Assembly: GCA_019186945.1 (NCBI GenBank)
Contig: JABAQJ010000011.1
Coordinates: 1 to 64,000 of the forward strand
Source: Gemmatimonadaceae bacterium
GTDB lineage: Bacteria; Gemmatimonadota; Gemmatimonadetes; Gemmatimonadales; Gemmatimonadaceae
Length of the DNA: 64,000 nt
Reading direction: 5' to 3'
Shown: in pieces, positions 1-64,000 of the stretch
Layout: each line of letters opens with the position of its first letter
Position numbering within the stretch: the stretch's first letter is position 1
Notes under the pieces: generated by a model
The model's input: the letters and a program-made list of their open reading frames with translations, nothing else
What the model was told of the DNA's origin: nothing
Database searches by the model: none
Position numbers and translations under genes: made by a program

Positions 1-289
1 TGGTGCAGCTGATCGCGCCGATGGAACTGGCGGGGTCCCGGTGAATAGCTCACCAGCCGCCACGCCAGGCAACCGCTGCCTCATGGCTCCATCAGCGGAC
101 ATCTGCGGCTGATGTGGCCGACATCTTGCGTGGTGTAGCTGATCGCGCCTGTGGAACTGGCGGGGCAATCCCGGTGAATAGCTCACCAGCCGCCACGCCA
201 GGCAACCGCTGCCTCATGGCTCCATCAGCGGACATCTGCGGCTGATGTGTCCGACATCTCGTGTGGTGCAGCTGATCGCGCCGATGGAA
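1..289. repeat. Structured intergenic tandem repeat, about 130 bp per unit
   Basis: Two near-identical units (1-130 and 131-263) are followed by about 26 bases of a third unit (264-289), after which similarity stops. The units differ by a few substitutions and a 3-base insertion. Each unit holds several short inverted repeats: GGTGA...TCACC, AGGCA...TGCCT and ATCAGC...GCTGAT. A transcript could therefore fold into consecutive hairpins. No convincing protein is encoded. The array is cut by the window's left edge, so the true copy number is unknown. No further copy was noticed elsewhere in the window. It could be an intergenic palindromic repeat family or a structured RNA; the sequence alone does not decide. 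Confidence 0.8.
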
Positions 290-441
290 GCGGAGCGGCC
301 CTCAGAATTCGTGGCTCACCTAACAGGACACGCTAGGCACGGGGTCGCCAAACAGCGGTTCCGCAGAACCGTACCTCGGCAAGCGCGAAGCCCCGCCACA
401 CATGAACCCGGTTCATGGCGGAAGAGAAACGCCCCTCCCTG
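290..441. other. Non-coding stretch between tandem repeat and permease gene
   Basis: No credible gene lies here. The only structure seen is the hairpin at 393-421, downstream of the permease stop codon. The short reading frame crossing the region from 245 runs through the repeat and has no recognisable features. Confidence 0.6.
393..421 (-). terminator. Terminator-like hairpin downstream of the permease gene
   Basis: Outer arms CCGCC (393-397) and GGCGG (417-421) enclose the palindromic CATGAACC-C-GGTTCATG (401-417). Together they form a long hairpin with a four-base bulge on one arm. It lies about 20 bases beyond the stop codon of the minus-strand permease, where a transcription end is expected. 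There is no clear U-tract, so intrinsic termination is an inference. Confidence 0.45.
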
Positions 442-3069
442 CTATTCAGCCCGAAGCGTCGCCGCCAGATCGATTCGTGAGGCACGCCATGCCGGCACTG
501 CGCAGGCGGCCGCTGCGACTGCCGTCAGCACCAGTATCACAGTCGCATACGTAAATGGGTCGAGACGCGAGATACCATAGATCAGCGACGCAATGCCCTG
601 TGTCGCTAGAACGGCGCCCGCCAGGCCGATCGCCACACCGGCGGTCGTCAGGCCCAGCCCATATCGCGCGACCAGCATTCCGATCTCGACACGCGATGCG
701 CCAAGCGCCGCACGCACGCCGAGCTCGCGCGTTCGTTCGGCCACGCTTCCGGCAATTACGCCATAAACCCCGGCCGCTGCCAGCACCAGAGCCACCAGCG
801 CGAACGCAACGAATAGCATCATCGCAAACCGGCGCTCGGCTGCAGAGTCTGCAACGATGCGGTCCATGGTCGCCACGCGCGAAATGGGTTGGTCCTTGTC
901 CACAGACCAGATTGCGTTACGCACTGCTGCCGTCATCGAGGATGCATCACCGCCGGTTCGCACTACGAGCGACATCGCGTTATCGGCGAAGAACCACTGG
1001 CTGGATGTGACATACACGGCGTCAGCCCTGTCGACGGCAAGCGACACCTGTTTGACATCACCGACCACGCCGACGATCGAATACCATGGACCGTCAGTCG
1101 AACCGATGTGCAAACGCTGGCCGAGCGGGTTCTGCCCGGGGAACGCTCTTCGCGCATACGACTCGTTGACCAGGACGGCGAGTGGCGCTCCGCCAACATC
1201 GTGTTCATCGAGCAAGCGTCCGCTTCGCAGCGGAATACCCATCACCGCGAAGTAGCCTGGACTCACGGCGTACCGATACACCGAGCGATCTGCCGTCGCG
1301 TCGCCTTCCCGCTCGAGCTGTACGCCATACACATCGGCATCGCCGCTCAGCGGGAGTTGGCTCGTGAAGGCTGCACCGGAGACTCCAGGGGTCTGGCGCA
1401 CGGCCTCCAGGCTCCGGTCGACAAACTGCCGAGTTGCACTGTCGTCGGAGAAGCGGCGCCCGGCAGTCTGTACCTGCATCGTGAGCAGGTTGGTGGGGAT
1501 GAAACCTGGCTCCTCGTCGAACAAGCGCTGCACGCTGCGCACTAGAAGGCCTGCCGTCAGCAGCAACACCACTGCCACGGCGACCTCCGAGACAACGAGG
1601 AGGCGCCGCACCAGCTGCCGCGAGCCTGCGGTCCGGCGGTTCGCTAACTGCAGTGTGCCATGCAGATCCGCCTTTGCGGCACGCAGCGCTGGCACAACGC
1701 CAAGTGCAATACCCACCAGCACGGTGACCGCGAGTGCGAAACCGAAAACAGCACCGTCGATCGAGATGGACTGAATCCGCGGCACGCTGGCAGGACTCAT
1801 GGCAACCAGTACTCGTACGCCGGTCCATGCCACGGCCAGGCCAGCCATACCGCCTAACGCAGTCAGCAGGAGGCTTTCCGTCAGCAACTGGCGGACCAGC
1901 CGTCGGCGCCCGGCGCCGAGCGCCGCCCGTAATGCGAACTCGCCCTCTCGTTGTGTCCCGCGAGCTATCAGCAGGTTGGCGACGTTCACGCAGGCAATCA
2001 GCAGCAACAGCAGTACCGCTCCGCTCACGGCAACGAGCGCCGGCTTGACCTCCCGAGTAACCTCGTCCTGCAGCAAACTGACCGCGAGATCCGGATGGCC
2101 AAACGCTTGCGGATGCTTCTCCACCAGCGACCGCGCGATGCCATTCAGATCGCGGTGTGCTGTCTCGATGGACACGCCGGGGCGCAGGCGTCCTACCGTC
2201 CGCAGGTGATGTCCCCAGGCACGCCCTTCGGACATGTCGTACTGCAGAGGCGCCCAAAGCTCCGCCGAGGATGCGACCACGTTCTCGAATCCGGGGGGCA
2301 TCACGCCGACGACCGTGTAGGTGCGATCGTCGAGCGTGATCTGGCGCCCAACGATGGCGCGATCCGCCGCAAACCGTCGGTGCCAGATGCGGTCGCTCAG
2401 TATCACGACTTGCGGCCCGCCCTGCCGATCTTCGACAGGTTCGAACGATCTGCCAAGGATTGGCGCCACACCGAGCACGCGGAAATACGACCAGGACACA
2501 CGCTGCCCTTCGAAACGCTCCGGCTGTTCCGGCCCCGTCAGCGTCGGCCGCCATGGCTTCATCACCGCGATCGCACTGAATGTCGCGTTCCGATCCGCCA
2601 GTTCTTTGTACGTTGCGAACGTCCCTTCCTGCTGCGTCCCACTCGCGCCGACATCCCAGATCATCACTACGCGATCGGCGTTCGGATATGGCAGTGGCTC
2701 GATCAGGATCGGATGGACGGCACTGAAGATCGCGGTCGTTGCGCCGATCCCCAGCGCGATCGTGATCACTCCGATGAGCGCGAAGGAAGGGTTCCGCCTC
2801 AGCTGCCGGCCGGCATGGCGCGCGTCTCCCGCAACTGTCGCGATCGCGTTCTCCCACCCGTAGGATCGGACCTCTTCTTGCAGCGCCGTGCGATTTCCAA
2901 CCTCGAGCAGTGCGGCCCGTCTCGCGTCCTCAGCCGGCATCCCCCGCAAACGATGCGCGTTCGTGACCTGCTCGATGTAGTGATCGAGTTCATCCGACAG
3001 CTCCCGATCTGCGGCAGTCCGTCGCGTGAGGACGCGAAGACCGTGTCTGATTTGCCGCCACACGGACAT
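442..3069 (-). CDS. MacB/FtsX-type duplicated ABC permease (ADOP family)
   Basis: This 875-aa inner-membrane protein has the layout of the ADOP ('duplicated orphan permease') family of Acidobacteriota and Gemmatimonadota. A soluble N-terminal segment of about 80 residues comes first. It is followed by a MacB-like periplasmic domain flanked by a first transmembrane helix and a three-helix FtsX block near residues 340-460. A second periplasmic domain and a second FtsX block end the protein at about 760-870. No ATPase gene is adjacent, which is usual for the family. The gene starts 3 bases after the PadR gene, so the two form one operon. The substrate is unknown; the MacB/FtsX fold suggests mechanotransmission or export of a lipid or peptide. 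Confidence 0.9.
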   Translation of the reverse strand: MSVWRQIRHGLRVLTRRTAADRELSDELDHYIEQVTNAHRLRGMPAEDARRAALLEVGNRTALQEEVRSYGWENAIATVAGDARHAGRQLRRNPSFALIGVITIALGIGATTAIFSAVHPILIEPLPYPNADRVVMIWDVGASGTQQEGTFATYKELADRNATFSAIAVMKPWRPTLTGPEQPERFEGQRVSWSYFRVLGVAPILGRSFEPVEDRQGGPQVVILSDRIWHRRFAADRAIVGRQITLDDRTYTVVGVMPPGFENVVASSAELWAPLQYDMSEGRAWGHHLRTVGRLRPGVSIETAHRDLNGIARSLVEKHPQAFGHPDLAVSLLQDEVTREVKPALVAVSGAVLLLLLIACVNVANLLIARGTQREGEFALRAALGAGRRRLVRQLLTESLLLTALGGMAGLAVAWTGVRVLVAMSPASVPRIQSISIDGAVFGFALAVTVLVGIALGVVPALRAAKADLHGTLQLANRRTAGSRQLVRRLLVVSEVAVAVVLLLTAGLLVRSVQRLFDEEPGFIPTNLLTMQVQTAGRRFSDDSATRQFVDRSLEAVRQTPGVSGAAFTSQLPLSGDADVYGVQLEREGDATADRSVYRYAVSPGYFAVMGIPLRSGRLLDEHDVGGAPLAVLVNESYARRAFPGQNPLGQRLHIGSTDGPWYSIVGVVGDVKQVSLAVDRADAVYVTSSQWFFADNAMSLVVRTGGDASSMTAAVRNAIWSVDKDQPISRVATMDRIVADSAAERRFAMMLFVAFALVALVLAAAGVYGVIAGSVAERTRELGVRAALGASRVEIGMLVARYGLGLTTAGVAIGLAGAVLATQGIASLIYGISRLDPFTYATVILVLTAVAAAACAVPAWRASRIDLAATLRAE

Positions 3070-3072
3070 GGC

Positions 3073-3408
3073 CTATGCCTCCGACCTGAGCAGGCGCGTC
3101 ACTGCCGTTGCCCGTCGCGTCCAGTCCGCCGTCTCGACGTCGAGCTGACGTCGACCAGCACGCGTGAGCGTGTAGTACTTCGCCCGTCTGGCGTTGTCCG
3201 TTTGGCGCCACTCGGCGTCCAGCCAACCCGCTCGCTCCAGTCGCTGCAGCGCCGTGAGCAGCGACCCGGGATTCACCTTGAAGACGCCACGGGAGACCTG
3301 CTCAATCCGGCGGCCGATGCCGAACCCATGCATCGGCTCGAGACTCAGCGTCTTGAGAATGAGCAGGTCCATGGTGCCCTGAATGACGTCGGTGTTCGGC
3401 TCGTCCAT
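3073..3408 (-). CDS. PadR-family transcriptional regulator
   Basis: This 111-aa protein is the size of the short PadR regulators that pair with ADOP permeases. It opens with a winged-helix domain: the segment around GTMDLLILKTL is helix 1, and MHGFGIGRRIEQ and GSLLTALQRLERAGW match the conserved PadR helices and wing. The C-terminal helix that would mediate dimerisation is short. It is the first gene of a two-gene operon with the permease, ending 3 bases before that start. An inverted repeat over its own -35 box suggests autorepression. The inducer is unknown. Confidence 0.93.
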   Translation of the reverse strand: MDEPNTDVIQGTMDLLILKTLSLEPMHGFGIGRRIEQVSRGVFKVNPGSLLTALQRLERAGWLDAEWRQTDNARRAKYYTLTRAGRRQLDVETADWTRRATAVTRLLRSEA

Positions 3409-3436
3409 CGAGCGCTCCGGAGACGAAAGTCACTCG

Positions 3437-3470
3437 ACGATAGCGGCCGCTCATCTTGTCTGTCAAGATG
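3437..3470 (-). promoter_or_regulatory. padR promoter with inverted-repeat operator over the -35 box
   Basis: On the minus strand TTGACA (3466-3461) is followed after 18 bases by TATCGT (3442-3437), a good sigma-70-type promoter about 30 bases before the PadR start. The -35 box lies inside a perfect inverted repeat, CATCTTG-N5-CAAGATG (3452-3470). That geometry fits a repressor blocking RNA polymerase. PadR proteins usually bind such palindromes in front of their own genes; that this one binds here is inference. Confidence 0.6.
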
Positions 3471-3549
3471 TGAGCGCCAAGGGTAGGGTGCGGATCGTCA
3501 CCGGCGTCGACTGGGTTCGGAATCGCGCGTACCGGGACGGCCCCTTACG

Positions 3550-3578
3550 TTGCCGGTGCGCGGACCCGCTCGCATAAT
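3550..3578 (+). promoter_or_regulatory. Sigma-70-type promoter for the peptidase E gene
   Basis: TTGCCG (3550-3555) and CATAAT (3573-3578) are separated by exactly 17 bases. The predicted transcript start would leave a leader of about 25 bases before the ATG at 3610. The A/T-rich -10 box stands out in a GC-rich stretch. Confidence 0.5.
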
Positions 3579-3609
3579 ACCGCGTGCAATCTCCAAACGC
3601 TGGTGCCTT

Positions 3610-4434
3610 ATGAAACGAAGGGAGTTCGTTGTCTCCTCGGCGCTCGGCGCCGCGGGCGCCAACCTCGGTTTCACATCCACGATCCCCGATCGAGGCAGCC
3701 CGGCACCCGACGCTGGCATGCCGCCAGCGGCCGGAGTACCAGCCGCAACGCGGAAGATCCTCATCGCCGGCGGCGGATACGGTACCGCTTTCATTCGCTA
3801 CTTGGCAGAACTGACCGGCAAGCCGCGCCCGAAGCTGTGTTACCTGCCGACGGCCTCGGCCGACAGCGCACAGGGCACGATCGCCTGGTTCAGGAACTGC
3901 GCACCGCTCGACGTCGAACCGCACATCCAGGAGAGCTTCATCGCCAGCAGCGAGCAGAAGCTCGGCTGGGATGAGGTGCTGCTGTCCATGGACGGAATCG
4001 TTGCATCTGGCGGGAATACGCTCAACCAGCAGGCAATTTGGCGCGCGCAAGGCATCGACGACGTCCTGCGTCAGGCCTGGGACCGCGGAATCGTACTGGG
4101 AGGCGCGTCGGCCGGGTCGCTCTGCTGGTTCGAGGAAGGCACGACCGACTCCCGTCCCAAGGAACTCACGATCGTGAAGTGCCTCGGATTCCTCCGGGGA
4201 AGCCACTCCCCCCACTACGATGGCGAAGCAGACCGGCGACCCACCTACCATCGGCTGATCGCATCGGGCGCGATGAAAGCGGGCTACGCCTGCGATAACG
4301 ACGCGGGGATCTACTTCGAGGACAACGAGGTCAAGCGCGTCGTGGCAACGCGCGACGGCGCCAAGGTCTATTACGTGAGCGCGTCAGGCGGAACCGTCAC
4401 CGAGCGAGTCCTCGAACCGGAACGCATCGCTTAG
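3610..4434 (+). CDS. Peptidase E-like S51 family hydrolase, exported
   Basis: The mature region matches the S51 family (dipeptidase E, which cleaves Asp-X dipeptides; cyanophycinase is a relative). The nucleophile elbow GGASAGS (Ser near residue 167) and the downstream HSPHYDGE segment carrying the His are visible. The ATG at 3610 is preferred to in-frame starts upstream because it begins MKRREFVVSSALG, a Tat-like signal peptide, and sits about 30 bases after a good promoter. The 274-aa length is a little above cytoplasmic PepE because of the leader. Export is unusual for this family and fits the many exported peptidases around it. Confidence 0.85.
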   Translation: MKRREFVVSSALGAAGANLGFTSTIPDRGSPAPDAGMPPAAGVPAATRKILIAGGGYGTAFIRYLAELTGKPRPKLCYLPTASADSAQGTIAWFRNCAPLDVEPHIQESFIASSEQKLGWDEVLLSMDGIVASGGNTLNQQAIWRAQGIDDVLRQAWDRGIVLGGASAGSLCWFEEGTTDSRPKELTIVKCLGFLRGSHSPHYDGEADRRPTYHRLIASGAMKAGYACDNDAGIYFEDNEVKRVVATRDGAKVYYVSASGGTVTERVLEPERIA

Positions 4435-4444
4435 TCTGATGGGC

Positions 4445-4478
4445 AGGGCGAGGCGCGCCGACGCGACGCGCTCGCCCT
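4445..4478. terminator. Hairpin between convergent peptidase E and hmgA genes
   Basis: AGGGCGAG (4445-4452) pairs with CTCGCCCT (4471-4478), and a further CGCG/CGCG stem lies inside. The hairpin sits in the short gap between two convergent genes, so it could end transcription from either side. It lacks a U-tract. Confidence 0.4.
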
Positions 4479-4489
4479 TCGCTCCACTG

Positions 4490-5680
4490 TCAGCTCGTGG
4501 GCGGATTGAATGCCTCGTTCTGATTCTCGATCCAGCTCCGGTGATACTTCGTATCCTCGATCGCCATCGCAGACTTGGCAACCCGAAGCGGACGAAACGA
4601 ATCCATCATCACCGCCAGCTCGTTCGTTGCCTTCATCCCGACGCTCCCCTCGTACCGACCCGGATGCGGTCCATGGGGCAACCCATCGGGATGGTGCGTA
4701 ATACTGCCGTACTCAATGCCCTTCCTGCTCATGAACTCGCTCGACGCATAGAACAGCACTTCATCGGAGTCCACGTTGCTGTGGTTGTACGGCGCCGGGA
4801 TCGCGTTCGGATCGAAATCGTACGGGCGGGGACAGAACGAGCAGATCACGAACCCGTCCCCCTGAAACGTCTGATGTACCGGCGGCGGTTGGTGAATGCG
4901 GCCAACGATCGGCTCGAAATCGTGGATGTTGAAGGCCCACGGATAGAAGTAGCCATCCCAACCGATGACGTCGAACGGATGGTGGTCCAGCATCAGTTCG
5001 TTGATCGCGTCGTATTGCTTGACGAGCAGTCGGAAGTCGCCCCGCTCGTCGTGCGTATCGAGCGCCAGTGGACGGCGAATGTCCCGCTCGCAGTACGGCG
5101 CGCCTTCCAGCAGCTGCCCCATGTCGTTCCGGTAACGGCTCGGCCATCGCACGTGCCCGCGGCTTTCGAACACGACGAACTTGTTCGGCACAGCCGTATC
5201 GATCTGCCAGCGATGCAGAATATTGCGGTGAATGACGATGTAGTCGCCATCCTGATACGGGAGATTCCCACACACCGACTGCAACACGCCCTTCCCCTCC
5301 ACCACGTACACAACCTCGTCTGCCTGAGAATTGCGATAGAAGAAATCATCCACGCGGTCCGGCTGCACGTACAGCATGCCGATGTCGCTGTTGAAGAGCA
5401 GCGGAACGCGATCCATGGTCGCGCTTCCGCCTGCCGGAACGCGCCCAGTGAGGAAATGCCGATGGCGGAGCGACGTATCGTCATCCGCCTCCCAGCGGAT
5501 CGCCTTCATGCGTCGCGCAGACGTCACGGTTGTCGGCGGGTACGTGTGGTACAGCAGCGACGACGTTCCCACGAACCCTTCGTGCCCCATCAGTTCCTCG
5601 GCGTACAACCCGCCGTCTGGACGACGAAAGACCGTATGGCGCTTCTTCGGGATGGTGCCTAACGTGTGATATATCGGCAT
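4490..5680 (-). CDS. hmgA: Homogentisate 1,2-dioxygenase
   Basis: This is the Fe(II) ring-cleaving enzyme that turns homogentisate into maleylacetoacetate in tyrosine and phenylalanine catabolism. The 396-aa length fits the shorter bacterial form. Family signatures are visible: the N-terminal RNSQADEVVYVVEGKG cupin segment, and the C-terminal metal-binding stretch with NHSNVDSDE and HHPDGLPHGPHPG, which supply His and Glu ligands. It lies 39 bases downstream of hppD on the same strand, so the two consecutive pathway steps are probably co-transcribed. Maleylacetoacetate isomerase and fumarylacetoacetase are not in the window. The cytoplasm is the expected location. Confidence 0.95.
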   Translation of the reverse strand: MPIYHTLGTIPKKRHTVFRRPDGGLYAEELMGHEGFVGTSSLLYHTYPPTTVTSARRMKAIRWEADDDTSLRHRHFLTGRVPAGGSATMDRVPLLFNSDIGMLYVQPDRVDDFFYRNSQADEVVYVVEGKGVLQSVCGNLPYQDGDYIVIHRNILHRWQIDTAVPNKFVVFESRGHVRWPSRYRNDMGQLLEGAPYCERDIRRPLALDTHDERGDFRLLVKQYDAINELMLDHHPFDVIGWDGYFYPWAFNIHDFEPIVGRIHQPPPVHQTFQGDGFVICSFCPRPYDFDPNAIPAPYNHSNVDSDEVLFYASSEFMSRKGIEYGSITHHPDGLPHGPHPGRYEGSVGMKATNELAVMMDSFRPLRVAKSAMAIEDTKYHRSWIENQNEAFNPPTS

Positions 5681-5719
5681 GAATGGCGGCCAGAATGTTC
5701 CGGGGCGATGCCAGAAGTG

Positions 5720-6844
5720 CTACAAGTTGCCGCGGAGCGCCTGCTCGCGCTCGATCGACTCGAAGAGGGCGCGGAAGTTTCCCTTGCCGAAGGATTTCGC
5801 GCCCTTCCGCTGTATGATCTCGTAGAACAGCGTGGGTCGATCCTGGACCGGCTTGGTAAAAATCTGGAGCAGGTAGCCTTCATCGTCGCGGTCCACGAGA
5901 ATGCCCAGCTCCTTCAGTGGGGCCATGTCTTCGTCGATCGTGCCGACGCGCTCCAGTAATGTCTCGTAGTACGATGACGGCGTGCGGAGGAACTCGATTC
6001 CGCGATCACGAAGCGTCGTCACCGTTTCGATGATGTCGTTCGTGGCCATCGCGACGTGCTGCACGCCTGGTCCGCCGTAGTAATCCAGGTATTCCTCGAT
6101 CTGCGACTTCTTCTTCCCCATCGCCGGCTCGTTGATCGGGAACTTGATCCGCCCGTTGCCGTTCGACATGACCTTGGACATCAGCGATGAGTACTCCGTC
6201 GAGATGTCCTTGTCGTCGAATGTCAGGAGATTGTGGAAGCCCAGGACGCGCTCGTAGAAGCCGACCCACTCGTTCATCTTTCCCAGTTCCACGTTGCCAA
6301 CACAGTGGTCGACGTACTCCACGCCAACGGGTGCGGGATTGTACGGAGAACTAACGGGAACGAAGCCCGGAAGGAACAGACCACGGTAGTTCCTGCGCTC
6401 CACGATCGAGTGAATCGTGTCACCGTAGGTACGAATGCCAGCCATGACGATTTCGCCATGGTCATCGTGCAGGACCACCGGTTCCTGCGCGGAGGCCGCG
6501 CCACGCTCGATCGCCTTGGCATAGGCGTCCCGTGCATCGTCCACCCAGAAGGCGAGATCCCGAACGCCATCCCCGTGCGCACGGATGTGGTCAGCCATCG
6601 GGCCCGTCGGACCGAGCGGCGTCGTCAGGACAAATCGGATCTTGCCCTGCTCGAGAAGGTAGCTGCAGCGATCACGAACGCCGGTTTCCGGGCCCCGGTA
6701 CCCGACCAGCTTGAACCCGAACGTGGCACGATAGTAGTGCGCCGACTGCTTCGCGTTGCCAACCCAGAACTCCACATAGTCCGTTCCGTTGATCGGAAAA
6801 GTGTCGTGGACCTCTGGAGACGCAGGAGAAGTGAGGCTAGCCAT
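5720..6844 (-). CDS. hppD: 4-hydroxyphenylpyruvate dioxygenase
   Basis: It converts 4-hydroxyphenylpyruvate to homogentisate. The protein has the two glyoxalase-type beta-alpha-beta repeats of the family. The three Fe(II) ligands sit in the conserved contexts VDHCVGNV, VQHVAMATNDI and a C-terminal EIIQRKG. The GKGNFRALFESIE tail is the family's lid helix. At 374 aa it is full length. AGGA five bases before the ATG at 6844 supports this start. It is the first gene of the hppD-hmgA pair, divergent from a Ser/Thr kinase gene. Two adjacent 8-bp palindromes at 6881-6896 are a candidate control site. Confidence 0.96.
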   Translation of the reverse strand: MASLTSPASPEVHDTFPINGTDYVEFWVGNAKQSAHYYRATFGFKLVGYRGPETGVRDRCSYLLEQGKIRFVLTTPLGPTGPMADHIRAHGDGVRDLAFWVDDARDAYAKAIERGAASAQEPVVLHDDHGEIVMAGIRTYGDTIHSIVERRNYRGLFLPGFVPVSSPYNPAPVGVEYVDHCVGNVELGKMNEWVGFYERVLGFHNLLTFDDKDISTEYSSLMSKVMSNGNGRIKFPINEPAMGKKKSQIEEYLDYYGGPGVQHVAMATNDIIETVTTLRDRGIEFLRTPSSYYETLLERVGTIDEDMAPLKELGILVDRDDEGYLLQIFTKPVQDRPTLFYEIIQRKGAKSFGKGNFRALFESIEREQALRGNL

Positions 6845-6880
6845 AACGTCCTGGGAATGGGCGTGCGTAGTAGTGGTATT

Positions 6881-6896
6881 GACCGGTCGAACGTTC
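6881..6896 (-). promoter_or_regulatory. Twin palindromes upstream of hppD, candidate operator
   Basis: GACCGGTC (6881-6888) and GAACGTTC (6889-6896) are two perfect 8-bp palindromes that abut each other, starting 37 bases upstream of the hppD start codon. The sequence just outside (TT on the left) extends the symmetry slightly. A regulator of tyrosine catabolism could bind here; none is encoded next to it. Confidence 0.25.
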
Positions 6897-7088
6897 CTTG
6901 GCGCTCGCCGCGGCGGCGGGCGTAGCGGAATCTAGCGAATTGCATCCGGCTCCGCCCTCTGCGCCGGCGGCCCACGGTGCACCGAACTCCGCACTCCCCC
7001 CCAGACTTCACGCACGTCATGTTTCGCAACATCGGTCTCCCGCGACCCGTACGGTCCCGAGCGACAACGCACCTTCACCGCAACGAAC

Positions 7089-8792
7089 TTGGACAACCTC
7101 GCCCCGGAAACCATCGAACTGGCGAACGCTCTCTCTGGGCAGTACGCGTTCGTCCGGGAAGTGGGACGAGGTGGCATGGGCATCGTGTGTCTGGCGCGCG
7201 ATCTGAAACTCGATCGTGATGTCGCGATCAAGACACTTCCACCGCATCTTGCCGACAACGCCGAGATCCGCGAGCGGTTTCTGAGGGAAGCCCGGACTGC
7301 GGCAGCGCTCTCCCATCCCAACATCGTCCCAATTTATCACGCGGACGAAGTAGGCGGACGAGTTTTCTTTGTCATGGGATACGTGAGCGGAGAATCGCTC
7401 GCGCAGCTCATACGACAGCAGGGCCTGCTGGCACCGCGCCGTGCGGCGGAGATTCTGATCGACGTCGCATATGCCCTGACTTACGCGCATGGACGGCGCG
7501 TCGTACATCGCGACGTGAAGGCAGAGAACATCCTGATCGACGCATCGACGGGTCGTGCGATGGTGACGGACTTCGGCATCGCCCGTTTGGCCGAAGCCAA
7601 GCCGCTGACTCAGACCGGGAGCGTTCTGGGGACAGTGTACTACATGAGCCCAGAGCAGATCACCGGCGATGTCGTCGACGGACGCAGCGACCTCTACGCG
7701 TTAGGTGTGGCCGGTTTCCTGGCGCTCAGCGGGCACTTTCCGTTCGAGAGCGATACACCGTCGGCCGTGCTGGTGGCACACGTGACGAAGCCGGCACCGC
7801 CGGTTTGCTCCCTGGCGCCACATGTACCGGTGTCGCTCGGCGCCATCATCGACCGCTGCCTGGCCAAGGATCCGGCCGATCGATTTCCCGATGGCGACGC
7901 GCTGGCCACGGCGCTCGAGAGTATCGTGGGCGGCCTGCCGTCCGAACTGCCGGCGCCGGCCATGCCGCATGACCTGCTGATGACGGAAACCGAGGCCCAA
8001 GCCGTGTGGCAGCGGGCCGCGGAACTTCAGGCATCGACCGGAGCGATCGCCCGACCTGTCGCCGCGGACTTCGCGAATCGGCCACGCCCGGCCTCGGCTA
8101 CCTCGGCATACTCTCTGGGAGACGTGGAGGCCGGCGCAGCAGGTGTCGGCGTCGGCAAACATTACGTCTCACGCGCCCTCGCCGAATTGGGGCTGACGAC
8201 GCAGCCACCAGTGGCGATGAGCGGGACCATCGTCCAGGCGAGCAGCGTCCCGAAGCGCAGCGCGTTTCTCGGTGCGTCGAGCACGATCGGATTCGAGTCG
8301 GTCGTGGACGGCGAGATGCCGGAACGCGACTTTGACGTCATGGTGGACCTCATCCGTCGATCGCTCGGTGACGCCGGGCTAGTGAGCGCCGTCGGCCGAT
8401 CGCTCACTTGGAGTTCTGCCGATCGCCAACGCAAGGTGTCGATCACCGTGCTGGTCCGCGGCGGAAAGACGAGCATCCACGTGTCCGAACGGCTGCGCGA
8501 ATTGGCTGGCGGACTCTTTGGCGGCATCATGGGTGGCGGCGGCGGCGCCACCATCGGCCCGATCATCGGCCTGAGCGTGAACGTGACGAACTCCGGCGTC
8601 CTCGCCATGCTCGCGGCCGCAGGCATGCTCGGAACCACCTACGGTGTGGCTCGGACAATCTTCACCCGGATTTCCCGCTCCCGTGGCAAAGCGCTGCAGG
8701 CGCTCACGGAGAAACTGGCAGACCAGGCACGCGAGTCCATCGCCGCGAACGCATTGCCCATGGCGGGCGATCCCCGCCGCTTACGACGTTAG
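7089..8792 (+). CDS. Serine/threonine protein kinase with C-terminal membrane domain
   Basis: An N-terminal Hanks-type kinase domain spans about residues 18-285. The glycine loop is GRGGMG, the ATP lysine is K48 in VAIK, and E67 follows. The catalytic loop is HRDVKAEN (D142), the metal-binding motif is TDFG (D161), and MSPEQ follows. All catalytic residues are intact and it is an RD kinase. A low-complexity linker follows. The last 200 residues form an unfamiliar domain with a Gly-rich hydrophobic stretch near 475-520 that could span the membrane. The start is a TTG at 7089, since no ATG lies between the upstream region and the glycine loop. The opposite-strand neighbour is hppD. The substrate is unknown. 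Confidence 0.92.
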   Translation: MDNLAPETIELANALSGQYAFVREVGRGGMGIVCLARDLKLDRDVAIKTLPPHLADNAEIRERFLREARTAAALSHPNIVPIYHADEVGGRVFFVMGYVSGESLAQLIRQQGLLAPRRAAEILIDVAYALTYAHGRRVVHRDVKAENILIDASTGRAMVTDFGIARLAEAKPLTQTGSVLGTVYYMSPEQITGDVVDGRSDLYALGVAGFLALSGHFPFESDTPSAVLVAHVTKPAPPVCSLAPHVPVSLGAIIDRCLAKDPADRFPDGDALATALESIVGGLPSELPAPAMPHDLLMTETEAQAVWQRAAELQASTGAIARPVAADFANRPRPASATSAYSLGDVEAGAAGVGVGKHYVSRALAELGLTTQPPVAMSGTIVQASSVPKRSAFLGASSTIGFESVVDGEMPERDFDVMVDLIRRSLGDAGLVSAVGRSLTWSSADRQRKVSITVLVRGGKTSIHVSERLRELAGGLFGGIMGGGGGATIGPIIGLSVNVTNSGVLAMLAAAGMLGTTYGVARTIFTRISRSRGKALQALTEKLADQARESIAANALPMAGDPRRLRR

Positions 8793-8804
8793 GCATCCCA
8801 ACAC

Positions 8805-9443
8805 GTGCATCGATCGAATCTCCCAGCACTCCAGGCCCTGCAGCGCCTGAGGGACGGCAATGCCCGTTTCGTGGCAGGCACGAGCGGTGTCTCCGCGTAC
8901 TCGAGTCCGACCCGTCGCACCGAAACGGGCGCCAACCAGCGCCCGTATGCGATCTTGCTGGGGTGCTCCGACTCGCGGGTACCAGCCGAGATCGTCTTCG
9001 ACCAGGGTGTGGGCGATCTTTTCGTGATCCGCGTGGCCGGCAATATCGTCGCCCCGTCGCAGATCGGGAGCGTCGAGTTTGCCGCGGCAGCCTTCGACAC
9101 ACGACTCGTCGTCGTGCTCGGCCATACGCAGTGTGGGGCCATTCATGCGACAATCGATGAACTCATGGGCACAGCCGAGGCTCAGTCGCGGAATCTCCGC
9201 TCGATCGTCAATCGCGTTCGCCCATCGGTCGAAACGCTCATGGCGACAGATCTCCGGAACGATCGTGAGGAGCTGGTTCGTCATGCGGTGCGCGCCAACG
9301 TACGGGCCTCGGTGAGCCACCTGTGTCACGGATCCGACCTGATCGAGCAGCTGATCGAAGAGGACGGACTGCTGGTCGTCGGCGCCGAGTACTCGCTGGA
9401 GACCGGCGTCGTCGACTTTTTCGACGGCGTCGACGGCATGTAG
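8805..9443 (+). CDS. Beta-class carbonic anhydrase
   Basis: It interconverts CO2 and bicarbonate. The zinc site of beta carbonic anhydrases is visible: Cys with its Asp-Arg dyad in GCSDSRVP, and the His-x2-Cys pair in GHTQCGA. The 212-aa length is typical. The start is a GTG 12 bases after the kinase stop codon, so the gene is probably read from the kinase transcript. No signal peptide is seen, so it is expected in the cytoplasm. It converges on the acetoacetate-CoA ligase gene. Confidence 0.93.
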   Translation: MHRSNLPALQALQRLRDGNARFVAGTSGVSAYSSPTRRTETGANQRPYAILLGCSDSRVPAEIVFDQGVGDLFVIRVAGNIVAPSQIGSVEFAAAAFDTRLVVVLGHTQCGAIHATIDELMGTAEAQSRNLRSIVNRVRPSVETLMATDLRNDREELVRHAVRANVRASVSHLCHGSDLIEQLIEEDGLLVVGAEYSLETGVVDFFDGVDGM

Positions 9444-9501
9444 CGACGAAGACAAGGAACCCGTCGCCGGTCGACGACGGTACCACGCTCGTTCTACCTG
9501 T

Positions 9502-11598
9502 TCAGTCCCTTGGCGACAGCTCGGGAAGGTTCGCGAACAGCGCGAGCGCGTCGGGGTTCGCCAGCGCGTCGATGTTTGCGACAGGGCGTCCATGGATCAC
9601 CTCGCGAACTGCAAGCTCGGTGATTTTCCCGCTGATGGTGCGCGGTATGTCCGCGACCTGGACGATCACCTTCGGGACATGGTGGGGGCTGGCGTTTTCG
9701 CGTATCCGGGCGCGGATGCGGGCGCGCATGGCGTCGTCCAGCGTTAGGCCAGAACGCAGTCGGACGAACAGCACGACACGGACGTCGCGATCGGTCGCCG
9801 TGGCGATGTCCTGACCAACCACGAGACTTTCCACGATCTCCGGAAGCTGTTCAACCTGCCGGTAGATCTCCGCGGTGCCGATGCGGACGCCGCTGGGATT
9901 GAGCGTCGCATCGCTGCGACCGGTGATGATCAGACCGCCATGGGTCGTGATTTCGGCCCAGTCCCCGTGCTGCCACGCTCCCGGGAAACGGTCGAAGTAC
10001 GCGGCGCGATAGGCCCTCCCGCCGGGATCGTTCCAGAACGCGATCGGCATACTCGGGAACGGTCGCGTGCACACCAACTCCCCCGGGACGCCCCATACCG
10101 GCTTCCCGTCCGCGTCGAAGACGTCCACGGCCATCCCCAGCCCGCGAACTTGCAGCTCGCCGCGCCAGACCGCACCGGCTGGGTTGCCCAAGGCGAAACA
10201 GGATACGATGTCCGTGCCGCCGCTGATACTGCTCAGACAAACGTCGTTCGACACGTCACGATAGACGTAGTCGAAGCTGGACGGCGCCAGCGGACTGCCC
10301 GTCGACAGTATGGTACGTAAGGCGCCGATGTCGTGCGTCCGACAAGGCGAGAGACCCTCCTTCTCCGACAGCGCGAGGTACTTCGCGCTCGTTCCGAACA
10401 CGTTCACGCGCTCTGCCTCCGCCATCTCCCACAGGATGTCCGGAGCAACCGATCCCCTGCGACGACTGCGTGGCCCAGGAACGAGCGGGGCGCCGTCGTA
10501 CAGTACGATCGTAGCGTCGCTGGCAAGCACGCTGACGAGCCAGTTCCACATCATCCAGCCGCACGTCGTGAAATAGAAAACGCGGTCGCCTCCGGCGATG
10601 TCCGTGTGCAGGCGGTGTTCCTTCAGATGCTGGAGCAACGTGCCGCCAGCTCCATGCACCATGCACTTTGGCAGCCCGGTCGTGCCTGACGAGTACAGGA
10701 TATAGACCGGGTGATCGAATGGCAGTCGGGTGAACGCGAGCGGCGGCGAATCGGCGTGCAACCAGTCCCCCCACCAACGGCCGATTCTCGGAATTGGCTC
10801 CGTACCGCTCGATCGGTCTGGCTCTTCTCCACGAGACGGTCCGCCGCGAACGTACGGGACGACCACGACGCGACCGATACCCGGCAACGCCTCCACGATG
10901 TCGTGCAATCGCGTCCGGAGGTCGATTTCCTTGTCCGCGTACCTGTACCCGTCAGCTGCGAACAACACCTTTGGCTCGATCTGTCCGAAGCGGTCGACGA
11001 CGCCACGGACGCCGAAATCCGGTGAGCAGGACGACCAGATCGCCCCCAAGCTGACAGTCGCCAGCATGGCGATCACAGCCTCCGGGATGTTGGGAAGATA
11101 TCCCGCCACCCGGTCCCCCACGCCCACGCCCTCGCGCCGCAAGGCAGACGCCACTCGTGCGACCTGCCCGTAGAGTTCGCCGTACGTCAACGTGCGATAG
11201 CGACCCTCCTCGTTCCAGGCAACGATCGCCTCGCGATCGTCCGACCGGCGCATCAGGTTCTCCGCGAAGTTGAGCCTTGCTCCCGCGAACCAACGCGGTC
11301 CCAGTTCGGGGTCAGGTGGCGCCATTCTATCCAGCCCGACCACGACGTCCTGCCAGGGATCGCCGGCAGGCACGGAGGGTGTGGAAATCACTCCGCACGA
11401 TCGCCAGATCTCTGTCCAGAACGCTGCCGGCTCGGCGACGGACCATCGCCACAACGTCTCGTAGTCGAGCGAACCTCGTTCGTCCACCGAATGGACGACA
11501 CCCGCCGCCTGCAGCCGCCGGGCCAGGGCCAGGATCTGCGTGCGTGACACGCGCTCTGCCGATGGCGTCCAGAGCGGACGTTCCGCCGTGATCGTCAC
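9502..11598 (-). CDS. Acetoacetate-CoA ligase
   Basis: This 698-aa ANL-superfamily enzyme activates acetoacetate to acetoacetyl-CoA with ATP. The AMP-binding core motif YSSGTTGLPKCMVHG, the GRSDATLNPSGVRIG hinge and the C-terminal catalytic lysine region TISGKITE are all present. Its length and the N-terminal region with FWTEIWRSCGV match acetoacetyl-CoA synthetases rather than acetyl-CoA synthetase. The start appears to be GTG at 11598. Acetoacetate is an end product of the homogentisate route, whose first enzymes are encoded 3 kb away, so a shared role is plausible. The gene stands alone on its strand between a convergent neighbour and the FKBP gene. Confidence 0.92.
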   Translation of the reverse strand: MTITAERPLWTPSAERVSRTQILALARRLQAAGVVHSVDERGSLDYETLWRWSVAEPAAFWTEIWRSCGVISTPSVPAGDPWQDVVVGLDRMAPPDPELGPRWFAGARLNFAENLMRRSDDREAIVAWNEEGRYRTLTYGELYGQVARVASALRREGVGVGDRVAGYLPNIPEAVIAMLATVSLGAIWSSCSPDFGVRGVVDRFGQIEPKVLFAADGYRYADKEIDLRTRLHDIVEALPGIGRVVVVPYVRGGPSRGEEPDRSSGTEPIPRIGRWWGDWLHADSPPLAFTRLPFDHPVYILYSSGTTGLPKCMVHGAGGTLLQHLKEHRLHTDIAGGDRVFYFTTCGWMMWNWLVSVLASDATIVLYDGAPLVPGPRSRRRGSVAPDILWEMAEAERVNVFGTSAKYLALSEKEGLSPCRTHDIGALRTILSTGSPLAPSSFDYVYRDVSNDVCLSSISGGTDIVSCFALGNPAGAVWRGELQVRGLGMAVDVFDADGKPVWGVPGELVCTRPFPSMPIAFWNDPGGRAYRAAYFDRFPGAWQHGDWAEITTHGGLIITGRSDATLNPSGVRIGTAEIYRQVEQLPEIVESLVVGQDIATATDRDVRVVLFVRLRSGLTLDDAMRARIRARIRENASPHHVPKVIVQVADIPRTISGKITELAVREVIHGRPVANIDALANPDALALFANLPELSPRD

Positions 11599-11634
11599 TC
11601 TGACCCTTGAGTTGCGTAGCCGGACCGGCGCCGG

Positions 11635-12126
11635 CTACCGGAGACCGGTGAGTTCCACGTCGAAGACAAGATTGGCGTACGGCGGAATCGGCCCCGATCC
11701 GCTCGCGCCATATGCAAGCGACGACGGGATTACCAGGCGCCGCTTACCGCCGACCTTGAGCCCCAGCAATCCCGACTGCCAGCCCGGAATCAGACCCGAC
11801 AGCTGATACGTGAGGACTGCGCCGCCAACGTTCGTGTCGAACATCGTACCGTTGGCGAGCCACCCGGAGTAGAACGCGAGAATGGTGGACGACGACACGA
11901 CGGGCCCCGCTCCATTCCCGGCCTGCAGATCCTTGATGTATACGCCGGACGGCAGCTTCGTCATCGTCGAGAGGTCGACACCGAGCGAGGCCGCGAACGT
12001 CTGACTCTCCAGCGGAGTCTCTCTCGCATCCGTGCTGCTATCCGAGCAGCCGACGATGCCTACCGCCAGCAGCAACACCAGCACGATGCGCAGCATTGGC
12101 GGACGTCGAATTCCGTTCATGATCAC
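11635..12126 (-). CDS. FKBP-type peptidyl-prolyl isomerase, lipoprotein
   Basis: A signal peptide ends in the lipobox VGC, predicting a lipid-anchored periplasmic protein. The following 110 residues are a single FKBP domain with the conserved FDTN, GWQSGLLGLKVGGKRRLVIP and AYG segments, so cis-trans proline isomerisation and chaperone activity are expected. It is 163 aa from the ATG at 12126. An internal ATG at residue 11 would give a shorter, equally good signal peptide. The start overlaps the stop of the hydroxy-acid dehydrogenase gene by four bases (ATGA), indicating translational coupling. Confidence 0.9.
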   Translation of the reverse strand: MIMNGIRRPPMLRIVLVLLLAVGIVGCSDSSTDARETPLESQTFAASLGVDLSTMTKLPSGVYIKDLQAGNGAGPVVSSSTILAFYSGWLANGTMFDTNVGGAVLTYQLSGLIPGWQSGLLGLKVGGKRRLVIPSSLAYGASGSGPIPPYANLVFDVELTGLR

Positions 12127-13223
12127 TCCTTGACGAGCAGGTCACTGGTGACGTCGGCGACCGTACGGCACCCTGCCAACGCCATCGCCAGATCGACTTC
12201 ATTGTAGAGCATCCGCAGGACATCGTGCACTCCCCTTTCGCCGTCGACCGCGAGCCCCCACAGGACCGGTCGCCCGATCATCACCGCCCGTGCCCCCAGC
12301 CCCAGCGCCTTCAGGACGTGCGTACCGCGACGGATGCCGCCATCCACGTACGCTTCCCCGCGTCCCTTCATCGCGTCGACGATCGCCGGCAGCGCCTGGG
12401 CCGTGGCTACAGACGTATCCAGCTGTCGTCCGCCGTGATTCGAGACGATGACGCCAGCTGCGCCGTGATCGAGGGCGCGCACGGCGTCGTCCGAACGCAC
12501 GATTCCCTTCACCACGACCGGCAGCTTGCACACCGAACGCACCCACTCGATGTCGCGATGGGTCACCGCGGGATCGTGCAGTCCGCGGAAGTGCAGCTCC
12601 AACCCGGAGTGGGTTGCGGTGGCGGGCGGGACGGCACCGGCTGCCGCACCCTCGGCGTTCGCGATCCGAAGACCGCTCGGCAGCGAGAATCCGGCGCGAA
12701 TATCGCGCTCGCGCCGACCGATCACCGGAGCGTCCACAGTCAGCACCACGGCTTGGTATCCGCACGCCGCGACGCGTCGCAGGATATCCGCGGTGACGCC
12801 ACGGTCGCGGTACACGTAGAGCTGAAACCACTGCGTCCCCGCGGCGCTGGCGCGCACGTCCTCGAGCGCCGTCGTCGCCGTCGTACTGACGATCATCGCT
12901 GTCTGCATTCGGTTGGCAGCACGTGCGGTGGCGCACTCGCCATCAGGATGCGCGAGGCGCTGCATCGCGATTGGAGCGATCAGAACCGGGAACGACACCG
13001 GCGCGCCGAGTACCGTCGTTGCGGGCGATCGCTCCGAGACATCCACCATCGTCCGGTACTGGAGGCGCAGCCGATCCCACGCCCGGCGGTTATCGTCGAC
13101 GGTGATCTCGTCGTTGGCTGCGCCTGCCATGTAAGCCCACGCAGACGCGGGAACGCGCGGCTCCGCTGCGCGTTCGAAGTCGTCGAGGTTCAGGAGTTGC
13201 ACGGATGTTGCGGATGTGGGCAT
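12123..13223 (-). CDS. FMN-dependent alpha-hydroxy-acid dehydrogenase (lactate/glycolate type)
   Basis: This is a full FMN-binding TIM-barrel enzyme of about 366 aa that oxidises L-2-hydroxy acids such as lactate or glycolate to keto acids. Family landmarks are APIAMQRLAHPDGE (FMN), QLYVYRDRG, VVVKGIVRSDDA (Lys) and SNHGGRQLD with the catalytic His and substrate-binding Arg. I chose the ATG at 13223, which gives a normal N-terminus; a GTG at 13268 would add 15 unlikely residues. The gene is coupled to the FKBP gene. A lactate permease is encoded at 41153-42763, so lactate is a reasonable but unproven substrate. Confidence 0.9.
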   Translation of the reverse strand: MPTSATSVQLLNLDDFERAAEPRVPASAWAYMAGAANDEITVDDNRRAWDRLRLQYRTMVDVSERSPATTVLGAPVSFPVLIAPIAMQRLAHPDGECATARAANRMQTAMIVSTTATTALEDVRASAAGTQWFQLYVYRDRGVTADILRRVAACGYQAVVLTVDAPVIGRRERDIRAGFSLPSGLRIANAEGAAAGAVPPATATHSGLELHFRGLHDPAVTHRDIEWVRSVCKLPVVVKGIVRSDDAVRALDHGAAGVIVSNHGGRQLDTSVATAQALPAIVDAMKGRGEAYVDGGIRRGTHVLKALGLGARAVMIGRPVLWGLAVDGERGVHDVLRMLYNEVDLAMALAGCRTVADVTSDLLVKE

Positions 13224-13274
13224 GGCATCCCGCTCGCCAGACCACACCGGCGGGCGGGACGCCGTCACGAAGGC

Positions 13275-14879
13275 CTAACGCGTATAGCCGCTCGCGTCTC
13301 TCAGCGCCGGCGTGCAGGTCGGCCAGCTTGTGGGCGATGGGAACCCGCCCGGCCCCCGAGCGCTCTGGCGCGGTCCGGACTCGAAAACGCGACGGTCACG
13401 CGGTACGGTCTGAGGATCCTCGGACGCCAAATATGCCAGCATCGCCGTCAGCGTGGCGTTGTTCCGCAGGTCGTCGAAGACCACCTTGTCGAACGTGTCG
13501 CGGTTCGTGTGCCATGTATACATACCGTAGTTCCAGTCCAGCGCCCCGAGCCCAAAGCCGGGAGCGCCGTAACACGCGAACGACGCGTTGTCGGACCCAC
13601 CACCCGGCGGCGCACCCGGGAAGGAAAACTGCACGAACCGGGCGATATCGGTCGGCACGCTTGCCATCCAGCGCGCAAGAAACCCGGCAGCCCCAACCAG
13701 ACCCGAGGAACCGAGGTTCACCACGCGTCCCGTGCCGTTGTCCTGGTTGAACAACGCCTGGAGACCGTTCACGACCTCGGGATGATCCTGGGCCCAGGCC
13801 CGTGACCCGTTGAGTCCCTGCTCCTCGCCTGACCAGTGCCCCACTACGATGGTTCGCTTCGGATTCGGATAGACCTTCTTCAGGATGCGCATCGCCTCGA
13901 GCATGGTCAGCGTGCCCGTGCCGTTGTCGGTGGCGCCAGATCCGGCGTCCCACGAGTCGAAATGCGCGGACAAGACCACGTACTCGTTCGGCTTCTCGCT
14001 TCCCTTGAGCTCGGCGATCGTGTTGAACACCGGCACTTCGCCCGTCGGCTCCGCTTCCGCACGCAGGCGAATCGTCGGCCCCTGGTTGTTTTCGGCAAGG
14101 CGGAACAGGAGACCATAGTCCTCGCAGGAAAACTCCAACGCCGGCACGACCTGCCGCAGGTCGCCGAACACGCGCCGCGTTCCCCAGCCACCATTATCCC
14201 AACGCGTCGTCAGAACGCCCGCGGCACCGGCCTCCCCCAGTCGCCTACCTAACGATCCAGCCGCAAGGCTGGTGCTGTAGCCGGTGGCAGAGACTCGTCG
14301 CTGCCAGGCCGCCCGGGCCGCCGTTCGCGCTTCTTTCATGCGATCGACGGATTCAGGAGTCGCGTACTGCTGCCAATCGGCATCCGGCCGGCACGTCGGC
14401 TCCGGAAAGGAAACGAGCACGAACTTCCCCTTCGCCTGCGGCAACCACGCGACAAAGGCAGCACTGTCGGTGACCTGCGGCAGGACGACGACTGAACCGG
14501 TAACGTCTTTCCCCATCGTACCGGGACTCCACGCCAGCAGTCCGCCTTCCAGCGTCCGCACCCGCGGAGTCAGCAGGTCGACGTGGGAGATGCCGCGCCG
14601 CCATCCTCGCCACGTTCCATACTGCTCGTTTCGAGCCGGCACGCCCCAGCTCGTGTACATCCGGACCAGCCAGTCGTTGCCGCTCTTCATTCCCGGCGTT
14701 CCCGTCAGACGGGGACCGATCGAATCGAGGAGGCTCTGCGCCAACCGGTAGGTCTGCGAACTGTCCATACCCTCGGCGAAGATGCGGCGGATCGTCTGAT
14801 CCGCTGACGTCCATGACTGCGCACCGGCCGGTGCGACCGCGACGAGCGCGGCGCTCAGGATCACAGGAAAACGACGCAT
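13275..14879 (-). CDS. Exported M28 family zinc peptidase
   Basis: A signal peptide starts at the ATG at 14879 (MRRFPVILSAALVAVAPAGA, cleavage near AQS); longer in-frame starts would bury it. The C-terminal half is an M28 aminopeptidase/carboxypeptidase Q-like domain. The di-zinc ligands appear in the contexts SAHFDSWDAGSGATDNG (His, Asp), SGEEQGLNGSRA (catalytic and metal Glu), QDNGTG (Asp) and YTWHTNRDT (His). The first part contains a protease-associated-type insertion. The 534-aa length suits the family. It probably trims peptides in the periplasm or outside the cell. It sits 51 bases upstream of the hydroxy-acid dehydrogenase on the same strand. Confidence 0.92.
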   Translation of the reverse strand: MRRFPVILSAALVAVAPAGAQSWTSADQTIRRIFAEGMDSSQTYRLAQSLLDSIGPRLTGTPGMKSGNDWLVRMYTSWGVPARNEQYGTWRGWRRGISHVDLLTPRVRTLEGGLLAWSPGTMGKDVTGSVVVLPQVTDSAAFVAWLPQAKGKFVLVSFPEPTCRPDADWQQYATPESVDRMKEARTAARAAWQRRVSATGYSTSLAAGSLGRRLGEAGAAGVLTTRWDNGGWGTRRVFGDLRQVVPALEFSCEDYGLLFRLAENNQGPTIRLRAEAEPTGEVPVFNTIAELKGSEKPNEYVVLSAHFDSWDAGSGATDNGTGTLTMLEAMRILKKVYPNPKRTIVVGHWSGEEQGLNGSRAWAQDHPEVVNGLQALFNQDNGTGRVVNLGSSGLVGAAGFLARWMASVPTDIARFVQFSFPGAPPGGGSDNASFACYGAPGFGLGALDWNYGMYTWHTNRDTFDKVVFDDLRNNATLTAMLAYLASEDPQTVPRDRRVFESGPRQSARGPGGFPSPTSWPTCTPALRDASGYTR

Positions 14880-14974
14880 GGGCACTGTTGGTGAATGAAG
14901 GTGAAACGGCCGACTCCGGCGGCCGAGAGGACAATCTACGCCAGCCACGCCAGGATCGAACACCGACCCTGAAC

Positions 14975-15003
14975 TTTACAAGACAAAGTACTTGTCATAC
15001 TTT
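14975..15003 (+). promoter_or_regulatory. Promoter with palindromic operator in its spacer
   Basis: TTTACA (14975-14980) and TACTTT (14998-15003) are 17 bases apart, and the ATG of the membrane protein follows at 15032. The spacer holds GACAA-AGTAC-TTGTC (14982-14996), an inverted repeat filling almost the whole gap between the two boxes. This AT-rich island stands out from its surroundings. It shares CTTGTC with the PadR operator at 3452-3470, so a PadR-type repressor is a reasonable guess. Confidence 0.5.
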
Positions 15004-15031
15004 TGGGCGGAACTGCCCAAGGGTGGCATCC

Positions 15032-15454
15032 ATGACCGCACTGACACGCTTCTTCTTCCGCGAACGATCCCTCGAACCGACGACAGCGGCACAAACCATC
15101 GCGTGGTGGGAGTCGCGACGTCTCCCCTTCAACATGGCCGTCGGAGCTACCGGTTTGATCACACTCGCCGCAGTGAACCTTCTCGTCGCCCTTCCGCCGC
15201 ACGCGAATATTCTTCCCTGGCAGGCGAATCTCATTGCCCCAGCCGTCTACGGCACTCTGGCGAACATCGCCTATACGAGCGGCTGGATGGCCGAATTAGG
15301 CATTCGCCGGTGGCTTGGCGATGAAGTCGAACCGGCGGGGCCGGCGTTGTTTCGCTACGGCTTCGCGTTCTCGATCGGTTTGACGCTGCTGCCCACTGGC
15401 CTAGCACTCGTCGGCTGGCTTGCCAGGATTTCCAGCGTGTTGTTCTTCGAGTAG
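15032..15454 (+). CDS. Small integral membrane protein of unknown function
   Basis: This 140-aa protein has no family I recognise. Three hydrophobic segments are visible (about residues 35-55, 62-85 and 110-135) after a short cytoplasmic head rich in Arg and Phe. The ATG at 15032 is chosen because it follows GGGTGG at a fair distance and because the promoter and operator end just before it; the frame continues upstream only through that promoter. It stands alone between two genes on the other strand. The operator-like palindrome in its promoter suggests it is switched on under particular conditions. Confidence 0.75.
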   Translation: MTALTRFFFRERSLEPTTAAQTIAWWESRRLPFNMAVGATGLITLAAVNLLVALPPHANILPWQANLIAPAVYGTLANIAYTSGWMAELGIRRWLGDEVEPAGPALFRYGFAFSIGLTLLPTGLALVGWLARISSVLFFE

Positions 15455-15521
15455 ACGGAAGACAGATGGGCGAACGCGACCGACGTAAACACGCCGGTCG
15501 CGTTCGCCATCCACCGGAGCG

Positions 15522-18362
15522 CTACTGGATGTCCGTCTTCTTCGTGTCGGAGTAGATCCCGTTGAAGAAGAACTTGAATGTCCCGTGTGGCTGACCGCGG
15601 AAGAGAATCTCCGGGCCGAACAGGAAGAGCTTTCCCTGTCCTACGTCGGCCTGTGCAATCGCCACACCGCCTTCGAGATATCCCTGACCCCACGCCCATC
15701 CCGACCGCAGTGGTTTGGCTGAATCGTACCACGCCACGGCTTTCACACCGCGGGCAGCGGCGTCTGGCTCCAGACGGAACGTCGGCGATTCATCGAAGAA
15801 CACGTCGGCTTCCTTGCCCATGCCGCTCGCCAATGGCAGCGTATTGTCCACCGCCACGCGAAGCACCGATCCAGGCACATAGAACTTGTCGTGTGGCAGC
15901 TCGCGCTCACCGCCGCCGGGGATCTGCTCCACCAGTTGATTCCTCACGGGGAGGCCAAGGTGTTGCGCAAGATTCGTGGACGTCCCGATCGTGATCACCA
16001 CGCCGCCCTCGTCCATGAACTTCTTGATCTGCGGGATTGTCTTCTCGGCCGTGATCCTGCCTAACCAGGAGCGATACTCGGCCGGCACGCTCTGAGCATC
16101 CGGCTGACGACCGAAGAACGCGGCCATCGGCGATTCACCGCTGCCCCCATCGGCAGCCGGTATCGCTCCGGTGACGAAGACCAACACATCGAACTTCTGC
16201 CGCAGGTTCCCCGCGTCCAGCATCTGGGGGAAGACGACTTCATACGGGAACTCGAACTGCTCGAGAAGCCACTTGGTGTGGCCCGCGGGCATGGATCCGC
16301 CGTACTGATCCCATACGCCGATTCGCTTCGGTGTCACCCTGGCAGCGTCGCCAGCGCTCGCTGCCGTCGCTGCTATGTGCAGATCCAGGTCCTTCGCGGC
16401 CTTGTCGACGATCGCTTTCGTTTCCGGTGTCGCCGCGATGTAATACGAGCCCTGCCCGTACGCACGACCGCCAGCGGTCACAGGGCTCGACAAGCGATAC
16501 ACGGCGGCGCCGGCCTTCAGCGCACGATTGACCGGAATCACCGCATCGTTGGCGGCCGGGTCGAGCAGGTAACCTTTGGCGCCCGCGGCTTCAGCCACCG
16601 TTGCTGCTGGCGGCGTAGCGAGTCCAGGAATCACCTGACAAGGGCAGTCGAAGCCATCCAGGATCCTGTCGAACTTCACGCCCATCTGGAACGCCAGCGT
16701 ATAGCCGGCATTGTCATACGGCGCCTTTGGCGGACCTCCCGGGTAGGCGAAATCGTTCGGATGATCCTGCGGCTCGAACATGTCGAGCACGTGCGGCCGG
16801 AAAGCCTGCGCCGACTTCACCACGTACGAACCAGCTGGATACTGCTTCCCTGCCACCGAAAACGCCTGCGTGGCTCTGTGCACCGTCACATTCACGCGGC
16901 GTAGGGCATTGACGAACTTCGTCGCCGTCCCGAAGTCCGGTTGATCGGACGGAAGGATGTATCCGCGTGGATCCCGCTTCGCCGGATCCCGCAACAAGTC
17001 GAAGTACTTCGCCGGCACGGCTCCGCCAAACGGATTGAGCGCGGCCGACAACCGATCGCGCCCGTTCCCCGTGGCCGCGCCTGCCGCACGGTCCTTCGCT
17101 ACCTGCGCCTGCAAGTCCGCAATCTCCGTTGGCGTGGTCGTCCACGAATCGCGACTCCCACGCTCGATCGAGTTCTTCCCCATGCGGTAGATGTTATAGA
17201 GGAAGTTCTCGCGGTTGCGACTGGCGATGTCAAATACCGCGTAATTCGCGGTCACGGAGTAGTCGATCGATTGCCGGAAATGCCACTTCTGAGGCGCGAT
17301 AGGGAACGGCAAGTCGCCTCGCGGCAGCTGATTGTTGACCACGAGTGGCAGATCCATCGGCGTCGGACCCCCGATGGTCTCCGTCAACAATCCAATCATG
17401 TTGTGGAAATATACGGTCGTTCGCAGACCCCCGTTCCACCACGTCGAATAGCTCGCGCCGGTCCGCATGGTGACCCCGGGCTTCCCTTCCGCCTCGAACC
17501 GCGAGTGCATGGCGGCAGCCACAAGGTCCAGGCTCACCGGGACCAGCGGATCGAAGTGATAGTTGAACGGATCGCGGAACGGCGGCGCGAACATTACGGT
17601 TCCGGCAGGTCCGGTCTGGTGATGGTTGTAGACGATCTGCGGGAACCACTCCAGGTACTGGACGCGCGCAATGTTCTGCGTCTCCGGTTGATTCAGGATA
17701 TAGAAATCGCGGTTGTTGTCGTGGCCGATGAACTTCTGGTATAGCCGCGGAATCTGGGTATTTCGCTTGAGCGTATCCGGTTCCTGCATATACCACCCAG
17801 ACACGAGTTCCATCCCGTCGGGATTGGCATGCACCGCGAGAATGATGTTGTCGCGAAGGATGCGGAGCGTTTCCTCGTCGTTGCGGCTGACGAGCTGATA
17901 CACAGTCTCCATCAGCTGGTGCGCTCCCAATACCTCGGTCGCGTGCAGACCGCCATCGAACCAAACGACTGCTTTGCCTTCCTTCGCCAGAGCGCGTGCC
18001 TCCGCGTCGGTAAGTCCCTCCGCCAGCGCCAGCCGCCGCGAGATGTCCTTGTAGCGGGCGAGCTTTCCGAAGTTCTCCGGCGCAGTGACGATCGCCATCA
18101 GCTGCGGACGCCCTTCGGCGGTCTTGCCGATCTCCTGCACCACCAAGCGGTTGGACTCGCCGTCGATCTTCTTCCAGTATCCCTGCAACTGCGTATACGT
18201 GGACAGGAAGTAGTCGTCGCCGATGTTGTGGCCGAAGAACTCCTTGGGCGACGTGATTCTGCCCTGCGCAAGCAACGGCGGCGCAGCTGCCGCCAGAACC
18301 ACAGCGGCAAGCCACCAGTGGCGCAGGGGGAGTCGAATACCTCTCGATCGTGGAAGCAGCAT
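15522..18362 (-). CDS. Exported M14 family zinc carboxypeptidase-like peptidase
   Basis: A 946-aa protein with a signal peptide from the ATG at 18362 (Arg-rich head, hydrophobic core, cleavage near LLAQ). GAGG upstream supports this start. The catalytic M14 domain occupies about residues 50-400. HATE gives the zinc His and Glu, HANPDGM is the conserved NPDG segment and NHHQTG is the likely third ligand site. The long C-terminal half, with a glutamine-amidotransferase-like fold segment around VFVTGAIP, is shared by large secreted M14 peptidases of this lineage. It probably releases amino acids from peptides outside the cytoplasm. It is divergent from thrB. Confidence 0.9.
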   Translation of the reverse strand: MLLPRSRGIRLPLRHWWLAAVVLAAAAPPLLAQGRITSPKEFFGHNIGDDYFLSTYTQLQGYWKKIDGESNRLVVQEIGKTAEGRPQLMAIVTAPENFGKLARYKDISRRLALAEGLTDAEARALAKEGKAVVWFDGGLHATEVLGAHQLMETVYQLVSRNDEETLRILRDNIILAVHANPDGMELVSGWYMQEPDTLKRNTQIPRLYQKFIGHDNNRDFYILNQPETQNIARVQYLEWFPQIVYNHHQTGPAGTVMFAPPFRDPFNYHFDPLVPVSLDLVAAAMHSRFEAEGKPGVTMRTGASYSTWWNGGLRTTVYFHNMIGLLTETIGGPTPMDLPLVVNNQLPRGDLPFPIAPQKWHFRQSIDYSVTANYAVFDIASRNRENFLYNIYRMGKNSIERGSRDSWTTTPTEIADLQAQVAKDRAAGAATGNGRDRLSAALNPFGGAVPAKYFDLLRDPAKRDPRGYILPSDQPDFGTATKFVNALRRVNVTVHRATQAFSVAGKQYPAGSYVVKSAQAFRPHVLDMFEPQDHPNDFAYPGGPPKAPYDNAGYTLAFQMGVKFDRILDGFDCPCQVIPGLATPPAATVAEAAGAKGYLLDPAANDAVIPVNRALKAGAAVYRLSSPVTAGGRAYGQGSYYIAATPETKAIVDKAAKDLDLHIAATAASAGDAARVTPKRIGVWDQYGGSMPAGHTKWLLEQFEFPYEVVFPQMLDAGNLRQKFDVLVFVTGAIPAADGGSGESPMAAFFGRQPDAQSVPAEYRSWLGRITAEKTIPQIKKFMDEGGVVITIGTSTNLAQHLGLPVRNQLVEQIPGGGERELPHDKFYVPGSVLRVAVDNTLPLASGMGKEADVFFDESPTFRLEPDAAARGVKAVAWYDSAKPLRSGWAWGQGYLEGGVAIAQADVGQGKLFLFGPEILFRGQPHGTFKFFFNGIYSDTKKTDIQ

Positions 18363-18602
18363 GAATGGCAGACCTCGGAAAAAAGGGGGCGTGAAGTACA
18401 AGGACTGTCGGACCATCGCCACGGGCTCGCTTCAAACCTGCGTGCACGTCCGCGTGGCCACCAGAGCGGCTTACGCGCATACGCATGCGCGACTGGCAGC
18501 GCTGTGGCGCCAGCGCTCCACCGACAAACGCTCCAGTGTGCCGCGCGTCATTTACATTCTCCGCGAACGAATCCGTGTCCCTCGCCCTTTCGATTCAGTC
18601 TC

Positions 18603-19580
18603 GTGAAGCATTCCTCGCCCGTCGCCGCAATTGCCCCTCCCAGCATCGGGAATTTTGGTCCGGGGCTCGACGTCGTCGGCTGCGCGGTCGCCGGTTCGCC
18701 GGACCTTGTGACAGCCGAGTGGGATGCGGCGAGGGTGGGCGTTACGGTGGTCGAGCCTGGCCATCCCGATCTGCCAACGGATCCAGCGGAGCACGCCTCG
18801 GCAATCGCGGCGTCAGCCGTACTCGATGTCGCCGCTTCGTCGGGACGGGGCCAGTTCTATCCGGGTGGCGTCGTGCTGCGTATCCGAAAGGGTCTCCCGC
18901 TTGCCGCAGGCCAGGGCGGGAGTGCGGCCTCGGCAGTCGCCGGCGCTGTGGCCGCCAACGCGCTGATCGGCGGACTGTTGACAGAATCGGAACTGCTCGC
19001 GTGCGCGCTCAAGGCGGAGAGCAGGGTGGCTGGCGCCCACCTGGACAACATCGCACCATCCCTCCTTGGCGGATTTGTGTTGGTCAGGTCGCTTGACCCC
19101 ATCGACGTCATTCGCCTCCCATCACCCGATGAGCTTTTCATTGTCCTGGCTCAACCGCATCAGCAACTCCGGACGGCAGAAGCCCGGGCAGTGCTTCCAT
19201 CGCAAGTACCCAGAGATCTCGCGGTGCATCAGTTGGCACAGGTAGGCGCCATGGTCGCAGCACTTTACACGAACGACCTCGAGTTGCTCGGGAGGTCGAT
19301 AGACGATCGAATCGCTGAGCCGGCTCGGGCGCCATTGCTGCCGGGTTTCACGGCAGCGAAGCGTGCGGCTGTCTCTGCTGGTGCGCTGGGAGTGTCGATC
19401 TCAGGAGCTGGCCCCACATCCTTCGCTATCGTCCCGAGCCTGGACGTCGGCCGTCGCGTGGCCAAGGCCATGGAAGACACGTACGCGCTATCCGGGGTGG
19501 CAACCACTGTGCGAGTGACACGACCTGGTCCCGGCGCACGCGTGGTCGACCCAGACCTCCCACTAGTGGTCGAGCCATGA
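18603..19580 (+). CDS. thrB: Homoserine kinase
   Basis: This GHMP-family kinase phosphorylates homoserine in threonine biosynthesis. The phosphate-binding loop appears as GLPLAAGQGGSAAS, the N-terminal substrate segment as PPSIGNFGPGLDVVG and the C-terminal GHMP motif as SISGAGPTSFAI. From the GTG at 18603 the protein is 325 aa, the usual size. The same frame stays open far upstream, but that part is antisense to the M14 gene. The stop overlaps the thrC start (ATGA), so the two enzymes of the last two threonine steps are translationally coupled. Confidence 0.93.
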   Translation: MKHSSPVAAIAPPSIGNFGPGLDVVGCAVAGSPDLVTAEWDAARVGVTVVEPGHPDLPTDPAEHASAIAASAVLDVAASSGRGQFYPGGVVLRIRKGLPLAAGQGGSAASAVAGAVAANALIGGLLTESELLACALKAESRVAGAHLDNIAPSLLGGFVLVRSLDPIDVIRLPSPDELFIVLAQPHQQLRTAEARAVLPSQVPRDLAVHQLAQVGAMVAALYTNDLELLGRSIDDRIAEPARAPLLPGFTAAKRAAVSAGALGVSISGAGPTSFAIVPSLDVGRRVAKAMEDTYALSGVATTVRVTRPGPGARVVDPDLPLVVEP

Positions 19581-20890
19581 CGAGTCCCAATGCCGGCGGC
19601 CAGTGGGTCGTGCGTTGTGCAGACTGCGGTGGCACGTTCTCGACCCAGACCGAGCACAGCGTCTGTCCCGCTTGTGGGGGTCTGCTCGATGTGCAGCGGA
19701 CGACTCCGTGGCCGAGTGCCGCTGAACTTGTCGCGCTCTTCGACTCCCGATCGCGAATTGCTGCGCGGAAGGATACCAGCGGACAGTCTGGCGTCTGGCG
19801 TTACCGCGAACTCCTGTTCGATGTTTCCGGGCCGATCGTTTCGTATCCGGAGGGCAACACGCCGTTGGTCAGGCACAGCCGTACTTCTTCGTTCAGCGGC
19901 GTCGAGGATCTGGTGCTCAAGCATGAAGGAATGAACCCGACGGGGTCGTTCAAGGATCGCGGGATGACCGCTGGCGTGACGCAGGCGAGGGCGCTTGGTG
20001 CCAGAGGAGTGGCTTGCGCTTCGACCGGCAACACATCGGCCTCTCTCGCGGCATATGCCGCCATTGCTGGGCTGCCAGCGTATGTCTTCGTTCCCGCAGA
20101 CGGAATCGCTTTGGGCAAGCTCACGCAAACCCTCGCATACGGCGCGCGCACGATCCTCGTACGCGGCGACTTCGATCGGTGTCTGGCATTGGTACGAGAC
20201 GTTGCGAGGGACGAGGGCGTGTACCTACTCAATTCAGTCAACCCGTTCAGAATCGAAGGACAGAAGGCTATTGCGATCGAGCTCATGCATCAGCTCGGCT
20301 GGCGAGCGCCAGACTGGATTTCCCTGCCCGCGGGCAACCTCGGGAACACGTCGGCGATCGGGAAAGCACTTCGGGAGATGCTGGCGGCAGGGCTGATCGA
20401 ACGCCTTCCTCGGATCCTTGCCGTGCAAGCGGAGCATGCCGCTCCCTTCGCCGAGAGCTACGCCGCGCACTTTTCCACACGACGAGTCGTTAGGGCTGAG
20501 ACGGTAGCGACCGCGATTCGAATCGGGAATCCGGCATCCTTCGATCGCGCGGTGCGCGTCATTCGAGAGACGGACGGCGCCGTCGTGTCCGTCTCCGATT
20601 CGGAAATACTGGCAGCGAAGGCCGTGATTGATGCTGCCGGCATCGGATGTGAGCCGGCGAGCGCGGCCAGCGTCGCGGGGATCCGCCACGCCGTAGCGCA
20701 CGGTCTCGTCAGGCCAACAGACACTGTCGTGGCGATACTAACAGGTCACGTATTGAAGGATCCCGGAGTGCTGACCTGGTATCACCGTGAGCTTGAACCC
20801 CGACCACTTCTCGCCAACCGGCCGATCGTCGCCGACGACGACGCTGCATCGCTCACACGATTGATGAGCGGCGAGTGGCCTCATGCATAG
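19577..20890 (+). CDS. thrC: Threonine synthase
   Basis: This PLP enzyme converts O-phosphohomoserine to threonine. An N-terminal zinc-ribbon-like stretch (CADC...CPACGG, about residues 14-34) precedes the fold-type II catalytic domain. The PLP lysine is in NPTGSFKDRGM, and the phosphate loop region is CASTGNTSASLAAYAA. The 437-aa length is normal for the zinc-ribbon form. It follows thrB with a four-base overlap. The other threonine genes (asd, hom) are not in the window. Confidence 0.95.
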   Translation: MTSPNAGGQWVVRCADCGGTFSTQTEHSVCPACGGLLDVQRTTPWPSAAELVALFDSRSRIAARKDTSGQSGVWRYRELLFDVSGPIVSYPEGNTPLVRHSRTSSFSGVEDLVLKHEGMNPTGSFKDRGMTAGVTQARALGARGVACASTGNTSASLAAYAAIAGLPAYVFVPADGIALGKLTQTLAYGARTILVRGDFDRCLALVRDVARDEGVYLLNSVNPFRIEGQKAIAIELMHQLGWRAPDWISLPAGNLGNTSAIGKALREMLAAGLIERLPRILAVQAEHAAPFAESYAAHFSTRRVVRAETVATAIRIGNPASFDRAVRVIRETDGAVVSVSDSEILAAKAVIDAAGIGCEPASAASVAGIRHAVAHGLVRPTDTVVAILTGHVLKDPGVLTWYHRELEPRPLLANRPIVADDDAASLTRLMSGEWPHA

Positions 20891-21087
20891 CTTTTCTTGA
20901 CGAGTTGGCGCTTCGACGAGTCTCTATGAAGGAGAGGGGCAGGCTCGGCGTAAGCCTTTGTGGCAGCGAGCGTAGCTGTTAATTTCCGTGCGCTTTGGGG
21001 TTTCCTCCGCGCACCCGTACCGGGTGGCGACAAAACGTCGTGATGTCCTGACATCCTCCAGTAGGCTCCATCCACCAGAGGAATTGC

Positions 21088-22653
21088 ATGCGAAAGATCC
21101 TAGTTGGAGCGGCAGCGCTTGTCTCTGTGATCTCCGCGAGATCAGCGGAAGCACAGCGCCCGCTGAGTTTCGAGATCGGGGCCTTCGGCCAGTACAACTC
21201 ATTCGACAAGAACTTGAACCTGGACAACACGCCCACCATCGGCGGTCGGGCGGCGCTGTACCTGCTGAAGAATCTCGCCGCCGAAGGCGACATCCAGTTC
21301 GGCAAGGCCGACTGGACGCATGCAAACGGAACGAAGTCGCTTACGCTGACACCGTTTGCCGCCCGACTGGTGTACGGCCTTCCGCTCAACGACAAGCTGA
21401 AGTTCCTGATCGGTGCGGGATATCAGAACAACGTTTACAAGGGCCGATTCGAGAACATCAACGGGTTCGTGGCCGCGAACGAGTATGAAGACGCGTTCAC
21501 CGGTCTGGTGGGCCTCAAGTACTGCTTGAACGACAAGTGGAGTCTCCGTGGCGACGTCCCGGTAATCGACTACAACCCGTCGCCGAACTTTACCGGCGAT
21601 CCGGTGACATTGGACGGAACGTCGACCAACTACGGCTTCCGGGTCGGCATCGGTACGATGCTTCGTGGCGAGTGTGTCGGAACGAAGTTCGACTGGACGC
21701 TTGCGGTGAGCCCAACGTCATCCACTCACAAGCCGGGAGAACGTCAGGCGATTTCCTGGACCGCGAGCGACAACAAGCAGAAGACGATTCTGCAGCCGAA
21801 GATCCGCAACTTCCGCTGGTCGTCGAGCAATCCTGCGGTTGCGACCGTTGATCAGAGCGGGAACATGACTGCGGTGGCGCCGGGCAGCGCGGAGATCAGG
21901 CTCTGCGGCATGGTCAGCAAGATCGAGCGGTGCGCGTCGCATAACGCCACTGTTCGTAAGCCTGACTGGCGCGTGAGCCTCAATGGTGGTCCGGCGACCC
22001 GCATGGTGGGAGAGAGCGTGAGCCTGTCCGCCAGCGCCGTTGACGAAGACGGCAAGCCGGTGACCGGAACGTGGGCGTGGACGTCGAGCAATCCGGCGGC
22101 GGTCACGGTCGACAGCAACGGCAGCGTTCGTTGCGTTGCTGCCGGCACGGCGACAATCACCGCGACGCTGACGGCGAGCGATGGCGATTCGCGCAACGCT
22201 TCGACTACGATTACGTGCAACGCCCCACCGCCACCTCCGCCCAAGCCAATCCTCGTGGTCCGCCTGACCAACGTCCATTTCGGTTTCGACCAGATCACGC
22301 TGACGAAGGCCGGTCGGGATACCCTGAATTGGGTAATCGGCCAGCTGACCTCGGAACCGGGGTCTGGCTGGGTGGTGTCCGTGGAAGGTCACACGGACCC
22401 GTACGGCAGCGATTCCTACAACGATAGACTGTCGGATCGGCGCGCGACGACGGTCGTCAACTACCTCACCCGGCGACCGGGCAAGATCGACGCAGGGCGC
22501 GTAAACAAGGTGGCGTTCGGCGAGCGCTGTTTGCTGCTGGACGACGATCATGACAGGCCGGCGAAGTCCAAGCGTGAACACTCCGTAAACCGGCGCGTCG
22601 AGATCTGGAATCTGAATGGTACGCCGGTTCCAACGGCCTGTCGTCAGGAGTAG
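21088..22653 (+). CDS. OmpA-family outer-membrane protein with Ig-like domains
   Basis: A signal peptide (residues 1-22, ending in AEAQ) leads into a beta-barrel-like region of about 190 residues with alternating aromatic strands. Two bacterial Ig-like (BIG2-type) modules follow, each carrying the WSSSNPA/WTSSNPA...VTVDSNG signature (about 210-290 and 295-375). A proline run comes next, and the protein ends with an OmpA peptidoglycan-binding domain containing VSVEGHTDPYGSDSYNDRLSDRRA and NRRVEI. It probably links outer membrane and cell wall. AGAGGA six bases before the ATG supports the start. A strong terminator follows, so the gene is monocistronic. Confidence 0.9.
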   Translation: MRKILVGAAALVSVISARSAEAQRPLSFEIGAFGQYNSFDKNLNLDNTPTIGGRAALYLLKNLAAEGDIQFGKADWTHANGTKSLTLTPFAARLVYGLPLNDKLKFLIGAGYQNNVYKGRFENINGFVAANEYEDAFTGLVGLKYCLNDKWSLRGDVPVIDYNPSPNFTGDPVTLDGTSTNYGFRVGIGTMLRGECVGTKFDWTLAVSPTSSTHKPGERQAISWTASDNKQKTILQPKIRNFRWSSSNPAVATVDQSGNMTAVAPGSAEIRLCGMVSKIERCASHNATVRKPDWRVSLNGGPATRMVGESVSLSASAVDEDGKPVTGTWAWTSSNPAAVTVDSNGSVRCVAAGTATITATLTASDGDSRNASTTITCNAPPPPPPKPILVVRLTNVHFGFDQITLTKAGRDTLNWVIGQLTSEPGSGWVVSVEGHTDPYGSDSYNDRLSDRRATTVVNYLTRRPGKIDAGRVNKVAFGERCLLLDDDHDRPAKSKREHSVNRRVEIWNLNGTPVPTACRQE

Positions 22654-22687
22654 CAAGGTCGGATCCGTACCATGGACACGAAGCCCG

Positions 22688-22716
22688 AACCCCCCAGAGC
22701 GATGCTCTGGGGGGTT
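22688..22716 (+). terminator. Strong intrinsic-type terminator after the OmpA-like gene
   Basis: AACCCCCCAGAGC and GCTCTGGGGGGTT form a perfect 13-bp stem with a GAT loop, 34 bases after the stop codon, followed by CTTGTTCC. This is the clearest terminator in the window. As it lies between convergent genes, it may also stop transcription from the MFS gene. Confidence 0.85.
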
Positions 22717-22773
22717 CTTGTTCCCGTCGATACGGTGGGCGCGATGTCACGCGGCGGTGTCGCGTCCGGATCG

Positions 22774-23979
22774 TCAGGCAGTGGCCGCGGTCGGTTGCGC
22801 CGATCGGGCTCTTCGCGCGATGTCGCGGAGCAGCATCACGGAGGCCGCCGCCAGCACCAACTCGAGTGCTCCGACCATCGCGAAAATGCTGGCGTACGCC
22901 GGTGACTTCTCGCCAGCGCCCGTTATGGCGACCAACACTCCTCCGACGATCGGGCCAGTGAGGAAACCAAGCGATCCCGCCACCTGGAAGGCGCCGAAGA
23001 GTCCCTCGCCGTGACCAAGACGGGCCAGGTCCGAGATCACCAGCAGGTTCGGCGCGAACATGAGCGCGCTACTCACCCCAGACAACAGCATGACGAAGGG
23101 CATCGCTTCGCGAGAGACCACGCCATACGACGCGAACAGCAGCCCGAAAGCGACATTACCGCCCAGTATCGGCAACAGCCAGCCGCGGCGATCCGCCAGA
23201 CGCCCGACCGGATAGGAAAGCGCCGCGAACGGCGTCATGAACAACGCGATCAGGACTCCGCGTTCCATGGCAGACACACCATGGACTTCGGCGAGGAAGA
23301 TCGTGAAGGTCGAAACGAAGACGCCGATCGAAAAGCGATCCATGTAACCGTACGCAAGCGGTACCCAGGTCAGCCCGACGCGCCAGTTCCACCGATACCG
23401 ACCCTCCTCGCGTGGCACATCCGGGATGCTGCCTATCCACCTTGACACCAGCGCCGCCAGCAGAAGCAGCACGAAGCCAGTGCCGTACACCCACACCGGC
23501 CCGAATCGCACCAGCCAGCCGCCTAACGGCGAACCAACGGCCACACCGATCATCAGGGCCGAGGCCAGGGCACCGAAGGTTGCTCCCCGCGTGAGGCCTG
23601 CCTGTCGATTGCTGGCCACCATCAGCAACGTCACCGCGGGCAAGTGAGTCGCGCCATCCAGCGCACGAAAGGCTAACAGCGCCGGCAGCCCGGACGCCGT
23701 TCCCATCCCAAGGAAGGCCGCGGCATCCACCAGGAGCAGCATCGTCAGCCACATGCGCAGGTCGGGCCAGCGCCGGGTGAGTCGAAGCACGACTGGTACC
23801 GCGATGATGCCTGCCACCATGTTGACCGTCATGAAGGCATGGGCATCGCTGGCGGACCCGCCGTGCGCGCCCTGCACCAGCTCGTACAGGGCCGGTACGA
23901 GGAGCGTAACCGGAACCAGCGTCAGGAACATCGCTGCGCCAGCGGCAGGTCGAAGCTTCATGGCGGCGAAGGATCGCAT
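22774..23979 (-). CDS. MFS transporter
   Basis: This 401-aa protein has about 12 hydrophobic helices in two six-helix halves joined by a longer central loop (around residues 195-215, PDVPREEGRYRW). The loop-2/3 motif of the major facilitator superfamily is degenerate, while a GRLADRRG copy of it is visible in the second half (loop 8/9). Nothing identifies the substrate; the size and pattern fit a drug or metabolite exporter. An in-frame ATG at residue 7 is an alternative start. It is convergent with the OmpA-like gene and divergent from the M16 peptidase, with about 230 bases between. Confidence 0.85.
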   Translation of the reverse strand: MRSFAAMKLRPAAGAAMFLTLVPVTLLVPALYELVQGAHGGSASDAHAFMTVNMVAGIIAVPVVLRLTRRWPDLRMWLTMLLLVDAAAFLGMGTASGLPALLAFRALDGATHLPAVTLLMVASNRQAGLTRGATFGALASALMIGVAVGSPLGGWLVRFGPVWVYGTGFVLLLLAALVSRWIGSIPDVPREEGRYRWNWRVGLTWVPLAYGYMDRFSIGVFVSTFTIFLAEVHGVSAMERGVLIALFMTPFAALSYPVGRLADRRGWLLPILGGNVAFGLLFASYGVVSREAMPFVMLLSGVSSALMFAPNLLVISDLARLGHGEGLFGAFQVAGSLGFLTGPIVGGVLVAITGAGEKSPAYASIFAMVGALELVLAAASVMLLRDIARRARSAQPTAATA

Positions 23980-24209
23980 GTCGTCCCCCTCGCCGGCAAC
24001 GGAGGCAGCAAGATCCCCGACGACAACAGGTCGTGGATTGCGTACTTGCCTTGCCCATGACCGTGGGACGGGGCTGCCGACAGGCAGCCCAGCGGAAGTA
24101 TGGCCGACGTGCCGCTACCTCGTTAGGTCCGCGCGCGTCCGCCACGGCGATTACGCCTCGCCGCGTCCGGGCGCATAGATTGTCCGGCAGTCCCATATCG
24201 AGGCCCGGC

Positions 24210-27071
24210 ATGTCGTTCCGTTCCTTCCAGCACACCGTCGGCCATCCTATAGCGGCTGCGCTCGCATTCAGCCTGGCGGCGCCGTGCGTCCTCGTGTCTC
24301 CGGCACAAGTCGCGGAGCCCGCCAGCCGCATTCCGTTGGACCCAGCGGTGCGGCATGGCACGCTCCCCAACGGCTTCACCTACTACATCCGGCACAACAG
24401 CCGCCCGGAAAAGCGCGTGGAGCTGCGCCTCGTGGTGAACGCCGGGTCGGTGCTGGAGGATCCGGATCAGCGGGGCATGGCGCACTTTGTCGAGCACATG
24501 CTGTTCAATGGCACGCGGCGTTTCCGGAAGAACGACATCGTTTCGTACCTGGAATCGATCGGCGTGCGGTTTGGCGCGGACCTGAACGCCTACACCAGCT
24601 TCGACGAGACGGTCTACATCCTGCCAGTGCCAACCGACAAGCCGGGTCTGGTGGAACGAGGGTTCGACATTCTCGAGGATTGGGCATCGGCGGCGCTGTT
24701 CGACTCCACCGAAGTAGTCGCCGAGCGTGGTGTCGTATTGGAAGAGTGGCGCAGCGGCCTCGGCGCCGACGCACGCATCCGCGACCAGCAATTCCCCGTA
24801 TTTTTTCAAGGCTCCCGGTACGCCGAACGACTGCCGATCGGACTGCCCGACGTGATCCGGTCGGCCAACCCGGCTCCGCTCCGGCGTTTCTATCGCGACT
24901 GGTATCGACCGGACCTGATGGCGGTTGTTGCAGTGGGCGATATCGATGCGAACCGGGTCGAGCGCCTGGTGCGTGAGCATTTCGGGAAGCTGCGCGGTCC
25001 GTCGAGCCCGCGCCCGCGCACGGTATTTCCCGTTCCACCTAACGACTCGACGCTGGTGACGATCGCTACGGACCGCGAACAGGAGGTGTCGACGGTCCTC
25101 ACCCTGTACAAGCAACCGGTTCGCGAGATCGAAACACTTGCCGACTACCGGGCGTTGCTCGTCGACCGGTTGTACAACGGCATGCTGAACGACCGGCTCA
25201 AGGACATCGTCAGGCGACCGAATGCCCCGTACTCGCTGGCGTCGTCGTCTTACGGATCGCTCGTTCGGTCGAGCGACGTCTACCAACTCGCGGCGCTGGT
25301 GAAGGATGGAGGCATCGAGCGCGGATTGACCGGCCTTCTGCAGGAAGCGCGCCGCGTGGACCAGCACGGGTTCCTGCCCTCGGAATTGGATAGGGCCAAG
25401 ACCGCCATGCTGCGCAACCTGGAAAGCTCGTTCGCGGAACGCGAGAAGACGGAATCAGCCAACTACGCCGGCGAGTACGTTTCGCATTACCTGTCGCACG
25501 AGCCAAGCCCGGGAATCGCCTACGAGTACGAGCAAGCGATAGCGCTCGTACCGGGGATCGCCTTGAGCGACGTCAATGCCTTGGGTCGGAAATGGATCTC
25601 GGATCGCAATCGCGTGGTGGGCGTGGCCGCGCCGGACAAACCGGACGTAACGCTTCCGTCACCGGCCGCGCTTCTGGCCATCTTCAGGGCCGTGGACACG
25701 ACGACGATGGCGCCATGGACGGAAACCGTCTCCGACGCGCCGCTGGTCGCGAGCGTTCCGACGCCCGGAACGATAGTGTCGGAACGCCGGATCGCCGATC
25801 TCGACATTACCGAATGGCGGCTCTCCAACGGCGTTCGTGTACTGGTCAAACCCACGGATTTCAAGGATGACGAAGTGCTGCTGCGCGCGTGGAGTCCAGG
25901 CGGCTCCAGCCTGGTAGCCGATTCCGATTTCGTCAACGCCACGTTGTCCACGCTGGCCGCGGAACGCGGAGGTGCGGGCGACTTCGATGCGATCGCGTTA
26001 GGCAGGAAACTCGTCGGCAAGCAGGTGGCGGTCGCACCGGTGGTGGACAACCTCACCGAAGGCTTCTCCGGCCGGGCATCGCCCAGGGACCTCGAGCAAT
26101 TCCTGCAGCTCATCTACCTCAAGATGGCGCGACCCCGCCGCGACTCCGTCGCATTCGATGCATTCCGCAGCCAGATCGGTCCATTCTTCGCCAATCGGGC
26201 CAACAACCCGGACGCGGTCTTTGGCGATACGGTGATTGTCACGATGGGAAGCCACAGTCCGCGCGTCGTGCCGGTCAACAAGGAACTCATCGACAAGGCG
26301 AGCTTCTCGCGCGCCTACGACATCTACCGGGACCGGTTCGCCGACGCCTCGGACTTCACGTTCCTGTTCGTCGGCAACGTGTCGCCGACGACGCTCCGGC
26401 CGCTCGCCGAACAGTGGCTCGGCTCACTACCATCGATCGGCCGGCAGGAAACCTGGCGAGACGTCGGCATACGCGCCCCCACCGCCGGATTCGACAAGAT
26501 CGTGCGCAAGGGGGTGGAATCCAAGTCCACTACACTCATCTTCTATACCGGCGAGGAGACCTTTACCCCTGCCTCTCGTTATGCGCTTCGATCGCTCGCA
26601 GAGCTGCTCGAGATGCAACTGCTGGACACCCTTCGCGAGGCGCTCGGCGGCACATACTCCGTCTCCGTGAACGGCGAGACGAGCAAGTACCCGCATCCCG
26701 AGTACTCACTCACGATCCAGTTCGGCTCAGCTCCGGAACGAGCGGACTCGCTGTACCAGTCGGTGCGCCGCGTCATTGCCGCCATCCAGCGCGATGGTGT
26801 GCCCGATGCCTACGTGCAGAAGGTGCGCGAGCAACAGCTCCGAGAACACGAAGTGAGCATCAGAGAGAACGCGTACTGGCTCGCCAACATCGCCGCCCGC
26901 ATGGAGAACGACGAGGATCCCGGCGGATTGCTCCGTTATCGTGATTTCATCAGCGGACTTAGCGGGACGCAGATCCAGGAAGCGGCCAGGCGCTACATCG
27001 ACTTGTCGAGGGGAATGCGATTCGTCCTGCTCCCGGAACTGCGTCCTGACGCGAGCCTTCGGCGCGGGTGA
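24210..27071 (+). CDS. Exported M16 family (insulinase/pitrilysin) zinc peptidase
   Basis: This full-length, two-module M16 protein has 953 aa from the ATG at 24210. That ATG starts a signal peptide of about 30 residues; the frame stays open further upstream but without export features. The inverted zinc motif is HFVEH with the third ligand Glu in ERGVVLEEW about 75 residues later. The second, non-catalytic M16 half covers about residues 530-950 and contains the R/Y substrate-binding region (RYALRSLAELLEM and GGTYSVSV). It probably degrades medium-sized peptides in the periplasm. It is followed by a small membrane protein gene. Confidence 0.93.
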   Translation: MSFRSFQHTVGHPIAAALAFSLAAPCVLVSPAQVAEPASRIPLDPAVRHGTLPNGFTYYIRHNSRPEKRVELRLVVNAGSVLEDPDQRGMAHFVEHMLFNGTRRFRKNDIVSYLESIGVRFGADLNAYTSFDETVYILPVPTDKPGLVERGFDILEDWASAALFDSTEVVAERGVVLEEWRSGLGADARIRDQQFPVFFQGSRYAERLPIGLPDVIRSANPAPLRRFYRDWYRPDLMAVVAVGDIDANRVERLVREHFGKLRGPSSPRPRTVFPVPPNDSTLVTIATDREQEVSTVLTLYKQPVREIETLADYRALLVDRLYNGMLNDRLKDIVRRPNAPYSLASSSYGSLVRSSDVYQLAALVKDGGIERGLTGLLQEARRVDQHGFLPSELDRAKTAMLRNLESSFAEREKTESANYAGEYVSHYLSHEPSPGIAYEYEQAIALVPGIALSDVNALGRKWISDRNRVVGVAAPDKPDVTLPSPAALLAIFRAVDTTTMAPWTETVSDAPLVASVPTPGTIVSERRIADLDITEWRLSNGVRVLVKPTDFKDDEVLLRAWSPGGSSLVADSDFVNATLSTLAAERGGAGDFDAIALGRKLVGKQVAVAPVVDNLTEGFSGRASPRDLEQFLQLIYLKMARPRRDSVAFDAFRSQIGPFFANRANNPDAVFGDTVIVTMGSHSPRVVPVNKELIDKASFSRAYDIYRDRFADASDFTFLFVGNVSPTTLRPLAEQWLGSLPSIGRQETWRDVGIRAPTAGFDKIVRKGVESKSTTLIFYTGEETFTPASRYALRSLAELLEMQLLDTLREALGGTYSVSVNGETSKYPHPEYSLTIQFGSAPERADSLYQSVRRVIAAIQRDGVPDAYVQKVREQQLREHEVSIRENAYWLANIAARMENDEDPGGLLRYRDFISGLSGTQIQEAARRYIDLSRGMRFVLLPELRPDASLRRG

Positions 27072-27128
27072 CTGCCGGGCGGCTCGGCGTTCAAGTACCG
27101 AGGACGACAGGCCGATACAGTCTGCAGG

Positions 27129-27452
27129 ATGCCAGCCGATCTCTGGGTTCACCTCAGCTTTCTGGCCACGCCGACGCCAGCAGCCATCGTGATGGCGGTC
27201 ATCGCCCTCGTCTGTGGCGGATGGGCCTTTCACGCTGCGCTGCAGTCAACCACGTCGCCGAACTGGCTGCGCGCTGACGCCGCAGTCGTCGCGGTGGCGC
27301 TGTACGCGTTTGCGTTCGGTCGACTGCAGGTCATCGACAGCCAGTCCGCCGTGCGGATTCTGGCGTACGCCGTTGGATTCCTGGCCGCCACAATCATCGA
27401 GCCGCTACACGCGCGCCTCGTCGGCCTCCAGGAGCCGGATCGGCGCGACTAG
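27129..27452 (+). CDS. Small three-helix membrane protein, unknown function
   Basis: This 107-aa protein is largely hydrophobic, with three probable helices (about residues 16-36, 48-65 and 75-95) and a charged tail. No family is recognised. It starts 57 bases after the M16 stop on the same strand, so it may be transcribed with the peptidase. It ends with a four-base overlap into the convergent histidine kinase gene. No clear ribosome binding site is seen, which keeps confidence moderate. Confidence 0.6.
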   Translation: MPADLWVHLSFLATPTPAAIVMAVIALVCGGWAFHAALQSTTSPNWLRADAAVVAVALYAFAFGRLQVIDSQSAVRILAYAVGFLAATIIEPLHARLVGLQEPDRRD

Positions 27453-29362
27453 CGGGCCCGCGGCCCTGGTGCCGCGTCGCGCAACGTGCGATCGCTCGGG
27501 AGCGACGAGTCTGCCGGGCATGCGTCTCCCGGCACCACATCCAGTGGCACCTCGACGTCGACCGCTTCGCGGAGAAATACCTCAAAGCGCGAACCTTCGC
27601 CCTGTTTGCTCTGGACGGAAATCGTGCCACCGACCTGCGTCACGATGGAATACGCCGTAGGAAGACCAAGGCCAGTGCCGCGGTCGCCACCCTTCGTCGT
27701 AAAAAACGGATCGAAGATCATCGCCAGCGTGGCTTCGTCCATCCCGGTGCCGGCATCGATGACCGAAAACTTCAGGTACTGTCCGGCGGCGAGGCCCTTG
27801 TCGCCTGGCCGGCTTCCGATGGACACGCGTTCGGCCGCCAGACGCACGGTGCCTGCGCCCGTCGTGGCATCGATCGCGTTCGTGAGGAGGTTCGTGAGCA
27901 CCTGGTCGAGCATTACGGGATCCATGAATACTGCCGAATCGACATCAGGTGCAACAATCTCGACCTGTACGCGACCGCGCGCGAGGCCGCGTGTGAATTG
28001 CGACGCGCGCGCCAAGGCCTCCTGTGCGGTGATCCTGCGCGGAGCGTTGGCTGCGGGTTTGGCGAACGACAGGAGCCGCCGGGCCAGTTCCCCCCCGGAT
28101 CGGGCCGACTCTCGGATGGCCTCCGTGGATTCATGGGCCGGGTGACCGGGATCGAATTCATCCTTGAGCAGCTCGGCGTGACCGGAGATCGCGGACAGGT
28201 AGTTGTTGAAATCGTGAGCGATACCCCCAGCCAGCCGACCGATCGCTTCAATCCGTTGAGCTCGTGCCAGCGCCATCTGGCTTTCGGCGAGCGCCTTCGT
28301 GCGCTCGCGGACACGGTCCTCCAGCGTCCTGCTCAAGAGGCGCACGTCGCGAATGGCCAGGATCTGCCTCGCCAGCAGCAGCGCGACGACGTCGACGCAC
28401 ACGACGCGGCTGAGCGTGTCCAGCGGTACGCCGGTCATGGTCATGGCAGCTGCAATGACCAGGGCAACGATCGCCGGCAGATTCGTCAGTGTGTCGCCAC
28501 GGGCGTTTCCGGCATCGTCCGCCGCGATCGGTGGGGGAAGCGGATATTGCGACATCGGTGCGATTGCGAATGCGAACAACGGCAGCTGCGAAACTGCGTC
28601 GAGCGGATGCCCAGGGTAAAAGACACCGCGCATCGAAGCTGACGCGTACCCGAGCGCACCCGCGAGGAACAGCAGGTACCCAATACCGAACCATGTCAGC
28701 GGTCCTCTCAGACGGTCGGAGGACCGCGCGGAAAGGAACGCAACGATGCCGAGTCCGGCGCAGGTGAGAGCGAACGGGATCGCAGATCGCACCACGCGGC
28801 CGAACGATACTTCCGGGATCGCGGCCAGCTCCGCTCCCTGTATCCACCAGGCGATCAGGAAGAACGATGCCGCGAGCAGCGTCGCGTCGAGCGCTGCCCG
28901 AACGGTAGCGCTCGCGCTGCCCGCCCTTCCAGTCCAGGCGAGGAGTCCCCCGAGCAGGAGGCACCAGGTGGCATTGTCCATGAACGCGATCACGATGGGG
29001 GACAATGGCAACCTGCCATAGACAATCCACAGCACTGCGTCGACAGTGGAAACGCTCGCTATCATCCAACCCGCCGCCGACACGAGCCACCAGCCCGTGG
29101 CTGCCCCAGGCTCTCGACGGGCCCGGCGACCGGAGAGGATCGCGCACAACACTCCGAGCGAAACCCATCCCACGCAGTCCGCAACGAAGCGGAACGGGCT
29201 TCGTTGCGGGAGCAGTAGCAACGCGACGAACTGGGCGGTCCAAATGCCGGCGACGACACCGATCCACGGACGCGCGTCAGTATCGGCGCTCAGGCGCGCG
29301 GTCGTCGCCTCGGGCGTTCTTGGTCCCAACCCGCCCCTGACGCCCGAGGCGGGGTTAACCAT
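27449..29362 (-). CDS. Membrane sensor histidine kinase, orphan
   Basis: The N-terminal 300 residues contain about nine to ten hydrophobic helices and no obvious extracytoplasmic ligand domain. A short coiled region (EDRVRERTKALAESQMALARAQ) leads into a HisKA domain with the phosphorylatable His near residue 382 in GGIAHDFNNYLSAI. A HATPase domain follows with DAGTGMDEATL, FDPFFTTK and GTGLGL. From the ATG at 29362 it is 637 aa. That ATG overlaps the stop of the M24 peptidase (ATGA), so the two are translationally coupled. No response regulator is encoded nearby, so its partner lies elsewhere. The AHDFNN pattern is typical of NtrB-like kinases. Confidence 0.9.
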   Translation of the reverse strand: MVNPASGVRGGLGPRTPEATTARLSADTDARPWIGVVAGIWTAQFVALLLLPQRSPFRFVADCVGWVSLGVLCAILSGRRARREPGAATGWWLVSAAGWMIASVSTVDAVLWIVYGRLPLSPIVIAFMDNATWCLLLGGLLAWTGRAGSASATVRAALDATLLAASFFLIAWWIQGAELAAIPEVSFGRVVRSAIPFALTCAGLGIVAFLSARSSDRLRGPLTWFGIGYLLFLAGALGYASASMRGVFYPGHPLDAVSQLPLFAFAIAPMSQYPLPPPIAADDAGNARGDTLTNLPAIVALVIAAAMTMTGVPLDTLSRVVCVDVVALLLARQILAIRDVRLLSRTLEDRVRERTKALAESQMALARAQRIEAIGRLAGGIAHDFNNYLSAISGHAELLKDEFDPGHPAHESTEAIRESARSGGELARRLLSFAKPAANAPRRITAQEALARASQFTRGLARGRVQVEIVAPDVDSAVFMDPVMLDQVLTNLLTNAIDATTGAGTVRLAAERVSIGSRPGDKGLAAGQYLKFSVIDAGTGMDEATLAMIFDPFFTTKGGDRGTGLGLPTAYSIVTQVGGTISVQSKQGEGSRFEVFLREAVDVEVPLDVVPGDACPADSSLPSDRTLRDAAPGPRAR

Positions 29363-30660
29363 CAGGCAGGAACGTTTCCGAACGGATCTTCCAGGCTCGG
29401 GCTCTGTGGCGTGAACATCTCGGCACCGGATTCCGTCACGACCCAATCGTCCTCGAGACGCACTCCGAACTCCCCTTTGATGTATATCCCGGGTTCATCG
29501 CTGAATGTCATTCCCGGCTGCAACGGCAGCGGATTGTCCTTGACCAGATACGGCCACTCGTGTCCGTCCATACCTAGTCCGTGTCCGACCCGGTGGGAGA
29601 AGTACGTGTAACCCGGACCGAACCCGGCATCGACGATGACCTTGCGCGCCGCGGCATCGATGTCGCCGCAGGGAACGCCCGGTCGTGCCGCGGCCAGAGC
29701 CGCCGTCTGCGCGGCATATTCGACGTCGAAGACCTTCTTCATGCGATCCGTCGGCTTGCCCAGGACAAATGTCCGCGACAGGTCGGAACTGTACCCTTCG
29801 ACCCTGCACCCGCCGTCAATCAGCAGGATCGACCCTTCCTCGATCGTCTGCGGCGTGATCGAGCCGTGCGGGTTGGCAGACCAGACACCGACCTGAACGC
29901 CTGCCCCGCCGGAGAATCCCAGACGATCGTGGGCCAGCGACACGAGCTGCGCAAAGTCGTTCTGCGTCATCCCGGCATTCATGGCCTTGTACGCTGCCTG
30001 GTACGCTTTCAGCGTGACGAGCGACGCCAGCTTCATCAGCTCGAGTTCATGGGCATCCTTCAACATGCGGCAGCCGGCAGTCACCGGTGTCCCGCTCGTC
30101 AGGCGCATCGCCGGCAGTGCCTGTCCGGCCATGTCGCTGAAGACCCATTTTACCGTCTCCTCGATACCCAGCCGACCGGTGACTATGCCACGCGACTTGA
30201 GTCCCTGCGCCACACGGACGTGCGGGTTCTCGTGCTCCTCCCAGGTCAACACGTCCGTTCCCTCGCCTAACGGCCCGAGCTTCACCTGTTCGATCGTCCG
30301 CTCTTCCTCGAACTTGGGCGTGACGATGAACGGGGCGCCCCTGGCCGGGATGATGACGCCCGTGAAGCGCTCACTATTGCCCCAATTCATTCCGGTGAAG
30401 TAGACCAGCGACGTACCGCCAGCCAGAATCAGGGCATCGATCTGGTTGTCCACCATCAGGCGACGCGCTTTCTCGATCCGGGCCTTGCGTTCATCGACGC
30501 TGATCGGCGTGGCGCGACTCTTCATCGAAGTGAGTGCCGCGATCGATGGTGGGAGGCTCCCGGCCTGCCCAACACCGCCCCCCTCGCCCGTTCCCGGAGC
30601 GCAGGCAGCACCGAGAAGAGCCAGCGAGCTCGAACCAACGAACGATCTACGCGAAACCAT
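29362..30660 (-). CDS. Exported M24 family metallopeptidase (Xaa-Pro aminopeptidase-like)
   Basis: The N-terminus RRSFVGSSSLALLGAAC combines a twin-arginine-like motif with a lipobox, so it is probably a Tat-exported lipoprotein. A creatinase-like N-terminal domain (about 50-185) precedes the pita-bread catalytic domain. The five metal ligands appear in LIDGGCRVEGYSSD (Asp, Asp), GHGLGMDGHEW (His), SDEPGIY (Glu) and RLEDDWVV (Glu). The expected reaction is removal of an N-terminal residue preceding proline. It is 432 aa, a normal length, and is the first gene of an overlapping pair with a histidine kinase. Confidence 0.92.
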   Translation of the reverse strand: MVSRRSFVGSSSLALLGAACAPGTGEGGGVGQAGSLPPSIAALTSMKSRATPISVDERKARIEKARRLMVDNQIDALILAGGTSLVYFTGMNWGNSERFTGVIIPARGAPFIVTPKFEEERTIEQVKLGPLGEGTDVLTWEEHENPHVRVAQGLKSRGIVTGRLGIEETVKWVFSDMAGQALPAMRLTSGTPVTAGCRMLKDAHELELMKLASLVTLKAYQAAYKAMNAGMTQNDFAQLVSLAHDRLGFSGGAGVQVGVWSANPHGSITPQTIEEGSILLIDGGCRVEGYSSDLSRTFVLGKPTDRMKKVFDVEYAAQTAALAAARPGVPCGDIDAAARKVIVDAGFGPGYTYFSHRVGHGLGMDGHEWPYLVKDNPLPLQPGMTFSDEPGIYIKGEFGVRLEDDWVVTESGAEMFTPQSPSLEDPFGNVPA

Positions 30661-30869
30661 GGGTAGCGCCTCGAGGCTTAAGGATGACCGACAGAACTTA
30701 CTCCCGGGACTTCATCCGTCGAGACGCACCGGGCGTGCCCGACGTTGACTCGACCGGCACTACCCGGTAGTTCACACTTCAAGAGAGCGAGAGAGGCAGG
30801 CGGGCGTTAGAATAGGCAGCGCGCAAGCCCGCCTGCGGGCCAGGCGCTCGACCTCCACCAACCCAGCCC

Positions 30870-31751
30870 ATGCAATTCACCTCGTTGGCGTCCGCGTGCA
30901 TCGCCGGCATCCTGCTGGCCGGACCGCTCTTCGCCCAGCAGAAGCTAAAGGTTTACATCTCCGTCGATCTGGAGGGGATCGCCGGCGTCGTCTCCAACGA
31001 CCAGACGCAGCCTAACGGGAGGGACTACGGCTGGGCGCGAACGATGATGTTGGCGGAGACTAACGCCGCAATCGCCGGTGCGTACGACGCGGGCGCAACC
31101 GAGGTGCTGGTGAACGACTCTCACGGATCGCAGACGAATCTCCGTCCCGACGAATTGGACCGGCGTGCCGCGTTGATCACCGGGCAGCCAAAGCCAATGG
31201 GAATGACTCAGGGGCTCGACTCCACGTTCGACGCCGCGATCTACATCGGCTATCACGCGAACGGTTCGGTCGCGAACGCCGTCCACGGCCATACGTTCAG
31301 CGGCGCACTCAAGCACGTACGGCTGAACGGACAGGAGGTGGGCGAGTACGGTCTCAATGGCGCCGTCGCCGGATGGTTCGGTGTGCCCGTGGCGTTCGTG
31401 TCCGGCGACTTGGCTTTCGTCGAGGAAGCACGAACCTTCTTCCCTGGCGTGGATGCGCTCGCTGTGAAAGAAGGAATCGGCTTCTACGCGGCCAGGACGT
31501 TGAACCCGCTGGATGCGCGCGAGCAGATCCGTGCCGGGGTGCGGGCGGCCCTGGTCAAGCGCATTGCCCGGCCGCCCGTCCGGCTGACATACCCGGCCAC
31601 GCTCGAGATCGAAGTCGGCGAACTGTCGTGGGCCGACAGGATCGCCATCGTGCCGGGGGTGAAACGATCCGGACGAATCGTCAGCTACACTGCGTCCGAT
31701 ATGCCGACGCTTTATCGCATGGCGCGGGTGATGATGATGCTGGCCCAGTAG
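30870..31751 (+). CDS. Exported M55 family D-aminopeptidase (DppA-like)
   Basis: After a signal peptide (residues 1-22, ending LFAQ) comes a DppA-type domain. The di-zinc ligands are visible in SVDLEGIAG (Asp, Glu), NDSHG (His), GYHA (His) and EYGLN (Glu). In Bacillus DppA forms a decameric D-amino-acid peptidase, so this enzyme may handle D-Ala-containing peptides from cell walls. It has 293 aa. It is divergent from the M24 peptidase gene, with about 200 bases between. Nothing in the promoter region is convincing. Confidence 0.9.
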   Translation: MQFTSLASACIAGILLAGPLFAQQKLKVYISVDLEGIAGVVSNDQTQPNGRDYGWARTMMLAETNAAIAGAYDAGATEVLVNDSHGSQTNLRPDELDRRAALITGQPKPMGMTQGLDSTFDAAIYIGYHANGSVANAVHGHTFSGALKHVRLNGQEVGEYGLNGAVAGWFGVPVAFVSGDLAFVEEARTFFPGVDALAVKEGIGFYAARTLNPLDAREQIRAGVRAALVKRIARPPVRLTYPATLEIEVGELSWADRIAIVPGVKRSGRIVSYTASDMPTLYRMARVMMMLAQ

Positions 31752-31872
31752 CAGCCGCAACCGGCGAGGCTCTGGCGGTCGCGAGTACCAGCACCGACTT
31801 TTCCACGGTTGTCGCGTACGGCGGTGCGTGGACACCGACACGACTGCAACGAACGGCAACGCACGACTAGAC

Positions 31873-32388
31873 ATGGTTCAGAAGAAGATCTGCTTGGTAG
31901 GCGTCTTCGGCACCGGCAAGACCAGCCTGGTGCAGCGTTTCGTACAGTCCATTTTCGCCGTGAAGTACCACAGCACGATCGGTGTGAAGGTCGACCGCAA
32001 AGAGGTGCTGGTGGATCGTGTAGGGGTGAACCTCCTGCTTTGGGATCTGGCCGGGCGGGACGCGGACCAGGACATTTCGCCGAGCTATCTGCGGGGATCG
32101 CATGGCGTCTTCTACGTCGCCGACGGCACGCGCCCGGAGACAGTCCATGAACTCGACGACCTTCGCCGCCTGGTGACCGATGCGATCGGCGCCGTTCCGT
32201 CCATCGCCGCCATCAACAAGGCGGATCTCGCCGCCGACTGGAAGTTCACGCCAGCCGATGAGCAGGCGCTGCTCGCCCGGGATTTCCAGGTGATACATAC
32301 CAGCGCCGGGACTGGCACCGGTGTCGACGATGCGTTCAATCGGCTCGCTCGATTCGTCCTGGCCGCTCGGCCGCCGCATGCGACTTGA
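31873..32388 (+). CDS. Ras-like small GTPase
   Basis: This 171-aa protein is essentially a bare G domain. The P-loop is GVFGTGKTS, a switch I Thr lies in KYHSTIGVK, G3 is WDLAGRD (the usual Gln after Gly is Arg), G4 is NKAD and G5 is TSAGTG. There is no membrane anchor or Cys tail. The ATG at 31873 puts the P-loop about 10 residues in, as in Rab and Rup-type proteins; an upstream GTG at 31828 would add 15 residues. The Arg at the catalytic Gln position suggests slow intrinsic hydrolysis. It overlaps the PP2C gene by 11 bases, so the two are translated together. Confidence 0.88.
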   Translation: MVQKKICLVGVFGTGKTSLVQRFVQSIFAVKYHSTIGVKVDRKEVLVDRVGVNLLLWDLAGRDADQDISPSYLRGSHGVFYVADGTRPETVHELDDLRRLVTDAIGAVPSIAAINKADLAADWKFTPADEQALLARDFQVIHTSAGTGTGVDDAFNRLARFVLAARPPHAT

Positions 32389-33187
32389 CGCGCACGGCCG
32401 CACGGACCGGGGTAAGGCCCGCGACGTCAACGAGGACAACTTCGCCATCGCCACCGTTCGGCGAACCGTGACGATGGAGCTGACGAGTCTGGCGGCGTCG
32501 GCCAACCGGGACATGGGGCTGTCTGAGGCGCACGTGCTCATTGTCGCCGATGGTGTAGGGGGGCTGGCCGGCGGTGAACTGGCCAGCGCCATGACCGTGG
32601 AGACGATAATCGGACAGCTCGGACAGCTACCCATCGCCGCTAACGGCGCGGACCCCGACGCGGAAAACGACTTCATCGGGGCTATCGAGCGACTGGCCCA
32701 CCGGGCTCACGCCCTGATTCAGGAGACCTACGGCGCGCCCGGTCGTGCTCCGGCGACCACGCTAACCATGGTCGTACTGTCATGGCCACGCGCGTATTAC
32801 GTGCATGTAGGCGATTCGCGCGCCTATTACCTGCACCGTGGACGCCTTCGTCAGCTCACGCGAGATCAGACGACCGGCGACTACGCGGTCGATCTCGGCA
32901 TCATGACGGAGGAGAAAGCGCGCAAAGCCGGCCTGTTCAACCGCCTGTCCAGCGCCATCGGTGCGGAGTTGACATCGAGCGCCGGCTTGATCGACCTGGA
33001 TGATGCCGACGTCCTGCTGCTTTGCACCGACGGGCTGACCAAACACGTGACTGACGACCAGATCGCCGATGTCTTGCGACTGCCGGCGCCATCGCCAGAG
33101 AAGACGGCACGCCTGCTGCAGCGTGCGCTCGATGCCGGTGGTTCGGACAACGTGACGGCAATCGTCGCGCAAGTCGCCGAGGCATGA
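32378..33187 (+). CDS. PP2C-family Ser/Thr protein phosphatase
   Basis: This 269-aa PPM-type phosphatase has the metal-binding motifs in order: RTDRGKARDVNEDN, VADGVGG, VHVGDSRAYYL, LLCTDGLT and GGSDNVTAI. The catalytic aspartates and the N-terminal Arg that binds phosphate are all present, so it should be active. I chose the ATG at 32378 inside the GTPase gene because the upstream residues are not PP2C-like. The coupling to a GTPase suggests the two act on one process. The Ser/Thr kinase in this window (7089-8792) is distant, so its being the antagonist is only a possibility. Confidence 0.93.
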   Translation: MRLDAHGRTDRGKARDVNEDNFAIATVRRTVTMELTSLAASANRDMGLSEAHVLIVADGVGGLAGGELASAMTVETIIGQLGQLPIAANGADPDAENDFIGAIERLAHRAHALIQETYGAPGRAPATTLTMVVLSWPRAYYVHVGDSRAYYLHRGRLRQLTRDQTTGDYAVDLGIMTEEKARKAGLFNRLSSAIGAELTSSAGLIDLDDADVLLLCTDGLTKHVTDDQIADVLRLPAPSPEKTARLLQRALDAGGSDNVTAIVAQVAEA

Positions 33188-33219
33188 CCGGCACCCCGCT
33201 TCCCCCAAGTCGGGTCAGC

Positions 33220-34263
33220 TCACTGGCAAAACGCGCACATCCGGCCGTGGACGGCGGCACCCGTCAGCTCAACATGTGGGGTCAGGTAGTCCGGTTTCAC
33301 CGGTTCCTCCCGCAGGAGGTCCGTGCTCAGGTATTTCTTGTTCGAGTCGGGAAAAACCGTCGCGACAACCTGATCCCCGCCTAGCGAGTTCTGGACCATC
33401 AGCGCTCCAAGGAGGTTCGCGCCAGACGAAATACCGACCGCCAGTCCGAGTGTCGAAGTCAACTGCTGTGCCATGAGAATGGCATCGCCATCCGCGACCG
33501 ACACGATTTCATTCAGGCTGTCCAGCTTCAACAGATCGGGAATGAACTCGTCCGAAATCCCCTGAATGCGGTGGCGCCCCACCTTTTTTCCGGTGGTCAG
33601 CGTTGGCGACTCGAGAGGCTCGAGAGGATGCACGCGGATACGCGGGTCGTTGGCGCGCCATGCCTGGGCCACGCCCATCACGGTGCCGCCGGTCCCAACA
33701 CCAGCGACGAAAGCCGCTGGCCGATGGCCCGCTGCCTCGAGCTGCGACCAGAGTTCCGGCCCGGTGTGCAACGCATGCGCCTCGGCATTTGCGACGTTCG
33801 AGAACTGTCGCGGCAGGAAGACCGATCGATCCTCGGCGGCAAGGGCTTCGGCGGCCGCTATGCTTCCGAGAAAGCCTCCGGCCTCTCGCGAGATCATCCG
33901 GATCTCGGCTCCGAAGCTGCGAATCAGGTCGATGCGTTCGCGACTCATCCAGTCCGGCATGAAGATCGTCACCTGGTGACCCAGCGCCCGGCCGATCGCC
34001 GAGAACGAGATTCCGGTGTTTCCGCTCGTCGCCTCCGCGATCCGATCGCCGGGAGAGATCGTCCCCTCGGCGTACGCCCGTTCCAGGACGTGCAACGCCA
34101 TGCGGTCCTTGATGCTCCCCGTCATGTTGAAGCTCTCGGCCTTTGCGAACAGCACCCTGGGCTCACCACGATAGCGTAGCCGGATTTCCAGGAGCGGTGT
34201 GTTTCCGACGAGTTTCTCGAGCCCGGCAAAGCGCGTCTGCCAGGAACTGGACTGAACCGACAT
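33220..34263 (-). CDS. Cysteine synthase-family PLP enzyme with C-terminal CxxC tail
   Basis: This fold-type II PLP enzyme belongs to the cysteine synthase / cystathionine beta-synthase family. The PLP lysine lies in [11 protein letters not shown], the substrate loop is TSGNTGIS and the phosphate loop is [10 protein letters not shown]. It should make cysteine or a relative from an activated serine plus a sulfur donor. From the ATG at 34263 it is 347 aa, longer than typical CysK. The additional C-terminus ends in HGRMCAFCQ. This CxxC tail is unusual and could be redox- or metal-responsive. No sulfur-assimilation genes are adjacent. It converges on the PP2C gene. Confidence 0.88.
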
Positions 34264-34402
34264 GCAGCCTCCGCGACGCGTGTCGCACGAAGTCACCTGA
34301 AAGCATTCGTATCGGGCGGATGTCGCCAGCATCATGAGCCAGACGCCTCGCCGACCGACCTCCTTCCGGCGGCGCCCCCAGAATGGGAGCGCCGCTACCC
34401 AG

Positions 34403-36043
34403 CTAACGCGGGCCCGAGGACTGCTCGCTCGTCCACGTGGCGACCGGCAGCTTCTGGATGCCCCGCTCCTTCTTCTGCTTGTCGACCATCTTCGCTACGT
34501 CTTCGAGCAGCTTCTTCGCATCGTAGACGATCCCGTCCTTGATCGTGTACTTGACGCCACCGACACGTTCCGTCTTGCCGGTCTTGTCGTTCAACCGGAG
34601 GAAGCCGGTTCCGTACAGCGTCTTCAGGTTCGAAACCGGGTTCTCCGGCGCAATCACCAGATCCGCGAGCAAGCCCGGACGAACGACACCAAGTTCGATC
34701 GGCTTGTTCTGGCGCTTCACCAGCTCCTGTGCTGCCTGCAGCGTGGCGGATCGGATCACCTCGAGCGGATGGAAACCGGCTTCCTGGAAGTTCTCCAACT
34801 CCTCGATGTACGAGAAACCATACGTGTTGTAGATGAACCCCGCATCCGTCGAGGGGGTAACCCTGCCGCCCATGTTCTTGTAGTCGTCGATGAACTGCAT
34901 CCACACACGGTAGAAGTTCTTCCACGCGACTTCATCCCACGTCGTCCAGTTGTAGAAGTACGCGCCGTGATTGGAGCGGTTCGGCGTATAGAAGTCCCAC
35001 AGCGAAGGCAGCGTATACTTCTCGTGCCAGTCGGCGTTTCGACGGCGCATGAGATCGCGCCCCGACATGTACGTCGTCATCGTCGGGTCGAGCGTGGCAT
35101 CGTTGTCCTTCAACAGCTTGAGGAAAGCGTTCCACTTCTCGCTTCCCGGCGTAACCAGGTTCCACTGCCTGGCGACTTGGCCGAAGCGCCACTGCTCATC
35201 GCTGTAGTTCATCTCGGCCGGCCACGGTTGCACGTCGTTCCTGTCGTACATCGACTCGAAGATGCCGTAGAAATGCGTGATCGCGCCAAGTCCGAGTTTC
35301 ACGGCGTCCGCGCCATTCATGCTGGCGACACCGGTCTGCGCCAGGTGCGCCGTCGACCCCATGCCGAGCTTGCGCGTCTCGTCCAGGACCGCTTCCATGA
35401 TCGACGGCTCGTGCGCTCCCAACTTGAGGCCATCGACGCCCTGCTCGTGCGCCCACCGAACCCACTCGCGGGCCTTGTCCGGCGTCAGGAGCGGACCGCC
35501 AGTCCAACCCTTTCCCGATCCAATGCGCTGGTAGTTGTACATCCGCGGCGCGGTAATCTCGTTCGCGTTCGCACGTTTCGTCTCGCTAGCAGACCACTCG
35601 AAACCACCGAACGGGACACCCCGCACCGTGGTCACGCCATGGGCAAGCCAGAGTTTATAGCAGTACTCTGCCTCTGGAGCTTTCGGAACCCCGCAGGAGT
35701 GCACGTGGAGATCGATGAAGCCTGGCATCACGTACATGCCCGTTGCGTCGATCTCCCGCGCCGGACCCTTCGGACGACGGTTCTGGTCGATGGGGAGGTT
35801 CGGGTATCCAACGTCAACGACAGAAGTGATCCTGTTCTTCTCGATGACTATGTCGACCGGACCACGCGTCGGAGCGCCTGTACCGTCGATCAGGTTGGCG
35901 CCACGGATGATCAGCTTGTCGAATGGGCCTTCTCCTTCTGCCCGTTTCGGCGCAGGCGCGGCATCCTGCGCAAGAACGCCGGCAGCAGGAGCAATCGACA
36001 ACGTCGCGACGGCAAGCGTCAGGCGGCGAGTGAAGCGAGACAT
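34403..36043 (-). CDS. Exported amidohydrolase-superfamily metal-dependent hydrolase
   Basis: The ATG at 36043 begins a signal peptide (residues 1-25, ending VLAQ), and GAGGTG upstream is a good ribosome binding site. The family framework is clear. The N-terminal beta sandwich carries [13 protein letters not shown], the metal-binding HxH is in FIDLHVHS (near residue 110), later His and Asp ligands follow in the barrel (for example KLGAHE and TDAGF), and the C-terminus has LADLVI. At 546 aa it is longer than the usual 400-450. Exported members of this group are often peptidase- or prolidase-like, but the substrate cannot be told from sequence. Confidence 0.88.
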
Positions 36044-36281
36044 GGGGGGCACCTCGGTCGCAATGTGAGAGAATCCCGCCTCCGACGTTCGTGCGCTCTC
36101 GGGAGTTGCAGAACCGTCGTCGGATCCGGGAATCGTAGCTCGCAGATGGTTCGGCCGCGAGAGGCCCACCGCGCGCCATGGACTGTCTCCACTCGGCCGT
36201 CAGCAACCAGCCGTCAGATTCTTCGCCAAGTCGGCGGCGCCTCGATTCCTGCGGGCGCTCGCCGGAATTTCCTGCCGATCG

Positions 36282-37358
36282 TTATCCATCGCGCGGCTTA
36301 TTGCCCGAACTCCGTAGCGAGACCACGCGATTCAGCAGATCAAACCAGAATGGTGCGCCGAGTGTGATGGCGAACGCCGTGAGAAGGAGGCCAAGCCATC
36401 CCCGGCGAACGATGGGCCATCGTTCGCGGAACACCGCGCCCGCGAACTTTCTCGCCGGGCCGTTTCGCAGCTGTTCGGTCGCTGCACTGAGCGGCGGATA
36501 CCCGATCGGCAGGCCAAGAACGCCGATGGAATCGAGCCTGATGGTGAGATCCGTTACGCGCGTGAGCGCCACGTCGCTGGCGGCGGAATCCGACATCGTC
36601 GGAGGATTGGTGGAATCCGTCACGACATCCGTCGCCATCGCCACCAGCGCTTGCCGGAGCGTGGCATTCGTGGACAGGGTGCGAATGATTGCGATGGTAT
36701 TGGCGTTCACCGACACGGCGACGACGATTGCCACCGCCATCCCCACGAGCTGCACTCGGCGTTTGTAGCTGGCGCGAAGCCGATCCATCGACTCGTCGAA
36801 CCATCCTTGCAGATTCCGCTCGAACCGGTGGATGTCTCCATGAGCACGATCCGCAAACAACCTGAGCACTTGTCCAACCTGGCCGAAGTCGGTCTCGAGC
36901 TGCTGTCCGTTCAGCGGAATCTGCGCGATGGCCGGAACCGCCGTTCCCGCGGCCAGATCGTGACGACGGATTACGTCGAGCAGAACGCTGACGAACGTGG
37001 CCGAGGGGATGTACGACGGGGTCAGACCCTTTCGCCGAAAGAAGTTGAAGACGCGAAGCGAGTAACGCTCCTTCATGCCGGCGATTAGCGGATGCGCATA
37101 CACCTGCTCCGCCAGCCGATATCCAGCCACCGAATACGTGCGATTCATCAGGGCGTTGCCGAAGCCTCGTGCCACCTCGGCGCGGTCCGGTCGCTTGGGT
37201 GACGTCGTTAGCAACTGGAAGATCGCGTCCTGCAGCATTTTCCCGCGCAGGTGCAGGAAGTGAGCGATAGCTTCATTCAGCGCGACGCAGATCAGGCTCA
37301 GAAGCAGATAGACGAAGAGGAGCCCGATGACGACGTCCAACGACTCGAGGCCAAACAT
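36282..37358 (-). CDS. Membrane protein of unknown function
   Basis: The ATG at 37358 gives a 358-aa protein that begins MFGLESLDVVIGLLFVYLLL, a hydrophobic helix seen at the start of widespread uncharacterised bacterial membrane proteins. A soluble, charged region of about 180 residues follows. A second helix lies near 215-240 and a last one near 320-345, separated by a Thr/Ser/Asp-rich loop that is probably extracytoplasmic. There are no catalytic motifs I recognise. It stands alone between the amidohydrolase and S9 peptidase genes on the same strand, each more than 100 bases away. Confidence 0.75.
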   Translation of the reverse strand: MFGLESLDVVIGLLFVYLLLSLICVALNEAIAHFLHLRGKMLQDAIFQLLTTSPKRPDRAEVARGFGNALMNRTYSVAGYRLAEQVYAHPLIAGMKERYSLRVFNFFRRKGLTPSYIPSATFVSVLLDVIRRHDLAAGTAVPAIAQIPLNGQQLETDFGQVGQVLRLFADRAHGDIHRFERNLQGWFDESMDRLRASYKRRVQLVGMAVAIVVAVSVNANTIAIIRTLSTNATLRQALVAMATDVVTDSTNPPTMSDSAASDVALTRVTDLTIRLDSIGVLGLPIGYPPLSAATEQLRNGPARKFAGAVFRERWPIVRRGWLGLLLTAFAITLGAPFWFDLLNRVVSLRSSGNKPRDG

Positions 37359-37504
37359 GGTGGTTGCCCCTGCGTGCGTGGTTGGGCCGGCGATGGTGCG
37401 TCGCCGGCACGCCGGGTCGTAGCACGCCGCGGGCATCCGATCCATGCCGGTTTGAGCGACACGATCTTAATTCCCGCCCAGTCCTCCGTCGAGACGGGAC
37501 GGTA

Positions 37505-39442
37505 TCACTTCACGGACGCACCGGTCCAACGGTCGAACCACTCGATCACTCGTCCCAGCAGGTCGAGCTGATGTTGCTCCTCACGGATGCCGTGTCCCTC
37601 GCGAGGATACACGATGAACTCCACCGGTACTTCGTAGTGCCTTAGTCCGCGATAGAACTGCTGGGCCTGGCCGATGGGATCCGTCGGGTCGGCCTCGCCT
37701 TGCAGGATCAGCGTAGGCGTTCGTGCCTGCTTGATGTACGTGATCGGAGAACTCTCGATGAACTCCTTCAGGTTCTCGTACGGCGTGCCGAAGAACCAGC
37801 GGTCGTAGATCGCACTTGCCTCGGTTCCGTATTCGCTGGCCAGATCGCTGAGTCCGGCACCGTTGATCGCTGCCTTGAATCGATTGGTCTGCGTGACAGC
37901 CCACGCCGACATGTAGCCACCGTAGGACCAACCGCCGATCACGAGCTTCGTAGAATCGGCGATGCCGCGCGCCACCATCGCATCCACGCCGGCCATGACG
38001 TCCTTGAAATCGCCGCCACCCCAGTCCGCCCGATTGGACTCGATGAAGGCATGTCCGTAGCCGGACGATCCACGAATGTTGGGGTACAGAACGGCATAGC
38101 CGCGTGCGGCAAGAAGCTGGCCCCAGTTCTCGTAGCGGTCAGCCCAGCGCCCGGTGGGACCGCCATGCACGAGAACCGCGAGTGGAACCCGCGTTCCTTC
38201 GCGGTAGCCAGCAGGCTTGATGATTCGAGCATCGATGGTCTTTCCATCGAAGCTCTTGAAGGAGGCCGGCTCCGTCGCACCGACCCAGCGCTCCCGCCAG
38301 CGACCATTGATCGATGTCAGGCGTTGCGCATTCCCCGAGGCATCGCGCAACCAGAGTTCTGGCGCTTCGATCGTGGATTGTCCGATGAAAGCCACGGCGC
38401 CGCCACCTGCTGGCGTTCCACCGGACGGCAGGACCGGAAGCGCGGGAAGAGTATCGACGCGTCCGTCGAGGCTGACGCGGGCCAGGCGCGTGGAAAAGCC
38501 CTCGTCGAATGCGATGGCGATCGTCCGTGCGTCTATCCATGACACCGAGCTGATCGGACGGTCCAGAGCACGGGTCAGGTTGCGCGGCTCACCGCCGTCG
38601 ACCGGGATGACGAAGAGATCGTGAGGTGACGGGCCGTCGACGGGAGCTGCTGTGTACGAGAGCCAGCGGCCATCGGGTGAGACTCCCAGCCCGCCGAACG
38701 GTCCTTTGGGTTGTTGCAGCGGACGCACCAGGCCCGAATCCGCCGAGACCTCCACGAAACGCTCGGTTTCCTTCTCGGCGTTCACTTCGTCGCTCGCGAT
38801 CGCGAACAGCCGGCTGCCATCGGGCGCCCAGGCGATTTCGCTGAGCGACCACGGTGCGGCAGTGAGGCTTTTCGTCGATCTCGAGCCGACATCGAAGATC
38901 CACAGCCGCTCCGGGCGCACATTCCGTTCGACCACGCGCGCATCCTTCTTCTCCTTGATTCCCGCCTCTTCTTCAGCGGGAACCGGGTCGCGGCCCGTGA
39001 AGGCGATACGGCTACCGTCGGGCGACCAGGCGATGTTTCCAACGCCGCCTTTCTGCTCTGTCACGACCTGAGCCTCGCCGCCAGCGGTCGCCATCAGATA
39101 GAGCTGGCGGGAGCCGCCGCGGTCCGACACGAAGGCGAGTGTGGCACCGTCGGGAGACCAGCGTGGAGAGGCATCGCTTTTCGGCGACGAGGCGAAGCGC
39201 CGCGCTTCCTGGCGTGCACGGTCGTACACCCAGATGTCCGTGTCCCTGAAGTCACCCTTGGGCGGTCCGGTCACGGTGAAGGCAATCCGCTGTCCCACGC
39301 GGTCCACCTGGATGTCGCCTAACGTGTGACGGTCCAGTACTACGGACGGCGTGATGTCGGCCGGGCGCTGCGCCAGGAGTCCTGCCGGAAAGGCCAGGAC
39401 AGTAGCGAGCAGCCGGCGCGCAACTGTCAGGGAGTGCGTCAT
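37505..39442 (-). CDS. Exported S9 family prolyl oligopeptidase-like peptidase
   Basis: From the ATG at 39442 this 645-aa protein has a signal peptide (ending LLAQ). A beta-propeller of about 350 residues follows, built of TolB-like repeats (WSPDG, WAPDGSRL, VSPDGRWL). An alpha/beta-hydrolase domain ends the protein. The catalytic triad is visible as Ser in GGWSYGGYM (near residue 505), Asp in GEADPTDP (near 583) and His in REGHGIRE (near 616). This is the acylaminoacyl-peptidase / dipeptidyl-peptidase branch. It should cleave short peptides outside the cytoplasm. Confidence 0.93.
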   Translation of the reverse strand: MTHSLTVARRLLATVLAFPAGLLAQRPADITPSVVLDRHTLGDIQVDRVGQRIAFTVTGPPKGDFRDTDIWVYDRARQEARRFASSPKSDASPRWSPDGATLAFVSDRGGSRQLYLMATAGGEAQVVTEQKGGVGNIAWSPDGSRIAFTGRDPVPAEEEAGIKEKKDARVVERNVRPERLWIFDVGSRSTKSLTAAPWSLSEIAWAPDGSRLFAIASDEVNAEKETERFVEVSADSGLVRPLQQPKGPFGGLGVSPDGRWLSYTAAPVDGPSPHDLFVIPVDGGEPRNLTRALDRPISSVSWIDARTIAIAFDEGFSTRLARVSLDGRVDTLPALPVLPSGGTPAGGGAVAFIGQSTIEAPELWLRDASGNAQRLTSINGRWRERWVGATEPASFKSFDGKTIDARIIKPAGYREGTRVPLAVLVHGGPTGRWADRYENWGQLLAARGYAVLYPNIRGSSGYGHAFIESNRADWGGGDFKDVMAGVDAMVARGIADSTKLVIGGWSYGGYMSAWAVTQTNRFKAAINGAGLSDLASEYGTEASAIYDRWFFGTPYENLKEFIESSPITYIKQARTPTLILQGEADPTDPIGQAQQFYRGLRHYEVPVEFIVYPREGHGIREEQHQLDLLGRVIEWFDRWTGASVK

Positions 39443-39621
39443 TCGTGGAACCTCGAAAGGGGAACCGGAACCGCGATGATCTCGCGATCCGACATGGTCT
39501 GAAACGGGAACCTTACCGGGCGACGCCACGGCGCTCAAGGCTACGCAACCGCCTCGCAGAAACCACGCGCTCGCCTTCGAGACCAGCGTGGCCTGAAGGC
39601 GCTCGGGTCTCGCGCTGTTTG

Positions 39622-41100
39622 CTACCGGGCGGGCGCCGTCCCGGTCGGCTCGTGCGGCACGACCTTGATCTGGACCCCGCGAGGGATCTCGACCGAGAGG
39701 TACTCTTTGGCCGTGCCTTTCAGATACTTGCTGAAGAACGCCAACGTGTACGAGGCGATCGCTGAATGCGCACGCGCCGGATCGTCCTCTCCGACGAAAC
39801 CGAGGCGGCGGCCAATCAACGGACTCCAGCGCGCCACATCAGCAAAGCCCATGTGCTGCACGCCGTCCATACGGATTTCGGTCCCGCCGAAACGGAGGAA
39901 CGAGTTGACTCGCGTGTCGAACGTCCGGAAAACCTGCTCCAGCGAATCCGGACCGATCCCTGCCGCCTTGAGTTGGCTGGCGACGGTGACAGGGTCGGGA
40001 GGGTGAGCGCGAAAGACCAGGAAGGGCGCGTCGATGCCTTTGCTCCACGACTCGCCGTACAGCATCCCATCCATATCGATCCCTGCCCTGATACGCGGAT
40101 CGCGCACCATCGCTGCGGCCGCGGTCGCGCCGCCAAACGAGTGTCCAAAGTAGCCGACCTTGTCTAGTTGCAGCCGACGGGCAACGGTATCGGTGACGTC
40201 GCCGAGAGGCAGCTTCTCCAGGCGGTTGAGCACGAACTCGGCATCCGCGACCCATGTCTCGAGCAGGCGCGTCGCGCCGGAGTCGGAGCGGATCATCGCC
40301 TGCGTGGTAATCGGGATATGCCGACCGTCCGGGAAGACTGTGCCCGCCGAGGAGTAGGAGTGGTCGATGCTGACGATCACGTAGCCGTAACTGGCCAGTT
40401 CCTCGAACTCGAACGTGTTCTGCACCCGTGAGCCACCGTATCCATGCGAGAACAACAGCACCGGCGATCGGCCCTCGCGTCGGTTGAAGGGCGCACTGAG
40501 CGTGGAGTGCGTTTTCGCCCGCACCAGGTTCCAAATGAGAAATCCGGGGAAGCCCGTACCAGCGAGTGCATCTCGCGCCAGGACGGATGGATTCGGATGG
40601 TATGGGCTGATGCGGCCACCGGTTACGGTATCGGCGGGATACCAGACCGTCAGCATCAAGGAACGTTTGCCGCCAGGCGTCGTCGCGAAAGTTTCGTCAC
40701 GGGTCGAGTCGACCCAGAAAGCTTCGATCCGCCCGACTGGGTAATACCCACTGGGACGCGCGAACTCGACGCGTGGAAAGAGCACGCCGGGAATGACGAC
40801 CGCGATCAGCCCACAGATCACCACGAGGGTGCCCACGATCGCGCGATGTCGGACGATCGGCGCCACCACCTGTCCCCCGTGCCTCCGAAAATCCCGCCAC
40901 GCCATGACCGCGCCCCAGACGCCCAGCAGATACGCGGGGATCATCTCCCATCGCACGCCGTCGAAGTACAGATGCAACCCGAAAACGATGACGAGGAAAC
41001 CGAGGAACGTCTCTGCCGCCACACGCGACCTCGGCCCGGGGGTACGATAAACGAGCCAGATGAGCACCACAGCCAGGAAGGCCGTTTCGACGGGACGCAT
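39622..41100 (-). CDS. Alpha/beta hydrolase with membrane N-terminus, PAF-acetylhydrolase-like
   Basis: Four hydrophobic segments in the first 125 residues place the protein in the inner membrane. The remaining 365 residues form an alpha/beta hydrolase similar to plasma PAF-acetylhydrolase/lipase proteins. The oxyanion region is LLFSHGYGGSR and the nucleophile elbow is GYFGHSFGGAT (Ser near residue 320). A phospholipid or short-chain ester substrate is plausible but unproven. It is 492 aa from the ATG at 41100. The lactate permease gene ends 52 bases upstream on the same strand, so they may share a transcript. Confidence 0.82.
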   Translation of the reverse strand: MRPVETAFLAVVLIWLVYRTPGPRSRVAAETFLGFLVIVFGLHLYFDGVRWEMIPAYLLGVWGAVMAWRDFRRHGGQVVAPIVRHRAIVGTLVVICGLIAVVIPGVLFPRVEFARPSGYYPVGRIEAFWVDSTRDETFATTPGGKRSLMLTVWYPADTVTGGRISPYHPNPSVLARDALAGTGFPGFLIWNLVRAKTHSTLSAPFNRREGRSPVLLFSHGYGGSRVQNTFEFEELASYGYVIVSIDHSYSSAGTVFPDGRHIPITTQAMIRSDSGATRLLETWVADAEFVLNRLEKLPLGDVTDTVARRLQLDKVGYFGHSFGGATAAAAMVRDPRIRAGIDMDGMLYGESWSKGIDAPFLVFRAHPPDPVTVASQLKAAGIGPDSLEQVFRTFDTRVNSFLRFGGTEIRMDGVQHMGFADVARWSPLIGRRLGFVGEDDPARAHSAIASYTLAFFSKYLKGTAKEYLSVEIPRGVQIKVVPHEPTGTAPAR

Positions 41101-41152
41101 GAAGGGCTCGCTTTCAGTTGGGCGGCGCGACGGAATTCACGCCGGGAACATA

Positions 41153-42763
41153 CTACGGAACGACCATCCGCGTGAACGGCGGGACATACGCCTGGAGCAG
41201 CACGAGCAGGCCAACCAGCGTGGCCAGCGCGAGCGAGTGCCAGAAGACGAACCGCAGGATACGGCTTTCCTGCCCGTACCATCGTGTGGCGGTGCTCGCT
41301 ACCACGATGCTCTGGGCGTCGATCATCTTCCCCATCACGCCGCCAGAGCTATTGGCCGCCGCCATCAACGTCGGGCTGACTCCCACCTGCCCCGCCGTAA
41401 TCGTCTGGAGATTCCCGAACAGCACGTTCGACGACGTGTCCGAACCGGTGAGCGCAACCCCGAGCCAGCCGAGCATCGCTCCGAAGAACGGGTACAGTAC
41501 GCCGGTGTTGGCAAACGCTAGTCCGAGGATCGCGTCCATTCCGGAGTAGCGCGAGACATACCCGATGCCCAGCATGGCGGCGATCGTCAGGAGCGAGTGA
41601 CGCACAACCACGATCGTCCGCCCGTACTCGCGAAGCGCCTCCGACGCGCGGAACCCCAGGAACCGCGCACTCACGAGGGCCGCGACAAGGATGGCCGTAC
41701 CCGTAGCCGAGAGGATATTCGCGCTGAACACCGCCGACTCCGGCACAGGAGTCGCAACCACTGGGGCGCTGCGCATGACCAGCTGGTCGAGTCCGGCTAC
41801 AGCCAGCCTGGGAGCGAAGACGCCGTTGAGCAGATCCTTCACGTCAGGTATTCCCCACAGGAAGACCACAACCGACAGAACGATCCACGGAATCCACGGT
41901 CGCCAGCTCGTTGCCTCCGACGGCTCGTCTTCCGATGCCGTCTCTCCGGTGAGCCTGCGCCAACGTACATAGAGAACCAGCGAGCCCATGGAAGCGAGCG
42001 ACGAAACGACGTCGACCAACCAGGGACCGTGGAAGTTGGATACGATGAACTGGGTGATGGCGAACGACATGCCGGTCACCAGCAGCGCGGGCCAGGTTTC
42101 GCGAATGCCGCGCCAGCCGTCGTACGCGCCGATCAGCCAGATGGGCACGATGATCGACAGGATCGGGAGTTGACGTCCGACCATGGCGCTCAGACTATGC
42201 AGGTCCAGACCGGTGACGCTCTGCAGAGCGACGATCGGCGTGCCTAGTGCGCCGTAGGCAACCGGTGCCGTATTGGCGATCAACGACAGCGCGCTGGCCT
42301 CGAGCGGAGGAAAGCCGAGTCCGATGAGCATCGCGCCGGTGACGGCAACCGGTGTCCCAAAGCCCGCGGCGCCTTCGAAAAAGGCACCGAACGAGAATGC
42401 GATGAGCAAGAGTTGCAATCGTCGATCGCGTGTGACGGACGCGATGCCATGGCGAAGTGCGTCGAACGCGCCTCGTTCGCTCGTTAGGCGGTACAGGAAA
42501 ATGACGTTGACGACGATCCAGCCGATAGGGAAGAGCCCATAGGCAGCCCCGAACAGCGCCGCCCGGAGCGCCATGCCCGCAGGCATGCCGATCGCCGCGA
42601 CGGCGACACCCATCGCCGCGATAACCCCGAGCAAGGCTGCGTAATGCGCTCGCACGCGATGGCTCGCCAACAGCCCCAGGAGCACCACGAGTGGGGACGC
42701 CGCGGCGATGGTGGACAGCACGGCGTTGTGCAGCGGATCGTACGTCTGGTTCCAGGGGAACAC
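41153..42763 (-). CDS. L-lactate permease family transporter
   Basis: The 536-aa protein has about 12-14 transmembrane helices. It carries the LctP-family signatures: N-terminal WNQTYDPLHNAVLSTIAA, FGAFFEGAAGFGTPVAVTGAML and the C-terminal MGKMIDAQSIVVAS. It probably imports lactate or glycolate with protons. The start is a GTG at 42763. An FMN hydroxy-acid dehydrogenase that could use the same substrate is encoded at 12123-13223, but not next to it. The downstream neighbour is a lipase-like membrane hydrolase. Confidence 0.92.
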   Translation of the reverse strand: MFPWNQTYDPLHNAVLSTIAAASPLVVLLGLLASHRVRAHYAALLGVIAAMGVAVAAIGMPAGMALRAALFGAAYGLFPIGWIVVNVIFLYRLTSERGAFDALRHGIASVTRDRRLQLLLIAFSFGAFFEGAAGFGTPVAVTGAMLIGLGFPPLEASALSLIANTAPVAYGALGTPIVALQSVTGLDLHSLSAMVGRQLPILSIIVPIWLIGAYDGWRGIRETWPALLVTGMSFAITQFIVSNFHGPWLVDVVSSLASMGSLVLYVRWRRLTGETASEDEPSEATSWRPWIPWIVLSVVVFLWGIPDVKDLLNGVFAPRLAVAGLDQLVMRSAPVVATPVPESAVFSANILSATGTAILVAALVSARFLGFRASEALREYGRTIVVVRHSLLTIAAMLGIGYVSRYSGMDAILGLAFANTGVLYPFFGAMLGWLGVALTGSDTSSNVLFGNLQTITAGQVGVSPTLMAAANSSGGVMGKMIDAQSIVVASTATRWYGQESRILRFVFWHSLALATLVGLLVLLQAYVPPFTRMVVP

Positions 42764-42878
42764 GGCGGGCGGCGCGACGAGGGGAGACGAGGTGCGCCGA
42801 AACTGCCTGGAAAACCCGCCGCGTCAAGATACCGGCGCGGCAGCACGAACCACCGACGCCGCGCCTTCCCGCCGGCGC

Positions 42879-44045
42879 CTAACGGCCGCGCAACGCGTTG
42901 GCGATCGACAACCACGCCTCCTTGCGCTGCAGGTCGGCGTCCAGCGGCAGAACGCGTGGCGGGAGGCCGTCCTTCCGCGGCGCATGATGCGAGAGCCAGG
43001 TGATCCGGTCGCTGAGGCCCCAGATGACGACAGTGGACACGGCGGGATGCGGCAGTACGATCTGCAGGAACTCGTAGTACTTCGCCGCGACGGCGGCGTC
43101 CCGCGTCTCGTGATCCGCCGGCAGCGACTGGTCGCTCACATCGAGTTCGGTGATGAAGATACCGAGCCCAAGGTTCTGTACCGCGTTCATGAAGTTCGTC
43201 AGCTTCGTCGCGCTGAGCGGCGTGTTGGCGTACAGGTGCGCTTGCAGCCCGAGGGCGTGCACTGGCACTCCGGCGCTCACGAGGTTCTGGAGAAGCTGCA
43301 ACACGTAGGCGCGTCGCATGTCCGCATTGGACGTGTCCGCCTCGCACCCGAAATCGTTGTAGGTCAGGACGGCCGTCGGGTCCACCTGGGACGCGAACGT
43401 GAAGGCCATGTCGATGTACTGTGGCCCCAGTAACTGCATCCACGGGGAGTTGCGCAGCCCGTCGGGCCGGCCGTCGACGGGGAAGACGGCCTCGTTCACC
43501 ACGTTCCAGGAGTGGAACAGCCCCTGGAAATGCCCAAGGAACGCGACGATGTGTTGCTCCATCACCTGCGCCGCGTTTGCCGGCGTCACGTCCGTGTAAA
43601 ACCACGGCGGCAGGCTCGCGTGATGGATCAGGTGGGTACCGCGCATCGGCAGATTCACCGTCTGCGCGAATCGCCACACTCTGTCCATCGTCCTGAAGTC
43701 CCAGGTGTCGATCGCCGGATGGGTGTCCTCCCACTGCCCTTCAGCAAGCGGCACGACCATCCCCGACTCGGCCGCGTGGGCGGCCAGCAGGTCGTTGTCA
43801 CGTAACGTGCGGCTGTCCACGCCGGTTCCAAGCACGAGGCCTCGCGCGTTGGCGAAGTCTCGAAGTCCAAGGTTGATCGGCGTGTGGCGACGGCGACGAC
43901 GTTCCACGAGCTGATCCGGATCGGCAATTACGTCTGGCGGCGCCATCGGGAGTGCGTCGCTGCCACAGCCGATCGCGCCACCAGTGGCTGCGAGCGCCGC
44001 CAAGCTGCGCATGAACGCGCGTCGATCAATCCGCGAAGTGCTCAT
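42879..44045 (-). CDS. GH10 endo-1,4-beta-xylanase, Tat-type lipoprotein (first copy)
   Basis: From the ATG at 44045 the 388-aa protein has a twin-arginine signal (DRRAFMRS) ending in a lipobox-like IGC, so it is probably exported folded and lipid-anchored. A single GH10 barrel follows. The acid/base Glu is in NVVNEAV (near residue 185) and the nucleophile Glu in FITELDVSD (near 297). Substrate-side motifs such as MRGTHLIHH and GLQAHL are also present. It should cut the xylan backbone. A second GH10 gene lies just upstream on the same strand, giving a recent-looking tandem pair. The stop codon lies in the octamer CGTTAGGC. Confidence 0.93.
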   Translation of the reverse strand: MSTSRIDRRAFMRSLAALAATGGAIGCGSDALPMAPPDVIADPDQLVERRRRRHTPINLGLRDFANARGLVLGTGVDSRTLRDNDLLAAHAAESGMVVPLAEGQWEDTHPAIDTWDFRTMDRVWRFAQTVNLPMRGTHLIHHASLPPWFYTDVTPANAAQVMEQHIVAFLGHFQGLFHSWNVVNEAVFPVDGRPDGLRNSPWMQLLGPQYIDMAFTFASQVDPTAVLTYNDFGCEADTSNADMRRAYVLQLLQNLVSAGVPVHALGLQAHLYANTPLSATKLTNFMNAVQNLGLGIFITELDVSDQSLPADHETRDAAVAAKYYEFLQIVLPHPAVSTVVIWGLSDRITWLSHHAPRKDGLPPRVLPLDADLQRKEAWLSIANALRGR

Positions 44046-44285
44046 GGAGCGTCCCCCCGTGCCGTGGATCCGCTTTCCACTCAGAAACATCAAACCCGGT
44101 GCGCTCCCGGCAGACCGATAGCTTGTGCCGCGCGGCTCGACTCGGCTTCGACAGTCGTGTGGTCTGTGCAAGAAGGACGCCACGGTTGAGCTCGACGTGA
44201 AACCCCAGCGACTGCTCGCCAGTCACCGGAGTCGTTGTGGCGCCGCCGCACAGTGTGCGCCACGGACGCGAAACAAGGAGCCTTC

Positions 44286-44303
44286 CTTCGGCTTTTCCCG
44301 AAG
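44286..44303 (-). terminator. Weak hairpin between the two GH10 genes
   Basis: CTTCGG and CCGAAG arms enclose a six-base loop, downstream of the second GH10 copy and within the 295-base gap before the first copy. Nothing else of note is seen in this gap, and no promoter is convincing. Confidence 0.3.
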
Positions 44304-44340
44304 CAGGGACGAACGCAGCTACTGGGTTGCCAAGGGACCG

Positions 44341-45492
44341 TCAGCGTCCCGTGAACGAGTTGACTATCGCCGTCCAGGCAGGCTTCCGCTGCAGCTGGTC
44401 GTCCAGTGGGAGAACCCGGACAGGAAGTCCGTCCGGCCGCGGCGCCTGGTTGGTCAACCATGTCAGGCGGTCGCTCAACCCCCACGTGATCACGACCGAA
44501 ACGGCTGGATGAGCCAGCATCGCCGAGAGGTAGGTGTGGTACATCGCCGCCACGCCGGCGTCGCGGGCGGCAATGTTCGCGGGAAGCGTTTGATCCTTCA
44601 CGTCCAGTTCGGTGATGAAGATCCTCAGCCCCAGCGCAGCCACGGCGTCGAGGAATGCCGTCAGCTTCGACGCATCGATCGCCGAGTTCGCCGCGATGTG
44701 CGACTGCATGCCCAGCGCGTGGATCGGTACTCCCTGCTGCACGAGCGATTGAAGGAGTTGCAGGGTGAACTGGCGCTTCCGGTCCGCGAGCGGCGTGTCC
44801 TCCTCGATCCCGAACTCGTTGTAAACAAGGGTTGCCGACGGGTCCACCTGCGCAGCGAAGTTGAAGGCTTGCGGTATGTACTGCGGCCCCATCAGCTGCA
44901 ACCACGGCGAATTCCGCAGTCCATCAGGCCTGCCGTCGCTCGGAAGAACAGCTTCGTTGACGGGATTCCAGGAATGGAACAACCCCTTGTACCGACCCAG
45001 GAAGGCCTGGATATGATCGCGCATGTACTGCGAGGCATTGGCAGACGTGACGTTGGCGCTGAACCACGCCGGAAGCGCCTGATGCCAGACGAGATGTGTG
45101 CCCCGCATCGGCAGATGCACCGACTGAGCCCAGCTCCACAGATCGTCCATCACGCTGAAGTTCCAGGTCGATGGCCCGGGATGGGTCTGGTTCCATGCTC
45201 CCTGCGCAATTGGCACGACCATGCCGGATTCGCGCGTGTGCGCGGCGAGGAGCGCGGCATCCGACAGCCCCGCGTAATTGAGTCCGCATCCGAACGTGAG
45301 ACCTCGTGCCCGCGCCGAAACGAACATGCCGTCGAGGCTTGTCGGCGGGGTCACTGGGGGCGTCGTGTCCGGCGGGAAGCCCCGCGGACCGGTGACCACG
45401 CCTGCCGAGCATGCGGCCGTGGCGGCTCCGCCAGCGAGGACGGCCAGTTGGCGAATGAAAGCGCGACGATCGAGTTCAGCGTGCATTTCCAT
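44341..45492 (-). CDS. GH10 endo-1,4-beta-xylanase, Tat-type lipoprotein (second copy)
   Basis: This 383-aa paralogue of the neighbouring xylanase has the same plan. A twin-arginine leader (DRRAFIRQ) ends in a lipobox-like AAC, a Pro/Thr-rich spacer follows, and a complete GH10 barrel ends the protein. The acid/base Glu is in NPVNEAV and the nucleophile Glu in FITELDVKD. The start could be the ATG at 45492 or the one two codons later. The two copies differ over much of their length, so they may have diverged in substrate preference. No transporter for xylo-oligosaccharides is adjacent. Confidence 0.93.
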   Translation of the reverse strand: MEMHAELDRRAFIRQLAVLAGGAATAACSAGVVTGPRGFPPDTTPPVTPPTSLDGMFVSARARGLTFGCGLNYAGLSDAALLAAHTRESGMVVPIAQGAWNQTHPGPSTWNFSVMDDLWSWAQSVHLPMRGTHLVWHQALPAWFSANVTSANASQYMRDHIQAFLGRYKGLFHSWNPVNEAVLPSDGRPDGLRNSPWLQLMGPQYIPQAFNFAAQVDPSATLVYNEFGIEEDTPLADRKRQFTLQLLQSLVQQGVPIHALGMQSHIAANSAIDASKLTAFLDAVAALGLRIFITELDVKDQTLPANIAARDAGVAAMYHTYLSAMLAHPAVSVVITWGLSDRLTWLTNQAPRPDGLPVRVLPLDDQLQRKPAWTAIVNSFTGR

Positions 45493-45597
45493 GCGGTTCC
45501 GGTTCGTGAACGCCTGCACCGGGCGATGAAGGCGCCGGCGTCCCCCATCGCACAGCGCAATGAAGTTCTCGCCTCTTCTGACCCGACACGCACTGCG

Positions 45598-46845
45598 TCA
45601 CTCTGCCCCGATACGCGACAGCCGTGCGCTCCAGACGAACGTCGACCAGCGGAATCGGAGATCACCATCCGGAGTGACGTCGATCACCAGTGCTTCAAGC
45701 GGCGAGGCCGCCTGTGAAACGCGGAGCGGTATCCGGTAGAGGTCTTTCGCGGCATCGCGCTCGGTTCCCCACTGGCCGTGTTGCGCGTTGACGATCAGTT
45801 CCGCCCCGTCGACATGCGGAATCGTCCAGAGCGAATACGTGCCGGCAGGTACCCGGACACCTTCGATCGACAGGTCGCCATTCAGCTTCAACAACGTCGC
45901 CGCGTTGGCTCCTGTCCTCCAGACAACGTCGTACGGGAGCAGGTCACCAAGGATCGCCCGGCCTCGCATGCGCGGGCTGCTGTAGTCGATCGCGAGCGCC
46001 ACACCTCCGATTCTGGTCCGAACCGAATCCGGCGGCGAGGCGACGCCCAGTCCTTTCCCCTCGCGATCCTGCTTGCCGAACTGCCGCGCGTGAAGCGCGA
46101 CGTCGATCGCGTCGGCCCGTTCCGCATTCGCCCGCACCGTCGTGCGTTGGGCATCCACAGCCAGGATGCGACCCCCGCCGTCCAGTACAACCGGCATCAA
46201 CGTCTCGCCGAAGAAGTCGATATCCGCGCGCCTCGGCGAGCGGCGGACGAACATCAGACTCCCCGCGCGTCCGGTTACGGGCGAGATGGCAGCGAGGGTG
46301 ACCGAGTCGCCGTCGGCCACGCCGGCGATCAACCACTCATACGTCGCATAGGACGTTCCATACGGGCCGGCGATGAGCGGAATCGAACCTGGCGCACGAG
46401 CGCGTACCTCTACACGATGCAGGGATGCCGAATCAACCGTGATACGAATCGAGTCGTCACGAAAGTCTATCCTGACGGTATGCGCACTCGCCTTGTCTGA
46501 ACCTGACGGGTCGATGCGCACCGTACTGCGCACCGGTGCGCCGTCAGGCCGGAGATCGTACTGGTACCTGACGTACGTCGTTTTCGGTACGCGCAACACG
46601 ATCTCGCCGGTAATCCGGTCGGGAGTGCGCTCGTAGGTTTCCAGCGCCACGGTATCCCGGCCCAGACGGAGAACGAAGCCACCGCTTATGGCCGCGGTAC
46701 GCTGGCCGCCGACCCTCACCGGCAATGCCACGATCGCCAGCAAGGTCAGACAGCCACAGCTGCGGCGCAGCCGGTCGGCGATCGATCTCCTCGAATCTCG
46801 AACGACCCTTTGCTTGCGCCAAAATGGACGACTACGAGCCGGCAC
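45598..46845 (-). CDS. DUF2911-containing exported protein
   Basis: The C-terminal 150 residues match the DUF2911 family, with YSSPRMRGR, VWRTGANAATLL and PAGTYSLWTIP. That family is common in Bacteroidota, Gemmatimonadota and Acidobacteriota and has no known function. The 200 residues before it are beta-rich and carry no domain I can name. The start is uncertain. I placed it at a GTG (46845) that leaves a long basic head before a hydrophobic segment ending VRVGGQ and overlaps the GNAT gene by 14 bases. An ATG at 46908 would overlap it by 77 bases. Either way the two genes are coupled. Confidence 0.75.
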   Translation of the reverse strand: MPARSRPFWRKQRVVRDSRRSIADRLRRSCGCLTLLAIVALPVRVGGQRTAAISGGFVLRLGRDTVALETYERTPDRITGEIVLRVPKTTYVRYQYDLRPDGAPVRSTVRIDPSGSDKASAHTVRIDFRDDSIRITVDSASLHRVEVRARAPGSIPLIAGPYGTSYATYEWLIAGVADGDSVTLAAISPVTGRAGSLMFVRRSPRRADIDFFGETLMPVVLDGGGRILAVDAQRTTVRANAERADAIDVALHARQFGKQDREGKGLGVASPPDSVRTRIGGVALAIDYSSPRMRGRAILGDLLPYDVVWRTGANAATLLKLNGDLSIEGVRVPAGTYSLWTIPHVDGAELIVNAQHGQWGTERDAAKDLYRIPLRVSQAASPLEALVIDVTPDGDLRFRWSTFVWSARLSRIGAE

Positions 46846-47305
46846 CAGGAGCACGGGCGAAGCAGTGCTTCTGACCAACAGTCCACTCGTCAGCGGCGAT
46901 CCGATCATAGCGTGACTTCTTCTCCGGGTATCGTGCGATATCCACAAAACTGAAACCGCAGTGCTGGAAGAGCGCGTCGGAGAAGGAGACGGCAAAAACT
47001 TCGGGATAGCCACGGACCGCCGCCAACTTCACAGCCGCGCCGATCAGCGCACGTCCCACACCTCGATGCTGGTACGAGGGCGCGACCGCCAGGGATACCA
47101 GTTCCACGAGCGACGGCGAGTAGTCGTCGAGACAGACGCAACCGACGAGAATGCCGTCGTCGTCGCGCACTACGCGGTAGTCGGCAAGATGCGCTTCGAC
47201 GAACGTCTCGCTACGTGGCAGCGTCAGGCCTTGAGGGGAGAACATGTTGTTCAACTCGGCGAGTGCCGGTATGTCGTACTCGCGAGCGGGAGCGATCGGG
47301 CGCAT
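46832..47305 (-). CDS. GNAT family N-acetyltransferase
   Basis: This 157-aa protein is a single GNAT domain. The acetyl-CoA-binding motif A is visible as VSLAVAPSYQHRGVGRALI, with the pyrophosphate loop QHRGVG, and motif B includes FQHCGFSFVDIARYP. The latter resembles the ArgA-like amino-acid acetyltransferases, so a small amine or amino acid is a likely acceptor, though the substrate is unknown. Its 3' end overlaps the start of the DUF2911 gene. It is divergent from the S33 hydrolase gene. Confidence 0.88.
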   Translation of the reverse strand: MRPIAPAREYDIPALAELNNMFSPQGLTLPRSETFVEAHLADYRVVRDDDGILVGCVCLDDYSPSLVELVSLAVAPSYQHRGVGRALIGAAVKLAAVRGYPEVFAVSFSDALFQHCGFSFVDIARYPEKKSRYDRIAADEWTVGQKHCFARAPGAGS

Positions 47306-47441
47306 GCAACGATCCTATCGACAAATCGCCGGATTTCAATCCGCTCCGGCGAAACGTCGCTAAGAATGGAGCCTGGTAGTGGGAATGAGTAGGTTGGTGT
47401 TTGATCGAACCGTGCCATCCACACCCTCGCATCTGACGACT

Positions 47442-48416
47442 ATGCGCTACACCATCGCTCTGACCTGCGTCGTACTCGCCGCTGGCTGTGGAGCGGAAAG
47501 GACGCCGGAGTCGAACCCCGCCGATTCAATGCGACCTGCCCTTCCCGCCGGCGAATCGTACCTCTCGGTGCCGGGAGGCAAGATCTGGTACAAGGTATCC
47601 GGAAGCGGGACGGCGACGCCGGTGATCCTGCTCCACGGGGGGCCGGGTTACGGCAGCTTCTACATGAAGGCAATGGAGGCCTTGAGCGATGAGCGCGCAG
47701 TCGTGCGATACGACCAGCTTGGTGGTGGCAAGTCCGACGCCACGACCGACACGACGTTGTTCAATATCGCGCACTTCGTCGCCGAACTCGATTCGCTCCG
47801 TTCTGCACTCGGCTACTCGGTCTTCCACGTCGTCGGACACTCATGGGGAACGATACTGGGCCTCGAGTATTACCGCGCCCACGCTGATCATGTGGCGAGT
47901 CTGACCCTAATGAGCGCGGCGCTCGATCTCCCAGCATGGGAGCGGCACGCTCGCGAGTTGTTGAAGACGTTGCCTGATTCGTCGCAGAGAGCGATCGCGG
48001 CGGCGGAGGCAGACAACAAGTACGACGGCAAGGCGTACGAAGCCGCCAACGCCGAGTTCATGTCGAAGTACGTCTTCCTTCGTCCGCCGCAGGCAGACCT
48101 GGACAGTACGATGGCCGCTGTCGGGATGCCGATCTACATGTACATGCAGGGGCCGAGCGAGTTCACGATAGTGGGAACGCTCAGGCAGTACGACGCGACG
48201 GGTTTCCTGCGTGACGTGAAGGTGCCGACCCTTTTCACCGTCGGCAGCGCGGATGAGGCGAATCCGGTCACGATCAGGAAGCACGCGGCGATGACGCCGG
48301 GGGCGCAAGTCGTGGTGATCCCGGACGCGGCGCACGTTACGATGTGGGACAATCCTGGCGCGAGCGTCAAAGCGGTGCGCGATTTCCTTCACCAGGTCGA
48401 GTCCGGAGTGAAGTAG
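47442..48416 (+). CDS. Alpha/beta hydrolase lipoprotein, proline iminopeptidase-like (S33)
   Basis: From the ATG at 47442 the 324-aa protein starts with a signal peptide ending in the lipobox AAGC, so it should be lipid-anchored. The hydrolase domain has the S33 hallmarks: LLHGGPGYGSFYMKAM (oxyanion loop), VRYDQLGGGKSD and the nucleophile elbow GHSWGT. The Asp lies in the GSADEANP region and the His in DAAHVTMWD. Release of N-terminal proline is the family's usual activity. In-frame starts further upstream are rejected because they would mask the lipobox. Confidence 0.9.
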   Translation: MRYTIALTCVVLAAGCGAERTPESNPADSMRPALPAGESYLSVPGGKIWYKVSGSGTATPVILLHGGPGYGSFYMKAMEALSDERAVVRYDQLGGGKSDATTDTTLFNIAHFVAELDSLRSALGYSVFHVVGHSWGTILGLEYYRAHADHVASLTLMSAALDLPAWERHARELLKTLPDSSQRAIAAAEADNKYDGKAYEAANAEFMSKYVFLRPPQADLDSTMAAVGMPIYMYMQGPSEFTIVGTLRQYDATGFLRDVKVPTLFTVGSADEANPVTIRKHAAMTPGAQVVVIPDAAHVTMWDNPGASVKAVRDFLHQVESGVK

Positions 48417-48473
48417 CCGAACGCCGTTTACCGGCGGCTGAGGTTTGGGCCGTCGGTCCTGACGTCTGCTGCT

Positions 48474-49376
48474 CTACTTGGTGATGATCCGGGTCGGCAG
48501 AGTGATGCGGTGCGGTACGGCCTCGCCGGCCAGGATTCTGACGGCCATATCGATTGCCTCGCTGCCGCCGGTGGGATAGACGAAGGTTGCCGCCAGTTTG
48601 CCATCCTTGACGCTCTGTTCGCCGCCGTCGAGCCCTGGCAGGCCATCGATGCCGATGAACTTCATCTCCCCGTCGCGGCCCTTGGCCTTGGCAGCGAGAT
48701 ATGCGCCCACCGCCATGGGATCGTTATGCGCGTAGACGAGGTCGATACGAGGGTGAGCAGCGAGGGCGGACTCCATCTGCGACATGGCTTCCTCGCGTAG
48801 CCAATTGGCCACGGGGTCGTGAATGATCCTGATTCCCGGGAACGCAGCGATCGCCTCGCGGAAGCCTTCGCTGCGATCGCGCGCCGGCGTTGAACCGGGG
48901 AGCCCCTTGATCTCCACGACGTCGCCGGTGCCGGCCAGCAGCTTCGCGGCAAGCTTTCCGGCCTCGGCGCCGATCTCCCGGTTGTTGGCGCCGATGAACG
49001 TCGTATACGAGTCCCCTTCGATCTCGCGATCGAGCACGATCACAGGGATCTTCTGCTCGAACGCGCGGCGGACGATGGGCGTGAGAGGTTTGGCCTCGTT
49101 CGGCGAGATGATCAGCAGGTCGATCTTCTGACGAAGGAAGTTCTCGACGTCAGCGACCTGCTTGGCGTTGTCCTGCTGTGCGTCCGCATAGATGACGTCC
49201 ATGTCGGGATGGTCCTTCGCCCGGGCCGCGATCTCCGCGTTCATTGCCACACGCCATGGCTCGCCGAGATTCGCCTGGGAGAAACCGATGAGGTGCGCGG
49301 CACGCCGCTCCCGGCCGCAGGATCCGGCGATCAGGGCCAGGATCGCGAGCGCGGCGACGGACGTGGGCCAGCGCAT
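48474..49376 (-). CDS. Sugar ABC transporter substrate-binding lipoprotein (RbsB-like)
   Basis: The ATG at 49376 gives a 300-aa type I periplasmic binding protein with a lipobox (AGSC) at the end of its signal peptide. The fold is recognisable from GFSQANLGEPWRVAMNAEI, LDREIEGD, IKGLPGSTPARDRSEGFREA and AHNDPMAVGAYLAAK. These match the ribose/xylose/galactofuranose-binding group. It is the third gene of an operon, 4 bases after the fused ATPase-permease, and so is expected to deliver its sugar to that transporter. The exact ligand cannot be read from the sequence; the isomerase in the operon suggests a pentose or 6-deoxyhexose. Confidence 0.92.
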   Translation of the reverse strand: MRWPTSVAALAILALIAGSCGRERRAAHLIGFSQANLGEPWRVAMNAEIAARAKDHPDMDVIYADAQQDNAKQVADVENFLRQKIDLLIISPNEAKPLTPIVRRAFEQKIPVIVLDREIEGDSYTTFIGANNREIGAEAGKLAAKLLAGTGDVVEIKGLPGSTPARDRSEGFREAIAAFPGIRIIHDPVANWLREEAMSQMESALAAHPRIDLVYAHNDPMAVGAYLAAKAKGRDGEMKFIGIDGLPGLDGGEQSVKDGKLAATFVYPTGGSEAIDMAVRILAGEAVPHRITLPTRIITK

Positions 49377-49380
49377 CCGG

Positions 49381-51963
49381 TCAGCGACGGCGTTGGAGCC
49401 AAACCGCACCGAGGATGATGACGCCCTTGAGTATGAGCTGGAGATTCGCATCTACGTTGTTGAGCCCCATGCTGTTGTTGATGATGCCGATGATGAGGAT
49501 GCCGACGAGCGTACCGGCGACGCTCCCCACGCCACCGCGGAGCGGTGTGCCGCCGATGACCACGGCCGCAATAGCATCGAGTTCATAGGCCACGCCATCG
49601 TTCGGGTTTCCCTGTTCGAGCTGTGCGCAGTGAATTAACCCGGCCAGCGCGGCCAGCGTCGAGCAGAGCACGTACACCCACAGGGTGTGCCGATCGACGC
49701 GAACGCCGGCAAGTCGCGCGGCTGTCTCGTTATCCCCAATGGCATAGAGATACCGTCCGGTGCGGGTACGCGTGAGCAGGACATGCGTGGCGACGACCGT
49801 GGCGAGGAAGACCAGCGCCGGCATCGGCAGGTACGGCACGATCGGCGCGGCCAGGACGTGCACCGACTCTGGCGCCCCTCCGACTCCGAAGCCTAACGGG
49901 ATGGCGCTGCCGCCGCTCAGGTAGCGCGCCACGCCGCGGGCGGCACTCATCGTCGCAAGCGTGGCTATGAAGGGCGGCAGCTTCCAGCGCGCTATCACGG
50001 CACCGTTCATGGCGCCCCACGCGGCGCCGACCACAAGGACGACGACGGTCGTCAGCGCCAGTCCCGCACCGAAATCCATCAGCATCCATGCGGCCAGAGT
50101 CGCACCTAACGCGAGCATGGAGCCGACGGACAGGTCGATGCCACCGGCGATCACCACTGCGGTCATGCCCACCGCCAGGATCCCCTTCTCCGCCACCTGC
50201 CGGAGGATATCGCTCAGATTCCCCAGATCCAGAAAGACCAGCCGGCCGCCGCGCACCGGCGAAGTCGCGATCGCCAGAACCAATACGGCCAGCAGACCGA
50301 GGAGATGCGACGACCGCCGAATTCGCTCCAGCCAGCCGGCATATGGTGCGCCCGCACCGCTATCTCCCGCGCCGCCATGCGCGGCGTCAGGCGACGTCTC
50401 CCGCTGATCGTCGACCTCGGCCGCGGCACGGTTGGCCATCCGGGCGAAACTGCCCGCGGACGCCGCGGTCACAATGGCCTGCTCGGTCGCCTGCTCGCGA
50501 TCGAATGCCGCCACCAACCTGCCGTTTCGCAACACCAGGATGCGATGGCACTGTGTTAGAAGCTCGGGCAACTCCGACGACGCGAGCAGGATGCCATACC
50601 CCGCGCCTGCCAGGCGCCGCAGTTCCCGGTAGAGTTCGTCCTTGGCAGCCAGGTCGATGCCTCGCGTCGGCTCGTCGAGGAGGAGCATCCTTGGCGAGGC
50701 GAACATGGCGCGCGCCAGCAGAACCTTCTGCTGGTTTCCGCCGCTCAGAGTCTCGATCGTCACTCTGTCCGAGACCGCTCTCACGCCAGCGGATTGCAGC
50801 ACCTCGGCCGCCGCCTCGCTTTCTGCCCGACGATCGATGAACCCGAAGCGCGAAACCCTGGCCAACGCCGACAGCGTTGCGTTGGTCCTGACGCTCAGAT
50901 TCGGCAGGATGCCTTGCGACTTGCGCTCCTCGGGCAGCATCACGAGTCCGGACTCGCGCGCGACGGCCGGCGAGACCGGGACATAGTCCTGCCCGTCGAG
51001 TCGCAGGCGGCCAGTGACACCGCGCGTCAGCGCACCAACGATCGCCAGCAACAGCTCCGAGCGTCCCGCGCCCATCAACCCGGAGAGCCCGACGATCTCC
51101 CCGGCACGAACGCTGAACGAGATTCCGCGAAGCCGGTAACCGTCGGGACGGTCAGGTTCGGCAATCGACAGCCCATCGACCCGAAGCACTTCGCTCGCGT
51201 CGGAGGGGACGTCGGGAAGGGTCGTCGGCACGATCGAGCGGCCCACCATCAGTCGCACCATGTCAGCTTCGCTTACGCCGGCTGCCGGCATCGTCGTGAC
51301 GCGCCTTCCGTCGCGCAACACGGTGAGCCGGTGAGCGAGCCGCTGAACCTCGTCGAGCTTGTGGGTGATATAGACGATGGCAGTGCCACGCTCCGCCAGT
51401 TTCAACACCAGCGACGTGAGCCGTTCGGCGTCGGCGGCGCCCAGCGACGACGTCGGTTCGTCCATGAACAGGCAGCGGGCACGAAGCGCCAGCGCCCGGG
51501 CGATCGCCACCAGTTGCCTGGCCCCCGGACCGAGGCGTTCGACTGCGGCATCGGGTCGGATGTCGGCGGCGCCAAGATCGTGCAGGATCTGGCGGGCCGT
51601 CTCTCGCTCGGCGGAGCGATCCACCAGGCGCGCCACGCCGACCGTTTCGTGGCCTAACGCGATGTTTTCAGCAACGGTGAGGGAGTCGACCAGTTGCAGT
51701 TCCTGCGGGATGACGGCGATGCCGGCGCCCGACGCATCGCGCGGAGACGCGAACTCCCGCGGGATGCCATCGATCGCGACCGCGCCGCCGGTGGGTGACG
51801 TCTCGCCCGAAAGAATCCTGACCAGCGTGGACTTCCCCGCTCCATTCTCGCCAAGCAGCGCGTGGATCTCGCCGGAGCGGACGTCGAAGTCGACGCCGTC
51901 GAGTGCCAGGACGCCTGGGAAATGCATGCTTAGGCGCCGCCCTTCGACGACGGGCGGCTTCAT
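49381..51963 (-). CDS. Fused sugar ABC transporter: RbsA-like ATPase plus RbsC-like permease
   Basis: A single 860-aa protein carries what are normally two subunits. Residues 1-245 and 250-495 are the two ATPase modules. Module one has Walker A GENGAGKST, signature LGPGARQL and Walker B LFMDEPTS. Module two has GLMGAGRSE in place of Walker A, the signature SGGNQQKV and LLLDEPTRGID. The degenerate second Walker A is normal for RbsA-type proteins. A charged, Gly/Ala-rich linker (about 510-545) leads to an RbsC-type permease with eight or more helices and the GSMLALGA and LPPFIATLATM motifs. The start overlaps the isomerase stop (ATGA). Confidence 0.92.
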   Translation of the reverse strand: MKPPVVEGRRLSMHFPGVLALDGVDFDVRSGEIHALLGENGAGKSTLVRILSGETSPTGGAVAIDGIPREFASPRDASGAGIAVIPQELQLVDSLTVAENIALGHETVGVARLVDRSAERETARQILHDLGAADIRPDAAVERLGPGARQLVAIARALALRARCLFMDEPTSSLGAADAERLTSLVLKLAERGTAIVYITHKLDEVQRLAHRLTVLRDGRRVTTMPAAGVSEADMVRLMVGRSIVPTTLPDVPSDASEVLRVDGLSIAEPDRPDGYRLRGISFSVRAGEIVGLSGLMGAGRSELLLAIVGALTRGVTGRLRLDGQDYVPVSPAVARESGLVMLPEERKSQGILPNLSVRTNATLSALARVSRFGFIDRRAESEAAAEVLQSAGVRAVSDRVTIETLSGGNQQKVLLARAMFASPRMLLLDEPTRGIDLAAKDELYRELRRLAGAGYGILLASSELPELLTQCHRILVLRNGRLVAAFDREQATEQAIVTAASAGSFARMANRAAAEVDDQRETSPDAAHGGAGDSGAGAPYAGWLERIRRSSHLLGLLAVLVLAIATSPVRGGRLVFLDLGNLSDILRQVAEKGILAVGMTAVVIAGGIDLSVGSMLALGATLAAWMLMDFGAGLALTTVVVLVVGAAWGAMNGAVIARWKLPPFIATLATMSAARGVARYLSGGSAIPLGFGVGGAPESVHVLAAPIVPYLPMPALVFLATVVATHVLLTRTRTGRYLYAIGDNETAARLAGVRVDRHTLWVYVLCSTLAALAGLIHCAQLEQGNPNDGVAYELDAIAAVVIGGTPLRGGVGSVAGTLVGILIIGIINNSMGLNNVDANLQLILKGVIILGAVWLQRRR

Positions 51964-53639
51964 GTCGCCGGACGATCGCCCGCGGGCTGGTGGCGTTCCA
52001 GTACGTCGTCGAAATCGCCACAGAGGTTGACGCGCAGTCCCATCGCGGCCGCCATGCTCGCTTTCCGTACCAGCGCCTGGCGCGCCTGAGCCGCCGTGGG
52101 AGCGTAGGCCACCTGTATGTGATTCGATTGGTGCTTCGCCATCAGCTGGTCGCGCGACACGCCGTACAGCACTGCGTGCATGATTGGCCATTGCGGCGTC
52201 GTGGCGGCCCAGCGGCGAGCGGTTTCCGCGTCCGACAATTGCACCACACCGCCGCGGCCGATGTCCATGTGCAGCGCGTCACCGGACACGTACACGCGAC
52301 TCCAGACAATCTCGCCCGGGCGACTGACCCCCTTCAGGGTCGATCCGCCACGCGGGAAATACATCGGCGGCTGCCGTTCCCCAACCGCTCCAGCGTAGCC
52401 ACCGATGAAGTGTGAAGCCGGAGCCCCACCGGAAATCTCGAATACCCAGACGAACTCGTCCACGCCGACTTCGTGAACGTGCGCGCCCCAACGGACGTCG
52501 TGAAGCGTGTTGGACGGATCGATCGCCATGTCGCGCCACACCCGATCCGTCATGAGCGCATCCAGTCCAGCGCACTCATCCACTTCGTTGAAGTGCGGTA
52601 CCGCACGACGGACGTAGAGCACCGACCCATCGTCAGCAAAGACCGGCGGACGGTCCGGGTTGTTCAACAGGCCTTCGGCCAGATCGCTGGCGACGCAGGT
52701 GTCCTTGAGCCCTTGCTGGTACTGTATGCCAATGGCGTCGCAGCCGAAGTCGTGGGCCATGCGCACGGCCGCTTCGTACATCCTGAGTCCCTCCAGCACC
52801 TGGGCTTCCGTCAGCTCGGTTGCATCCTCGGCTCCAAGCACGAATCGCATTCCTCGCGATGTCAGCCAGGTCAGGTGCCGCCGCGCCACGTCGTCGCTTA
52901 CGCGTTGCATGGCAGCGTACAGCGCACTCTGGCTCAAGCGCTCCTTGAACACGCCGGTTGCATGCAGCAGATGATCGGGAACGATGGCATTGTACATCCC
53001 CATGCAGCCTTCGTCGAAGACGCCAATGATTGCCTGGTCGTGGCGGAGAGCCTCGCCTAACGCTTCGCCACGGGCACGATCGACGTCGTAAGCGCTGCCG
53101 AAGCTGGATGGATCGACGGGTCGGGCGTGCGATAGATCGTGGCTCACCGTGCCGCCGGCAAGCCACTCCTCGAGCGCACGCCGCGCGAAGGCATCGGTGA
53201 AGTCCTCGCTCCAGATCGTACTGTATGAGACCCCCGCCTTGGTCAGGGATCCGTTCAGATTCAATAACCCGACCAGGCCCGGCCATTGACCGCTCCAGTT
53301 CGCGAGTGTCAGAATGGGCCCCCGGTGCCTGGTAAGGCCCGGCAACACATGACTCGTGTATTGCCAGACCGCCTCGGCTACGATCAGCGGTGACTCCGGC
53401 GAAATGGACCGGAAGACCTCGATTCCGCGCGCCTGGCCGTCTATGAAACCGTGACCCTTGCGCCGATCGAACTCGTGGCCTCGCCGCACACTCCAGCCAC
53501 GCTCGGCGAACCGCTGGACAACGGTCGCCTCGAGCTCCGCCTGCGCTTCCCAGCACACCCGATTCGCGGAGAGGCGCGAGTCCCCGCTGGCAACCAGAAT
53601 GATCTCGGCCTTCCCGTCACCGGTGTGTGTCATGGGCAT
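51960..53639 (-). CDS. L-fucose/L-arabinose isomerase-family protein
   Basis: The ATG at 53639 yields a 559-aa protein of the size and pattern of the L-fucose isomerase family, which interconverts aldose and ketose using a metal ion. Conserved-looking segments are TLANWSGQWPGLVGLLNLNGSL, FDEGCMGMYNAIVPD and DFGCDAIGIQYQQGLKD; the last two carry Glu, Asp and Gln residues expected around the metal. The C-terminal domain has SNHIQVAYA with a His. It is the first gene of the sugar operon. The frame remains open 144 codons upstream but reads through the region of a divergent ORF and is not credible. It could instead act on arabinose or another sugar. Confidence 0.8.
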   Translation of the reverse strand: MPMTHTGDGKAEIILVASGDSRLSANRVCWEAQAELEATVVQRFAERGWSVRRGHEFDRRKGHGFIDGQARGIEVFRSISPESPLIVAEAVWQYTSHVLPGLTRHRGPILTLANWSGQWPGLVGLLNLNGSLTKAGVSYSTIWSEDFTDAFARRALEEWLAGGTVSHDLSHARPVDPSSFGSAYDVDRARGEALGEALRHDQAIIGVFDEGCMGMYNAIVPDHLLHATGVFKERLSQSALYAAMQRVSDDVARRHLTWLTSRGMRFVLGAEDATELTEAQVLEGLRMYEAAVRMAHDFGCDAIGIQYQQGLKDTCVASDLAEGLLNNPDRPPVFADDGSVLYVRRAVPHFNEVDECAGLDALMTDRVWRDMAIDPSNTLHDVRWGAHVHEVGVDEFVWVFEISGGAPASHFIGGYAGAVGERQPPMYFPRGGSTLKGVSRPGEIVWSRVYVSGDALHMDIGRGGVVQLSDAETARRWAATTPQWPIMHAVLYGVSRDQLMAKHQSNHIQVAYAPTAAQARQALVRKASMAAAMGLRVNLCGDFDDVLERHQPAGDRPAT

Positions 53640-53805
53640 GGGCAGCGTTTCCGTCGGTTCGTCGTGGGCACGCGCAGGCGTGCGGCGACAATAGATGACG
53701 CGGTGGTGACGGTCGCAAGCCATTGTGCGGCCCGAACACGACGAGCGACCGCGAACCCTTGTGCCGAGCGATCGCAGAGGACACCCTGGGCCAGCGTGAT
53801 CCGTG

Positions 53806-54153
53806 ATGAAAGTCGTCAAGTCAAGGCGCACCGCGGAAGCGACCGCACTCGATGTCCAACTGGATGTCATGACCGGGTTGAGGCTCGAGCGACTCGCCTT
53901 GCATCTCCAGGCGTCGACTGCGGATGTCCTGCGGCTGGGGCTGTTGGCGCTGGAACGAGAGACTTGGGCTCCGGTGTCGCATCCTGCGCTACGGTTGCCG
54001 GGTGCCGAAGCCAGTCGGCAGGCCACGGCGCGGTACGATGCTACCGATCGTCCGGACCAGCCAACCACCACGGCCGGAGGTTCCGCGACGCGGGAGGATC
54101 GACTTCCGTTAGCACAGGCTGCGAACCCACGGTGTCGCAGGCGCGGTCGCTGA
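53806..54153 (+). CDS. Hypothetical small protein, possibly DNA-binding
   Basis: A 115-aa frame from the ATG at 53806, in the gap between the divergent isomerase gene and the phosphodiesterase gene. Residues 14-50 (LDVQLDVMTGLRLERLALHLQ and the following helix) look like a short two-helix segment such as ribbon-helix-helix regulators have. The rest is low-complexity, Arg/Ala/Thr-rich and probably disordered. No family is recognised and there is no clear ribosome binding site. It may be a chance open frame; codon use and homologues would decide. Confidence 0.35.
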   Translation: MKVVKSRRTAEATALDVQLDVMTGLRLERLALHLQASTADVLRLGLLALERETWAPVSHPALRLPGAEASRQATARYDATDRPDQPTTTAGGSATREDRLPLAQAANPRCRRRGR

Positions 54154-54258
54154 AGTATCGTCGACGCGGGTGCAGTCCCGGATGTTGGCGGCAGCTCGCG
54201 CCTTGTCCATGATCACCTGGCGCCCGACTCGATCCTCCCTACCCTCCTCGCGACGCGC

Positions 54259-55347
54259 ATGCGATTCCTCGCGTTCTTCCTCTCCACGGCCATTGTCGCC
54301 GGCTCGGCGCCCGATCCGATCGCCGCTCAACGCCAGACGCGCAATGTCGTTCTCATCGTCACCGACGGTCTTCGCTGGCAGGAGGTGTTCTCGGGCGCCG
54401 AACGAGCGCTCCTATCCGCGCAGCCTGGCGGAGCGCGTGATACCACGGGCCTCATTCGCGATTTCTGGCGGAGCACACCTGAAGCGCGACGCGAGGCGCT
54501 GCTGCCGTTCTTCTGGAAGACGATAGGGAAACAAGGCGTGATCTACGGCAACCAGACGAAGGGCTCCATCGCCCGGATCACGAACACCATGAAGTTTTCG
54601 TATCCTGGCTACAACGAGATCTTCACCGGAGCGTTCGATCCTCGCATCGATTCCAACGGCTACCCGCCCAACCCGAACGTCACCGTTTTCGAGTGGCTCG
54701 CGAAAAAGCCGGAGCTAGCGGACAAGGTCGGGGCAGTTGCCACGTGGAGCGCTTTCCGGCGCATCCTGAACAAGGAGCGTTCCGGCCTGCCGATCCTGGA
54801 CGGTTGGGATCCGCCGTTCGCTGCCGACTCGGCCAGATCGGAGCGCGCCGCGCTCATCGACGAACTGTACCGGACGTCCATCCAGATGTGGCCCGATAAC
54901 GCGTTCGATGCTCCGATGAACCTGGCGGCGAACGAGTTCATTCGTACCCGGAGGCCTCGCGTGCTCTTCGTCGGCTATGGAGAAACCGATGAATGGGCGC
55001 ACTCCGGTCGCTACGACCTCGTGCTCCGCTCCGCACATCAGGTAGACGCATTTATCGCCGAATTGTGGCTGACGATGCAGCGAATGCCGCAGTACCGGGG
55101 CGTGACCACGTTCATCATCACTACCGATCACGGCCGCGGCAGCGGACCGACGGCATGGCGCGATCATGGCCAGGACGTCGCCGGCGCGGAGAACATCTGG
55201 ATCGCCATGCTCGGGCCCGATACGCCGGCGCTGGGCGAGATGACGTCCGGTACGGTCACACAAAGCCAGATCGCCGCCACTGTCGCCGCGCTCCTGGGCG
55301 AAGACTGGACCGTCGCGAACCCGAGGGCAGGAAAGCCGCTCCGGTAG
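54259..55347 (+). CDS. Exported alkaline-phosphatase-superfamily phosphodiesterase
   Basis: This 362-aa protein has a signal peptide (residues 1-24, ending IAAQ). It resembles type I phosphodiesterase/nucleotide pyrophosphatases and sulfatase-like proteins. LIVTDGLRWQEVF holds the metal-binding Asp near the N-terminus, a conserved GYGETDEWAHSGRYD segment supplies Asp and His ligands, and TTDHGRG provides the Asp/His pair near the C-terminus. The nucleophile is not certain; it may be the Ser or Thr in the segment around KGSIARITNT. A phosphodiester or phosphonate substrate outside the cytoplasm is likely. It is a single gene on its strand, followed by the rhomboid gene. Confidence 0.85.
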   Translation: MRFLAFFLSTAIVAGSAPDPIAAQRQTRNVVLIVTDGLRWQEVFSGAERALLSAQPGGARDTTGLIRDFWRSTPEARREALLPFFWKTIGKQGVIYGNQTKGSIARITNTMKFSYPGYNEIFTGAFDPRIDSNGYPPNPNVTVFEWLAKKPELADKVGAVATWSAFRRILNKERSGLPILDGWDPPFAADSARSERAALIDELYRTSIQMWPDNAFDAPMNLAANEFIRTRRPRVLFVGYGETDEWAHSGRYDLVLRSAHQVDAFIAELWLTMQRMPQYRGVTTFIITTDHGRGSGPTAWRDHGQDVAGAENIWIAMLGPDTPALGEMTSGTVTQSQIAATVAALLGEDWTVANPRAGKPLR

Positions 55348-55601
55348 AAGGCCGTTTGGCCGCACCAGGACGCTGAACGCCTGGTTCCCGGTACGGCCCA
55401 ACGAGCCCGGCTCGGCATCCGCCCAATCGCATGCGCATGAGTGGGGGGCGCTATCTTGTCGCATGGCGACGCCACAATGCAGTCGCCTCCGCTCGAACCC
55501 TCACCCGGACTCATGCCATCCCCACGCCGGCGCTCGCGCATTTCGCAATCCGAGGATCCGGTTCCCAGGCCAGCTCGTCAGGAATCGAGGGAGAGACGCT
55601 C

Positions 55602-56372
55602 GTGACACCGTGGGTTCGCCGCCTGATCTTCGCCAACGTCGCCGTCTTCTTCGTTCAGATGACGATGCCGACCCTGGCGAACGGATTCGCTTTCGTGCCG
55701 ATGCTGGCGCTGGTCCGGCCGTGGACGATTGTCACATACATGTTCCTCCACGGTGGCCTGATGCACATCGGCTTCAACATGCTGGCGCTGTACTTCTTCG
55801 GCCCGGCGGTTGAAGCCAGGCTCGGAGGGAAGGACTTTGCCAAGCTCTACTTCGTCAGCGGCATCTCCGGTGCGCTCCTGTCGATGGTCTACGCGCCGAA
55901 CGCACCAATCATCGGTGCCTCAGCGGCAGTATTCGGTGTGATGCTCGCGTTCGCGTTTTTCTGGCCGGATGCCCCGATCTACATCTGGGGCGTGTTGCCC
56001 ATTCCTGCGCGCTACCTGGTGATCATCACCACGGTCCTTGCCCTGTGGAGCGGCTTCAGCGGAGCCGGGAGCGGCATCGCGCACTTCGCGCACCTGGGTG
56101 GATACGTCGGTGCGTTCATCTACCTGAAGTGGGTTCGCAAGTGGTCGGCGGATTTGCGCGTTGCTCGGGCCGATGCCAGGGGCATCCGTGCGGCACCGTC
56201 GGTCACCAACTGGCGCGCCATCGACAAGAGCTCGGTCCACGAAGTCAACCGTGACGAAGTGAATCGGATCCTAGACAAGATCAGCGCTTCCGGAATCGAT
56301 TCCCTCACGGTGCAGGAGCGAACGTTCCTCTCGAACTTCATGCCGAAGGACGATCGAGTGCCGCCATCGTGA
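55602..56372 (+). CDS. Rhomboid-family intramembrane serine protease
   Basis: The start is a GTG at 55602, preceded at good distance by GAGGGAGAG; the longer frame from 55431 lacks this. The protein is 256 aa with six likely helices. The active-site elements are HIGFNM (Asn and first His region), GASAAVFG with the nucleophile Ser near residue 106, and AHLGGYVGAF with the catalytic His near residue 163. In most rhomboids the elbow is GASGA; here Ala replaces the last Gly. A soluble C-terminal tail of about 70 residues is predicted cytoplasmic. The substrate is unknown. Confidence 0.92.
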   Translation: MTPWVRRLIFANVAVFFVQMTMPTLANGFAFVPMLALVRPWTIVTYMFLHGGLMHIGFNMLALYFFGPAVEARLGGKDFAKLYFVSGISGALLSMVYAPNAPIIGASAAVFGVMLAFAFFWPDAPIYIWGVLPIPARYLVIITTVLALWSGFSGAGSGIAHFAHLGGYVGAFIYLKWVRKWSADLRVARADARGIRAAPSVTNWRAIDKSSVHEVNRDEVNRILDKISASGIDSLTVQERTFLSNFMPKDDRVPPS

Positions 56373-56568
56373 GCCATGGGCAACGCGTTCGATGGACTGA
56401 CAACCGTCACCCTCGTCCTGGCAGATGCGCCTTTGCGCTCGATGCGAGTGGAGTCGCGTCGACGGGACGCTTCCCGGCATCGCGACTGGCATAACGTCGA
56501 GCACGCCAGGCAGACGCCGCAGGCGCTCACCATCAGTGCTATACTGGGAGCGTGCCCGCCTCCGCTTC

Positions 56569-58137
56569 GTGACACGCCTTCGCATTCCGCCGCACCTTCA
56601 TGCCGACGTCGTTGTCGCTGGCGGAGGGCCGGCCGGCGCGTCGTCGGCAGCGCGGCTGGCTTCCGCAGGGCTGCGCGTGCTGGTCCTGGACCAGCGTTCG
56701 TTCCCGCGCGACAAGGTGTGTGGCGATTTCGTCGGTCCGGCCGCGCTCGTTGAACTCGCGGCGCTGGGCGTCACCAACCGGACGGACTACGTCTCTTCGA
56801 ATGTCATTCGGCAGGCCGCGCTGTTCCTCGATGGGCGTGAACTGATCCACCGCCGGATGCCGGAAGTCGGGCACTTGCCGGCCTACGGCCGGTGCATCCC
56901 TCGCATGCAGCTCGATCATTGGCTGCTGGACGCAGCTCGAACCGCTGGCGCCGGCATCATGGAAGGGGTACGCGTGCAAGGCTTCGACGTGCAAACCGAC
57001 TGCGTCACGGTCTTCGCCGAGCGCCGGCACGAGAAGGTGCAGCTGAGGGCACGTCTACTGATTGGTGCTGACGGGAGCAGTTCTGTGGTATCGCGCACGC
57101 TTCGCGGCGCCAGCCCATCAGACGAGAACCGCATCATCGCGGTGCGTGCGTACTATGACGGCGTCAGTGGATCGGAGGATCGTTGTGACTTGTACTTTTC
57201 GGCCGAGTCGTTCCCGGGCTACTACTGGCTCTTCCCGACTGCGGCGACCACGGCCAACGTGGGCGTGGGAATGGTCCTGGAGACGTTGCCTCCGACGGCC
57301 GACCACCTGCGTGACTTGCTCGCCGGCCTGGTTGCGTCGGACAGTGCGCTCGCCGAACGCCTGGCGGGAGCACGCTTGCGCGGCAAGGTCGTCGGATGGC
57401 CATTGACGACATACGACGCACGACTGGCGCTGGTCGCCGACCGTGTCATGCTCACTGGCGACGCCGCTGGCTTCATCAACCCGCTGAACGGTGAGGGCAT
57501 TCAGTACGCGCTGACTAGTGGCCGATGGGCGGCGGAGTGCGCGGTGGACGCGTTGGGAGACGACGACTTGTCTAGCGCACGGCTTGAAGCATATGCCTCC
57601 CGTGCCACACGTGAACTGCGCTACGACATGGCCCTCGCCGGACTCATCGTCCAGCTCATCCGAAATCGACACCTGACGCCGGTCTGGCTCGAGGCCCTCA
57701 AGGTCATTTCGGCGCGGGCCAGGATCGACGAGGAGTACGCCCAGACTACCGGTGGCATTCTTGCCGGGCTGACGCCGGCGCGCGACGCGTTGTCGGCAAG
57801 GATCCTCGGGCGGACGATCGACCAGGCGGTGTACTCTGCCGTGCTGGGCACGGCATGGGCAGCACTCAAGGGGCCTTCGCACTTGGCAAGGACGGGCGCA
57901 AACATGCTGCAGTCCGGCGTGTCGATCGCCGCGACCCTGCTGTCGAATCCGGCTGCGCTGGCGGACTGGATCGCTGGCATAGCTCGACAGGGTGGTGAGC
58001 TGGCGCTTCAGGTCGCCGCCCACCTGGGACAAGACGGGGCCATCGCCCATCCGCCCAGTCCCATTCTGGCGTCTGTTGCTCGCCTCCGCATCCCCAGCGA
58101 AAAGCCGGCAGACTACAGGTCACGCTCGATCATGTAG
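56569..58137 (+). CDS. Geranylgeranyl reductase-family FAD oxidoreductase
   Basis: An FAD-dependent enzyme of 522 aa. It has the dinucleotide-binding VVAGGGPAGASSAARL near the N-terminus, a CGDFVGP segment at the isoalloxazine site and the second FAD motif LTGDAAGFINPLNGEGI. These are the landmarks of the geranylgeranyl reductase family, which saturates isoprenoid chains, although halogenases and hydroxylases share the fold. I chose the GTG at 56569, which gives the normal short lead before the FAD motif; longer starts are basic and unlikely. The gene's 3' end overlaps that of the polyprenyl synthase gene by 25 bases in convergent orientation. Confidence 0.85.
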   Translation: MTRLRIPPHLHADVVVAGGGPAGASSAARLASAGLRVLVLDQRSFPRDKVCGDFVGPAALVELAALGVTNRTDYVSSNVIRQAALFLDGRELIHRRMPEVGHLPAYGRCIPRMQLDHWLLDAARTAGAGIMEGVRVQGFDVQTDCVTVFAERRHEKVQLRARLLIGADGSSSVVSRTLRGASPSDENRIIAVRAYYDGVSGSEDRCDLYFSAESFPGYYWLFPTAATTANVGVGMVLETLPPTADHLRDLLAGLVASDSALAERLAGARLRGKVVGWPLTTYDARLALVADRVMLTGDAAGFINPLNGEGIQYALTSGRWAAECAVDALGDDDLSSARLEAYASRATRELRYDMALAGLIVQLIRNRHLTPVWLEALKVISARARIDEEYAQTTGGILAGLTPARDALSARILGRTIDQAVYSAVLGTAWAALKGPSHLARTGANMLQSGVSIAATLLSNPAALADWIAGIARQGGELALQVAAHLGQDGAIAHPPSPILASVARLRIPSEKPADYRSRSIM

Positions 58138-59198
58138 TGCACGATCTGTTCGATGAAGCGCCGATCGCGCGATGGGGGGGCATCGGCGTAGGCAGCGTGG
58201 AACTCGTCCAAGGCCGCGGCAGCAAGGGAACGCGCCGACTGGCGGGCGTGGTCCAGGCTCCCATAGCGGTCCATGAGCGCACGTACCCACCGGACGTCAC
58301 GATCGGTGCGTCGCTCACGCGCAGTGGCGAGAAACCGGCGCAGCCGATCGCGTTCGCGTGGCGACGCATGGCGATACAGGTGGATCAGCATCATCGTCCG
58401 CTTTCCTTCCTGGATGTCGCCGCCGATCTCCTTTCCGTAGCGTCGCTCGTCCGCCACCAGGTTCAACACGTCGTCCTGGATCTGAAAGGCCGCCCCCATG
58501 AAGTAACCAAACCGGTTGAACCGATCGGGATCGATCGCGCCTCGACTGGCGATGACGGCGCCGATGCGGCAGGGGTGAATGCAGGTATACCAGCACGTCT
58601 TCTTCAGCGTCATCCTCAGGTAGTCGGCATCTTCCAGATCCAGAACGTTGTCGCGAACCCATCCCAGTTCCGTCGCCTGCCCTTCCGTCGACTGTCGCAC
58701 CATGTGCTGGATTTCCGCCATCACATCCCAGGTCACCTCGGGGCCAAGCAACTCGAGGTTGCGCATCAGCGGCTCGATGCTCAGGACGTTCATCGCGTCG
58801 CCGACGTTCACGGCTACGGCGAGGCCATGTTCAGCTGCGAGTGTAGGAAGGCCCCGCCGTGTCAGGCTGCCGTCCTCGACGTCATCGTGCACGAGAAATG
58901 CGTTGTGGAACAGCTCGATCGCGATGGCCGAGTTGAGCGCCAGACGCGGTGTACCTCCGAATGCACCGCAAGTCGCGATCGTCAGGCCGCAACGCAGCCC
59001 TTTTCCGCCGCGTCTCGGATAGACGGGGACGAGGTCGTACAAGTACCGCCGCGGTTCCATGTCAGGCAGGGCAGACAGCAACCCGGCCATCGTCATTTCT
59101 CTGTACTCGGCAAGACACCGCTCGACCAGGGCAAAGCGACGGCGTCCAGCCCGGACCGGCGGGCGGCGACCGCGCATCCGTGCCCCGGCGTTGCTCAC
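58113..59198 (-). CDS. Polyprenyl (geranylgeranyl-type) diphosphate synthase
   Basis: This 361-aa trans-prenyltransferase builds a linear isoprenoid diphosphate from IPP and an allylic primer. The first aspartate motif is DDVED, in LVHDDVED near residue 103, with Phe and Ala at positions -4 and -5. The second is DDVLN in QIQDDVLN, with Asn in place of the last Asp. RRGGKGLR is the IPP-binding segment. Chain length cannot be read with confidence; C15-C20 is most likely. The start is a GTG overlapping the stop of the upstream gene (GTGA), so synthesis is coupled to that unknown protein. Confidence 0.9.
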   Translation of the reverse strand: MSNAGARMRGRRPPVRAGRRRFALVERCLAEYREMTMAGLLSALPDMEPRRYLYDLVPVYPRRGGKGLRCGLTIATCGAFGGTPRLALNSAIAIELFHNAFLVHDDVEDGSLTRRGLPTLAAEHGLAVAVNVGDAMNVLSIEPLMRNLELLGPEVTWDVMAEIQHMVRQSTEGQATELGWVRDNVLDLEDADYLRMTLKKTCWYTCIHPCRIGAVIASRGAIDPDRFNRFGYFMGAAFQIQDDVLNLVADERRYGKEIGGDIQEGKRTMMLIHLYRHASPRERDRLRRFLATARERRTDRDVRWVRALMDRYGSLDHARQSARSLAAAALDEFHAAYADAPPSRDRRFIEQIVHYMIERDL

Positions 59199-60082
59199 CC
59201 GACGTCGATCGTCAGCAGCGCACGAAGGGCGTCCATCTCGGTCGCGCGCACGAGGCCCTCGTAGACACCTGCGTCGGCCTTGGCTGGAACCCTGACACTT
59301 ACCGTCACCTGACCAGCAGAGCGCGGTCCCACGCTCAACGTGCGCGGCTCGAACGAGACATGGTCCGCGGGAATGCGCGCGCCGGATGCGCTCACCAGCT
59401 CCGCCGAATGCAGCGTGAACTCCGCGGTGGCACGGTCGCTTTCGTTCTCGAGCGACATGAGGAGTTCACCGATCGCTCCCGGTTTGACCTTGCCAGGGAT
59501 GCGGACTGTGGCAATACGCAACCCCGACTCTCCAGCCTCACCGGGCCCGGCGCTCGATCGCGCAGGACGGGGAGAGGTAGTATGACCGGCCGTCACATTG
59601 ACGATCCGTCCGGCGCGCTCTCCAACCGTGGTTGCCGCCGCGGTTACGATGTCGAGAATGATGTCCACCGCCTCGTGGGCATCGCGCCGGAAGCGGGACA
59701 TGACGGCATCGGGAGGCTGTGCGCGAAGTGCCGCAACGTCAAGGAAACGCTGTTCGATGCGCTTCGCTGCCCCAATGCCAGTCGCGACCTCTTCCTCGAG
59801 GATCGACGCCGCTTTCTGGACAATGAGTGGCGTGGCTCGGAACGCACGGCGCGATGCGCCCACGGCTGCATCCGTCGCGGCACTCAACGACGATCGGGAG
59901 ACTTCGGCGCGGAATCCGCGTCGTGGCATTTCGCGATCGCCGGTCGGCGGTACCGGGGCCTGGCGCGCCGGCTCCGGTTCGGCCGTGCGCTTGCTGCGCC
60001 CGATGCCCGCCGCAGATCGCTGCTTCTCGCGACCCGGCGCAGGCGTCCGCTTCGAACGAGTGTCAGGTTTCCTGGACGGCAT
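59195..60082 (-). CDS. Protein with helical region and Ig-like C-terminal domain, unknown function
   Basis: This 295-aa protein has three parts. A very basic, disordered head takes up the first 55 residues. A helical stretch of about 90 residues (around 75-165, including SILEEEVATGIGAAKRIEQ) is amphipathic and phasin-like in character. A beta-sandwich domain from about 190 to the end resembles the Ig-like domains appended to secreted hydrolases and surface proteins. There is no signal peptide or transmembrane segment, so it is probably cytoplasmic. It overlaps the polyprenyl synthase gene and starts 2 bases after the 80-aa gene's stop codon. Confidence 0.7.
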   Translation of the reverse strand: MPSRKPDTRSKRTPAPGREKQRSAAGIGRSKRTAEPEPARQAPVPPTGDREMPRRGFRAEVSRSSLSAATDAAVGASRRAFRATPLIVQKAASILEEEVATGIGAAKRIEQRFLDVAALRAQPPDAVMSRFRRDAHEAVDIILDIVTAAATTVGERAGRIVNVTAGHTTSPRPARSSAGPGEAGESGLRIATVRIPGKVKPGAIGELLMSLENESDRATAEFTLHSAELVSASGARIPADHVSFEPRTLSVGPRSAGQVTVSVRVPAKADAGVYEGLVRATEMDALRALLTIDVG

Positions 60083-60084
60083 GC

Positions 60085-60327
60085 CTAACGCTTCTCATCG
60101 CAATTGAAGAGACGTGTCTCGCCGCTCACCGTGATGGTGGCCACGGGACGGTCGAAGATCGTGATTCCGATCGCGTACTCGCTGCGCGCGCAGATAGGCT
60201 CGCACACGCGAATGCAGATTGGTACCTGTCCTCGCACGGCAATCGTGGAATCGGTCGCCTGGTTCACGGTTGCCGGTTCCTTCGGCCAGCTGAGGATATT
60301 GATGTTAGTCGTTTCGCCGTTCGCCAT
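60085..60327 (-). CDS. Small Cys-containing beta-rich protein, unknown function
   Basis: The ATG at 60327 is preceded by GGAG at good spacing, giving an 80-aa protein. It is predicted to be beta-rich and contains three closely spaced cysteines in PICIRVCEPICARSE plus a fourth in the C-terminal FNCDEKR. That is a possible metal site or disulfide set. No signal peptide is seen. It overlaps the end of the 1216-aa gene by 23 bases and precedes the 295-aa gene by 2 bases, so all belong to one transcription unit. Confidence 0.7.
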   Translation of the reverse strand: MANGETTNINILSWPKEPATVNQATDSTIAVRGQVPICIRVCEPICARSEYAIGITIFDRPVATITVSGETRLFNCDEKR

Positions 60328-63300
60328 GGGGAGTCTCCGGATGTATGGGCGCCCCACCACGACGCCCAGGGGTTTCCTGACCTGCAACGCGCCGTGATCC
60401 GTCGGTGGCGTCAATGCAGATGTCGATCAGCAGCCCTTCGCCGCCACCACCGGTGAAGAGAAGCGATGTGATACCTTCCGCCGCAATGGCGAGAGCCTGC
60501 GGTGTATCCACGCTCGTTGCAGAATGAGCGTCGCCGACGCGGGTGTGGACAGCGCTGAACGCTTCCATCCGCACCGCAGCCTGACCCAGCGAGAGTACGT
60601 GCGCAACCACCCTGAGCGCTGTGAAAGGAAGCGCGACTTCGAGCGCCTTGCGCGGCAGCGCGAGTTTTCCTGCGCCGGCGGGATCGCCCCAGACGGCGAT
60701 TCGAAGCGGGTCGCCGCCTGACGACCTGAACGCGAACCCGTCCTGCTCGAACGTGGGGCCAATCACTCGGGGACGTTTCTCCGCTCGCCAGTCGATGCAG
60801 CGCCGACTGGGTTTGTCCGGCGTGCATGGCGGCGGATCGCCAAGGGCACAGGGGTAAGCCAGGAGCGAAACCGAATCGAACCACGCTCCGCCCGATCCCT
60901 GCTTTCCGGCGTATTCGACAAAGATGGTGATCGCGCGCGCCGTGGCGGTGTGACGGACCGTCAGCTCACGCCATGCGTTGCTATCCACACCAGTCGCCCA
61001 GACGATCGCGGCTGAAGTCGGGTCCGTTCCGCCAGCCGCGTCTATACCCAGCCGTACCGCGTCGTTGTGGCCGGCAGCCAGATGGTACCAACACGAGATC
61101 TGGTAATCCCAGCCGACATTCGCACCGACGACTTGCCACAGCCCCGCCACACCGGTTCCGGCACCGCGCACGTGTTGCGAGCGCTGGCCATCGCGAACGA
61201 TGAACTCCTCACTGGCAAACCGTACTGTCTTCGCTGTTGCTGTAGTGGACTCTTCGGCGTACGGCTCCCAGGCATTGGCGACGACGCCTGACGCGTGGGT
61301 ACGGAACCCGGCCTCGAAGTCGCCATTCTTCACGTCGACAACGCGGACAATCAGCCAATCCTCACCCACTCCTCCATCGTCATCGGTCACCGTGCACACG
61401 GCATGGAAGGAGCCGCAACACTCATAGCGATGCGTGGCCGCGGCAATGCCGCACCCGGCAGGCGGCTCGTGCCACTCGCGCACGGTCGCTGGCACGGGTG
61501 TGCTGCAATCGCCGAAGTCCCATGTGGCAGTGTGCGTGTCGCACCAGCCCGGATCCGTGAACTTCGCGACCAGTGTGATCGGCGTGCAGGGATACGCGAA
61601 CATGTCGACACCGGCGTCGACGCTCGGCGGCACATTGGTCACGAGCACACGCTTGGTCGCCACGCCGACTCCACCATCGTCATCGATCACGCGCACCGTG
61701 ACGCGATAATCTCCGTTGTCGCACCATGCGTGCCGGGCGCGCGCCGTTCCCCGGCCGAGAGGCGCGTCGTGAGTCTCTGCGATCGCACCGACAACCGGTG
61801 TGGAATCGTCGCCAAAGTCGAAGATCGCGGTGTGGGCGTCCGGCCATCCTGGGTCCGTGAACGTAGCCACGATTTCGATCTCTTCGCCTTCGGGGATCGT
61901 GATCGGCGGCCCCGCATCGACCGTGGCCGGAACGTTGGTGACACGAACGGCGGCGAAGTGCCGTGTGGTGACGCCACCGTCCTCGTGGACGACTGTCGTC
62001 AGCTTGGCGACGTAGAGGCCGTCGTCAGAATATCGATGGGTTGGCGTCATCTGTGCCGCGCCAGCTCCATCGCCAAAGGTCCAGGAATACGTGGTGTTCG
62101 CCTTGGCCGGCCCGCCGTCGAACACCACGTTCGCGCCTTCCGGCACGACATACGGGCCCTTGGCGTTCGCCAGCGCATCGGTGACCGACTCGTAAGTCGC
62201 ATGGACGACGTACTCGTCGCCGAACAGGATGCTGTCGGGATCGATGACGATCGGGTTCTCGAAACGCGTGGTGATTTCGCCTATGCCTTCGAGCGTCTGT
62301 GGCCAGGCGCCGATGCCCTTGATCTGGCCGGTAATCTCGTCGCGGATGATGCCGCCGCCGATCTTCTCGGCGATCCCCTCGACCACGGCGAGCACCACCA
62401 GCGCGATGATGCCACCGACGATGCCTAACGTGATGAAGCCAATCAGGAACGAGAGGATCCATGCCAGTAGCGACAGATCGACGTCCGGCTCGCCAATCAG
62501 GAACGGTTTGACGATCTGGCCGCCTGACGGGTTGTCCTCCCACTGCAGGCCTACTTCGGCCTCGAAGTCGGCGTCGACGTCGATGCTATCGGCGATCGCG
62601 TCGATGACCGTGACGTCGCCTTCGACGTGGATGGAACCCGTTCGCAGCGAAACGGAAAGCCGCGTGAGCTTCGCGTCGTGACCGTCGACGTTCTGGAACG
62701 TGTGCGGCGGGAAATCCGGGCCGAAGCCGCCTTCGTCCTCCGGGCGGTGAATCTGCTCGTCCACGATCTCGAGCACCTTGTTGCCATCGATGGCGATCGC
62801 GCAACTGCGTCCGGCGGGGATGAAGTTGTGGATGGCGCCGGTGTCGCCGGCGGGATTGTTGAGGCAGAACGCGATGGCATCGGAGAGAGCCAGCGGCCTG
62901 ACGTCCGTTACGGACACGCTTCCGTCCGGCGGCGGCGTTGGCGTCCACAGCCCGATGTTGCCGCGCCCGACGATGGTCTCGTGTGCTCGATCGGCGATGA
63001 AGGTCTCTATGTCGCCGACCGTCGGGACGAACACGTGTATATCGCCGATGGCAGCGGCTGTCGCCTGCGCACGCGCCGTCAGGTTGGACTTGATCGCGCC
63101 CTCCAGCAGGCCACCGCTCCCGGCGTTATCGACCGAGTAGTTCGATCCCTCGCTGTCGTACGATCCCGCGGCGTCGCTCATCGGTGCCGGCGCGAAGTCC
63201 TGCACTTCGACGGTGGCGCTCGATATCTTCGCCGTGAGGGATCCGGGAGCCACGACAAGATCGGCCAGGAGCGAGAGTTTGCAGACGACACCGGCGGGCG

Positions 63301-63955
63301 AGAGCCCCGCCGACATGTTGCTGAGCTTCAGGTGCACCGGTATCGACAGCCTCACCTGCGCCGGTGTCGGCTGGGCAACCGTGATGCGGTGCGTGGGTTT
63401 CGACGGATCATCGTAGATGTCGACCCATGCGTCCGCTGTAAACGCGAGAAACGACACGCCCGGCTGGCTGACGTGATCCGGTATCGTGTGGTCGACGTAC
63501 CGGGCGTGGACGTACTCCTCGACCGCCGTCAGCGTCAACGCCGGGACGGGATCGCCACTTGTCAGCGTCGCGGTAACGCTGGCGCGCGGCACGGTGTCGA
63601 GGAGCGCGGCGACATGGATCGTACCAGGTAGCACGCCGATGGGAACCCGAACGTCGACATCGGCCCGCAAGTCGAAGAAGCTGGCGCCAGGGATCGGCGG
63701 GTTGGCGATGTGAACCTGGATCTCCGACGCCAACGTGACCTTGACCCCATTGACACCGGTGTCCATTACCAGTCTGACACCAGCACGCGGGATGTCCACG
63801 ACGCCATCGGCCACCGAGTACGGACCGAACGACGTTCCCGCGACGATGTCCGTGCTGTGCGGGATGATATTGTTGTCCCATGCGCCCTGAAGAATCTGGT
63901 TCAGGACGCCAACGGTCAGTTCCCCGACAACCTCGAAGCCACCGAGCTTCGGCAT
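60305..63955 (-). CDS. Giant multidomain protein with PKD repeats and internal hydrophobic segment
   Basis: A 1216-aa protein whose ATG at 63955 follows AGGGAG at good spacing. Residues 1-490 are beta-rich and hydrophobic-patterned, reminiscent of lipid-binding TULIP-type folds, though that is only an impression. A strongly hydrophobic stretch at about 490-540 (ILSFLIGFITLGIVGG) could be a membrane hairpin. Three PKD domains follow (about 600-680, 685-780 and 785-870; DFGDDSTP, WDFGDCSTP). A jelly-roll carbohydrate-binding-like domain beginning NGDFEAG spans about 875-1045, and a C-terminal beta domain ends the protein. There is no N-terminal signal peptide, which is odd for PKD proteins. The hydrophobic segment may instead direct insertion. 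Confidence 0.8.
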   Translation of the reverse strand: MPKLGGFEVVGELTVGVLNQILQGAWDNNIIPHSTDIVAGTSFGPYSVADGVVDIPRAGVRLVMDTGVNGVKVTLASEIQVHIANPPIPGASFFDLRADVDVRVPIGVLPGTIHVAALLDTVPRASVTATLTSGDPVPALTLTAVEEYVHARYVDHTIPDHVSQPGVSFLAFTADAWVDIYDDPSKPTHRITVAQPTPAQVRLSIPVHLKLSNMSAGLSPAGVVCKLSLLADLVVAPGSLTAKISSATVEVQDFAPAPMSDAAGSYDSEGSNYSVDNAGSGGLLEGAIKSNLTARAQATAAAIGDIHVFVPTVGDIETFIADRAHETIVGRGNIGLWTPTPPPDGSVSVTDVRPLALSDAIAFCLNNPAGDTGAIHNFIPAGRSCAIAIDGNKVLEIVDEQIHRPEDEGGFGPDFPPHTFQNVDGHDAKLTRLSVSLRTGSIHVEGDVTVIDAIADSIDVDADFEAEVGLQWEDNPSGGQIVKPFLIGEPDVDLSLLAWILSFLIGFITLGIVGGIIALVVLAVVEGIAEKIGGGIIRDEITGQIKGIGAWPQTLEGIGEITTRFENPIVIDPDSILFGDEYVVHATYESVTDALANAKGPYVVPEGANVVFDGGPAKANTTYSWTFGDGAGAAQMTPTHRYSDDGLYVAKLTTVVHEDGGVTTRHFAAVRVTNVPATVDAGPPITIPEGEEIEIVATFTDPGWPDAHTAIFDFGDDSTPVVGAIAETHDAPLGRGTARARHAWCDNGDYRVTVRVIDDDGGVGVATKRVLVTNVPPSVDAGVDMFAYPCTPITLVAKFTDPGWCDTHTATWDFGDCSTPVPATVREWHEPPAGCGIAAATHRYECCGSFHAVCTVTDDDGGVGEDWLIVRVVDVKNGDFEAGFRTHASGVVANAWEPYAEESTTATAKTVRFASEEFIVRDGQRSQHVRGAGTGVAGLWQVVGANVGWDYQISCWYHLAAGHNDAVRLGIDAAGGTDPTSAAIVWATGVDSNAWRELTVRHTATARAITIFVEYAGKQGSGGAWFDSVSLLAYPCALGDPPPCTPDKPSRRCIDWRAEKRPRVIGPTFEQDGFAFRSSGGDPLRIAVWGDPAGAGKLALPRKALEVALPFTALRVVAHVLSLGQAAVRMEAFSAVHTRVGDAHSATSVDTPQALAIAAEGITSLLFTGGGGEGLLIDICIDATDGSRRVAGQETPGRRGGAPIHPETPHGERRND

Positions 63956-64000
63956 GCGACGATGCTCCCTATTCCGGTGTCGGACCGCGCTTCAGGCGAG

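Follow-up and report, generated by a model that had tools for sequence, protein, structure and literature searches.

A conserved gene pair of a Rup-type Ras-like GTPase and a PP2C phosphatase in a Gemmatimonadaceae genome, probably a reduced Group 1 Rup system

A Ras-like GTPase gene and a PP2C-type phosphatase gene, which overlap in a 64,000-nucleotide stretch of a Gemmatimonadaceae genome (the window), belong to a conserved and real unit, whose new feature is a PP2C output in a Group 1 Rup system, reduced in the window. We consider it likely (probability roughly 0.65) that the pair represents such a system in reduced form and that the PP2C is the effector of the GTPase. Comparison with relatives suggests that this PP2C may serve as the output of a bacterial signaling system, little studied so far, linking the cell envelope to the cytoplasm; if true, the conserved unit would provide a G-protein-controlled Ser/Thr phosphatase in bacteria. 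A preliminary description of this DNA had called the pairing one that could not be named. The GTPase-phosphatase pair itself proved to be real, but it can be named: in relatives, it closes a Group 1 Rup set of genes, the PP2C taking the position of the output enzyme. Coordinates are listed in Table 1.

Table 1. Features of the gene pair in the window and of the second Rup system in the same genome
Feature	Position	Strand	Remarks
Rup-type Ras-like GTPase, 171 aa	31873..32388	+	ATG start 31873; Pfam Ras
PP2C-type Ser/Thr phosphatase, 269 aa	32378..33187	+	ATG start 32378; Pfam PP2C_2
Segment shared by both reading frames, 11 bases	32378..32388	+	
121-base gap 5′ of the GTPase	31752..31872	+	Coiled-coil and longin-TM-OmpA genes lie here in 10 of 13 related loci
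Second Rup system (coiled coil, longin-TM-OmpA, Rup)	L052 (C4) ~6700-9755		

The overlap of 11 bases, and the bare G domain next to an active-looking PP2C, were correctly recognized in the preliminary description. Both proteins matched their Pfam families above the cut-off (Ras, E 5e-24; PP2C_2, E 1e-15). The GTPase is a Ras-superfamily protein with a single G domain and G1-G5 motifs (G1 GVFGTGKT, G3 DLAGR, G4 NKAD, G5 TSAGT), in which Thr35 of switch I is retained, the Lys of G5 is changed to Gly and no Gln is present in G3. An in-frame GTG at 31828 is an alternative start that would add 15 aa. The PP2C retains the motifs NED, ADGVGG, GDSRAY, CTDGL and SDNVT, whose roles we take to be metal/phosphate binding and catalysis. 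With both a PP2C (PPM) family match and the metal-binding and catalytic motifs, the protein qualifies as a putative bacterial PP2C phosphatase. It resembles Stp1/PrpC-type PP2Cs in catalytic domain and motifs; however, it is linked to a GTPase, and its match to the Stp1/IreP equivalog NCBIfam NF033484 (E 7e-44, 150.1 bits) is under the 230-bit cut-off.

Translation of the two genes may be coupled via their overlap. The upstream neighbor of the GTPase, 121 bases off, is an M55 peptidase gene, and the downstream neighbor of the PP2C is a cysteine-synthase-like gene on the opposite strand. Because these flanking genes are patchy, each being matched in 5 of 31 genomes (the window's genome counted), no empty site was found. 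Scans for repeats and promoters around the pair revealed no convincing element.

We observed the same gene order in relatives. In 20 of 395 genomes sampled from the phylum, the GTPase had matches (E 1e-12 or better), which amounted to 25 places. A PP2C was present 3′ on the same strand within the 1.5-kb flank at 10 of these places, window counted, and some of the other 15 flanks were shortened by contig ends. The adjacency spans eight genus codes among the nine pair genomes besides that of the window. In a species scan (one genome per species), eight loci with a PP2C directly after the GTPase were detected among the best 80 of at least 570 relatives; in the same set, L065 has a PP2C upstream of the whole set. 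After removal of contigs seen twice, there were 13 distinct pair loci (window counted), including 12 from Gemmatimonadota and L059 from an Acidobacteriota MAG titled Thermoanaerobaculia; these locus counts rest mostly on MAGs, many with short contigs. A PP2C of a single clade lies downstream on the same strand in all 13 checkable loci of the GTPase clade, the 14th row (L056) being left out since its contig ends after the GTPase. This constancy of order and strand indicates that the adjacency is more than chance. Co-occurrence across genomes had been proposed as a check on the pair, with loss of adjacency in related species as the outcome that would speak against it; the adjacency was instead conserved.

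Gene adjacency alone is never proof of interaction, and the two genes could be co-regulated neighbors with independent functions. We consider this highly improbable, because two co-descending clades are held together across genera, and overlapping reading frames are seen not only in the window but also in L035, L060 and L064 (4 bases each).

Occurrence of the pair outside Gemmatimonadota was limited. L059, which has the four-gene PP2C form described below, is one MAG among 396 sampled Acidobacteriota genomes; no PP2C was found within the 1.5-kb flanks of 23 Rup places in the other 20 matching Acidobacteriota genomes, one of these flanks being cut. The pair in L059 may reflect transfer or misbinning. 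In addition, four plasmid records contained a Rup-like GTPase.

In 10 of the 13 loci, the pair ends a four-gene set composed of a coiled-coil gene (~200 codons), a TM-OmpA gene (~600 codons), the GTPase and the PP2C. The contig of L040 ends inside the OmpA-like gene, and in the other two loci, the window and L063, neither upstream gene is present beside the pair. Searches of the window for the coiled-coil and OmpA-like genes gave no match below E 0.7.

This arrangement corresponds to the Group 1 Rup systems of Wuichet and Sogaard-Andersen (2014; PMC4316618). According to the parts of that paper dealing with this group, a coiled-coil gene and then a gene for a membrane protein (conserved domain, TM helix, OmpA end) precede a GTPase without the G3 Gln. 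The product of the fourth gene, in typical cases a histidine kinase or a fused diguanylate cyclase/phosphodiesterase, has in its N-terminal region an invariant Gln proposed to complete catalysis. No member of the Rup family had been characterized experimentally at the time of its description. The word "phosphatase" is absent from the main text of the paper. The window resembles these systems in its Ras-like G domain, whose G3 lacks the Gln, and, through its relatives, in the coiled-coil and TM-OmpA genes upstream. It differs in that its output, a PP2C, is a protein of its own and has no Gln-bearing N-terminal domain, and in that both upstream genes are absent at the window. We regard it as a derived relative of Group 1 Rup rather than a standard member, a grouping based on shared gene sets. 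Neither the Rup-PP2C pair nor the longin-OmpA protein was found described in the titles and abstract openings listed from the open-licence PubMed Central literature, among which one paper mentioned Rup GTPases by name.

The membrane protein of the relatives (~600 residues) carries an OmpA domain, and a long helix in its model was read as a TM segment. Its periplasmic part is similar in structure to OmpA and Rv0899. Since OmpA/Pal/MotB-type rows were among the 50 Foldseek matches listed for the whole protein, the cytoplasmic domain was modeled alone (AlphaFold, 51 sequences, pLDDT 82.6). The best match of this model was Sec22b (VIA Z 14.9, 123 residues, rmsd 2.5 Å), and other longin domains were also matched (VAMP7, Z 14.1; Ykt6, 14.0; Fuzzy, 13.4), as was MglB, the partner of MglA (3t12_C, Z 10.3). 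Traces in Pfam were weak: of the 51 members, 3 matched Fuz_longin_1 (best E 0.075) and 2 matched Robl_LC7 (best E 0.017). This "unknown" cytoplasmic domain is predicted to be a longin domain. Roadblock and longin domains are described, in the relevant part of PMC10933270, as platforms and regulators of small GTPases. Fold and gene order point to the longin-TM-OmpA protein as a putative membrane receptor that sets the GTPase, and the longin assignment makes testable the "unknown GAP" question raised in the Group 1 part of PMC4316618.

The slot after the GTPase is an exchangeable output. We surveyed the gene in this slot at 68 non-PP2C places of the species scan (best 80 of at least 570 relatives), other Gemmatimonadota Rups being left out. 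L097, L118 and L120 gave no usable frame, and some of the 65 usable downstream proteins were short, cut or picked merely as the longest frame. At E 0.001, these outputs included 21 with HATPase_c, 12 with SpoIIE, 6 with sigma-54 activator, 4 with GGDEF, 4 with guanylate cyclase, 3 with EAL and 2 with HD domains, where one output may match several families and the tallies are among 25 of 37 families listed. A simpler view, that outputs outside the PP2C clade are kinases and GGDEF proteins, was dropped, as SpoIIE phosphatases, sigma-54 activators and cyclases were also present. Examples of the latter two are guanylate/adenylate cyclases in Myxococcales MAGs and a sigma-54 activator in a Desulfococcus MAG (L077, L119 and L074). 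Cyclase and sigma-54 output kinds go unnamed in the Group 1 Rup sections of PMC4316618.

All 12 SpoIIE-type systems (L082, L086, L089, L096, L102, L104, L111, L114, L117, L122, L127 and L131) form one Burkholderiales-type clade, mostly Variovorax. Like the pair in the window, they consist of a Rup GTPase followed by a PPM-type phosphatase; in contrast to it, their phosphatase domain is fused C-terminally to the Gln-bearing domain in every case. SpoIIE and PP2C belong to one superfamily, and SpoIIE-type phosphatases often act on anti-sigma antagonists. The SpoIIE protein of L089, the sole one compared, had no BLAST similarity to the window PP2C. PPM-type phosphatases occupy the output slot on two separate branches. 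Because outputs elsewhere include these 12 SpoIIE phosphatases as well as sigma-54 activators and cyclases, our estimate that the PP2C is an effector was raised from 0.60 to 0.65.

The output Gln was present in 48 of the 50 loci where the domain aligned, the exceptions being L118 (cut) and L065 (Asp). For the N-terminal domain that holds it, we use "PAS-like" as a working label. A profile of this domain run after 12 other PP2C-type Rups, with the window outside the run, gave nothing significant (a chance row for L062 had E 17). The PP2C of the window is itself a separate protein in place of a Gln-domain output, so that the Gln-bearing output of Group 1 is absent here. This counts against the PP2C as effector, as other outputs may contact the GTPase by the Gln-bearing domain, and contact in the PP2C systems would need another route.

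Common descent of both genes was observed in trees. In a Rup tree of 93 proteins, the PP2C-type Rups form a clade of 14 rows (all those with a PP2C after the GTPase, plus L056; 100 bootstrap/97 SH-aLRT). Its sister is L065 (98/90), where the set starts with the PP2C, continues with the coiled-coil, OmpA-like and Rup genes and closes with a histidine kinase. L068 and L069 branch off next (96/87), and their outputs resemble the kinase of L065. In a PP2C tree of 45 proteins, the 14 Rup-linked PP2Cs, including that of L065, form one clade (96 SH-aLRT) beside a common PP2C of the phylum. On a simple reading, a kinase may have been the first output, which was joined later by a phosphatase and finally lost, leaving the phosphatase. 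The PP2C swap is a single event on the tree, and the loci are not independent cases. The position of the L065 PP2C, at the other end of the set, also counts against an effector role, the "output slot" being a positional inference there.

In another Gemmatimonadota Rup clade (L049 and L090), the GTPase is followed by a short receiver-like gene, with a weak VpsR match in L049; this is possibly another output type. L049 also has a gene with an EAL match below the cut-off. PAS histidine kinases were detected upstream in L048 and L049, along with an NtrC-type regulator in L048 and, by eye, in L049.

In the window's genome, the parts of the system are split. Contig C4 carries its one OmpA-like longin match and its one coiled-coil match, next to a second Rup sharing 42% identity with that of the window. 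The 19 kb around this set contained neither a PP2C nor a kinase of the type searched for, and the scanned frames after it are on the opposite strand and have no signaling domain. An EAL-HDOD gene on the opposite strand (L052 753-2015), ~4.7 kb before the C4 set, may be its output. The genome has a receptor set without an output directly beside it (C4) and an output without a receptor beside it (C10). L063 also has two Rups, on the same contig in opposite orientation; one is in a pair without receptor genes and the other in a set of coiled coil, OmpA-like, Rup and kinase-like output.

It could be argued that the pair in the window is a stranded remnant, either decaying or recruited by an unrelated regulator such as a roadblock protein encoded elsewhere. 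The missing coiled-coil and OmpA-like genes and the change of the G5 Lys to Gly fit this explanation. So do the branch lengths, as each of the two window proteins sits on the longest end branch in its clade (0.69 and 0.89), and the presence of four Robl_LC7 places elsewhere in the genome. However, both frames are open, catalytic and nucleotide-binding motifs are retained, and the reduced form recurs in L063, which sits elsewhere in the clade. We consider a remnant quite unlikely. The long end branches could be drift; the window Rup departs from conserved columns at 4 positions (range 1-6) and the window PP2C at 6 (range 0-6, joint highest).

The preliminary description also pointed to an Arg in place of the catalytic Gln, which is indeed the case: Arg62 of the window GTPase, at the end of DLAGR, aligns with Gln61 of Ras. 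With Phe12 in the P-loop GVFGTGKT and Arg62, space for a standard arginine finger would presumably be tight and intrinsic hydrolysis slow, by analogy with Ras. In the 93-row set, this position is Arg in 13 and Lys in 1 of the 14 PP2C-clade rows and Lys in L065, and the other 78 rows, none with a basic residue, have Glu (66), Asp (4), Val (2), Ala (2) and Thr, Ile, Asn or Ser (1 each). This distribution, together with the replacement of the invariant output Gln by Asp in L065 alone, had suggested that a basic residue co-evolved with the PP2C. Strict co-evolution was ruled out by 23 further Acidobacteriota loci (L178-L200; Glu 18, Lys 3, His 1, Gln 1), since the three Rups with Lys (L194, L195 and L197) have no PP2C alongside, implying that the basic residue does not require a PP2C. 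L194 and L197, whose output domain could be aligned, retain the output Gln, and the L195 output reads as GGDEF by eye. Conversely, no basic residue was found in any of the 12 SpoIIE-type systems, implying that phosphatase outputs can do without it. Arg at this position was seen only in the PP2C clade, to which it appears peculiar, and probably reflects one event on the tree. The need for a hydrolysis partner, argued from the missing Gln, has already been published for Group 1 Rup GTPases (PMC4316618, Group 1 part). This partner need not be the PP2C; the membrane protein with the longin domain has at least an equal claim to the role.

Control could also run in the opposite direction, with the PP2C acting on the GTPase module, either by dephosphorylating Rup, the coiled-coil protein or the longin protein or by joining in GTP hydrolysis. 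The conserved adjacency fits this too, and with the Gln-bearing domain missing, another protein must aid catalysis. However, the PP2C occupies the place held in relatives by kinases, cyclases, sigma-54 activators and SpoIIE phosphatases, and columns that distinguish Rup-linked PP2Cs are few (seven), none being a Gln. We judge such reversed control unlikely.

For the PP2C as effector, we infer contact with the GTPase, direction of control, receptor sharing and substrates as follows. The periplasmic OmpA-like domain (peptidoglycan-binding type) of the membrane protein would be the envelope end of the receptor, and its cytoplasmic longin domain, with the coiled-coil protein, would set the nucleotide state of the GTPase. 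GTP-loaded Rup would bind and control the co-encoded PP2C, which would remove phosphates placed by Hanks-type kinases encoded elsewhere; the products of these kinases in the genome are its expected substrates. The window's pair would share the C4 receptor or have found another regulator. The preliminary description had also noted the lack of a neighboring kinase. This holds for immediate neighbors, but Hanks-type kinase places number 24 in the genome (one of them inside the window), alongside 5 PP2Cs, so a missing neighbor kinase says little. The kinase domain in the window (Ser/Thr, 7143-7886, plus strand), ~24 kb upstream of the pair, is a candidate counterpart of the PP2C.

A fuller scheme is tentative, with the odds against it as a whole. 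An envelope-anchored TM longin protein would set Rup, and Rup-GTP would switch the PP2C, resetting Hanks-kinase signaling. Rup would be a plug-in platform with freely exchanged outputs, among which phosphatases were acquired on two or more occasions (by Burkholderiales as SpoIIE-type, by Gemmatimonadota as PP2C), and the C4 receptor half and the C10 output half would act in trans.

MglA/MglB and the actinobacterial conservons likewise combine a bacterial Ras-like GTPase, a regulator of roadblock/longin fold and a signaling partner. However, the regulator predicted in the present case is a longin domain that forms part of a TM OmpA protein, with no free MglB, and the partner is a PP2C. No Robl_LC7 place, as would be expected of a companion MglB roadblock gene, was detected on contig C10. 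In eukaryotes, a Ras-superfamily switch and a PP2C domain meet in fungal adenylate cyclase (RA and PP2C domains), PHLPP and plant ROP11-ABI1; these architectures differ from the bacterial pair.

Two further observations were made. A 387-aa protein encoded in the window (36282-37445, minus strand) has TM stretches by eye and matched neither Pfam nor NCBIfam families at E 0.01. In addition, two Rup genes lie close together in L023/L029, L112 and L179/L198, and it is a matter of speculation, by analogy, that such paired Rups might form heterodimers as Rag GTPases do.
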